A stretch of DNA of 39,858 nt from the IMG/VR virus record IMGVR_UViG_3300042288_000504, positions 1 through 39,858 of that record, one strand, 5' to 3'. How positions within the stretch are numbered: position 1 is the stretch's first letter; every line of letters starts with the position of its first letter. The position numbers were made by a program, and so were the translations under genes. Positions 1-39,858 of the stretch are shown here, piece by piece. The notes beneath the pieces were generated by a model. That model did no database searches and was not told the origin of the DNA. It saw nothing but the letters and a program-made list of their open reading frames with translations. The DNA is from a virus.

Positions 1-143
1 AACCCGTAGAAGTCAACACCGAAGTCGTTGATGCATTTCTGCTTAAGCGCTTCAGTCTCCTCATCGGTCTCAGGTTCAGGTTTGCCGATCATTGCAGCAA
101 ACAATTCGATAGCTTCAAAGTCGTGAACAGTTGTTTTACGCAT
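1..143 (-). CDS. Small hypothetical protein, 3' end cut by window edge
   Basis: The reverse strand opens with ATG at 143 and stays open to the window edge (47 codons seen). The visible protein starts MRKTTVHDFEAIELFAAMIG and then becomes acidic (PEPETDEETEALKQ). No family is recognised. The start overlaps the 3' end of the upstream gene by 8 bases, the same coupling seen throughout this operon, and the upstream bases contain CGGAGAA, a plausible ribosome binding site. Confidence 0.6.
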   Translation of the reverse strand, partial: MRKTTVHDFEAIELFAAMIGKPEPETDEETEALKQKCINDFGVDFYG

Positions 144-453
144 CGAGATTCTCCGATTTGTAGGGTCCAGTGGGTTGGCCGTGTTCGTCAGTAAAACCAG
201 CTTCAAAAAGAAACTGCCTGGCAGCATCCTTATCGCCAGCTAAGGCGCGTTCCATCAGTGTTGGAGCGGTAAGCTCAACGGCCATGTCTTCTAAGGTTGA
301 ACACCGAACACCTACAAGGGTGGTGTCATCGCTGTAGCTCTCCCAAGCGTCAGCCAAAAGAGTAAGTACATTAGCGATGCCATGGCGCGTGTCCTGGCCG
401 TATTCAAACTCTTCAATCAAGCGCTGAGCGCGTTGGGTTAGGTGGTCAGTCAT
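136..453 (-). CDS. Hypothetical early phage protein (105 aa)
   Basis: Start chosen at the internal ATG 453 (MTDHLTQRAQRLIEEF) because a longer reading frame would run far into the upstream gene, while this start overlaps it by only 8 bases. The protein looks soluble and mainly helical, with an ankyrin-like stretch near residues 60-95 (APTLMERALAGDKDAARQFL). No family is assigned. It belongs to the tightly overlapped minus-strand operon. Confidence 0.6.
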   Translation of the reverse strand: MTDHLTQRAQRLIEEFEYGQDTRHGIANVLTLLADAWESYSDDTTLVGVRCSTLEDMAVELTAPTLMERALAGDKDAARQFLFEAGFTDEHGQPTGPYKSENLDA

Positions 454-697
454 TTTGAGCGGCAGCAAATAGGTTGGTAGCAATCTGATTGCGATGCTTC
501 TGTGTTTTCCAGACAAGCTCGATGTAAGCATTTATGACGGAAGCGGCAAGAAGACGGTCTTCCATGCCAAAGCAGTAATCCTTTCGTGTGTACCTGAGCG
601 CGTGCTCCAAGTCACGCAGTCGGCTACCAGGAATGGGCCATACCGTTCCATCAAAGTGAACAAACGGACTGCCTTCATGGATGGTGAAATCAGCCAT
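446..697 (-). CDS. Hypothetical early phage protein (83 aa)
   Basis: Start taken at ATG 697 (MADFTIHEGSPFVHFDG); the first part of the longer open frame lies inside the upstream gene and looks like its shadow. The N-terminal half is beta-rich, followed by a helical region (DRLLAASVINAYIELVWKTQ). No known family. It overlaps both neighbours by 8 bases, which argues for translational coupling. Confidence 0.6.
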   Translation of the reverse strand: MADFTIHEGSPFVHFDGTVWPIPGSRLRDLEHALRYTRKDYCFGMEDRLLAASVINAYIELVWKTQKHRNQIATNLFAAAQND

Positions 698-947
698 TGC
701 ACTTACCCTCCAGCTCGGCGGCGATAACGAGAAGCTGATCGCGCACCTTGCAACGATTGCGAATGGCGGCAAGTGAAAAGGATCCTTTGTCGATGTCATT
801 AGGCTCCGGCACCACTTGATCCGCAGCGGCACGGAGGGCGGCGGCGAGGCAGGCCTCCTGCCAGTTGCCCTCAAGAGGACCGAGCAACTCATGTCGCTCA
901 TCAAACGCTTGCACAATGGTGCGCGCGGCGGGGGAGAGGTCAGTCAT
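690..947 (-). CDS. Hypothetical early phage protein (85 aa)
   Basis: ATG at 947 gives MTDLSPAARTIVQAFDERHE, an alanine-rich helical protein of 85 residues. It resembles the small unannotated proteins common in cyanophage early operons ('LAAALRAAADQVVPEP'), but no biochemical role is known to me. It overlaps the upstream gene by 8 bases and the downstream gene by 8 bases. Confidence 0.65.
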   Translation of the reverse strand: MTDLSPAARTIVQAFDERHELLGPLEGNWQEACLAAALRAAADQVVPEPNDIDKGSFSLAAIRNRCKVRDQLLVIAAELEGKCNG

Positions 948-1152
948 CGAGCTGCTCCGCTTTGATGCCGTGCTTGAGAATCCACTCTGTTATCTCACCC
1001 ATCTCGTCGGTAGTAACTAGCCGCTCTACTTGAACTCGAACGAGTTGGTCGGGTTCAACAAGCAAGCGAAGTCCTATAACGGCTTTGTGCGAAATGCCGA
1101 AAGCATCAAGCAGCCCTCGTATTTCTTGGCTGTGGCCTGACATGTAAGTCAT
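940..1152 (-). CDS. Hypothetical early phage protein (70 aa)
   Basis: Two in-frame starts are possible, ATG 1152 and ATG 1143; the first gives a 4-base overlap with the upstream gene and is preferred. The protein (GLLDAFGISHKAVIGLRLLV) is amphipathic and soluble, without recognised motifs. It is part of the coupled minus-strand operon. Confidence 0.6.
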   Translation of the reverse strand: MTYMSGHSQEIRGLLDAFGISHKAVIGLRLLVEPDQLVRVQVERLVTTDEMGEITEWILKHGIKAEQLDD

Positions 1153-1484
1153 TCAGGTAGCGCCTCCAGTGCGCGGCGGATGGGTTCGGCCATTGCTATC
1201 GCTCCCTCCGTGGGAATAAGAGCAATCAAGCGGTCAAGCTCTACTTGAGCCTGTTCCTTCAAGCTCGGTGGCTTGGGGCGGCGGGATGCACGTAGGGGTA
1301 CGGTGTAGCCCCTACTGGCAAACCACTCACAGCAAGCTTCTAGCTCTTGGTCGGCGCCCCATTGGGCGGCGCGAGCGGCGATGTGTTCGTCGCTCAATGC
1401 AACTCGAACTGGTGTTCCTTCATGCCAGATTTCGGCCACCCACGCCTGCATCAGCTCAGTCGGTGGGGTAATAGGATGAGTCAT
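1149..1484 (-). CDS. Hypothetical phage protein (111 aa)
   Basis: Starts MTHPITPPTELMQAWVAEIW. A leading 'TPPxELxxxW' segment followed by an aspartate/cysteine-containing middle (DQELEACCEWFAS) is a pattern I associate with uncharacterised cyanophage and freshwater phage proteins. No enzymatic motif is visible. ATG 1484 overlaps the stop of the DUF3310 gene by four bases. Confidence 0.65.
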   Translation of the reverse strand: MTHPITPPTELMQAWVAEIWHEGTPVRVALSDEHIAARAAQWGADQELEACCEWFASRGYTVPLRASRRPKPPSLKEQAQVELDRLIALIPTEGAIAMAEPIRRALEALPE

Positions 1485-1723
1485 TTCCTGGCCTCCTGCT
1501 CAAGCCACTCGGCCGCCTCGAGCAGCAGCCGGCGCATGTACCAATCGGCTTTGCCAAGATCTTCTACGGCATTGCCCTTGTGCTCAGCACGCCATAGGTA
1601 CTTAAACACTTGGCCCTTGCAGTAAGCCTTAAAACCTTCGGTGCCAAGTGCAGCCTTAATGGCCTGGATGCATTCAATGTCGCCTTGCTTGTAATGCGGT
1701 GGGTGGTTTACTAGGTCGGTCAT
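1481..1723 (-). CDS. DUF3310-type protein, copy 1 (80 aa)
   Basis: The protein has the hallmark pattern of the DUF3310 'nucleotide kinase-like' phage family: NHPPHYKQGDIECIQAI near the start, then CKGQVFKYLWRAEHKG and a C-terminal helix with DLGKADWYMRRLLL. The family is widespread in phages; its biochemical role is not firmly established. A second, diverged copy lies at 37574-37786 in the other small-gene operon. A short hairpin separates it from the gene upstream. Confidence 0.88.
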   Translation of the reverse strand: MTDLVNHPPHYKQGDIECIQAIKAALGTEGFKAYCKGQVFKYLWRAEHKGNAVEDLGKADWYMRRLLLEAAEWLEQEARK

Positions 1724-1731
1724 TGTGGAAA

Positions 1732-1749
1732 GGTGGCCGTTAGGCCACC
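1732..1749 (-). terminator. Intercistronic hairpin
   Basis: A perfect 7-bp stem (GGTGGCC/GGCCACC) with a 4-base loop lies in the 34-base gap between the 50-residue gene and the DUF3310 start. There is no T-run after it on the reverse strand, so it may be an attenuator or RNA-stabilising hairpin rather than a strong terminator. Confidence 0.45.
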
Positions 1750-1757
1750 AGTGCGCG

Positions 1758-1910
1758 TTAGTTGTCGGTCAAGTTAGGCAGTGCTTCACTGCGCAGTAGC
1801 CATGCAGCAAATGCAACGTGGCTAGCAACAGCTTGCTTATTCACTGGTGCCATTGGGTAAGACTCTGCCCACCAGCGGCGGAATAGCGCCTCAAGATCTG
1901 CTTCGCTCAT
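1758..1910 (-). CDS. Small hypothetical protein (50 aa)
   Basis: ATG at 1910 overlaps the SSB stop as TGATG and gives MSEADLEALFRRWWAESYPM, ending in LTDN at a TAA. The sequence 'FRRWWxESY...H..FAAWLL' is a compact amphipathic helical protein like those often found next to phage SSB or RecT genes. Function unknown. Its coupling to the SSB gene suggests joint expression with the recombination cassette. Confidence 0.65.
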   Translation of the reverse strand: MSEADLEALFRRWWAESYPMAPVNKQAVASHVAFAAWLLRSEALPNLTDN

Positions 1911-2254
1911 CAGAATGCAGGCTCCTCAACTTGCGTGGCGCGAGGCAGAAACTCAAACCGCTGCACATTAAGCACATGCTTGCTGCGCTTGCCGCCGGTT
2001 TCTTTGTCGTTCCACTCTTGGCGCCGGACGTTGCCCGTCACCATGATGGAATCACCCTTCTTGCAACGATCAACAACAAGCTCTGCAGACTTGCCCCACA
2101 TTTCAATGTCAATCACATTATTGATGTAATTGCCATCCTTGTCCTTGCCCTCTTGAATGCCACCTGCAAAGTTGGCAACCATGCTGCCGCTTTCAAAAGC
2201 ACGCAGCTGAGGATCAGAAATGATGCGAACGATACCGGATGCGTAAAGGCTCAT
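1910..2254 (-). CDS. ssb: Single-stranded DNA-binding protein (114 aa)
   Basis: A short OB-fold SSB: SLYASGIVRIISDPQLR at the start, the FESGSMVANFAG strand, NVIDIEMWGKSAELVVDRCK in the middle and GDSIMVTGNVRRQEW near residue 75, all typical of the bacterial/phage SSB family. It binds ssDNA during replication and recombination. The linker is very short, but the end (ATQVEEPAF) keeps the acidic-plus-aromatic pattern by which bacterial SSB docks partner proteins. It is the last core member of recombination cassette 1. Confidence 0.9.
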   Translation of the reverse strand: MSLYASGIVRIISDPQLRAFESGSMVANFAGGIQEGKDKDGNYINNVIDIEMWGKSAELVVDRCKKGDSIMVTGNVRRQEWNDKETGGKRSKHVLNVQRFEFLPRATQVEEPAF

Positions 2255-2475
2255 GGCAGTGGTGTGATGTTATTGGCCTCTTCAAAGGCCAGGATTTGAG
2301 ATAGCGGGTACCGCACCCGTGGCGTACCGGCTGGAAAGCCGATGCGCGGGATGGTGTAGTACCTAGGGCCAATGCCGCGCGCGCGTTGGTTTTTGATGGC
2401 TGATGGCTTCAGCCCCCATCGCGTGGCCAATTGATCATTGGTCAGGTACGGCTCAGTTATCAAATGGATCCTCAA
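2251..2475 (-). CDS. Small HTH DNA-binding protein, cassette 1 (74 aa)
   Basis: Contains an AlpA/excisionase-like winged-HTH core: YLTNDQLATRWGLKPSAIKN followed by a basic segment, then RVRYPLSQILAFEEANNITP. The layout 'YLT..QLA.RWG....I.......G..Y......V.YPL..I..FE' also fits the second cassette's protein at 6227. Probably a regulator or accessory DNA-binding factor. It overlaps the SSB start by 4 bases and the Bet 3' end by 23 bases. Confidence 0.75.
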   Translation of the reverse strand: MRIHLITEPYLTNDQLATRWGLKPSAIKNQRARGIGPRYYTIPRIGFPAGTPRVRYPLSQILAFEEANNITPLP

Positions 2476-3196
2476 TAGCGGGCTCTAGCTCAGCCTCCTT
2501 GGCCAGTGCTAGTTCTATGAGCTGCTGGTTCTGCTCATCGTTTAGATCAGGCTTGCGCTTGTCCATGCGTGCAACAACCTCTTGCAGCTTGTCCATCGTG
2601 TCGGCTTTGGCAATAGCAGCCTTGCCGGCTTGGAACAGCTTGGCATCGCCTGCAGGCGATGCGGCAACCGTGACTGGTTGCACTTCGGCCTGTTCCATCT
2701 CGTCGGTGCTGTAGACACCTGAGAGGTCAGCAGGAAATGCCTTGCGCAACGCAAGCGCCTCGCTGCACTTAGCGATCATTGCGGCGGGCATCTTGGACCA
2801 CAGGCCCTGTCCGGCGTTGTAGTCGGCAAACCGCGCCACACCGACAAACGGATGGCTGGCACCCTTGCGGTGAATGATCGTCTTGGCCGCGGCAGGTGGC
2901 TTGCTGCCAAGCCACACGTCAGCCCATTGGCCATCTTCGCCACACCAGTACGTCTCTGAGCCGTCGAGCTGGCCGGTACGTTCGGCGATGCTGCGGAGGC
3001 CGTCGATGCCGGCCTGGATGGTCATGCGCCCACTGCGTCGGATGGCGTAGATCTGCTTTGAAAACGGATCCAAACCTGTCCGCTGGCAGGCATAGGCGAA
3101 CAGGCGCAGCTCGTCAACGCTGCAGCCTGGCGCGATTGTGGTGCTGATCAGTTGCGTCTGCTCTGGGGTCCAGAGCGCAAGTGAGCTAGAAGTCAT
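2453..3196 (-). CDS. bet: Bet-type single-strand annealing protein (247 aa)
   Basis: Strong match by eye to the lambda Red-beta/Bet family: WTPEQTQLISTTIAPGCSVD, then ELRLFAYACQRTGLDPFSKQ, IYAIRRSGRMTIQAGIDGLR and ARFADYNAGQGLWSKMP. Bet proteins anneal complementary single strands in phage recombination, working with a 5'-3' exonuclease, here encoded just upstream (3186-3974). Length is close to the usual ~260 residues. The C-terminus is acidic and ends IEDPFDN. The start overlaps the nuclease stop by 11 bases. Confidence 0.92.
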   Translation of the reverse strand: MTSSSLALWTPEQTQLISTTIAPGCSVDELRLFAYACQRTGLDPFSKQIYAIRRSGRMTIQAGIDGLRSIAERTGQLDGSETYWCGEDGQWADVWLGSKPPAAAKTIIHRKGASHPFVGVARFADYNAGQGLWSKMPAAMIAKCSEALALRKAFPADLSGVYSTDEMEQAEVQPVTVAASPAGDAKLFQAGKAAIAKADTMDKLQEVVARMDKRKPDLNDEQNQQLIELALAKEAELEPAIEDPFDN

Positions 3197-3974
3197 CAGA
3201 TGTCATGGTTGGGGTAGTGCCAAGTGCCCAGCTGGGCAAGCTCAGCGTTTCGCAGATGGTGCTATAGCCAGGCCACTCATCAATGGCACGGCAGTCGGCA
3301 ATGGTCTGCAGGTTCTGGCGCCGTAGCGCTTCACCTGCCTTCATCGCCTCCGCATCCAGCTCGTAGACGGCGACACAGAACGGATAGGTCTTCTCCACTG
3401 CGATGAAGAGAAACCGATCTGCGGGAACACCGGCCAAGTAGTGGTCGGCTTGGACATGGTAGCGGAAGGATGCGACAGATCGCGCAAAGGCTGCCGGGCT
3501 GGCATCCGTGGTGGTCTTGAGGTCAACCACTGTCGAGCCATCAAACCAGTCCGGGCGGCACTTGCAGCGCAAGCCGGATTGCGCATCATCAAACCAAAAG
3601 GATTGCTCGGCCTTGCCATGGGACAGCAGTGCCGCGGCGTAAGGGTGCTGACGCACCGCAGACGCCATAGCCATGGCCTGCTCCATGTCGGATGCAGTCA
3701 CGGCCTCGATGCCGGATGCTTCCATCTCGGCAGCCATCTCCTTGCCAGCTTTGGTATTACGCGGCAGGCAGACGGCATAGCGCTTGGCTAGCTCGTCTGG
3801 CTCGAGTACAGCGCAATGCACCAAGCTGCCTAGCTTCATCGCTGCGGTCTGCACCGACGGCGGCCGCTGCGGGTTGAGATACCGAGCCCAGTAGTGATAG
3901 GGGCTGGCGGCAACGGCGTGCAGGTGGCTAGCGCTAACGGCTGGATCAGCGTGGTATTCAGCGTTGCTGGTCAT
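3186..3974 (-). CDS. PD-(D/E)XK exonuclease (DUF3799/RecE-like), cassette 1 (262 aa)
   Basis: Start placed at ATG 3974 (MTSNAEYHADPAVSASHLH), matching the start of the paralogue at 7073-7909. The family signature is SASHL..., GSLVHCAVLEP near residue 50, and the nuclease core KCRPDWFDGSTVVDLKTT with the D..(D)xK catalytic arrangement, followed by YHVQADHYL. These are the phage exonuclease VIII-like partners of annealing proteins that resect dsDNA ends. It ends TMTSDDF, an acidic-aromatic tail. It precedes and overlaps bet. Confidence 0.87.
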   Translation of the reverse strand: MTSNAEYHADPAVSASHLHAVAASPYHYWARYLNPQRPPSVQTAAMKLGSLVHCAVLEPDELAKRYAVCLPRNTKAGKEMAAEMEASGIEAVTASDMEQAMAMASAVRQHPYAAALLSHGKAEQSFWFDDAQSGLRCKCRPDWFDGSTVVDLKTTTDASPAAFARSVASFRYHVQADHYLAGVPADRFLFIAVEKTYPFCVAVYELDAEAMKAGEALRRQNLQTIADCRAIDEWPGYSTICETLSLPSWALGTTPTMTSDDF

Positions 3975-4162
3975 GCTGCTCTCAGCTGGCGGTGCAGGTG
4001 CGTTTGCGGGCCGTAGCACTGCTGCAGTTCTGGGAATGCAAGCAGCACACGCTGTTTGTTTTCAGGATCGGCGTGCAGTGTCGCCTCAGCCAAGCGGCGG
4101 TAGAAACCGCCGCTGTGGTGGATAGCCGTCTGCAGCGTCCAGTAGGTGTCGTTGGTGGTCAT
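3971..4162 (-). CDS. Hypothetical protein (63 aa)
   Basis: ATG 4162 (MTTNDTYWTLQTAIHHSGGF) overlaps the upstream stop as ATGA and the downstream nuclease start by four bases. The predicted product is helical with a central segment FYRRLAEATLHADPENKQRV. No family recognised; its position makes it part of the cassette 1 transcript. Confidence 0.6.
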   Translation of the reverse strand: MTTNDTYWTLQTAIHHSGGFYRRLAEATLHADPENKQRVLLAFPELQQCYGPQTHLHRQLRAA

Positions 4163-4284
4163 GGCTTCAGCTGCTGCTGGCAAGCGTGGTGAGCCTGCAC
4201 CTGCTGTTTGCCGGTGTCATATGCCATGGCAGCAATGCCAAAGATGATGGCCAGCATTGCGAGTCGGTCGATGGTCTTGATCAT
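4159..4284 (-). CDS. Small membrane or secreted peptide (41 aa)
   Basis: ATG 4284 gives MIKTIDRLAMLAIIFGIAAM, a single hydrophobic segment, followed by a hydrophilic tail (YDTGKQQVQAHHACQQQL). Single-pass membrane peptide or signal-anchored tail; function unknown. It is preceded by the CACCCCAA...CGAGAA leader shared with two other small genes here. A similar 43-residue peptide (39136-39267) follows the second membrane-HTH gene. Confidence 0.6.
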   Translation of the reverse strand: MIKTIDRLAMLAIIFGIAAMAYDTGKQQVQAHHACQQQLKP

Positions 4285-4341
4285 GGTTCTCGAGTTGGGG
4301 TGATGCCGGATTGGGTGCGGCTCCGGCGGGCCGCGTGGGGG

Positions 4342-4515
4342 TCAGCTTGCTAGGCGCTTAGCGCGGGCTGCCATTGCGCCAGCCATGATATAGGTGTCGT
4401 ATTCGCGCTGATAGCGGTGGTAGTCGGCCATGCTCGGCCACCGCAGTGAAGTGCCAAATTGCTCCTTGCGAAGCTGAGCGCAGTGGAGAATGTTGTGCCA
4501 GTCAGAGGCGTTCAT
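4342..4515 (-). CDS. Hypothetical protein (57 aa)
   Basis: ATG 4515 gives MNASDWHNILHCAQLRKEQF and the frame stops at 4342. The upstream bases carry the CACCCCAAACCGA-type leader at the standard distance from the start. Soluble, helical, with several aromatic residues (YHRYQREYDTY). No family known. It sits between the membrane-HTH gene and the 41-residue peptide, and has no counterpart in the right-hand module. Confidence 0.6.
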   Translation of the reverse strand: MNASDWHNILHCAQLRKEQFGTSLRWPSMADYHRYQREYDTYIMAGAMAARAKRLAS

Positions 4516-4532
4516 GTCTTTCGGTTTGGGGT

Positions 4533-4548
4533 GGAGGCTTTCGCCTCC
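4533..4548 (-). terminator. Hairpin with GAAA tetraloop
   Basis: On the reverse strand GGAGGC-GAAA-GCCTCC forms a perfect 6-bp stem closed by a GNRA tetraloop, 18 bases before the start of the 57-residue gene. It could be a leader structure or a processing/stability element; no T-run follows. Confidence 0.4.
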
Positions 4549-4553
4549 TGTCC

Positions 4554-4575
4554 CAATATCCTACACCATGCGCCG
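4554..4575 (-). promoter_or_regulatory. Possible promoter box GGTGTAGGAT
   Basis: The reverse strand reads GGCGCATGGTGTAGGAT, similar to the GGTGTATAGT boxes at 5358 and 35980, with GCGC-rich sequence just upstream. It would place transcription start about 35-40 bases before the 57-residue gene. No good -35 hexamer is seen, so this is tentative. Confidence 0.25.
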
Positions 4576-4581
4576 CCCCGC

Positions 4582-4770
4582 TCAACCGTGGGCAGTCACA
4601 ATCCGTTGCACACGGCTGCGGCTGATGCCTAGGTGGTCAGCAATGCGGCGTTGCGTCCAGCCGTAGCTGCGCAGCCGCTTGGCGCGTTGCTCAGTGGACT
4701 CAGTGGCCCACAGGATGATGATGATCGGCAGGAGTAGCAGCGCTGCGATCAGTGCGAGTGTGGTGCTCAT
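4582..4770 (-). CDS. Membrane-anchored HTH protein, copy 1 (62 aa)
   Basis: Start at ATG 4770, because this is where a CACCCCAAACCGAGAA-type leader places it; the longer open frame upstream is duplicated non-coding DNA. Residues 1-22 (MSTTLALIAALLLLPIIIIL) form a transmembrane segment; the rest is a resolvase/sigma-like HTH: GWTQRRIADHLGISRSRVQR. A DNA-binding domain tethered to the membrane in 62 residues is unusual. A diverged paralogue at 39264-39458 keeps the same TM-then-HTH layout. Confidence 0.7.
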   Translation of the reverse strand: MSTTLALIAALLLLPIIIILWATESTEQRAKRLRSYGWTQRRIADHLGISRSRVQRIVTAHG

Positions 4771-4907
4771 GATTCTCGGTTTGGGGTGTTGCGGTGATTG
4801 GGATGCCTCTGTGATCGCAGCTCGCTGAGGTGGTAAAAGCTGGCTGTTCTCTTGTCCACAGCGGAGAATCCGGGGCGCGCTATCCGGCTTATGGCCTAAA
4901 TCATTGT

Positions 4908-4921
4908 GCCCCCGAAGGGGC
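4908..4921 (-). terminator. Hairpin with UUCG tetraloop after the 65-aa gene
   Basis: On the reverse strand GCCCC-TTCG-GGGGC is a perfect 5-bp stem with the exceptionally stable C(UUCG)G loop, starting 8 bases after the stop of the 65-residue gene. The hairpin is identical in copy B (39581-39594). The following bases are not a T-run, so a processing or stability role is as likely as termination. Confidence 0.6.
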
Positions 4922-4928
4922 GGTGCCC

Positions 4929-5126
4929 TTAGAACCATTCCTCAAGCGCGGCCTGGGCGTTGCCCAGATCGTGCTCGATTGAGTCAGCCAGCGCGATGGC
5001 TTCTTGGGCCATTGCGAGCAGCTGCTCGGTGGAGCGGCTCCACGCCTCGAAGGCCGCATCCACCTCAGCGATTAACGCTGCGGTTTCGGCCTCGCGGGCG
5101 AGGGCGTTGCGGGTGATGTCGTCCAT
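4929..5126 (-). CDS. Duplicated 65-aa helical acidic protein, copy 1
   Basis: MDDITRNALAREAETAALIA through a C-terminal LEEWF: an acidic, alanine-rich, probably all-helical/coiled-coil protein of unknown function. The copy at 39602-39799 differs at only four residues (MA/VT, A/D, A/V), all in the C-terminal third. A GGAGATCCC ribosome binding site precedes ATG 5126, and it is preceded by a long structured leader with its own promoter-like box. It is followed by a membrane-HTH gene in both copies. Confidence 0.75.
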   Translation of the reverse strand: MDDITRNALAREAETAALIAEVDAAFEAWSRSTEQLLAMAQEAIALADSIEHDLGNAQAALEEWF

Positions 5127-5357
5127 GGGATCTCCGGTTGGTGGGTGAGCCCCCGGCGGGACTCATGGGTGCCGGGTGAAGGCCACCACCGGAGCGGGAC
5201 GACGCCCGCGAGTATTCGGTTTTCAAGGATCAATGGTGTGCCGGGCCAACCGGCGATGCAGCCTTACTTAGGGCGTGTTGGGCTCGTGGTAACGCGTCGT
5301 GTACCCGGTTCCGCGGGGGAGATTGTTTAGCGAGGGATCCCCGTCCCTCGTGTCACC
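5127..5357 (-). promoter_or_regulatory. Structured ~230-nt 5' leader of the 65-aa gene (candidate cis-RNA)
   Basis: No convincing gene lies between 5127 and 5395. Reading on the reverse strand from the promoter-like box, the leader has a 7-bp hairpin CGAGGGA/TCCCTCG (5331-5350), AACCGG/CCGGTT long-range pairing, a hairpin GCGGG/CCCGC (5194-5209), and a terminal structure in which CCGGTGGTGG (about 5183-5192) can pair with CCACCAACCGG (about 5139-5149), enclosing GAGTCCC/GGGGCTC. The 3' strand of that stem overlaps the GGAG ribosome binding site, so folding could hide it. The part visible in copy B is identical. Confidence 0.45.
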
Positions 5358-5381
5358 ACTATACACCGTAGGCCGCGCACC
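5358..5381 (-). promoter_or_regulatory. Promoter-like repeat box (GGTGTATAGT), copy 1
   Basis: A 24-bp sequence with GGTGTATAGT (TATAGT fits a -10 hexamer) preceded by GGTGCGCGG recurs at 35980-36003 with only three differences, both times on the reverse strand upstream of a small minus-strand gene. Conservation suggests a phage or host-sigma promoter with an upstream GC element; no standard -35 is evident. Confidence 0.55.
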
Positions 5382-5395
5382 GTGCACCGCTGCTG

Positions 5396-5677
5396 TCACA
5401 CTTCGTTACGTCCCCAGCGGTCGCGTTCCTCCACCGCCTCCACGCGCAGCTTGGTGTGCCCGGTGCTCAGCTCCAGCGGCACTCGCAGCACCGGCTTGTG
5501 CCCGTGCGCCACGCTCCAGCCGACCGCGTAGTCCGGCACCGTCATCTCCACCGTGAACCACTTATGGCCGCACTCCGCGCACTGGCGACGGCGCACAACT
5601 TGATCGCTCAGTCGGTTGTTTGTAATCGGCACGCGCAGGGTCGTGCTTGAGCACTTCGGACAGTCCAAGGGCAACAT
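5396..5677 (-). CDS. NrdR-like zinc-ribbon protein (93 aa)
   Basis: Start taken at ATG 5677 (MLPLDCPKCSSTTLRV). Two CxxC pairs (CPKC at residues 6-9 and CAEC about 27 residues later) with VVRRRQCAECGHKWFTVE between and after them copy the N-terminal zinc ribbon of NrdR-type repressors ('RRRxC..C..RFTT.E'). The ATP-cone half of NrdR is absent, replaced by about 45 residues of unknown fold. Probably a DNA-binding regulator. It is divergent from the plus-strand gene at 5701, with only 23 bases between starts. Confidence 0.7.
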   Translation of the reverse strand: MLPLDCPKCSSTTLRVPITNNRLSDQVVRRRQCAECGHKWFTVEMTVPDYAVGWSVAHGHKPVLRVPLELSTGHTKLRVEAVEERDRWGRNEV

Positions 5678-5700
5678 GGGGGCACTGCGCCCCAAACGGA

Positions 5701-5904
5701 ATGAATTTCGGTGAATGGATGGCAGTTCAGCTGACAGCTGAGCAGCAGTTTGAAATCGAAAAACAAGCCCGCACCCTGATTGCCAGTCCAGATGCAGGCG
5801 TGATGGCCGCGGCGCTCTTGAAGCAAGCCTGCTATCAGCAGCAGCTGCTGCAGCAGGCCGTTCATGAGATCGCCCGCCTTGAGTGCGAGCTGATGGGGCG
5901 TTAG
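5701..5904 (+). CDS. Small helical phage protein on the opposite strand (67 aa)
   Basis: MNFGEWMAVQLTAEQQFEIE with a long helical region (ACYQQQLLQQAVHEIARLEC). It looks like the small coiled-coil proteins of cyanophages with 'AEQQFEIEKQAR...LLxQAVxEIARLE'. It is the only plus-strand gene inside the left minus-strand block, divergent from the zinc-ribbon gene and convergent (4-base overlap) with the SSB-like gene. ATG 5719 is an alternative start. Confidence 0.65.
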   Translation: MNFGEWMAVQLTAEQQFEIEKQARTLIASPDAGVMAAALLKQACYQQQLLQQAVHEIARLECELMGR

Positions 5905-6230
5905 AAGAACGGCTCTTCCATCACCTCCGCCACCACGCCATCGGTGGCGGCAGCCAAGCTCTGAGCAGCAGCAGCAGCAGCAGCCTGCGGCGGCTCCCAT
6001 CCCATTGGCGGTTGCGCCACAGCGCTCACATAGGCAAGCCCCTTGCTGCTGGTTTTCTTCCAGCCGCTGATCGGTACCTGCACGCTGCCGTATTGATCTG
6101 GAGTCTGGCTAATCACGAATGCGCAGAACGCATCGAGCTCCTCCACCTTCACGCTCATCATTCCGCTGAAATCCACCTTGCTCTCAGGCTTGGTGGATTT
6201 GAAGATCGCCAGGTTCAGCTTGAAGCTCAT
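5901..6230 (-). CDS. Probable SSB-like ssDNA-binding protein, cassette 2 (109 aa)
   Basis: Start at ATG 6230 (MSFKLNLAIFKSTKPESKVD), preceded by CCCCGGAGAAC. It occupies the position that SSB has in cassette 1. It is not a recognisable canonical OB-fold SSB, but it has a beta-rich N-terminal 75 residues, an Ala/Gln-rich flexible linker (QAAAAAAAQSLAAA) and an acidic-aromatic tip (EVMEEPFF) very like a bacterial SSB tail. SSB-like function is inferred from context and tail. Confidence 0.6.
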   Translation of the reverse strand: MSFKLNLAIFKSTKPESKVDFSGMMSVKVEELDAFCAFVISQTPDQYGSVQVPISGWKKTSSKGLAYVSAVAQPPMGWEPPQAAAAAAAQSLAAATDGVVAEVMEEPFF

Positions 6231-6418
6231 TGTTCTCCGGGGTTGATGGTGTTGGCCTGTTCGTATTGCTCCACCTCGGCCAAGGGGTAGAGCACGAAAC
6301 CGGGCGTGCGGAAGTACGCAGGCCCTTTGCCGGTCTTGCGCCATCGCAGCAGCGTGTCACGACTGACACCCCACCGCTGGCATAACTGCGTGGCGGTTAA
6401 GTAGTCAGAAGATCTCAT
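6227..6418 (-). CDS. Small HTH DNA-binding protein, cassette 2 (63 aa)
   Basis: YLTATQLCQRWGVSRDTLLR followed by W.KTGKGPAYFRTPGFVLYPL is an AlpA/MerR-like DNA-binding domain, alignable with the cassette 1 protein at 2251. Start could be ATG 6418 or 6424; both overlap the RecT 3' end. The order nuclease-RecT-HTH-SSB is the same as in cassette 1, with 4-base overlap to the SSB-like gene. Confidence 0.75.
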   Translation of the reverse strand: MRSSDYLTATQLCQRWGVSRDTLLRWRKTGKGPAYFRTPGFVLYPLAEVEQYEQANTINPGEQ

Positions 6419-7073
6419 CGTCATCCGTTGCAGCGGCTGATGTTTCGGGCTGCAGCTTGGCATTCAAATCAGCCACGCTTGTGGTTGCCGGTGCTGCGCT
6501 CACTGTTACTGGCTGCACGTCCAACACCTCCTCCTGGCTCTGCATACCGAGCAGCATGTCACTCGCATATAGCCGACCCCAGAAGGCCGCGGCGCGGTAG
6601 CGGATCATCAGCTCCGGCATGGTCTGCCACTTGCTGCCGCTCTTAGTGGCCCATCCTTCCTTCTTGGCCATCGCCATGGTGACCGTTGGCCCTTTCAGTT
6701 CTTGGCTGCTGGCCAGATCGGTGGCCACTGCATAGCAGGCCAGGCCATCGCCTTCACCGCTCATCTCAAATCGCAACGGGCTGAAGCGGCCGCAGCCGTT
6801 CACCATCGCAATGATGAAGCTGCTGCTCCACGATGGGCGGCCGTGGATCACGTGCAGATGCTGCATGGCAAGAAATGGGCTGATGCCCATCCGGCCTGCA
6901 ATCTCGAGCGCGACGAGGCAGTTGGCAAAGCCCTGCTGCCCTTGGAACTGCGGCGGGATCAGCGTGCTGCTGGCGAGGGCCTTGGCGATACGCTGCGCAT
7001 CCTCGAATGCTTGAATGCCGGAAAAGACTGAGCCTCCCGGTTGCGTGGTGGTGAGTGCTGTGGATTCAGTCAT
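6405..7073 (-). CDS. RecT-like single-strand annealing protein (222 aa)
   Basis: Matches the RecT-type phage recombinase pattern: FANCLVALEIAGRMGISPFL, AMQHLHVIHGRPSWSSSFII, then a beta region and KWQTMPELMIRYRAAAFWGR before LYASDMLLGM. It is clearly different in sequence from the Bet protein at 2453 but sits in the equivalent place. The C-terminal 40 residues look disordered and end AATDDDEIF, resembling the DDDIPF tip of E. coli SSB. TGATG overlap with the upstream nuclease. Confidence 0.8.
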   Translation of the reverse strand: MTESTALTTTQPGGSVFSGIQAFEDAQRIAKALASSTLIPPQFQGQQGFANCLVALEIAGRMGISPFLAMQHLHVIHGRPSWSSSFIIAMVNGCGRFSPLRFEMSGEGDGLACYAVATDLASSQELKGPTVTMAMAKKEGWATKSGSKWQTMPELMIRYRAAAFWGRLYASDMLLGMQSQEEVLDVQPVTVSAAPATTSVADLNAKLQPETSAAATDDDEIF

Positions 7074-7909
7074 CAGTACATCTCGATCTCGGTGAGCTGT
7101 TGCTGCGCGCCACTGGCGCCTGTCATCCAGCCCGGCAGGCTGATGGTTTCGATCTGATCGCTGTAGCTCGGCCAGCTGTCAGCAGCGCGGCAGGTGGCCA
7201 GCTTGCCAAGATCCTTCAATGCCTGTTCGTAGCCGCGATCAGTCATTACCTCATCAGCGGCATAAACCGCCACGGCATATGGCGCGGTCGATTCCACACA
7301 GATGAAGATGAACTGATCCGGGCGCTTGCCGGTGGCCTGCTCAACCCCGTTCAGATACCAAGCTGCCTGCACGTGGTAGCGGTAATCATCGATGCTGCGC
7401 ATGAAGCCGCGCGGGCTGGCGTCTCTGGTGGTTTTGAGATCCACCATGATGCTGCCGTCATCAGTCAGCCAATCCGGCCGGCACTTGCACTCCATCCCAT
7501 AGGTGGCGTCTGTCCACATGTGCGTGGTCTCAGCCTTGCCCGGCAGCCCTAGCAGCATTGCAGCACCGGGATGGCGCATGATGCTGCGCCCCATGGCCAT
7601 CACCACCTCGGCATCGTCGGCGGTGATCACGGTCTTGCCAGCAGCAGCGGTCTCGAACGCTGCATAGGACTCCTTGCCGGCCTTGGTGCGGCGATCCATG
7701 GCAGGCGCTACGGCGATCTCTTCATCCCATCTGCTCAGCTCAAGCACGTGCGTGTGCAACGCAGTGCCAAGGCGCATGGCAGCAGATGGCTCCGGCGTGA
7801 TGCGGTTCGGATCCAAGTAGCGCGACCAGTAGTGCAGCCCTGATCGCGCGATGAGATCCAGGTGAGACTTTGAGACGGCCGGATGCGCGTGGTACGCAGT
7901 GTTGTCCAT
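7073..7909 (-). CDS. PD-(D/E)XK exonuclease (DUF3799/RecE-like), cassette 2 (278 aa)
   Basis: Paralogue of 3186-3974: AYHAHPAVSKSHLDLIARSG and HYWSRYLDP at the start, RLGTALHTHVLE near residue 47, nuclease core CKCRPDWLTDDGSIMVDLKTT-like with D and DxK, then YRYHVQAAWYLNGV. Predicted dsDNA-end resection partner of the RecT-like protein. It is the promoter-proximal gene of the minus transcript starting in the 7910-8000 control region; a possible TAGTAT -10 lies 23 bases upstream of its ATG. Confidence 0.87.
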   Translation of the reverse strand: MDNTAYHAHPAVSKSHLDLIARSGLHYWSRYLDPNRITPEPSAAMRLGTALHTHVLELSRWDEEIAVAPAMDRRTKAGKESYAAFETAAAGKTVITADDAEVVMAMGRSIMRHPGAAMLLGLPGKAETTHMWTDATYGMECKCRPDWLTDDGSIMVDLKTTRDASPRGFMRSIDDYRYHVQAAWYLNGVEQATGKRPDQFIFICVESTAPYAVAVYAADEVMTDRGYEQALKDLGKLATCRAADSWPSYSDQIETISLPGWMTGASGAQQQLTEIEMY

Positions 7910-7957
7910 AGTTGCGGGCAGTTGCGGCCAAATACTAGCAGTTGCGGCAAGCTGCGC
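7910..7957. promoter_or_regulatory. Divergent control region with helically phased AGTTGCGG repeats
   Basis: AGTTGCGG occurs at 7910, 7920 and 7940, with a weaker match (AGCTGCGC) at 7950, all on the same strand and in register at 10-bp steps. They flank the only A/T-rich spot (AATACTA; TAGTAT on the reverse strand). The region separates the minus recombination transcript from the plus replication transcript. Most likely an operator array for a small HTH protein. Confidence 0.55.
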
Positions 7958-7971
7958 TACTCTACCGAGCG

Positions 7972-7984
7972 CTGGGATACCCAG
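7972..7984 (+). other. Short leader hairpin before helicase-methyltransferase
   Basis: CTGGG-ATA-CCCAG, a 5-bp perfect stem, lies 16 bases before ATG 8001 in the untranslated leader. It may affect translation start; evidence is only the sequence symmetry. Confidence 0.25.
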
Positions 7985-8000
7985 CCCGATCCATCCGCCT

Positions 8001-10268
8001 ATGAACTACTCCGCTTTTCTCGCTTCCAAGTCAACCGCCTGCCCACCAGCAGGATTCGATCCGGCATCCTTCACCGCTCCGCTGTTCCCCTTTCAGCGGG
8101 ACATCGTGACCATGGCCTGCCGTGTTGGCAGGTTCTGCATCTGGGCCGACTGCGGCATGGGCAAAACCGCCATGCAGCTCGAATGGGCATCACAGGTCTG
8201 CCGGCACACCAAAGGCAACGTGCTGGTGCTGGCACCGCTTGCCGTTGCGCATCAGACCGTGCGCGAGGGTGCCAAATTCGGCATCAGCTGCAGCTTTGCC
8301 GCCACGCAGGCTGATGTCCAGCCCGGCATCACGATCACCAACTACGAGAAGCTGAGCCACTTCGATCCATCCGCCTTCGATGGCGTGGTGCTGGATGAGA
8401 GCAGCATCCTCAAGGCATATACGGGCAAGATCCGCAATCAGATCATCGAGTCGTTCAGCCTCACTCCATACCGCCTGGCCTGCTCAGCCACACCAGCACC
8501 CAACGACCACATGGAGCTGGGTAACCATGCTGAGTTCATCGGCGTGATGACCCGCACCGAAATGCTGGCCATGTTCTTTGTGCATGACGGCGGCGACACC
8601 GCTAAGTGGCGGCTCAAGGGTCACGCGCGGGACAAGTTCTGGGAGTGGGTCTGCAGCTGGGCGGTGACCATCCGCAAGCCATCAGACCTTGGCTACGAGG
8701 ACGGCAACTTCGTGCTGCCGGCACTGCAGATCCAAGACTGCACGGTTGAGACGCCACGCGAGGCAACAGCAGGTGACGACGGGCAGATGGCGCTGTTTGC
8801 CATGGAGGCTCGTACGCTCAACGATCAACGCAAGGTGCGCAAGGCATCGCTCGCTCTCCGCGTGGCCGCTGCCGCCAAGCTGGCCAACAGCAACACCGAG
8901 CAGTGGCTGGTGTGGTGTGATCTCAACGATGAGAGCAAGGCGCTCACCGCTGCCATTGATGGCGCGGTTGAGGTGTCAGGCTCGGATTCTGACGACCACA
9001 AGCGGCAGGCCGCCATTGACTTCCAAGACGGCAAGATCCGCGTACTGGTCAGCAAGCCGAGCATCTTTGGCTTCGGCCTGAACTTTCAGCGGTGCCACAA
9101 CGTCGCATTCGTTGGACTGTCGCACAGCTACGAGGCGTTCTATCAAGCCATCCGTCGATGCTGGCGATTTGGCCAAGAGCAACCCGTCAACGCTCACATC
9201 ATCTACGACGTGGCAGAAGGCCGCGTGATCGACAACATCCGCCGCAAGGAAGCGGACAGCATCCAGATGGCTCAATCAATGGTTGAAATCATGAAGCAAC
9301 AAACCATGGAACAACTCAAGAAGATCCAACGCCAAGTGGCGCCGCACATCACTGAGCACAAGTCCGGTGATGGATGGGATATGTATATGGGTGACTGCGT
9401 GGAGAGCATTAAGCAGCTCGACGGCAATTCCATCCACTACAGCATCTTCAGCCCACTATTCGCGTCGCTTTACACCTACAGCAACAGCGACCGCGATATG
9501 GGCAACAGCCGCACTGAGCAGGAGTTTTTTGATCACTTTGGATTCCTTGCCAGTGAGCTGCACCGCGTGATGATGCCTGGCAGACTGATCAGCTTCCATT
9601 GCATGAATCTGCCCAGCAGCAAAGAACGCGATGGTTTCATCGGTGTGAAAGACTTCCGCGGCGATATGCTGCGCATCTTCCAGGCTGCTGGCTTTGTCTT
9701 CCATAGCGAGGTGTGCATCTGGAAGGATCCCGTCACCGCCATGCAGCGCACCAAGGCGATCGGTCTGCTGCACAAGCAAGTGCGTAAGGATTCAGCACTC
9801 AGCCGCCAGGGCATTCCTGATTACCTCGTGACCGTGCGCAAGCTGGGCGACAACCCCGAGCCAGTGGCTGGTCCGTTCACTGAGTTTGCCGGTGAGAATC
9901 CACCATCCAAAAGCGGCGATCCGATCAAGGACTCGATCAACATCTGGCAGCGTTACGCCAGTCCGGTGTGGATGGATATCAACCCATCAGACACGCTGCA
10001 ATACCGCAGCGCACGCGCCAATGAGGATGAGCGTCACATCTGCCCGTTGCAGCTGGAGGTGATCCGCCGCGGCCTGCAGCTATGGAGCAACCCAGGCGAC
10101 GTGGTGCTGTCGCCGTTTGCCGGCATCGGCAGCGAGGGCTACTGCAGCCTTGAGATGGATCGGCGCTTCGTTGGCTTTGAACTGAAGCCCAGCTACTTCA
10201 ACTGCGCTGTCAAGAACCTGACCAATGCACAATCAGCAAAGCAGGCGGAGCTGCTGCCATGCAGCTGA
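8001..10268 (+). CDS. SNF2-type helicase fused to a DNA methyltransferase (755 aa)
   Basis: Start at ATG 8001 (MNYSAFLASKSTAC); an earlier in-frame ATG lies inside the operator region. Residues 25-430 are an SF2/SNF2 helicase: ADCGMGKTA (Walker A, residues 49-57), VVLDESS (motif II, 132-135), ACSATPAPND (motif III) and QAIRRCWRFGQ (motif VI). Residues 450-750 are an N4/N6 aminomethyltransferase in which motif IV reads SPLF (484-487) instead of the usual (D/N/S)PP(Y/F), and motif I reads SPFAGIGSEGY near 704-714. Likely roles are DNA remodelling with protective methylation. It overlaps the next gene by 10 bases. Confidence 0.85.
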   Translation: MNYSAFLASKSTACPPAGFDPASFTAPLFPFQRDIVTMACRVGRFCIWADCGMGKTAMQLEWASQVCRHTKGNVLVLAPLAVAHQTVREGAKFGISCSFAATQADVQPGITITNYEKLSHFDPSAFDGVVLDESSILKAYTGKIRNQIIESFSLTPYRLACSATPAPNDHMELGNHAEFIGVMTRTEMLAMFFVHDGGDTAKWRLKGHARDKFWEWVCSWAVTIRKPSDLGYEDGNFVLPALQIQDCTVETPREATAGDDGQMALFAMEARTLNDQRKVRKASLALRVAAAAKLANSNTEQWLVWCDLNDESKALTAAIDGAVEVSGSDSDDHKRQAAIDFQDGKIRVLVSKPSIFGFGLNFQRCHNVAFVGLSHSYEAFYQAIRRCWRFGQEQPVNAHIIYDVAEGRVIDNIRRKEADSIQMAQSMVEIMKQQTMEQLKKIQRQVAPHITEHKSGDGWDMYMGDCVESIKQLDGNSIHYSIFSPLFASLYTYSNSDRDMGNSRTEQEFFDHFGFLASELHRVMMPGRLISFHCMNLPSSKERDGFIGVKDFRGDMLRIFQAAGFVFHSEVCIWKDPVTAMQRTKAIGLLHKQVRKDSALSRQGIPDYLVTVRKLGDNPEPVAGPFTEFAGENPPSKSGDPIKDSINIWQRYASPVWMDINPSDTLQYRSARANEDERHICPLQLEVIRRGLQLWSNPGDVVLSPFAGIGSEGYCSLEMDRRFVGFELKPSYFNCAVKNLTNAQSAKQAELLPCS

Positions 10269-11611
10269 GGTCTTACCAAGACCGCGCCATTGATGATCTG
10301 CGCTCGGCTTATCAGTCGGGCGCTAATGCACCGCTGCTGGTCTTGCCAACCGGCGGCGGCAAAACCTGCATCATCGCCGCGATCTCAGCCAATGCCGCAG
10401 CACGAGGCCGTCACGTCCTGATACTGGTGCATCGCCGTGAGCTGATCCACCAGACCAGCAGCAAGCTCGCATGGGTCGGCCTCGAGCACGGCATCATCGC
10501 CGCAGGCATTTCGCCATCTGATCACGCGGTGCAGATCGCATCCATCCAGACACTCGCGCGCCGGCTAAGCCGGCTGGACTGGCAACCGACGCTGATCATC
10601 ATTGATGAGGCCCACCACGCCACTGCGGGGCAGTGGGCGCGCATCCTCGATCACTGGCCAGACGCCTACCGTCTTGGTGTCACCGCCACGCCATGCCGTC
10701 TAGATGGCTGCGGACTGCGCGGCACTTTTGACACCATGGTGCTCGGCCCATCAGTGGCTGATCTGATCTTCACTGGCTACCTATCGCCAGCGCGGATCTA
10801 TGCACCGCCAATGGTCGCTGATCTGCAGGGCATCCGCTCCCGTGGTGGTGATTACGCCAACGATCAGGCCGCGGCCGCTATGGATCGGCCAACCGTCACT
10901 GGTGATGCCATCAGCCATTACCAGCGCCTTGCAGCAGGCCAGCAAGCGATCGCGTTCTGCTGCAATGTCGCCCATGCCGTCTCAGTGTGCGACGCATTTA
11001 AGACGGCAGGTATTGGCGCTGAACTGCTGCTAGGCAATACTCCAGACCGCGAGCAGGTGGTGGCCGATTTCGCAGCACATCGCATCCGCGTGCTCGTCAC
11101 CGTCGACGTAGTGAGCGAGGGCTTTGATGTCCCAGCCGCCAGCTGCGCCATCCTGCTCAGGCCCACGCAATCGCTCGGCCTCTACTTACAGCAGGTGGGC
11201 CGCGTCCTGCGTCCAGCGCCTGGCAAAGAACACGCGGTGATCCTCGATCACGTCGGCAACGTCAATTGGCATGGCTTCCCCGATGATCCGCGCGACTGGT
11301 CACTCGATGACCGTATGCGCCGCAGCAAGGGCACACCAGCGCCATCTGTACGTACATGCCCCGAATGCTTCGCAGCATTTAAGCCACAGCCGCAATGCCC
11401 GGTCTGTGGCGCGCAATGCGTGCCGATCAAATCACGTGTGATCCGTGAGCTGGCAGGTGAGCTGCAAGAGATGAAGCGCCGCACTCAGCAACGCCAGCAG
11501 CAAGGCCAAGCCCGCACGCTCAAGGAGCTGATCCACCTCGGGCAAGCCAGAGGCATGAAGAATCCTGTTGGATGGGCGAAGCACGTCTACTTCGCCCGTG
11601 GCCAACGCTGA
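10259..11611 (+). CDS. DEAD/DEAH-type SF2 helicase with C-terminal zinc finger (450 aa)
   Basis: Type III restriction/Ssl2-like helicase: QLRSYQDRAIDDLR Q-motif region, LPTGGGKTC (Walker A, about residues 29-37), IIIDEAHHA (DEAH), LGVTATPCRLDG (motif III) and LQQVGRVLRPAPGK (motif VI). The C-terminal 90 residues add a zinc-binding CPEC...CPVC motif (from residue 367) and a charged helix. Phage helicases of this type unwind or remodel DNA in replication and repair. It overlaps both neighbouring genes. Confidence 0.9.
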   Translation: MQLRSYQDRAIDDLRSAYQSGANAPLLVLPTGGGKTCIIAAISANAAARGRHVLILVHRRELIHQTSSKLAWVGLEHGIIAAGISPSDHAVQIASIQTLARRLSRLDWQPTLIIIDEAHHATAGQWARILDHWPDAYRLGVTATPCRLDGCGLRGTFDTMVLGPSVADLIFTGYLSPARIYAPPMVADLQGIRSRGGDYANDQAAAAMDRPTVTGDAISHYQRLAAGQQAIAFCCNVAHAVSVCDAFKTAGIGAELLLGNTPDREQVVADFAAHRIRVLVTVDVVSEGFDVPAASCAILLRPTQSLGLYLQQVGRVLRPAPGKEHAVILDHVGNVNWHGFPDDPRDWSLDDRMRRSKGTPAPSVRTCPECFAAFKPQPQCPVCGAQCVPIKSRVIRELAGELQEMKRRTQQRQQQGQARTLKELIHLGQARGMKNPVGWAKHVYFARGQR

Positions 11612-11948
11612 GACCACCCTCCAGCAGCAAATCCGCCTAGCCGTTGGCACGCGATCTGATCTGAGACTCTTCCGCAACCAGACCGGAGCCCTCCCCGATC
11701 CACGCACCGGCCGCCTCGTCACCTTCGGCCTAGCCCGCGGCTCCGCTGACCTGATCGGCTGGCGCACGGTCACCATCACGCCCGAGATGGTTGGGCAGCG
11801 CATCGCCGTGTTCACATCCATCGAAATCAAGCTGCCCAATGGTCGCGTCAGACCCGAGCAGCACGCTTGGCAGCGCACCGTATCGGCCGCAGGTGGCATC
11901 GCAGGCATCGCCCGCTCAGTGCAAGACGCAAACGAATTACTGAGATAA
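11598..11948 (+). CDS. VRR-NUC domain nuclease (116 aa)
   Basis: A compact VRR-NUC protein: RLFRNQTGALPDP, LVTFGLARGSADLIGW, IAVFTSIEIKLPNGRVRPEQ and WQRTVSAAGGIAGIARS. The catalytic D of SADLIGW and the ExK of SIEIK are intact. Stand-alone VRR-NUC proteins occur in phages next to helicases and probably cut structured DNA (Holliday junction or flap). Start may be GTG 11598 (overlap with helicase stop) or ATG 11568; GTG is preferred since the domain starts right after it. Confidence 0.85.
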   Translation: MANAETTLQQQIRLAVGTRSDLRLFRNQTGALPDPRTGRLVTFGLARGSADLIGWRTVTITPEMVGQRIAVFTSIEIKLPNGRVRPEQHAWQRTVSAAGGIAGIARSVQDANELLR

Positions 11949-11984
11949 CTACCAACCTGCCAACCTTTCTGCCAAACTCTGCCG
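11949..11984. repeat. 8-bp iteron-like cluster, left of primase gene
   Basis: Units CTACCAAC, CTGCCAAC, CTGCCAAA and CTGCCGGC occur at 11949, 11957, 11969 and 11979. They are the reverse complement of the GTTGGCAG repeats found at 14171-14253, so the primase gene is bracketed by inverted clusters. CCAACCTTTCT (11960-11970) is repeated exactly at 14098-14108. Confidence 0.6.
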
Positions 11985-12000
11985 GCCTCTCCGTAGCCAT

Positions 12001-14154
12001 GTGGCAGCCGATCTCCTCCACCAGCTCGCCAATATCCCCGACCATTGGGCCTTGGTGGCAGTCGGCAACGACAAGCGCCCGTATCAGCCTGAATGGCAAA
12101 AGCACCCCATCTCCCGCCAGCAGCTCACAGCTGAGATCAACGCCGGCCGTGCCGTAGCCATCGGCGTGATCGCTGGCCCGCAGTCCGGTGGCCTCCTCTT
12201 CGTCGATCACGATGGTCTGGGTGCCTCCGAGGTGCTCGAGCAGATCGGCGCACCACTGCGTGAGCTACCCAAGTCATGGGCCGTTACCTCCGGCCGTGAT
12301 GGCCGCGTTCAGATCATCTATCAAGTCCCAGAACCCTTCTGGGCCACCATCAAGACCACCAAGCTGCGCAGCAGCATCAAGGGTGAGCAGCTCGAGCTCC
12401 GTTGGTCTGGTTGTCAGTCCGTCGTCGCAGGTGCTCACCCCATCACCGGTGCCTACCGCTGGCTTAAAGGTCGCGCACCGGGTGATCTGCCCCTCGCTGA
12501 GGCGCCCTCACTCCTGCTGCAGCAAATGCAGCGCCATAAGCCCGACCCCGCGCCGCTGCTGCGCCTACCAGATACCGACGCACAGCGCGCACGCGATTAC
12601 CTCGCATCCATCCCAGCAGCCGATGCCGATGACTACGACGCATGGCTGCGCGTTGGCATGGCGCTTCACAGCGTCGGTGATGACTCGCTCCTGTCCGACT
12701 GGATCAGCTGGTCCACCGCATCCGGCAAGTTCGAGCCCGGTGTCTGCGAAGCGAAATGGCGCACCTTCTCATCAGCAGCTGGTGGTGTCAGCATCGGCAC
12801 CCTCGCGCACCTAGCAGGCCATGAGAAAAGCCGCCCGTCTCCAGCCGGGCAGCCGCCATCTCCGCCGCAACAACGCAGCGCGCCAAACCCTACCGCAGCT
12901 CACGGCAAGCTCCTCAAGCTCGAATCCAATGAGCTTCTCGAGCTCCTGCGTCAGCAGCTAGGCGATCGCCTCCGCTGGAACCTGTTCACCAAGGTGATCG
13001 AGCTCGACGAAAAGCCCCTCGAGCACATCGAGCACTTCTACCTGCAGCTCTCACAGCAGGGCGTCAAGGTCACCAAAGACCTAGCCGCTGATGCCGTCCA
13101 CGTCGTCGCACTTGAGAACCCATACGACCCCGTTCGCAACTACCTCGAGCATGTCGCTGATCACGTGCAGCCCGTTCCTATCGATCACATCGCAACCGCC
13201 TACCTCCGCCCAGCAGATCAACCCGGCACCCTCTACGACGCCATGCTCAAGGCCACGCTGGTCGCAGCGGTACGCCGCATCTTCGAGCCCGGCTGTAAGC
13301 ACGACTCCGCCTGCGTCCTGATGGGCCCCCAGGGCTGCGGTAAGTCCACCTTCTGGCGCAACCTCGGCGGCCTTTGGTTCAGTGATGCCCTACGCGACAT
13401 CGGTTCCAAAGACGATCTCATGGTGCTCCACCGCTCATGGCTCATGGAATGGGCCGAGCTCGATCACATCACCAACCGCAAGCACGCAGGCCAGGTCAAA
13501 GCCTTTCTCACCCAACAGACCGACATGTTCCGCGCGCCATACCAGCGCACCACTGAGGCATACCCACGCCGCTCGATCATCGTCGGCTCCACCAACCGCG
13601 ACACCGGCTTCTTAGTCGACGACACCGGCAACCGGCGGTTCTGGGTCATACCCATCACAGCAGCGCCACACATCCCCGTAGATGGCCTGCTGCTCGAACG
13701 TGACGCCATCTGGTCCGCAGCCGTCGCCGCATACCGCGCAGGTGAACCCAACCACCTCTCACGCGAACACAGCGCACAGGTCGACGCCGAAAACGAGTCC
13801 TACCTCGTCGATTCCCCATGGAAGGCCGCCATCCAGGAGTGGCTCAACTCACCCCGCAATGAAGGCCGACCCATCACCAGCGAGCTGCTCCTGACCGAAG
13901 CAATCAGCAAACCAGTCGAGCGCCAAGGTCGCGCTGATCAGATGCAGGTCGCATCGATCATGCGCGAGCTCGGCTTTGCCAAACAGCGCCAATGGGTCGA
14001 TGGACGCTCCAGATGGGTATTCCTTCCAACCTCAGCGGAGAGGTTGGCAGGCCGAGATCCATTGCAGCGCAGCGACTCCCCTAACCTTACTAACCTCCCA
14101 ACCTTTCTAAAGGATTTAATAAAAAGGGGAGAGGGTAGAAAAAAGGAGCTATAG
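12001..14154 (+). CDS. Primase-polymerase with VapE-like helicase domain (717 aa)
   Basis: GTG start at 12001. Residues 1-180 are a bifunctional primase/polymerase (Prim-Pol) domain: WALVAVGNDKRPYQPEW, IGVIAGPQSGGLLFVDHDG with the acidic metal site, and LRWSGCQSVVAGAHPITG. Residues about 200-280 form a PriCT-like helical domain (AWLRVGMALHS...KWRTFS). Residues 420-600 are VapE-like P-loop: LMGPQGCGKSTFW (about 440-452), LMEWAELDH, PRRSIIVGSTN and DTGNRRFWVI. The protein would prime and unwind at the phage origin. The 3' end carries iteron-like repeats within the coding sequence. Confidence 0.88.
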   Translation: MAADLLHQLANIPDHWALVAVGNDKRPYQPEWQKHPISRQQLTAEINAGRAVAIGVIAGPQSGGLLFVDHDGLGASEVLEQIGAPLRELPKSWAVTSGRDGRVQIIYQVPEPFWATIKTTKLRSSIKGEQLELRWSGCQSVVAGAHPITGAYRWLKGRAPGDLPLAEAPSLLLQQMQRHKPDPAPLLRLPDTDAQRARDYLASIPAADADDYDAWLRVGMALHSVGDDSLLSDWISWSTASGKFEPGVCEAKWRTFSSAAGGVSIGTLAHLAGHEKSRPSPAGQPPSPPQQRSAPNPTAAHGKLLKLESNELLELLRQQLGDRLRWNLFTKVIELDEKPLEHIEHFYLQLSQQGVKVTKDLAADAVHVVALENPYDPVRNYLEHVADHVQPVPIDHIATAYLRPADQPGTLYDAMLKATLVAAVRRIFEPGCKHDSACVLMGPQGCGKSTFWRNLGGLWFSDALRDIGSKDDLMVLHRSWLMEWAELDHITNRKHAGQVKAFLTQQTDMFRAPYQRTTEAYPRRSIIVGSTNRDTGFLVDDTGNRRFWVIPITAAPHIPVDGLLLERDAIWSAAVAAYRAGEPNHLSREHSAQVDAENESYLVDSPWKAAIQEWLNSPRNEGRPITSELLLTEAISKPVERQGRADQMQVASIMRELGFAKQRQWVDGRSRWVFLPTSAERLAGRDPLQRSDSPNLTNLPTFLKDLIKRGEGRKKEL

Positions 14155-14253
14155 GGGCAACGTTGACAAGGTCGGCAGGTTGACAGTTGATCCCATCCAC
14201 GCCAATTCGCGCGTCAGTCTTCGCGCGAGGTTGGCAGGTTGGCAGCTTGGCAA
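14039..14253. repeat. 8-bp iterons and A/T-rich stretch: candidate replication origin
   Basis: GAGGTTGGCAGG at 14039; CTAACC/CTCCCAACCTTTCT units at 14081-14108; an A/T- and purine-rich run 14108-14150; GTCGGCAG-GTTGACAG at 14171-14186; and a perfect tandem GTTGGCAG-GTTGGCAG-CTTGGCAA at 14230-14253. Iterons next to an A/T-rich tract beside a primase gene are a classical origin layout. The non-coding part is 14155-14288. Confidence 0.55.
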
Positions 14254-14288
14254 TAGGGGAATGACTCCGCTCCGCCTACCCTTGGGCC

Positions 14289-14978
14289 ATGGCCATCACC
14301 CTTGAGATCGATCAGCAGGGCCTGCAGCAGGCGTCGCGATGGTCTGCTGCCGTCGCCAAGCAACTGCCCTTTGCTACCTCCGTCGCGCTTAACGACGTGG
14401 CCTTCAAGGCGCGGCAATCGCTCAACGGCGCAACACGCCAATATTTCCAGTCACCCGTCAAGTTCACCCAGTCCGCCTTCCTCGTCCAGAAGTCAAAGAA
14501 GGCCGACCTCACCGCCTACGTCTTCGCCAACAACCAAGAGGGCCGCAACCGTGCTCGCTACCTCCGCTATGGCATCCAAGGCGGATCACGTGTAGCCAAG
14601 GGCTTTGAGCGCTACTTCGCTGGCGCTGACAACGACGGCACCATCCCCCCGGGCACCGCCCTGGTACCCACCTCCCTGGTTAAGACCACAGACGCAGGCA
14701 ACGTCAGCCTCGCGACCCTGCGATCCATTAGCAAAGGATTGAGCACCACCAACAAGCGCGGCGGATTCTTCGTTGGCACACCAAAGGGCGGCAACAGACC
14801 GCCTGGCATCTATCGCCGCTCACGCGAGCAGCTGTTCCCCTACTTCATCGCAGCATCAGCAGCACCGCGCTACACAGGCCGCTTCCCCATTCAAGACATC
14901 GGCGAGAAGATCGTGCAGCGCAACTTCAATCAACTGCTCAGTGCTGCGCTCGACAAAGCCATCGCGACCGCGCGATGA
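14289..14978 (+). CDS. Minor tail protein Z-like protein (229 aa)
   Basis: The sequence follows the prophage GpZ-like pattern I know: PFATSVALNDVAFKARQSL, FQSPVKFTQSAFLVQK, a middle stretch with RYLRYGIQGGSRVAKGFERY, then GGFFVGTPKGGNRPPGIYRR and a C-terminal RFPIQDIGEKIVQRNFN. Such proteins are thought to act in tail completion. Its place upstream of the terminase genes rather than in the tail module is odd. Separated from the late operon by a hairpin and an operator-like dyad. Confidence 0.62.
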   Translation: MAITLEIDQQGLQQASRWSAAVAKQLPFATSVALNDVAFKARQSLNGATRQYFQSPVKFTQSAFLVQKSKKADLTAYVFANNQEGRNRARYLRYGIQGGSRVAKGFERYFAGADNDGTIPPGTALVPTSLVKTTDAGNVSLATLRSISKGLSTTNKRGGFFVGTPKGGNRPPGIYRRSREQLFPYFIAASAAPRYTGRFPIQDIGEKIVQRNFNQLLSAALDKAIATAR

Positions 14979-15063
14979 CACGAACGGGTCCTTCCACACT
15001 CAACTCATATGGGTCATTCGTTCGCACCCGCTTTAGCTAGCGTCAGAGCCCGAACCTCTCAAA

Positions 15064-15080
15064 CCCTTGCAGCGCAAGGG
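15064..15080 (+). terminator. Hairpin after GpZ-like gene
   Basis: CCCTTGC-AGC-GCAAGGG, a perfect 7-bp stem and 3-base loop, about 85 bases after the stop. No T-run follows, so termination strength is uncertain. The surrounding 14979-15160 is otherwise non-coding and could also hold the packaging (cos) site. Confidence 0.45.
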
Positions 15081-15113
15081 ATCTCATCAATCTTACCCCT
15101 TTCCCAGTTTGAG

Positions 15114-15140
15114 AGTTCAATAACTGCATAGTATTGAACT
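15114..15140. promoter_or_regulatory. 9-bp inverted repeat upstream of the late operon
   Basis: AGTTCAATA (15114-15122) and TATTGAACT (15132-15140) are perfect inverted repeats separated by 9 bases, followed directly by another GAACT half-site. It ends 20 bases before the small terminase start and overlaps a weak TTGAGA...TATTGA promoter. Centre-to-centre spacing near two helical turns fits an operator for a dimeric HTH regulator. Confidence 0.6.
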
Positions 15141-15160
15141 GAACTAGGAGTGTTTAAGGA

Positions 15161-15694
15161 TTGCTAGTCACGTTTAGTGAGTTTGCAGCGATCAAAGGAT
15201 GCGCGAAGGGCACTGTGACAGCAGCGAGCAAAGCGCGGATCGCTGCAGCAGTGGTGGAGAAGGACGGCAAGCGCTGGTTGGATCGTGATCTGGCGATCGA
15301 GCTATGGGACAAGAACACCAGAGCAACGCACAACAGCAAGGTGCGGCAAGCCGATCCGATCGTGCCACCACCACGTGACGCGGCTGAGCTGAAGAAGCGT
15401 GTGCAGGGTCTACCGGATGATGCGATCCCGGACCTGAATGAGAGCAGGGCGCGACGTGAGCACTATCAGGCGGAGCTGGCGAAGCTGCAGGTGACGCAGC
15501 AGCGCGGCGAGCTGGTGCCTGCTGATGAGGTGAAGAAGGAGGCGTTTAAGGTTGGCCGCGGCGTGCGGGAAGCATTGGCGAATTTGGCGGATCGGTTGAG
15601 CCACCAGTTGGCTGGTGAGACGGATCCGACCGTGATCCATCAGGTGCTGACGCAGGAGCACCGTGCAGCGCTGGTGGAGCTGTGCAATGAATAG
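15161..15694 (+). CDS. Terminase small subunit, Nu1-like (177 aa)
   Basis: Starts with TTG at 15161, 10 bases after TAGGAG. The N-terminal HTH (VTFSEFAAIKGCAKGTVTAA) and following LDRDLAIELW resemble the winged-HTH of lambda gpNu1. A central acidic/basic linker is followed by a helical oligomerisation region (REHYQAELAKLQVTQQRGEL) and VGRGVREALANLADRLSHQL, also typical. It recognises the packaging site on DNA. It overlaps the large subunit by 8 bases. Confidence 0.8.
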   Translation: MLVTFSEFAAIKGCAKGTVTAASKARIAAAVVEKDGKRWLDRDLAIELWDKNTRATHNSKVRQADPIVPPPRDAAELKKRVQGLPDDAIPDLNESRARREHYQAELAKLQVTQQRGELVPADEVKKEAFKVGRGVREALANLADRLSHQLAGETDPTVIHQVLTQEHRAALVELCNE

Positions 15695-17549
15695 CGCTTG
15701 GCGTGATGGGTTCTTCGATGGGCTGCGGCCTGAGCAGCCGCTAACGGTGAGCGAGTGGGCTGATCGGTATCGGCGACTGAGTAGCAAGGCAAGCGCGGAG
15801 CCGGGGCCGTGGCGCACCGATCGCACGCCGTACCTGCGCGAGCCGATGGACTGCCTGAGCAGCGAGAGCACGGTGCAGCGGGTGGTGATGATGTTCGCGG
15901 CGCAGACGGGTAAGACAGAGGCCGGCAGCAACTGGCTGGGCTACGTGATCGACCATGCACCAGGCCCGATGCTGTGCGTGCAGCCGACGGTGGAGATGGC
16001 GAAGCGGCTGAGCAAGCAGCGGCTGGAGAGCATGATCACGGAGACGCCGTGTCTGGCGGAGAAGATTGCACCTGCAAGGGCGCGGGACTCCGGCAACACG
16101 ATGTTCAGCAAGGAGTTCAGCGGCGGCATCATGCTGCTGACCGGAGCCAATAGCGCGACGGGTTTGCGATCAGCGCCTTGTCGGTACCTGTTCTGCGATG
16201 AGGTGGACGGCTTTCCTAGTGATGTGGACGGCGAGGGCGACCCGGTTGCGCTGGCGGAGCGCAGGACGACGACGTTTGCGCGGCGGAAGATCCTGCTGAC
16301 CAGCACACCAACCGTGAAGGACTTCAGTCGGATCGAGGCGGAGTATCTGCGCAGCGATCAGCGGCGGTTCTATGTGCCATGCCCGAAGTGCGGCGCAATG
16401 GAATGGCTGAAATGGGGGCAGTTGAAGTGGGATGAGCGCAAGCCGGAGACGGTGCGCTATCAGTGCGAGCACTGCAGCGAGCGATTCGAGGAGCTGCACA
16501 AGCCGGCCATGCTGCGTGCTGGTGAATGGCGTGCAACGGCACCGGCAGGTAATGGCCGAACGGCTGGCTTCCAGCTGAGCGGGCTCTACAGCCCATTGGG
16601 GTGGTGCAGCTGGGAGCAGCTGGTGGATGATTTCCTACGTGCCAAGGGCGATGCACCGGCGCTTAAGGCGTTCGTGAACACGCGATTGGCGGAGACATGG
16701 GAGGAGGACTATGCGGCGAAGATCAGCGCCGATGGATTGATGGAACGCCGGCTCGCGTATCGCAGTGGGCTGTGCCCTGCTGGTGTGGTGCTGCTCACTG
16801 CTGGCGTTGACGTGCAGGACAACCGGTTGGCGGTGACGGTCTGGGGATGGGGTGAAGGCGAGACGGGCTGGATGATCTGGCATCAGGAGCTGATGGGTGA
16901 CCCGACGCAGACGGAGGTATGGGGGCAGCTGGATCAGGTGCTGGCAACTGAGTGGGACACGGAGAACGGCAAGACGCTGAAGGTCGCGCAGATGGCTGTG
17001 GACTCTGGCGGCCACTGCACCCATGAGGTGTACCGCTACGTGCGCGACCGCGTGGGTCAGGGCGTGGTAGCGATCAAGGGCAGCAGCAGACGCAACAGCC
17101 CAGCCGTTGGCAAGGGCAGCAAGGTTGACGTCAACTGGCGTGGCAAGGTGCTGAAGCGTGGCGTGACGCTGTATCAGCTGGGCACCGACACGATCAAGAC
17201 GACGCTGTTCGGCCGGCTGCGCCACAACCAACAGGCTGGCGGGTTGAACTTCGGCATGGCTGCTGATGATGAATACTTCAGGCAGGTGACCAGCGAACGG
17301 CAGGCGTTGCGATACCACCGAGGGTTTCCGATCCGTGAGTGGGTGAAGAAGGCAGGTGATCGAAACGAGGCGCTTGATTGCATGGTCTATGCCTATGCGG
17401 CGATGTTGTTGTTTGGCCGGAGGATGAATCAGGCGACGATGTGGGATCAGTTAAGAGTGCAGCTAGAGGAGGGCAAGAGATCACCGCTAAGATCGAGGAA
17501 GCAACAACCGCCCGCTGCGGTTGGGCCAGGATTCGTCGGCAACTGGTAG
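15687..17549 (+). CDS. Terminase large subunit, GpA family (620 aa)
   Basis: Start chosen at ATG 15687, just before the small-subunit stop. Lambda GpA-type features: LTVSEWADRYRRLSS early, P-loop AAQTGKTE (residues 71-78), RYLFCDEVDGFP (Walker B), SAPTVKD-like STPTVKDFSRI coupling motif, zinc-binding CPKC...CEHC in the middle, and GVDVQDNRLAVTVWGW plus DCMVYAYAA in the nuclease half. It cuts concatemers and powers DNA into the prohead. First large gene of the late operon. Confidence 0.95.
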   Translation: MNSAWRDGFFDGLRPEQPLTVSEWADRYRRLSSKASAEPGPWRTDRTPYLREPMDCLSSESTVQRVVMMFAAQTGKTEAGSNWLGYVIDHAPGPMLCVQPTVEMAKRLSKQRLESMITETPCLAEKIAPARARDSGNTMFSKEFSGGIMLLTGANSATGLRSAPCRYLFCDEVDGFPSDVDGEGDPVALAERRTTTFARRKILLTSTPTVKDFSRIEAEYLRSDQRRFYVPCPKCGAMEWLKWGQLKWDERKPETVRYQCEHCSERFEELHKPAMLRAGEWRATAPAGNGRTAGFQLSGLYSPLGWCSWEQLVDDFLRAKGDAPALKAFVNTRLAETWEEDYAAKISADGLMERRLAYRSGLCPAGVVLLTAGVDVQDNRLAVTVWGWGEGETGWMIWHQELMGDPTQTEVWGQLDQVLATEWDTENGKTLKVAQMAVDSGGHCTHEVYRYVRDRVGQGVVAIKGSSRRNSPAVGKGSKVDVNWRGKVLKRGVTLYQLGTDTIKTTLFGRLRHNQQAGGLNFGMAADDEYFRQVTSERQALRYHRGFPIREWVKKAGDRNEALDCMVYAYAAMLLFGRRMNQATMWDQLRVQLEEGKRSPLRSRKQQPPAAVGPGFVGNW

Positions 17550-17552
17550 ACC

Positions 17553-18119
17553 GTGAACATCCCCGCGACAATCAGGGCAGGCGACACGATCCAGTGGCGT
17601 GACATTGAGGGCGTCGATAATCTCGGCAATGCGATCAGCAGCGCCGACTACACGCTGACCTACTGGCTGAGATATAACGCGGCCAGCGAGGGTGCGTCAG
17701 TGGTCGGCACGGCGTACGGCACCGGGTGGCAGTTCACCATCGCGGCCAATGTCAGCAGCGGATTTGATGCTGGCACGTGGTACTGGCAGGCGATCGCCAG
17801 CAAGACTGGATCAGTGGTCACGCTTGGAGCTGGCCAGCTGACCGTTGATGCGGTGCTGTCCTATGCCGGCACACCGGGTGCATTTGATGGGCGCACGCAG
17901 GCCCAGATCGATCTTGATGCGGTGCAGGCTGCGATCCGCACGATCGTTAGCGGCGGCGCTAAGCAGTACACAATCGGCAGCCGGAGCTTCACCAAGATTG
18001 ATTTGAGTGAACTGATGGAGCGCGAAAGTAGGCTGAAGGCTGAGGTGAAGCGTGAACAGATGGCAAGCCTGATCGCTAATGGTCAAGGCAACCCGCACAA
18101 TCTGTTCGTGAGGTTCTGA
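17553..18119 (+). CDS. gpW-like head-tail joining protein with N-terminal beta domain (188 aa)
   Basis: GTG start at 17553, 3 bases after terL. The last 50 residues (YTIGSRSFTKIDLSELMERE followed by a basic helix) resemble lambda gpW-type connector proteins ('r...f..adl..L...i..le'). The first 120 residues form an immunoglobulin-like beta domain (TYWLRYNAASEGASVVGTAY, GTWYWQAIAS), which lambda gpW lacks. The position between terminase and portal is that of lambda gene W. Confidence 0.65.
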   Translation: MNIPATIRAGDTIQWRDIEGVDNLGNAISSADYTLTYWLRYNAASEGASVVGTAYGTGWQFTIAANVSSGFDAGTWYWQAIASKTGSVVTLGAGQLTVDAVLSYAGTPGAFDGRTQAQIDLDAVQAAIRTIVSGGAKQYTIGSRSFTKIDLSELMERESRLKAEVKREQMASLIANGQGNPHNLFVRF

Positions 18120-19696
18120 TGGGATTGCGCACGCGGCTGTTCAAGGCAATGGGGTTTGAGCCGGTACGACCCCAGCGGCGTGCGTATCAGGGTGCGCGTG
18201 TCAGCAGGTTGACGGCTGACTGGGTGACCAGTGGCACCAGCGCCGACAGCGAAATTAAGAGCAGCTTCAAGGCGTTGCGCAATCGTGCGCGGCAGCTGTG
18301 CCGCGATAACGACTATGCGCGGCAGGCATTACGGGCGATCCAGAACAACGTGATCGGTCATGGCATCCGCCATCAGGGGCAGGTGCGGATGCTCCGTGGT
18401 GGCCGATTGGATGAGGCGATCAACGGCCAGATTCATGAGGCATGGGAGAAGTGGATGCACAAGAGCCGCTGTGATGTAAGCGGCATCCTTGGATTCCATG
18501 ACATCGAGCGGCTGCTGGTGCGCAGCATGGCGGAGAGCGGTGAAGTGTTTGTGCGGATGATCCGCCGGCCGTTCGGCGATAGCAAGGTGCCGTTTGCGTT
18601 GCAGGTGCTCGAGGCTGATTACCTGATCGACGACGACATCCCGCAGGCTGCTGAAGGCAACACCGTGCGGATGGGCATCGAGGTGGATGGCTACCTGCGG
18701 CCGCAGGCTTACCACTTCTACGCGAACCACCCTGGCGACACCTATGCCGGCAACCCGCGCACCAACGGCCGCCGTGTGCGTGTTCCTGCTGATGAGGTGA
18801 TCCATCTGTTCCTGCCGGAGCGGCCGGGGCAGACGCGTGGTGTGACGTGGTTCGCGTCAGCGCTGATGCGGCTGCACATGCTGCAGGGCTACGAAGAGGC
18901 GGAGGTGGTGCGCGCTCGTGCAAGCTCCGCGCTGATGGGCTTCATCAGCAGTCCTGAGGGCGAGCTGATCGGTGATGAGGTTTACGAGGGCGACCGGGTG
19001 AGCGAGTTCACGCCCGGTGTGTTCAAGTATCTGGCTCCTGGCGAGTCGGTATCGGTGCCGGATCTGAACGCACCTGATGGGCAGCTGGAACCGTTCACCC
19101 GTTCGATGCTGCGTGCTGTGGCGGCTGGCGTTGGCGTCAGCTTCGAGAGCATCAGCAAGAACTTCTCAGAGAGCAACTACAGCAGCAGCCGGCTGAGCCT
19201 GCTAGAGGAGCGCGACACGTACCGCGTGCTGCAGCGCTACATGGTGGAGAACTTCCACCAGCAGGTGTTTGAGGCATGGCTTGACATGGCCGTGCTGAGC
19301 GGCACGCTGAATCTGCCTGGCTATGAGACCAACCCGGATCGCTACCGCGCCAGCCGGTGGGTGCCGCGCAGCTGGGAGTGGGTGGACCCGCAGCGTGAGG
19401 TGGATGCCTACAAGACCGCGGTGCGATGTGGCTTCAAGACGCTGGGCCAGGTGATCGCTGAGCAGGGCGGCGATCTTGATGATGTGCTGGTGGCGCGTCA
19501 GGCGGAGCTGGCCATGCTCGATGAGATGGACATCGTGACGGACACCGATCCGAGCGAGGTAAGCGGCGCTGGTCTGACACAGGTAAGACCATCAGGATCC
19601 ATTGATCCCTTTGGCGATACCGACCCACCGATGGAAGAAGAGGAATACGAAGAAGAATCAGTCCTAGAGGATCCAACTGAGGCGCGTGAGGACTGA
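18119..19696 (+). CDS. Portal protein, lambda gpB family (525 aa)
   Basis: Typical lambda-type portal: SEIKSSFKALRNRARQLCRD, NDYARQALRAIQNNVIGHGI, RSMAESGEVFVRMI, EADYLIDDDI, VIHLFLPERPGQTRGVTWFA and an acidic C-terminal tail (MEEEEYEEES). The portal dodecamer is the DNA gateway at the capsid vertex. It overlaps the preceding stop and the following start by one to a few bases, as expected in a late operon. Confidence 0.95.
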   Translation: MGLRTRLFKAMGFEPVRPQRRAYQGARVSRLTADWVTSGTSADSEIKSSFKALRNRARQLCRDNDYARQALRAIQNNVIGHGIRHQGQVRMLRGGRLDEAINGQIHEAWEKWMHKSRCDVSGILGFHDIERLLVRSMAESGEVFVRMIRRPFGDSKVPFALQVLEADYLIDDDIPQAAEGNTVRMGIEVDGYLRPQAYHFYANHPGDTYAGNPRTNGRRVRVPADEVIHLFLPERPGQTRGVTWFASALMRLHMLQGYEEAEVVRARASSALMGFISSPEGELIGDEVYEGDRVSEFTPGVFKYLAPGESVSVPDLNAPDGQLEPFTRSMLRAVAAGVGVSFESISKNFSESNYSSSRLSLLEERDTYRVLQRYMVENFHQQVFEAWLDMAVLSGTLNLPGYETNPDRYRASRWVPRSWEWVDPQREVDAYKTAVRCGFKTLGQVIAEQGGDLDDVLVARQAELAMLDEMDIVTDTDPSEVSGAGLTQVRPSGSIDPFGDTDPPMEEEEYEEESVLEDPTEARED

Positions 19697-22062
19697 TGGC
19701 AATCGTTGCTGGCGAGCAGATCGACCTGATGCCAACTGATGGCATGAGGGAAGAGGCGCAGCGTTACCGCGACTGGAAAGCTGATGGCGAAACTGGCGGC
19801 ACTGAGGTGGCCGCGGCCAGAGCGCGTCAGATCCTGAGCGGTGATGAATTGAGCGCCAACACCGTGATCACGATGGCGGCATGGTTTGCGCGCCATGAGG
19901 TTGACAAGCAGGGCGAGGGCTTCAGCCCTGATGAGGATGGCTATCCATCACCCGGCCGCGTTGCATGGGCAGCATGGGGCGGCGATCCCGGTCAGAGTTG
20001 GGCTAACGCAAAGGCCGATAGAATCAAGGCATTGCAGGATAGAAAGATGGAAGAGGCGCGGCCTTATCCAAATGAGCACGCTGCCCGCATGACTGATCCC
20101 GATCAGTACGACGAACTGCGCCGTGAGAACAACGCTGGCGGTGAAGGCGTTGATTTTATCTATGGCATCAAGGAAGGCGAGAGCGAGATTCAAGCAGTGC
20201 GGTTCGATGCGCAGCAGTTCACGCCTGACGAGGCGCGGCAATGGCTGGCTGATAACGAGATGGATCCCATCATGTTTGAGGAGGCCACCGGCGAGGAGCG
20301 CACCATGCCTGGCATTGGCCGCCACCAGCGCGCTGAGCTCACCACCTTCGATGAGGTGGAGGATCGCACCTATGAGTTTCCTTTCAGCTCTGAGTTTCCT
20401 GTTGCCCGTTACTTCGGCAACGAGATTCTGAGCCATGACATCAAGGCTGCTGACCTCAGCCGTTTGAACGATGGCGCACCGCTGCTGTTCAACCACAACC
20501 CTGATCGCGTGATCGGTGTTGTTGAACGCGCCTATATCGATGGCAAGAAACGACGTGGTTACGCTCGAGTGCGGTTCAGCCGCAACCCATTCGCTCAGGA
20601 AGTCTTGAGCGATGTCAAGGATGGCGTTCTACGAAACGTCTCCTTTGGTTACTCCATTGACAAAATGGAGGAACGCGGCAGCGGCGACTTTGTTGCTACT
20701 GCCTGGTCTCCTTATGAGGTTTCGGTTGTGTCGGTGCCGGCTGATCCCGGCGTCGGCATTGGCCGAGCCCTTGAGGCCGAGTCCGCTGCTCCGGCAGCAC
20801 CAACACCCGATCCCATTCCTTCAATGGAAAACACCACCACTGATCTGGCCGTGGTGCGGGCCGAAGCCGCTGAGGCTGAGCGCTCCCGCATCGCTGGCAT
20901 TTCTGCACTGTGCGACAAGCACAACATGGCCGACCTCGGCCGCCAGCTGATCGAGTCTGGTCGTTCTATCGACGAGGCCCGCGCTGCTGTGCTCGACAAA
21001 CTCGACATCAAACAGGAGCCTGTGACCATGAGCGCCGCTGAAATCGGCCTCACCGAGAAGGAGAGCCGTAGCTTCTCCTTCCTGCGTGCCATCAACTATC
21101 TCGCCAACCCGACCGATCGCTCGGCTCGTGATGCTGCTGCATTCGAGATCGAGGCATCTGATGCTGCTGCTGCCAAGCTCGGCCGCCAGTCCCGTGGCAT
21201 CACCATTCCTCAGGATGTGCTGCGCCGTGATCTGACCGTTGGCGCTGCAACCGCTGGCGGCAACCTGGTGGCCACTGAGCTTGATGCCGGCAGCTTCATT
21301 GATCTGCTGCGCAATGCATCCGCTCTGGACCAAGCTGGCGCCACCGTGCTGACCGGCTTGACCGGTAACGTCGCCATCCCCCGCCAGTCCGGTGCTGGTA
21401 CCGCTTACTGGGTGGCTGAATCCGGCTCGCCTACCGAGAGCCAGCAGACCGTCGATCAGGTCAGCCTGACCCCCAAGACTGTTGCGGCCTTCACCGACTA
21501 CAGCCGTCGCCTGATGATCCAGTCCTCCATCGATGTGGAGAACATGGTGCGCAGCGATCTGGCTCGTGTGCTGGCACTCAAGATCGATCTGGCTGGCCTC
21601 TATGGCACTGGCTCCAACGGTGAGCCCCTCGGCCTGAAGCTGACCACCGGCATCGGCACCGAGAACTTCGCCGCCACTATCCCCACCTTCGCTGAGGTGG
21701 TGGCACTGGAGAGCGACGTGGCAACCGCCAACGCACTGCTCGGCAGCCCCGTCTACCTGATGAACGCTGCTATGCGCGGCGGTCTCAAGACCAAGGCCAA
21801 GGACGCAGGTTCCGGCCTGTTCGTCATGGAAGGCAACGAGGTGAACGGCTACCGCGGTGTGCTGTCCAACCAAGTTGAATCTGGTGATCTGTGGTTCGGC
21901 AACTTTGCTGATCTGATCATCGGCTACTTCTCTGGCCTGGATCTGATGGTTGATCCCTACACCCACAGCACCTCCGGCACCGTCCGCGTGGTTGCAATGC
22001 AGGATGTGGACATCGCCGTTCGCCACCCTGAATCCTTCAGCCGCGGCAACGACACCCTCTGA
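19696..22062 (+). CDS. Prohead protease - HK97-type major capsid fusion (788 aa)
   Basis: Residues 1-205 contain two accessory segments (HEVDKQGEGFSPDEDGYPSP; AVRFDAQQFTPDEARQWLAD). Residues 215-365 are an HK97-family prohead protease with a probable triad His267 (LLFNHN), Ser316 (RNVSFGY) and Glu341 (PYEVSVV). Residues 377-440 are a helical delta/scaffold-like region, and 445-788 are an HK97 capsid (ATELDAGSFIDLLRNASALD, VAIPRQSGAGTAYWVAESGS). An internal ATG at 21028 preceded by AGGAG at 9 bases could start the capsid part alone. Confidence 0.92.
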   Translation: MAIVAGEQIDLMPTDGMREEAQRYRDWKADGETGGTEVAAARARQILSGDELSANTVITMAAWFARHEVDKQGEGFSPDEDGYPSPGRVAWAAWGGDPGQSWANAKADRIKALQDRKMEEARPYPNEHAARMTDPDQYDELRRENNAGGEGVDFIYGIKEGESEIQAVRFDAQQFTPDEARQWLADNEMDPIMFEEATGEERTMPGIGRHQRAELTTFDEVEDRTYEFPFSSEFPVARYFGNEILSHDIKAADLSRLNDGAPLLFNHNPDRVIGVVERAYIDGKKRRGYARVRFSRNPFAQEVLSDVKDGVLRNVSFGYSIDKMEERGSGDFVATAWSPYEVSVVSVPADPGVGIGRALEAESAAPAAPTPDPIPSMENTTTDLAVVRAEAAEAERSRIAGISALCDKHNMADLGRQLIESGRSIDEARAAVLDKLDIKQEPVTMSAAEIGLTEKESRSFSFLRAINYLANPTDRSARDAAAFEIEASDAAAAKLGRQSRGITIPQDVLRRDLTVGAATAGGNLVATELDAGSFIDLLRNASALDQAGATVLTGLTGNVAIPRQSGAGTAYWVAESGSPTESQQTVDQVSLTPKTVAAFTDYSRRLMIQSSIDVENMVRSDLARVLALKIDLAGLYGTGSNGEPLGLKLTTGIGTENFAATIPTFAEVVALESDVATANALLGSPVYLMNAAMRGGLKTKAKDAGSGLFVMEGNEVNGYRGVLSNQVESGDLWFGNFADLIIGYFSGLDLMVDPYTHSTSGTVRVVAMQDVDIAVRHPESFSRGNDTL

Positions 22063-22064
22063 TC

Positions 22065-22271
22065 ATGTTGATCAAGGTCCTACGGCAAACGATGCTGGCG
22101 GGCCGGGTCGTCAAAGTTGGGGAAGTCCTTGAGGCTTCCTCCTCTGACGCCAAGCTTTTGATCGGTATCGGCAAAGCGATTGAGACAACTGCCGCAGTGG
22201 CAGATCTGGTTGAGACCATTGATCAACCCATACCAAAACCACCATCCCCCCGACGGAGGACTAAGCAATGA
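22065..22271 (+). CDS. Small head-region protein (68 aa)
   Basis: Begins MLIKVLRQTMLAGRVVKVGE with a compact SH3-like first half (VLEASSSDAKLLIGIGKA) and a basic proline-rich tail (PIPKPPSPRRRTKQ). Short proteins of this kind commonly follow capsid genes in siphoviruses; function not known. Four-base overlap with the next gene; ribosome binding site CCGACGGAGG for that gene lies inside it. Confidence 0.65.
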   Translation: MLIKVLRQTMLAGRVVKVGEVLEASSSDAKLLIGIGKAIETTAAVADLVETIDQPIPKPPSPRRRTKQ

Positions 22272-22657
22272 CCATCCACAACCTCGGTTCCAAGACCGAC
22301 CTGTTGAGCATCCACAACAACGCAGTGGTGTCCGCCACCGGCGCTGGCACCCCCGCCAACGTTGATCTGGTGGATTACGAAGGTGATGTCGCCTTCATCA
22401 TTGATGCTGCTGCCGCTGGCTCTGGCGTCACCCTGACCGCCAAGATCCAACACAGCAACACCACCACTGCCGGTGATTTCGTTGATGTGACCGGTGGCGG
22501 CTTCACTGCTGCTGCTGCTAACACCGCATTCCGTCAGAAGATCTACCTGGACAGCAACGACCTGCGTCGTTATGTTCGCGTGCTCTTCACCGTGACCGGT
22601 GGCAGCGGCACCGGTGCTGTGTCGGTGCAGGCCCTCGGCTCCAAGAAGTACAGCTGA
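22268..22657 (+). CDS. Probable head decoration/structural protein (129 aa)
   Basis: A beta-rich protein, starting MTIHNLGSKTDLLSIHNNAV and with DYEGDVAFIIDAAAAGSG, AKIQHSNTTTAGDFVDV and LRRYVRVLFTVTGGSGTGAV. This matches small phage virion proteins found after capsid genes in many siphoviruses, usually annotated only as structural. Well-placed GGAGG ribosome binding site 9 bases before ATG 22268. Confidence 0.65.
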   Translation: MTIHNLGSKTDLLSIHNNAVVSATGAGTPANVDLVDYEGDVAFIIDAAAAGSGVTLTAKIQHSNTTTAGDFVDVTGGGFTAAAANTAFRQKIYLDSNDLRRYVRVLFTVTGGSGTGAVSVQALGSKKYS

Positions 22658-22935
22658 TGGCACTCACGGAAGATCTGGACATCTTCCTGGCAGACTTCGG
22701 CGTCAGCTGCACAGCTGGCGCCGTTACTGCACTGGGTATCTTGGATATGCCGAGCCAGGTGCTGGCTGATGGCATGGTGATGAGCACTGACTACACACTG
22801 ACGGCTAAGGCGTCCGATTTCGGGAACCTGAGCCGTGGCAGTTCAATCTCTGTTGCGACGGTCGCCTACACCGTGCGTGATGTGATGCTGCTAGATGATG
22901 GCAAGTTTGTTCAGATTGGGCTTCAGAAGACATGA
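22657..22935 (+). CDS. Head-tail connector, FII-like (92 aa)
   Basis: MALTEDLDIFLADFGVSCTA through a C-terminal DVMLLDDGKFVQIGLQKT: short, beta-rich, starting with a hydrophobic helix and ending in a strand reporting an amount-like loop, as in the lambda gpFII/head-tail attachment family ('f.d.Fgv.v......g.fd......d'). It seals the filled head for tail joining. Overlaps neighbours by one and four bases. Confidence 0.62.
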   Translation: MALTEDLDIFLADFGVSCTAGAVTALGILDMPSQVLADGMVMSTDYTLTAKASDFGNLSRGSSISVATVAYTVRDVMLLDDGKFVQIGLQKT

Positions 22936-23570
22936 GCGGTCCTTTCAAGGTCAACACTCGCAGCCAGTGGGCATCGCTGAATCCTGTGCTGATGGCGGGA
23001 GAGCCTGGCCTTGAAAGCGACACCAAGAATCTGAAGATTGGCGATGGACGATCCTCATGGGACAAGTTGCCGTATCACGGCTGTCCTGGGTACTGGGGAT
23101 CCTTCTGGGATGAAACCTCGCAGGTAGCAGCCCTGGCCAATACGGCCTACCCAATCAAGCTGCGAAAGACAGATGCGAGCAGCCGCGGCGTAAGGATCAT
23201 TTCAGATGGCCGGATCACTGTTGACCATCCGGGCATTTACAGCTTCACCTTCTCGATCCAGTTCAGCAACAGCGACGCTCAGATCCACGACATCAACGTC
23301 TGGCTTCGCAAGAACAACGCAGGCAGCCTTGGTGATGTGCCTGCCAGTGACAGCCGCTTTAGCATCATCTCAAGGCACGGCGGCGTTGATGGCAACGTGA
23401 TCGGAACAGTGAATTTTGTGCTGGGCTTGACCACCAACGACTACATCGAGCTGATCTGGTCAACGACCAACGTTGCCGCCTATATCCACGCAGAGCCAGG
23501 TGGCAGCACTCCCACGCATCCCAGCATCCCAGGCATCATTTGCACAGTGGTTCAGGTGGCGTCAGCATGA
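22932..23570 (+). CDS. Virion protein with Mtd-like N-terminus and C1q/TNF-like jelly roll (212 aa)
   Basis: Residues 5-50 (TRSQWASLNPVLMAGEPGLE followed by KNLKIGDGRSSWDKLPY) are the short 'capsid-docking' type repeat found at the N-terminus of many phage fibres; the same motif opens the fibre at 31110. Residues 65-210 resemble a C1q/TNF jelly roll (ISDGRITVDHPGIYSFTFSI, INVWLRKNNA, VNFVLGLTTNDYIELIWS). Its place among the head-tail joining genes suggests an exposed decoration or adhesin. Confidence 0.65.
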   Translation: MSGPFKVNTRSQWASLNPVLMAGEPGLESDTKNLKIGDGRSSWDKLPYHGCPGYWGSFWDETSQVAALANTAYPIKLRKTDASSRGVRIISDGRITVDHPGIYSFTFSIQFSNSDAQIHDINVWLRKNNAGSLGDVPASDSRFSIISRHGGVDGNVIGTVNFVLGLTTNDYIELIWSTTNVAAYIHAEPGGSTPTHPSIPGIICTVVQVASA

Positions 23571-23995
23571 CAACCAAGCGCGAATCGATCCTAGCTCAGA
23601 TTGCTACAACGCTGGCTGGCACCACCGGCGTTAGCACGCGCATCTACCGCAGCAGGGTTGAGCCGGTGGCACGTGGCGAAAGCCCGGCGCTCGTGATCGA
23701 GCCGATCAACGACACAGCTGAGCAGAACACCAGCCTCCCCACTCTGGACTGGAGCTTGACGGTGCGGATCGCTGTGATCGTGCGCGGCAACGTGCCGGAT
23801 CAGCAGGCTGATGCCACGGTGGAATCGCTACACAGCAAGATCATGGCGGATCTGACCTTGGGCGGTTATGCCATCGATGTGCAGCCGCGATCCGTCAGTT
23901 TTGAGATGGTTGAGGCTGATCAGCCTGCTGGCGTGATTGGCTGCGAATATCTTGTGCGTTATCGCACTTCAGTCACGAATCTGGCTACAAGCTGA
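23567..23995 (+). CDS. Tail terminator / minor tail protein U-like (142 aa)
   Basis: Start at ATG 23567 gives an ATGA overlap with the previous stop. The sequence RESILAQIATTLAGTTGVST, SRVEPVARGESPALVIEPI, TLDWSLTVRIAVIVRGN and YEYLVRYRT-like CEYLVRYRTS follow the usual pattern of phage tail completion proteins (lambda gpU position). It would cap the tail tube and join it to the head. Genomic order (just before the tail tube) supports this. Confidence 0.65.
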   Translation: MTTKRESILAQIATTLAGTTGVSTRIYRSRVEPVARGESPALVIEPINDTAEQNTSLPTLDWSLTVRIAVIVRGNVPDQQADATVESLHSKIMADLTLGGYAIDVQPRSVSFEMVEADQPAGVIGCEYLVRYRTSVTNLATS

Positions 23996-23998
23996 GCC

Positions 23999-24036
23999 GG
24001 CTACGATGGATTGAAAGATCTCATCCGGCCTTAAGC
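23999..24036 (+). promoter_or_regulatory. Intergenic hairpin / weak promoter before tail tube gene
   Basis: The 42-base gap carries GCCGG...CCGGC inverted repeats and a TACGAT hexamer (24002-24007) that could serve as a -10. A strong separate promoter for the highly expressed tail tube would make sense, but no -35 is visible. Confidence 0.25.
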
Positions 24037-24037
24037 C

Positions 24038-24976
24038 ATGCCGCTGCTTTCTCGCCGCCAGCTGCTGCTGGCTGAACTGGAAGTTACTTACGGAACTGAT
24101 CCGACCCCTCTAGTAGGTAGCAACGCAATCCTGGTCCGCAATATCGAGGTGACGCCGCTTGAGGCTGATACCGTTAGCCGTGAACTGATCCGTCCTTATC
24201 TCGGTCAGTCTGAACAGCTGTTGACGCAGACCCGTGTGCTGGTCAACTTCGAGGTGGAGCTGGCAGGTTCTGGCACTGCTGGCACCGCTCCGGCTTATGG
24301 CCCCTTGCTGCGTGCTTGCAGCTTCACTGAGACCGTGAGCGCTGGCGTGAGCGTCACCTACGAACCCAACAGCGACGCCGCTCCTAAATCGGTCACCATC
24401 TACTTCAACAACGACGGTGTGCTCCATAAGGCCACCGGTTGCCGCGGTACTTTCTCGCTCAACTGCGCTGTGGGCGAGATCCCCACTATCGCGTTTGAGT
24501 TCACCGGCATTTACAACACGCCTACGGACGTTGCGCTGGGCAGCCCCACCTACGCCAACCAGGCTGACCCTGTGGTGTTCAAGCAGGGCAACACCACCGG
24601 CTTCCAGGTGTTCAGCTATGCCGGCTGCCTGCAAAGCTTCACGATGGAATTGGCCAATGAGCTGGTCTATCGCGAGCTGGTGGGCTGCACAAAGCAGGTA
24701 CTGATCACGAACCGTGCCCCTGCTGGCGAGGTGATGATCGAGGCCGTCTCAATCGCAACTAAGAACTTCTTCAGTGAAGCCACCGGCAACAGCACCGGAA
24801 ACCTGACCTTCCAGCATGGTCAGACCGCCGGCAACATCGTAACCTTCACGGCCGGGCAGATCGATTTGGGCAATCCGTCCTACAGCGATGAGGATGGGAT
24901 CCAAATGCTGACCCTGCCGTACATTGCCACCCCGACCGATTCGGGCAATGATGAGATGGAGATTGTCTTCACCTGA
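24038..24976 (+). CDS. Major tail tube protein (312 aa)
   Basis: RRQLLLAELEVTYGTDPTPL, then NIEVTPLEADTVSRELIRPY and FEVELAGSGTAGTAPAYGPL are the signature of the 'phage tail tube protein' group seen in many siphoviruses, followed by a beta-rich core with the FTGIYNTPTDVAL strand. It polymerises into the non-contractile tail tube. Context (after U-like, before G/GT) agrees. Confidence 0.85.
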   Translation: MPLLSRRQLLLAELEVTYGTDPTPLVGSNAILVRNIEVTPLEADTVSRELIRPYLGQSEQLLTQTRVLVNFEVELAGSGTAGTAPAYGPLLRACSFTETVSAGVSVTYEPNSDAAPKSVTIYFNNDGVLHKATGCRGTFSLNCAVGEIPTIAFEFTGIYNTPTDVALGSPTYANQADPVVFKQGNTTGFQVFSYAGCLQSFTMELANELVYRELVGCTKQVLITNRAPAGEVMIEAVSIATKNFFSEATGNSTGNLTFQHGQTAGNIVTFTAGQIDLGNPSYSDEDGIQMLTLPYIATPTDSGNDEMEIVFT

Positions 24977-24981
24977 TCCGC

Positions 24982-25362
24982 GTGGCTTTTGTCCTTAAGC
25001 AGTCGGACTCCTACACCTGGCCGGTGAGCATTAAGCTCCCGGCCAATGGTGGCAAGCGGGAACGGCAGACCTTTGATGCTGAGTTCAAGCGGCTGCCTCA
25101 GAGCCGCATCAACGAGATCCAGCGCGAGGTGCAGCTTCGGGTGAACGCTGCTGAACGCGGCGAGGATTCTGGCGAAGGCATCAGCGATCAGAGCATTGCA
25201 GCTGAGATCCTGGTGGGATGGGATGGCATCGTCGATGGCGATGGCGAACCCGTGCCATTTAGCAATGCCGTGAAGGCGCAGCTGTTGGATGTGCCGATGA
25301 TGGCCGGCTCACTGGTGGCTGCGTACTTCGAGTCGCTGGTGGAGCAGAAGAGAAAAAACTAA
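24982..25362 (+). CDS. Tail assembly chaperone G (126 aa; -1 frameshift donor)
   Basis: GTG start at 24982. Sequence (AFVLKQSDSYTWPVSIKLPA, RQTFDAEFKRLPQSRINEIQ, VGWDGIVDGDGEPVPFS) fits the gpG-like chaperone family. The last codons AGA AAA AAC are directly followed by TAA, forming the A AAA AAC slippery heptamer, so a fraction of ribosomes can shift -1 into the T frame and make a 233-residue G-T fusion (24982-25682). Both forms assist tape-measure folding in lambda-like phages. Confidence 0.87.
   Translation: MAFVLKQSDSYTWPVSIKLPANGGKRERQTFDAEFKRLPQSRINEIQREVQLRVNAAERGEDSGEGISDQSIAAEILVGWDGIVDGDGEPVPFSNAVKAQLLDVPMMAGSLVAAYFESLVEQKRKN
25353..25359 (+). other. Programmed -1 frameshift site A AAA AAC
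   Basis: The heptamer lies in the correct phase relative to the G frame and immediately before its stop codon. After the shift the reading frame continues CTA ATA GGG GCC GCT GAG..., giving LIGAAEHWLGGMEIDET and then the T protein without a stop. A GC-rich stretch follows that may fold as stimulator, but I cannot define it. Confidence 0.85.
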
Positions 25363-25391
25363 TAGGGGCCGCTGAGCACTGGCTTGGTGGG

Positions 25392-25682
25392 ATGGAGATC
25401 GATGAGACCGCAAACGATGCGGCTATCTTCGGCATCGAGCCACCACCAAGCAAAGCGGCCGTCAATTATCAAGTAGAGCCCGACGCATGGGCTGCAGTGC
25501 GTGTGTTCCTGAAGGTGCAGACGCAATGGCGCAGTGATTCCGGTACGTTGATCGGATTGGACTACAGCGCCGTGCGTTGGGTGTTTGATCTGCTGCAGAT
25601 CGCTGATCCGGCTGAGGTGCTCAGTGACCTACAGATCATTGAGGCTACAGTGGTGGGAGCGATTAACAAGCGCAAGGGCTGA
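25392..25682 (+). CDS. Tail assembly chaperone T region (96 aa alone; part of G-T fusion)
   Basis: The frame opens before ATG 25392 back to the slippery site, so the main product is probably the G-T fusion rather than a separate protein starting at 25392. The coding sequence MEIDETANDAAIFGIEPPPS and YSAVRWVFDLLQIADPAEVL is typical of lambda gpT analogues. It is followed by the tape measure gene after 2 bases, as usual. Confidence 0.8.
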   Translation: MEIDETANDAAIFGIEPPPSKAAVNYQVEPDAWAAVRVFLKVQTQWRSDSGTLIGLDYSAVRWVFDLLQIADPAEVLSDLQIIEATVVGAINKRKG

Positions 25683-25684
25683 GC

Positions 25685-27430
25685 ATGGCGCTGGACATGA
25701 CAACAGCCCTGACGATCAGGGCAAAGGTTGACGGTCTGGCCCAGATCGAGAATCTGGATCGTGCGCTTGGCAAGGCGAATAAAGAAGCGACCGGGCTATC
25801 CGGTACGTTTGGCCGGCTAAAAGGCGCGACTGCTGGCATTGGCGGTGCGCTTGGTGCATTGGTGCCCGCTGCCGGCATCGCGGGCCTGACGGCAATGGGC
25901 AAGCGTGCCATTGATGCAGCTGACAACCTGAACGATCTCAGTCAGCGTACTGGCGTTGCAGTGCCGATCCTGAGCAAGTTCGGCGCAGCAGCAGAGGATT
26001 CAGGCAGCAGCATCGATGAAGTCGCTAAGGCAATGGGGAGGCTATCGAGGGGGATTGTTGACCCTGCATCCAAAACCAATGAAGCCTTGAAGGCGATTGG
26101 CATCAGTTCAACCGATGCTCAGGGCAAGATCCGCGGCGTTGACGCGATCATGCTGGACCTGGCGGATAAGTTTGCCAAGATGCCAGATGGCGCACAGAAA
26201 ACTGCGCTTGCCATGGAACTGTTCGGCAAGGCGGGCATGAACTTGATCCCAATGCTGAACGGTGGCCGTGATGCGCTCAGCCAATACTCAGCGACCATCG
26301 ATACCGAGATGGCGCAGGCTGCCGATAAGTTCAACGATGCGCTTAACAATATCGCTCGATCCGTTGCCGGCCCATTCAATGAAGCAGTAACGGCATTGTT
26401 GCCTCTCATCACACAAGTAGCGGAAGCGATCGCAGGATTGGCGCAATGGTTTTCAGGATTGCCGCAACCACTGCAAGCCACCATCGCTGGCGTTGCTGCA
26501 TTGGTCGCTGGCCTTGTGATCTTGGCTCCCGCCATCAGCGCCATTGTCTCAGTGGGCACTGCACTGGCTGGCGTTTTTGCAGGTGGCGCTATCTTCGCAT
26601 CGATTGCAGGTGCGCTTGGCGCTGTTGTGCCTGCAGTCACCGCAGTAGGCAGCGCATTGAGCGGACTGTTGCCGATCCTGGCTGCAGTGTTTACTGGGCC
26701 GGTTGGCTGGATTGCATTGATTGTTGCGGCGGGCGTGGCGATCTTTACCTTCCGCGATCAAATCGGGCAAGCATTTGGAGCCATTGGCCAGATGGTGCAA
26801 ATTGCAGCGCAAGGACTTTATGAAACATTCATTAAACCAGTGATTGATTGGTTTGGTGGGTTGTACGAAAGCATCGTCGCTACAATGTCAAACCTGGCGA
26901 ATGCTCTGAAAGCACCGTTTGTCGCAGTTGCCAACATGATCAAAGGCGTGTTAAACGGTATTCTTGGCGGCATTGAGAACACCATCAATGGCGCAATCAA
27001 CGCAATCAATGCGCTGATTCAAGGCGCCAATCAAGCTTTGACTGCATTGAAGCTTCCGTCTATCCCAACGGTTCCGCAGGTATCCCTTCCGCGTTTTGCT
27101 GAAGGCGGCGTTGTCAGCGGGCCAACCCTGGCGATGGTTGGAGAAGGCGGCGAACCTGAATATATCGTGCCGCAATCAAAGGCTAGTACGTTTGCCGCCA
27201 ACTGGATGGCTGGCGTTCGTGGCCCTGCTGCAATTCCACGCTTTGCAGAGGGCGGTGTAGTTGCACCTGCAACCGCACAAGTGAACATTCAAACGGGACC
27301 AGTCATGCAGCAAGGTGGGCAGAACTATGTCACCATGCAAGACTTTGAACGTGGCCTTCAGGGTCTCGCCAATCAACTGCTCAGCAGCAACCGCACCAAC
27401 GGAGGGCGTCGTTACGCAGGAGTCCGATGA
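25685..27430 (+). CDS. Tail tape measure protein (581 aa)
   Basis: Starts with a helical region (LAQIENLDRALGKANKEATG), then a domain with GVAVPILSKFGAAAEDSGSS, several long hydrophobic segments (about residues 265-365) and two copies of the PRFAEGGVV loop near the C-terminus (GEGGEPEYIVPQSK), all typical of tape measures. It sets tail length and is ejected into the cell envelope. At 581 residues the tail should be fairly short. Confidence 0.93.
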   Translation: MALDMTTALTIRAKVDGLAQIENLDRALGKANKEATGLSGTFGRLKGATAGIGGALGALVPAAGIAGLTAMGKRAIDAADNLNDLSQRTGVAVPILSKFGAAAEDSGSSIDEVAKAMGRLSRGIVDPASKTNEALKAIGISSTDAQGKIRGVDAIMLDLADKFAKMPDGAQKTALAMELFGKAGMNLIPMLNGGRDALSQYSATIDTEMAQAADKFNDALNNIARSVAGPFNEAVTALLPLITQVAEAIAGLAQWFSGLPQPLQATIAGVAALVAGLVILAPAISAIVSVGTALAGVFAGGAIFASIAGALGAVVPAVTAVGSALSGLLPILAAVFTGPVGWIALIVAAGVAIFTFRDQIGQAFGAIGQMVQIAAQGLYETFIKPVIDWFGGLYESIVATMSNLANALKAPFVAVANMIKGVLNGILGGIENTINGAINAINALIQGANQALTALKLPSIPTVPQVSLPRFAEGGVVSGPTLAMVGEGGEPEYIVPQSKASTFAANWMAGVRGPAAIPRFAEGGVVAPATAQVNIQTGPVMQQGGQNYVTMQDFERGLQGLANQLLSSNRTNGGRRYAGVR

Positions 27431-27891
27431 GCAATAGAGCTCAGTCGCAGTATCTCAGGATTTACAGCGGCGCTACAACCTATCTGCGCTGGCAATCGTA
27501 TTATGTCGGGCAGACCGTGACATGGGAAAGCAACTCATGGAGTTACTTCCCGTTTGTCGGTAATGGCTTGATTGGCGGCAGCGTCGGCAACGATGCGGAC
27601 GTTTCCATCTCAGTGCCTGCAACTGCGGCAGCAGTCTCATTGTTTGAATCTGCATTAAACGAAAACCATCTGATTGAACTGCGTGTTTACGAGTTTGATA
27701 GCCGCTTGTCGCAGGTCATTCCGCAGTCCGGTCAGCTATTGATCGGTTCATTTGTGGGCGAGGTGGTTGGCGTGTCAGGATCGTTCTCAGTTCTAGAAGT
27801 ATCGTTAGGGTCAAGCCTTGCTCCTATTGGTGCGCAGGCGCCACCACGCAAATACACATCACAGCTCGTCGGAGCGCCGATCAGGCTATGA
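27427..27891 (+). CDS. Minor tail protein (154 aa)
   Basis: A beta-rich protein starting SNRAQSQYLRIYSGATTYLR with YYVGQTVTWESNSWSYFPF and ending SSLAPIGAQAPPRKYTSQLV. Position after the tape measure, overlapping it by four bases, and the length fit a distal-tail or minor tail component (lambda M/L area). The 'APIGAQAPPRKYTSQLVGAP' ending resembles L-like proteins before their zinc-binding tail. Precise role not assigned. Confidence 0.6.
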   Translation: MSNRAQSQYLRIYSGATTYLRWQSYYVGQTVTWESNSWSYFPFVGNGLIGGSVGNDADVSISVPATAAAVSLFESALNENHLIELRVYEFDSRLSQVIPQSGQLLIGSFVGEVVGVSGSFSVLEVSLGSSLAPIGAQAPPRKYTSQLVGAPIRL

Positions 27892-30233
27892 GCAGCAACA
27901 TCACCGATCCGATTGCGCTTCTGCCATACCAGACGGGGTTGATTGTCACGCCACTACAGGAAGCTGCTGCTGTCGGCCAAAACCCATTGGATACCAGGCA
28001 GCGCTCAATCGTAGTAGGAGAGCCTGTACCGATTGTGTTCTGCAGGCGTGTTGGTGAAATCGGTGGGGCATTTGTCAGCCCTGGCGCCACTGAAGGCAGC
28101 TATGCAAATAGTCCTATCACGAATGAACTAACGGTCAAGCTGCAACTGGTGCTCAGCGAAGGCGACCTACCGCAACAGCAGCTGCGTGATTTGTTCCAAC
28201 GCGGCTGCCGCGTTGGCACCTGGCAGCAGTCCTACAACGCGCGTACCGGCAACTGGTTACCTGGCAACCTGACCACCATCGTTGCAGGCACAACGCCATG
28301 GGACTGCCCGGCATTCTGCGGCACTGGCGGCAGCTATGCCAACATGACGACGCTGAGCTACACCAACCTGCACCCCGATGGTGACGACACATGGGATAAG
28401 CAAGTTCATTGTTTTGTGCGTGATGGAATGGAGGTCACGCGCATCCTTGATAGCACGCTTGGCTCAAGCAATAATCTGATCGATTTGGCGCTGTATTTGA
28501 TCCGCCAGAGCAGCCGCTTTCCTGAGGCGATGCTGGACTTGGTGGAAATGGAGAATGCCGCAGAGTTTACTGATGCCAACGGCCTTTACTTCAACGGCAT
28601 CTTTGATCAGTCGATCAATCTTGAAGAATGGATGGAGCAGATCTCTACTCTGTTCCTGCTTCGCATCACAGACAAGAATGGCAAAAAAGCATTTCGTCCG
28701 CGGTTGCCGGTAACGACAGGCGGCTCTATCTCGACTGCTGCCGTCAGCTGGGTTTATACCTTTTCCGAAGAAGACATCTTGCCGGATGGGTTTGAAATTG
28801 AATACATCCCTCTGGCTGAACGCAAGCCGATCTGTGCTCAGATGATCTGGCGGCAACAGCCAGACGGTGACATTGGAATCGTCCGCACCACTGAGGTGCG
28901 CATTGATGGTCGGGCATTGAATGGCCCATTTGAGCAGTATGACCTAAGTCAGTTCTGCACCAACGAATTGCACGCAGTCAAGGTCGGCGCTTATTTCGCG
29001 GCGCGTCGCAGATATATCAAGCACAACCTGCGGCTGCGTGTGCGTCCTGCTGCATTTAACAGCACTCTTGCATTGGGTGACATTGTGCGCGTGTTGCTAC
29101 GCCGCGAAACAGATGTCGATGTGATCAGTATGCACGATTATTTGTACGAAGTGGAGCGCATCAATCGCAATATCGAAGGCATTGTCGAGCTTGACCTCAC
29201 GCACTTTCCAGTCAATGGCTCTGGCCAAAGCATTCTTGCATTGATCGTTAATGACGCCACAGCGCCTGGCTATGCGCTGCCAACAGGCCGCGGCGCATTT
29301 ACGTGCGATATTCCAGGGCGGGTGAACGATACGACGCCGATAGGAACGGATCCATACGTTGATCCCAATTTGCCGGACCCTGAGGATCTTGAATACAACG
29401 TACCGGATGCGCCAGAGACAACCCCGCCCGGCGAGACGCCTGATCCGTTGACCGAAGCGCCGCCCAATCCTGCTAACGGGCCGAGCAATCCATCCGATCC
29501 AAACAACAACCCTAGCGACCCATTTGAGGAAGATAACCCAGTTGGCCCTACTCTTACCGGCAACCCTCAAAATGTTGGCTCCGATTTAACGGCAAATAAC
29601 GTTTGCCCTGGCGCCTATGTTGAGTGGTATCGCTGCCCGACTGGCAACAACAACAACGCATCAACTGTCGCCGGTCAATGCACCTTGGTTACGGGTGGCG
29701 TAGAGGAGCTTAGCTATACAATAACCGATCAAGACGGCGGGCATCACATTACCGCTATTGGCAGGTGTCCAGATCCAAGTTCCCCTAGCGGCTATGGCGA
29801 GCCGTTTGTAATAGGCTTCCTTGATGCTGGCCCTTCGTGGATAATCGTTCCAGGCAGTGCGCTTTTGTATATCACAGCTAACGTGGTCACAGAACTAACA
29901 CCTCAGGCAAATTGCTCCAATGGGACAATCACGCCTGGATATAGTTCTACTCAAGCGGTCAGCATCGCCCCATACCTTGGTCGTAGGATTGTCCAATATA
30001 GAATCGTGTACAGAGCCGCACCAGTGAAATCGATTGTCTGCGGAGAAAACGCACCATATGTTTTCAGCATTGACGTTGAATACGAGTACGCCGTAACCAC
30101 TGGAGTCCCAGCTGGAACATTCGACGGCATGGGACTATTTGTTGGGATGAGTCAGCCGTTCCCATTCAATAGCAATTCTGCATATACAATCATCTACACC
30201 CTTGAAGATCTAGACATTGATCTTGTCTCCTAA
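27888..30233 (+). CDS. Tail tip / central fibre protein, J-like (781 aa)
   Basis: Residues 1-480 look like phage central tip proteins (DTRQRSIVVGEPVPIVFCRR, CRVGTWQQSYNARTGNW, VHCFVRDGMEVTRILD, YLIRQSSRFPEAMLDL, SEEDILPDGFEIEYIPLAER). Residues 490-560 are a Pro/Asn/Asp-rich flexible linker (from about base 29361), followed by a beta-rich C-terminal region of about 220 residues likely to face the host. It would plug the tail and take part in adsorption and DNA delivery. Confidence 0.75.
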   Translation: MSSNITDPIALLPYQTGLIVTPLQEAAAVGQNPLDTRQRSIVVGEPVPIVFCRRVGEIGGAFVSPGATEGSYANSPITNELTVKLQLVLSEGDLPQQQLRDLFQRGCRVGTWQQSYNARTGNWLPGNLTTIVAGTTPWDCPAFCGTGGSYANMTTLSYTNLHPDGDDTWDKQVHCFVRDGMEVTRILDSTLGSSNNLIDLALYLIRQSSRFPEAMLDLVEMENAAEFTDANGLYFNGIFDQSINLEEWMEQISTLFLLRITDKNGKKAFRPRLPVTTGGSISTAAVSWVYTFSEEDILPDGFEIEYIPLAERKPICAQMIWRQQPDGDIGIVRTTEVRIDGRALNGPFEQYDLSQFCTNELHAVKVGAYFAARRRYIKHNLRLRVRPAAFNSTLALGDIVRVLLRRETDVDVISMHDYLYEVERINRNIEGIVELDLTHFPVNGSGQSILALIVNDATAPGYALPTGRGAFTCDIPGRVNDTTPIGTDPYVDPNLPDPEDLEYNVPDAPETTPPGETPDPLTEAPPNPANGPSNPSDPNNNPSDPFEEDNPVGPTLTGNPQNVGSDLTANNVCPGAYVEWYRCPTGNNNNASTVAGQCTLVTGGVEELSYTITDQDGGHHITAIGRCPDPSSPSGYGEPFVIGFLDAGPSWIIVPGSALLYITANVVTELTPQANCSNGTITPGYSSTQAVSIAPYLGRRIVQYRIVYRAAPVKSIVCGENAPYVFSIDVEYEYAVTTGVPAGTFDGMGLFVGMSQPFPFNSNSAYTIIYTLEDLDIDLVS

Positions 30234-30601
30234 TGGCCACCTTCCCTGCGCTACAGCCACAAACACGCACCTATACGCCAGGCTCTACGCCTAGCACTGC
30301 GATCATGGTGATCAACGGCAACGAAACTAACGTGCGCCATACCAATGGCTCGGTTTCGACCACGATGCGGCTGACATTCAATGCCATCAGCAGATCAGAT
30401 CAAAATGCCATCATTGCTCACTACAACACGCACAACCGATTTATCCCGTTTGATCTGGATGCCATCACGCTCATTGCCTCAGGGCTGACCCTGCCTGCTG
30501 CACACCAGTGGATTTATGCACGGCCGCCTAGCATGAGTGAAACATGCAGCAGCATCGACGTAGAAGTTGAGCTGGAACTGATTCCTCCATACAACATCTA
30601 G
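30233..30601 (+). CDS. Tail-tip associated protein, tandem paralogue 1 (122 aa)
   Basis: MATFPALQPQTRTYTPGSTP then VRHTNGSVSTTMRLTFNAIS and ISRSDQNAIIAHYNTHNRFI: this is the 'MATFPxLxPxxRxYxxG' family often found near tail tips in phages of cyanobacteria and others. ATG overlaps the J-like stop by one base (TAATG). The next gene has the same fold pattern. Probably a virion protein. Confidence 0.65.
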   Translation: MATFPALQPQTRTYTPGSTPSTAIMVINGNETNVRHTNGSVSTTMRLTFNAISRSDQNAIIAHYNTHNRFIPFDLDAITLIASGLTLPAAHQWIYARPPSMSETCSSIDVEVELELIPPYNI

Positions 30602-30603
30602 CC

Positions 30604-31113
30604 ATGGCGACCTTTCCATCGATACAACCTGACGCGATCTCCTATGATCTGGGCCTGTCAGGCACGGTTGAAACCGCAACCATGGCGGGGCCGATTGTTT
30701 TTAGATTGTCGAACACGATCAACAACTACAATCTCACTCTTACATATGCGAATCTCAGGCAATCGCAGATCAACCTAATCCGCCAACACTACGCCGATTC
30801 AAGGGGCACCCATGGCACGTTTGATGTGCCAATCGCACTGTGGGGAGGCGCCACCGTAGTTTCACCCGATTCAATCTATCGATACAACGCGCCACCAGAG
30901 GAAAACCATAAGGGCGTCTACTTTGATGTTGCAGTCAACCTACGTGTGCTGCAAGGCGTGCAGATGTTCTATATTCTTGATTGCGGCGGCGCTGTTCTCC
31001 CTGCAACCGCAGCATTTAGTTCGCTGATTTTCACAGGCAATGCTCCATTCATTCTTGAAGCAGGAGGCAGCAACCCTATACTGGTGCTAAATAGCGCAGG
31101 CGCTCAGGGGTGA
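30604..31113 (+). CDS. Tail-tip associated protein, tandem paralogue 2 (169 aa)
   Basis: MATFPSIQPDAISYDLGLSG aligns by eye with the preceding gene over the first 110 residues (FRLSNTINNYNLTLTYANLR, QSQINLIRQHYADSRGTHGT), then adds a C-terminal 50-residue hydrophobic, beta-type extension (FYILDCGGAVLPATAAFSSL). Virion component of the tip region; the extension could bind the adjacent fibre. Overlaps the fibre start by four bases. Confidence 0.65.
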   Translation: MATFPSIQPDAISYDLGLSGTVETATMAGPIVFRLSNTINNYNLTLTYANLRQSQINLIRQHYADSRGTHGTFDVPIALWGGATVVSPDSIYRYNAPPEENHKGVYFDVAVNLRVLQGVQMFYILDCGGAVLPATAAFSSLIFTGNAPFILEAGGSNPILVLNSAGAQG

Positions 31114-37967: not shown

Positions 37968-38230
37968 CGCCACTTGTCTCCCAGCAGCTGCTGCCGGCAG
38001 ATCTCGATCGCCTGCTGCGCCTGCTTCTGGCTGAACACCGACTCGGTGGCATCCATGGCACGGACCACGCGGGCAAGTAGCTCGGGGTAATCCGTGTCGC
38101 GGAAGTTGGCGGCGATGTCGGCGCAGAACTCCTGCCACAGATCGGTGTAGGTGCAGCAGGTGCGGCCGCTGCGTTCATAGAGCGCGTCCATCATGTCGGC
38201 GCGCTGCTGGTCAAGCTGGTGGGCGTTCAT
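37964..38230 (-). CDS. Hypothetical helical protein (88 aa)
   Basis: ATG 38230 gives MNAHQLDQQRADMMDALYER, CCTYTDLWQEFCADIAANFR and AMDATESVFSQKQAQQAIEI: a soluble all-helical protein with no recognised family. Overlaps neighbours by 4 bases on both sides. Confidence 0.65.
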   Translation of the reverse strand: MNAHQLDQQRADMMDALYERSGRTCCTYTDLWQEFCADIAANFRDTDYPELLARVVRAMDATESVFSQKQAQQAIEICRQQLLGDKWR

Positions 38231-38424
38231 GGTTCGAGGTGTTGGCGGATGCGGAGCAGCTCAGCGCAGAGCTGCTGGCGGTTGCGGAGCCCAACGGTGC
38301 TGCACAGCTGGTCGATGCGGATGTCGATCAGCTGGCGGATGCGCTGGCGCTCCTCAGTCTGACCAGCGGTGAAGGCGCTGGTGTCGCTAAGCAGCTGCTC
38401 GATGCGGTGGCGGATGTCGCTCAT
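38227..38424 (-). CDS. Hypothetical coiled-coil protein (65 aa)
   Basis: Start at ATG 38424 (MSDIRHRIEQLLSDTSAFTA) overlapping the previous stop by 4 bases. Charged and helical (EERQRIRQLIDIRIDQLC, QQLCAELLRIRQHLEP), likely coiled coil. No function can be assigned. Confidence 0.6.
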   Translation of the reverse strand: MSDIRHRIEQLLSDTSAFTAGQTEERQRIRQLIDIRIDQLCSTVGLRNRQQLCAELLRIRQHLEP

Positions 38425-38744
38425 GGATGGTCGATGGTGACGGTGGCGATGCCATCCAGCGGCACACCAAGGCGATGCGCAGCACCAGCGCTTAGGTCCA
38501 GGCTCGAGCAGTCGCAGCGATCCGTGACGCGCACGGTGAGCACGCGGCCGCGGTGGCTGACGCGCACCGGCGTGCCGCAGGGCAACCATGGATGTGCCGC
38601 CGACACATCCCAGTGGCGGTAGGTGCCGCCGCAGTATGTGGTGCGCCCGTGGTACCAGCCGTCGTAGACGGTCGCCGTCACCGAGCGCGCGTGGGCTGGC
38701 ATGGCAGCCAGCAGCAGAGCGGCAGTCAGCAGGTGGCGCACCAT
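38421..38744 (-). CDS. Secreted RlpA-like double-psi beta-barrel protein (107 aa)
   Basis: Residues 1-20 are a Sec signal peptide (MVRHLLTAALLLAAMPAHA with cleavage after AHA). The mature part matches the RlpA/DPBB fold: ATVYDGWYHGRTTYCGGTY, VSAAHPWLPCGTPVRVSH, LTVRVTDRCDCSSLDLSAGA and AHRLGVPLDG, including the conserved AAH and the TDR aspartate. RlpA-type proteins bind or cleave denuded peptidoglycan glycans. Its place in an early small-gene operon, away from lysis genes, is unexpected. Four cysteines may form disulphides. GTG 38747 is an alternative start. Confidence 0.82.
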   Translation of the reverse strand: MVRHLLTAALLLAAMPAHARSVTATVYDGWYHGRTTYCGGTYRHWDVSAAHPWLPCGTPVRVSHRGRVLTVRVTDRCDCSSLDLSAGAAHRLGVPLDGIATVTIDHP

Positions 38745-38977
38745 CACGCCACCTCTACCGTGGCACCCGGCCAGCGGTTCTGTGCATACCGAACTGCGTG
38801 GCTCTTGCTCTCAGCACGTGTGATCCATGTCATCGGACGTGCGCCTTGCGGATAGACGATCAGCCGGAACTGACGGGTGCGTGCCTTGGCTGCTGGCCGG
38901 CTGATGCCTTCGCCATAGCAGCCGCCATCATGTTCATCATTGCGCCATTGGAAGAGGGCGCCTTTTACATCAGCCAT
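38744..38977 (-). CDS. Conserved phage hypothetical protein (77 aa)
   Basis: Start at ATG 38977 (MADVKGALFQWRNDEHDGGC). 'MADVKG.LF.WR.D..DGGCYGE.I......R.....LIVYP.G.RP..WITRAE..SHA.RYAQ.RWPGA.VEV' is a pattern I recognise from small proteins of cyanobacterial and freshwater phages. Alpha/beta fold likely; role unknown. TGATG overlap with the DPBB gene. Confidence 0.68.
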   Translation of the reverse strand: MADVKGALFQWRNDEHDGGCYGEGISRPAAKARTRQFRLIVYPQGARPMTWITRAESKSHAVRYAQNRWPGATVEVA

Positions 38978-39143
38978 AGGTGATCGACTCGGTGACGGTA
39001 TCGGTGTTGATCCATTCGAGATCAGGCCATTGATGGCCGTATTCCTCAAACACTTTTGCCTTGGCGTCCGTGATGCTGACTGCCATCACGCAGTCGATCA
39101 CGTTCGCGCTAGGAATCTGGAAGTAGTAGCGGCGGTCAGTCAT
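38970..39143 (-). CDS. Small hypothetical protein (57 aa)
   Basis: ATG 39143 gives MTDRRYYFQIPSANVIDCVM, then AVSITDAKAKVFEEYGHQWP and a C-terminal WINTDTVTESITYG. Alternating strands and one helix, consistent with a small alpha/beta domain. It overlaps the following gene by 8 bases. Family unknown. Confidence 0.62.
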   Translation of the reverse strand: MTDRRYYFQIPSANVIDCVMAVSITDAKAKVFEEYGHQWPDLEWINTDTVTESITYG

Positions 39144-39267
39144 GCCGCACCACCTGCTGCGTGCCGGAGTGGGTGGGGCTGTGATGTGCGCCGGATTCGA
39201 TGCCGATCATGGCGAACACGCTCGCGGCGATCAGGCAGCAGATGGCGTTGTTGATGTGGTTGATCAT
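39136..39267 (-). CDS. Small membrane or secreted peptide, module 2 (43 aa)
   Basis: ATG 39267 overlaps the membrane-HTH stop as ATGA. MINHINNAICCLIAASVFAM is one hydrophobic segment followed by a His/Gln-rich hydrophilic tail (ESGAHHSPTHSGTQQVVRHD). The position after a membrane-HTH gene and the topology match the 41-residue peptide at 4159-4284, though sequence similarity is weak. Confidence 0.55.
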   Translation of the reverse strand: MINHINNAICCLIAASVFAMIGIESGAHHSPTHSGTQQVVRHD

Positions 39268-39458
39268 GATGCGAGCGCCACACGGACGCGGTAACGGGTG
39301 ATGTTGAGGCGGTAGGCGATCTGACGCTGGCTCAAACCGGTGCGGTGCAGGACGCGGACGCGGCGATCGTCGCTGGCAGTGAGCCAGTCGATCACTGCGA
39401 CCACAAGCAGCAGCGGTAGGAACAGCTTCCAGATCAGCAGCAGGGTGGTGGCGATCAT
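39264..39458 (-). CDS. Membrane-anchored HTH protein, copy 2 (64 aa)
   Basis: Start at ATG 39458: MIATTLLLIWKLFLPLLLVV is a transmembrane segment, then a short linker and the HTH GLSQRQIAYRLNITRYRVRV. Same TM-then-HTH layout as the protein at 4582-4770, with strong divergence in sequence, while the neighbouring non-coding DNA and 65-residue gene remain nearly identical. Possible membrane-located regulator. Confidence 0.68.
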   Translation of the reverse strand: MIATTLLLIWKLFLPLLLVVAVIDWLTASDDRRVRVLHRTGLSQRQIAYRLNITRYRVRVALAS

Positions 39459-39580
39459 GGCTGGAATGGATAGGTGTGCCCCTGCGATCGCAGCTCGCTG
39501 GGGCGGTAGTGGCTGGCTGCTCTCTTGTCCACAGCGGAGGATCCGGGGCGCGCTATCCGGCTTATGGCCTAAATCCTTGT

Positions 39581-39594
39581 GCCCCCGAAGGGGC
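39581..39594 (-). terminator. UUCG-tetraloop hairpin, copy B
   Basis: Identical to the hairpin at 4908-4921 (GCCCC-TTCG-GGGGC on the reverse strand), 8 bases after the stop of the second 65-residue gene. Conservation in the repeat supports a function in 3'-end formation or stability. Confidence 0.6.
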
Positions 39595-39601
39595 GGTGCC
39601 C

Positions 39602-39799
39602 TTAGAACCACTCCTCAAGCACGGCCTGGTCGTTGCCCAGATCGTGCTCGATCGAATCAGCCAGCGCGATGGCCTCTTGGGTCACCGCGAGCAGCTGCTC
39701 GGTGGAGCGGCTCCACGCCTCGAAGGCCGCGTCCACCTCAGCGATTAACGCTGCGGTTTCGGCCTCGCGGGCGAGGGCGTTGCGGGTGATGTCGTCCAT
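39602..39799 (-). CDS. Duplicated 65-aa helical acidic protein, copy 2
   Basis: Nearly identical to 4929-5126; the changes are two adjacent residues near position 39 (VT instead of MA) and two near the C-terminus (DQAV instead of AQAA), and the LEEWF end is kept. The GGAGATCCC ribosome binding site and identical leader precede ATG 39799. Function unknown. Confidence 0.75.
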   Translation of the reverse strand: MDDITRNALAREAETAALIAEVDAAFEAWSRSTEQLLAVTQEAIALADSIEHDLGNDQAVLEEWF

Positions 39800-39858
39800 G
39801 GGATCTCCGGTTGGTGGGTGAGCCCCCGGCGGGACTCATGGGTGCCGGGTGAAGGCCA

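Follow-up and report, generated by a model that had tools for sequence, protein, structure and literature searches.

A phased array of five 10-bp repeats as a putative operator of an exonuclease VIII-RecT-HTH operon in a probable cyanobacterial virus

Introduction

RDF/BldC-type proteins bind cooperatively and head-to-tail to direct repeats spaced one helix turn apart (PMC7498355, PMC5859096, PMC11963761). In phage 186, Apl has seven operators between pR and pL, and represses both promoters via one array with a period of 10-11 bp (PMC7498355). RdfS represses its own promoter (PMC11963761). In the open-access literature, no paper was found on such arrays at exo/RecT operons. Here, I analyzed a viral contig from IMG/VR (39,858 bases; the window), in which a comparable array lies directly upstream of the first gene of an exonuclease VIII (exo)-recT-HTH run, where the sequence itself suggests a promoter. 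An Apl/BldC-type array consists of at least three direct repeats, each about a helix turn from the next; the present one has five units at 10 bp. The window probably belongs to a virus of freshwater cyanobacteria. The host is likely to be a picocyanobacterium, since the helicase gene of the window matches that of Synechococcus phage S-CBS3 (80.5% DNA identity over 68% of the query).

Results

The array occupies the first 50 bp (positions 7910-7959) of a 91-bp gap between the leftward exonuclease VIII gene (ATG at 7909) and the rightward helicase gene (ATG at 8001). The window contains only three exact copies of AGTTGCGG, starting at 7910, 7920, and 7940, and a weaker fourth copy, AGCTGCGC, which keeps the TGC core, starts at 7950. 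Re-reading the sequence confirmed these positions, which had been given in a preliminary description. The same description took the stretch between the second and third exact copies for an A/T-rich centre. However, positions 7930-7939 are themselves a fifth, degenerate repeat unit, which reads AGATGCTAGC in many relatives. Thus, the element consists of five 10-bp units and reads AGTTGCGGGC AGTTGCGGCC AAATACTAGC AGTTGCGGCA AGCTGCGCTA. On the plus strand, putative operator unit 1 (7910-7919, AGTTGCGGGC) abuts the exo start codon, would lie in the leader of the leftward transcript, and stands on the 10-bp grid in relatives. Putative unit 2 (7920-7929, AGTTGCGGCC) is near the presumed leftward start site, and unit 3 (7930-7939, AAATACTAGC) is the degenerate middle containing the likely leftward -10 element. 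The last two putative units are unit 4 (7940-7949, AGTTGCGGCA) and unit 5 (7950-7959, AGCTGCGCTA).

The array is strongly non-random. An 8-mer was found three times in the 91-bp gap in only 1 of 20,000 dinucleotide shuffles, and in none of 20,000 were the three copies on a 10-bp grid; most of the shuffles used across the analysis as a whole were mononucleotide shuffles. The self-match of the gap was 0.57 at lags 10 and 20, as against 0.12-0.34 at other lags. In a scan of the whole window for 50-mers with a period of 10, positions 7910-7959 ranked first with a score of 60, followed by a score of 47, while the maximum of 20 shuffled genomes was 52.

The probable leftward -10 element is TAGTAT on the minus strand (7932-7937), and the corresponding place in relatives reads TAGTAT, TAGCAT, or TATAGG. 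It is of the extended type, with TGC directly upstream, and has no good -35 element. A sigma-70 consensus scan of the gap gave no match at its threshold. Therefore, the assignment of the leftward -10 relies on the extended -10 and its conservation. A possible rightward -10 element, TACTCT on the plus strand (7958-7963; TACTGT, TACGGT, or TAGGTT in relatives), overlaps unit 5. It is weak, and its best -35 element is CTAGCA.

The leftward operon begins with the exonuclease VIII-like gene (7073-7909, minus strand; PHROG 412, DUF3799/PDDEXK). The second gene (6405-7073, minus strand) was assigned to a RecT-like annealase on the basis of its neighbourhood and a Pfam RecT match with an E-value of 6.5e-4, which is below the cut-off. 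The third gene (6227-6418, minus strand) encodes a 63-aa HTH_17 winged-HTH protein of the Xis/RdfS/BldC-like type. The first gene of the rightward operon encodes a helicase-methyltransferase fusion (8001-10268, plus strand). The window has two exonuclease VIII-RecT-HTH cassettes in tandem on the minus strand, at 1910-4019 and 5901-7909. In relatives, these two cassette types mostly occur singly, one divergent from the helicase gene and the other co-directional with and downstream of it. Direct and inverted AGGTTGGCAG-type repeats flank the primase/helicase gene at 12001-14154 (11950-11970, 14088-14108, 14169-14186, and 14228-14253); they may represent origin iterons or a recombination boundary. 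In the array-less loci L005, L007, L023, and L046, the helicase promoter has an imperfect palindrome (CTTGCAA-CGTAGC...GCTACG-TTGCAAG), and in several of them a primase homologue is divergent on the far side of the palindrome.

Is the array conserved, and with which gene? Two sets of relatives were compared, 80 loci fetched by the helicase and 80 by the exo sequence. The array is conserved, phased, and linked to the exo cassette. The preliminary description had named the absence of the repeats from close relatives as the result that would speak against it; they are present there. In 25 representatives less than 85% identical, 68 occurrences of TGC fit a 10-bp grid, as compared with 24-32 for periods 6-9 and 11-16. 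Among 58 distinct exo-upstream sequences, period 10 beat the shuffles (p<=0.05) in 51 and was the best period in 49, as compared with 18 of 237 pieces taken at random from these loci. Seven of the 58 (L159, L161, L166, L168, L172, L177, and L191) have the HTH gene and show no clear ungapped period 10. The core letters drift among the relatives while the 10-bp phase is kept. Wherever enough sequence is available, the array-bearing relatives all have an HTH_17 homologue as the third gene of the exo operon; exo and RecT accompany the array just as faithfully. L164 retains the usual TGC core with a diverged HTH protein (54%). In L216-L218, the 10-bp repeats upstream of exo have another core (GCATC), and the HTH recognition region is changed as well. 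One exo relative was found among bacterial genomes, in a beta-proteobacterial MAG contig (61%), and its exo-upstream sequence scored best at period 10 (0.41). A scan of viral contigs with an 18-base pattern returned mostly unrelated contigs. One of these, L136, has four perfect tandem copies of GGCGAGTTGC at 4234-4271 in an unrelated context.

In the helicase set, the array was found only in loci with a divergent exo, and close relatives having the same helicase without this exo cassette lack it. In the exo set, exchange of the right-hand gene leaves the array with its exo-recT-HTH cassette (L147, L155, L170, and L173-L215). L147, L155, and L170 have a nearly identical array beside another right-hand gene; in the former two, the shared sequence runs through the TGC of unit 5 and departs directly after it. 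Thus, the array belongs to the recombination side. These results bear on the preliminary description, which proposed a phased operator to which a small phage HTH protein binds cooperatively, switching between the recombination and replication transcripts. The phased candidate operator for such a protein is supported; the switch as stated is not, since the array follows the cassette rather than the right-hand gene. A true two-way switch is conceivable though rather unlikely. A filament on the array would repress the exo and helicase operons differently, or activate one of them, so that the HTH protein balances the two transcripts. This would suit the divergent layout, the overlap of unit 5 with the possible rightward -10, and the precedent of 186 Apl, for which a single array with a 10-11 bp spacing suffices to repress pR as well as pL (PMC7498355). 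However, it explains neither the retention of the array beside different right-hand genes nor its absence from same-helicase relatives without the exo cassette.

The 63-aa protein is likely to be the binder of the array, judging from its sequence and predicted structure. Its start was set at 6418 from an alignment of relatives. It belongs to Pfam HTH_17 (39 bits; curated cut-off, 27) and matches PHROG 66, excisionase and transcriptional regulator (E=3e-10). In a profile search against PDB, RdfS was found with an E-value of 5e-4, and BldC weakly (E~0.04). The AF2 model (pLDDT 83) shows a strand-helix-helix-wing-helix arrangement, that is, the Beta-HTH-wing-helix fold. It was aligned with the GIsul2 excisionase and RdfS (Z 7.9), BldC-DNA (6.5-6.8), Pukovnik Xis (6.6), P2 Cox (6.5), and lambda Xis-DNA (5.5), where Z-scores below 8 are modest for a small domain and can mean a common arrangement only. 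No tyrosine integrase or serine recombinase (PF00589, PF00239) was detected in the window or in 20 relatives, some of whose records may be incomplete, while control genomes were positive. Since no integrase was found there, the 63-aa protein was read as a dedicated autorepressor. Its assignment as a recombination directionality factor, which would call for a partner integrase and an array at an att site, was rejected, since neither recombinase family was found in these sequences. The preliminary description had listed the small HTH genes at 2251, 6227, and 37779 as candidates. The list seems to have included the right one, as the 6227 gene encodes this HTH_17, RdfS/BldC/Xis-like protein. The 37779 gene was discarded, since its product has no HTH_17 match and its best PHROG is an HNH endonuclease.

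A tblastn search with the 63-aa protein retrieved Foxunavirus, Jilinvirus, Mano, Mica, Persinger, and other unrelated phages. Their HTH gene, too, is preceded by genes for exonuclease VIII and an annealase- or RecA-like protein and is followed by SSB, in an operon divergent from a helicase gene. A period-10 array with the core GTGA precedes exo in Foxunavirus, Mano, Mica, and Persinger, and a weaker one in Jilinvirus. Upstream of exo, Mano has TGA in five of five units, Mica has four copies of CGTGA around a degenerate middle unit, and the core of FoX1 is GTGA. The period is marginal in Arya, ep3, and Persinger (p 0.02-0.045) and not significant in KA2-1 (p=0.2). The repeats lie directly downstream of a good sigma-70 promoter (e.g., TCGACA-17-TATACT) in FoX1, Arya, ep3, KA2-1, and Persinger, which is a repressor layout. 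No array was found directly upstream of exo in the co-directional operons with HTH homologues of KBS-S-2A, S-H1, ctEw122, and ctQRb9. The core and the HTH recognition region covary: TGC is paired with HPDTLxRWR, GTGA with TTGTLANWR, and GCATC with HRQTLIRWR (L216-L218). According to the Murka paper (PMC10892653), Mano and Mica have full integrases, but all that is left in Foxunaviruses is an integrase remnant. Thus, the HTH gene and the array persist after loss of the integrase, which would be expected if they serve transcription regulation.

Several other small DNA-binding proteins are encoded nearby, so that another regulator might read the array: the second-cassette HTH (2251), an HTH_23-like protein (4582), an NrdR-like zinc-ribbon protein (5396), or a host factor. 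I consider this improbable. The 2251 gene, also proposed in the preliminary description, is the HTH gene of the second, separate cassette, and several array-bearing relatives lack the 4582 gene or have another in its place; only the 6227 gene is kept throughout, also in the unrelated array lineages. A host factor would not explain why core changes accompany changes of the phage HTH. Replication-origin iterons would account for direct repeats adjoining replication genes beside the helicase. This is very unlikely, because the place of the array over the exo promoter is conserved in relatives with other right-hand neighbours. Still less credible are boxes for a lambda CII-type activator. Positions 7912-7925 match TTGC-N6-TTGC letter for letter, but there are five units instead of two, and the core drifts while the phase stays; with no Phage_CII gene in the window, this candidate was rejected. 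Chance or neutral short tandem duplication does occur, as in the four AGTTGCGGCG copies of the unrelated contig L136, but is practically refuted here by the conservation of the phase under drifting letters and by the shuffles, none of 20,000 of which reproduced the grid.

Discussion

I suggest, with a probability of roughly 70%, that positions 7910-7959 are a five-unit operator with the core TGC at the promoter of the exo-recT-HTH operon, and that a cooperative filament of the operon's own HTH_17 protein autorepresses it. Most likely, the array serves as a docking strip for an excisionase-like protein of the same operon, turning the operon down. One 63-aa monomer would bind each 10-bp unit, and binding to a single site would be weak. 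The monomers would stack head-to-tail cooperatively into a short, bent filament that covers the leftward -10 and the transcript start, thereby repressing rather than activating transcription. As the HTH_17 protein accumulates, the exo-recT-HTH operon would repress itself. The same filament may damp the helicase promoter too, since unit 5 overlaps the weak rightward -10. The proposed operator would be of the RDF/BldC type, serving here a phage recombination operon and apparently independent of an integrase.

How far does this extend? Integrase-independent autoregulation of exo-recT by an Xis/BldC-like filament repressor and a phased array may be a widespread and so far undescribed design in cyanophage-like viruses and several proteobacterial phage genera, with the core retuned together with the recognition helix on a constant 10-bp phase, and with the module retained in Foxunaviruses. 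The odds for this wider proposal seem about even. If it is true, 'excisionase' or 'MerR regulator' genes in lytic phages would be dedicated recombination-operon repressors and not relics of lysogeny, which bears on calling phages temperate from such annotations. It would also offer a set of natural variants whose operator cores and recognition helices have shifted jointly on an unchanged 10-bp lattice, and a tractable system for how RDF-like filaments gain specificity.

Among known systems, RdfS, lambda Xis, P2 Cox, and Pukovnik Xis share the predicted winged-HTH fold and a spacing of about 10 bp per monomer. In contrast to the present protein, they act with a tyrosine integrase, which was not detected in the window or the 20 relatives. 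Streptomyces BldC (whiI and smeA-sffA sites), which was found by both the HTH profile (E~0.04) and the fold (Z 6.5-6.8), is a small MerR-like winged-HTH protein that is purely a transcription regulator and binds head-to-tail to direct repeats; it differs in the 9-bp repeats at whiI, in the core, and in being a cellular developmental regulator with many targets (PMC5859096). Phage 186 has seven operators and face-to-face lytic and lysogenic promoters, whereas the present array has five units, placed over the putative promoter of a recombination operon. It also has a second array at att and an integrase, the latter not found in the present window, and the Apl and 6227 proteins are not close relatives. 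Nevertheless, the 186 operators, which lie at opposing early promoters, are likewise direct repeats with a spacing of one helix turn, and Apl is a small cooperative HTH repressor of a lytic operon with weak single-site specificity (PMC7498355), properties proposed here by analogy. Apl of phage 186 is the closest functional precedent for the array.
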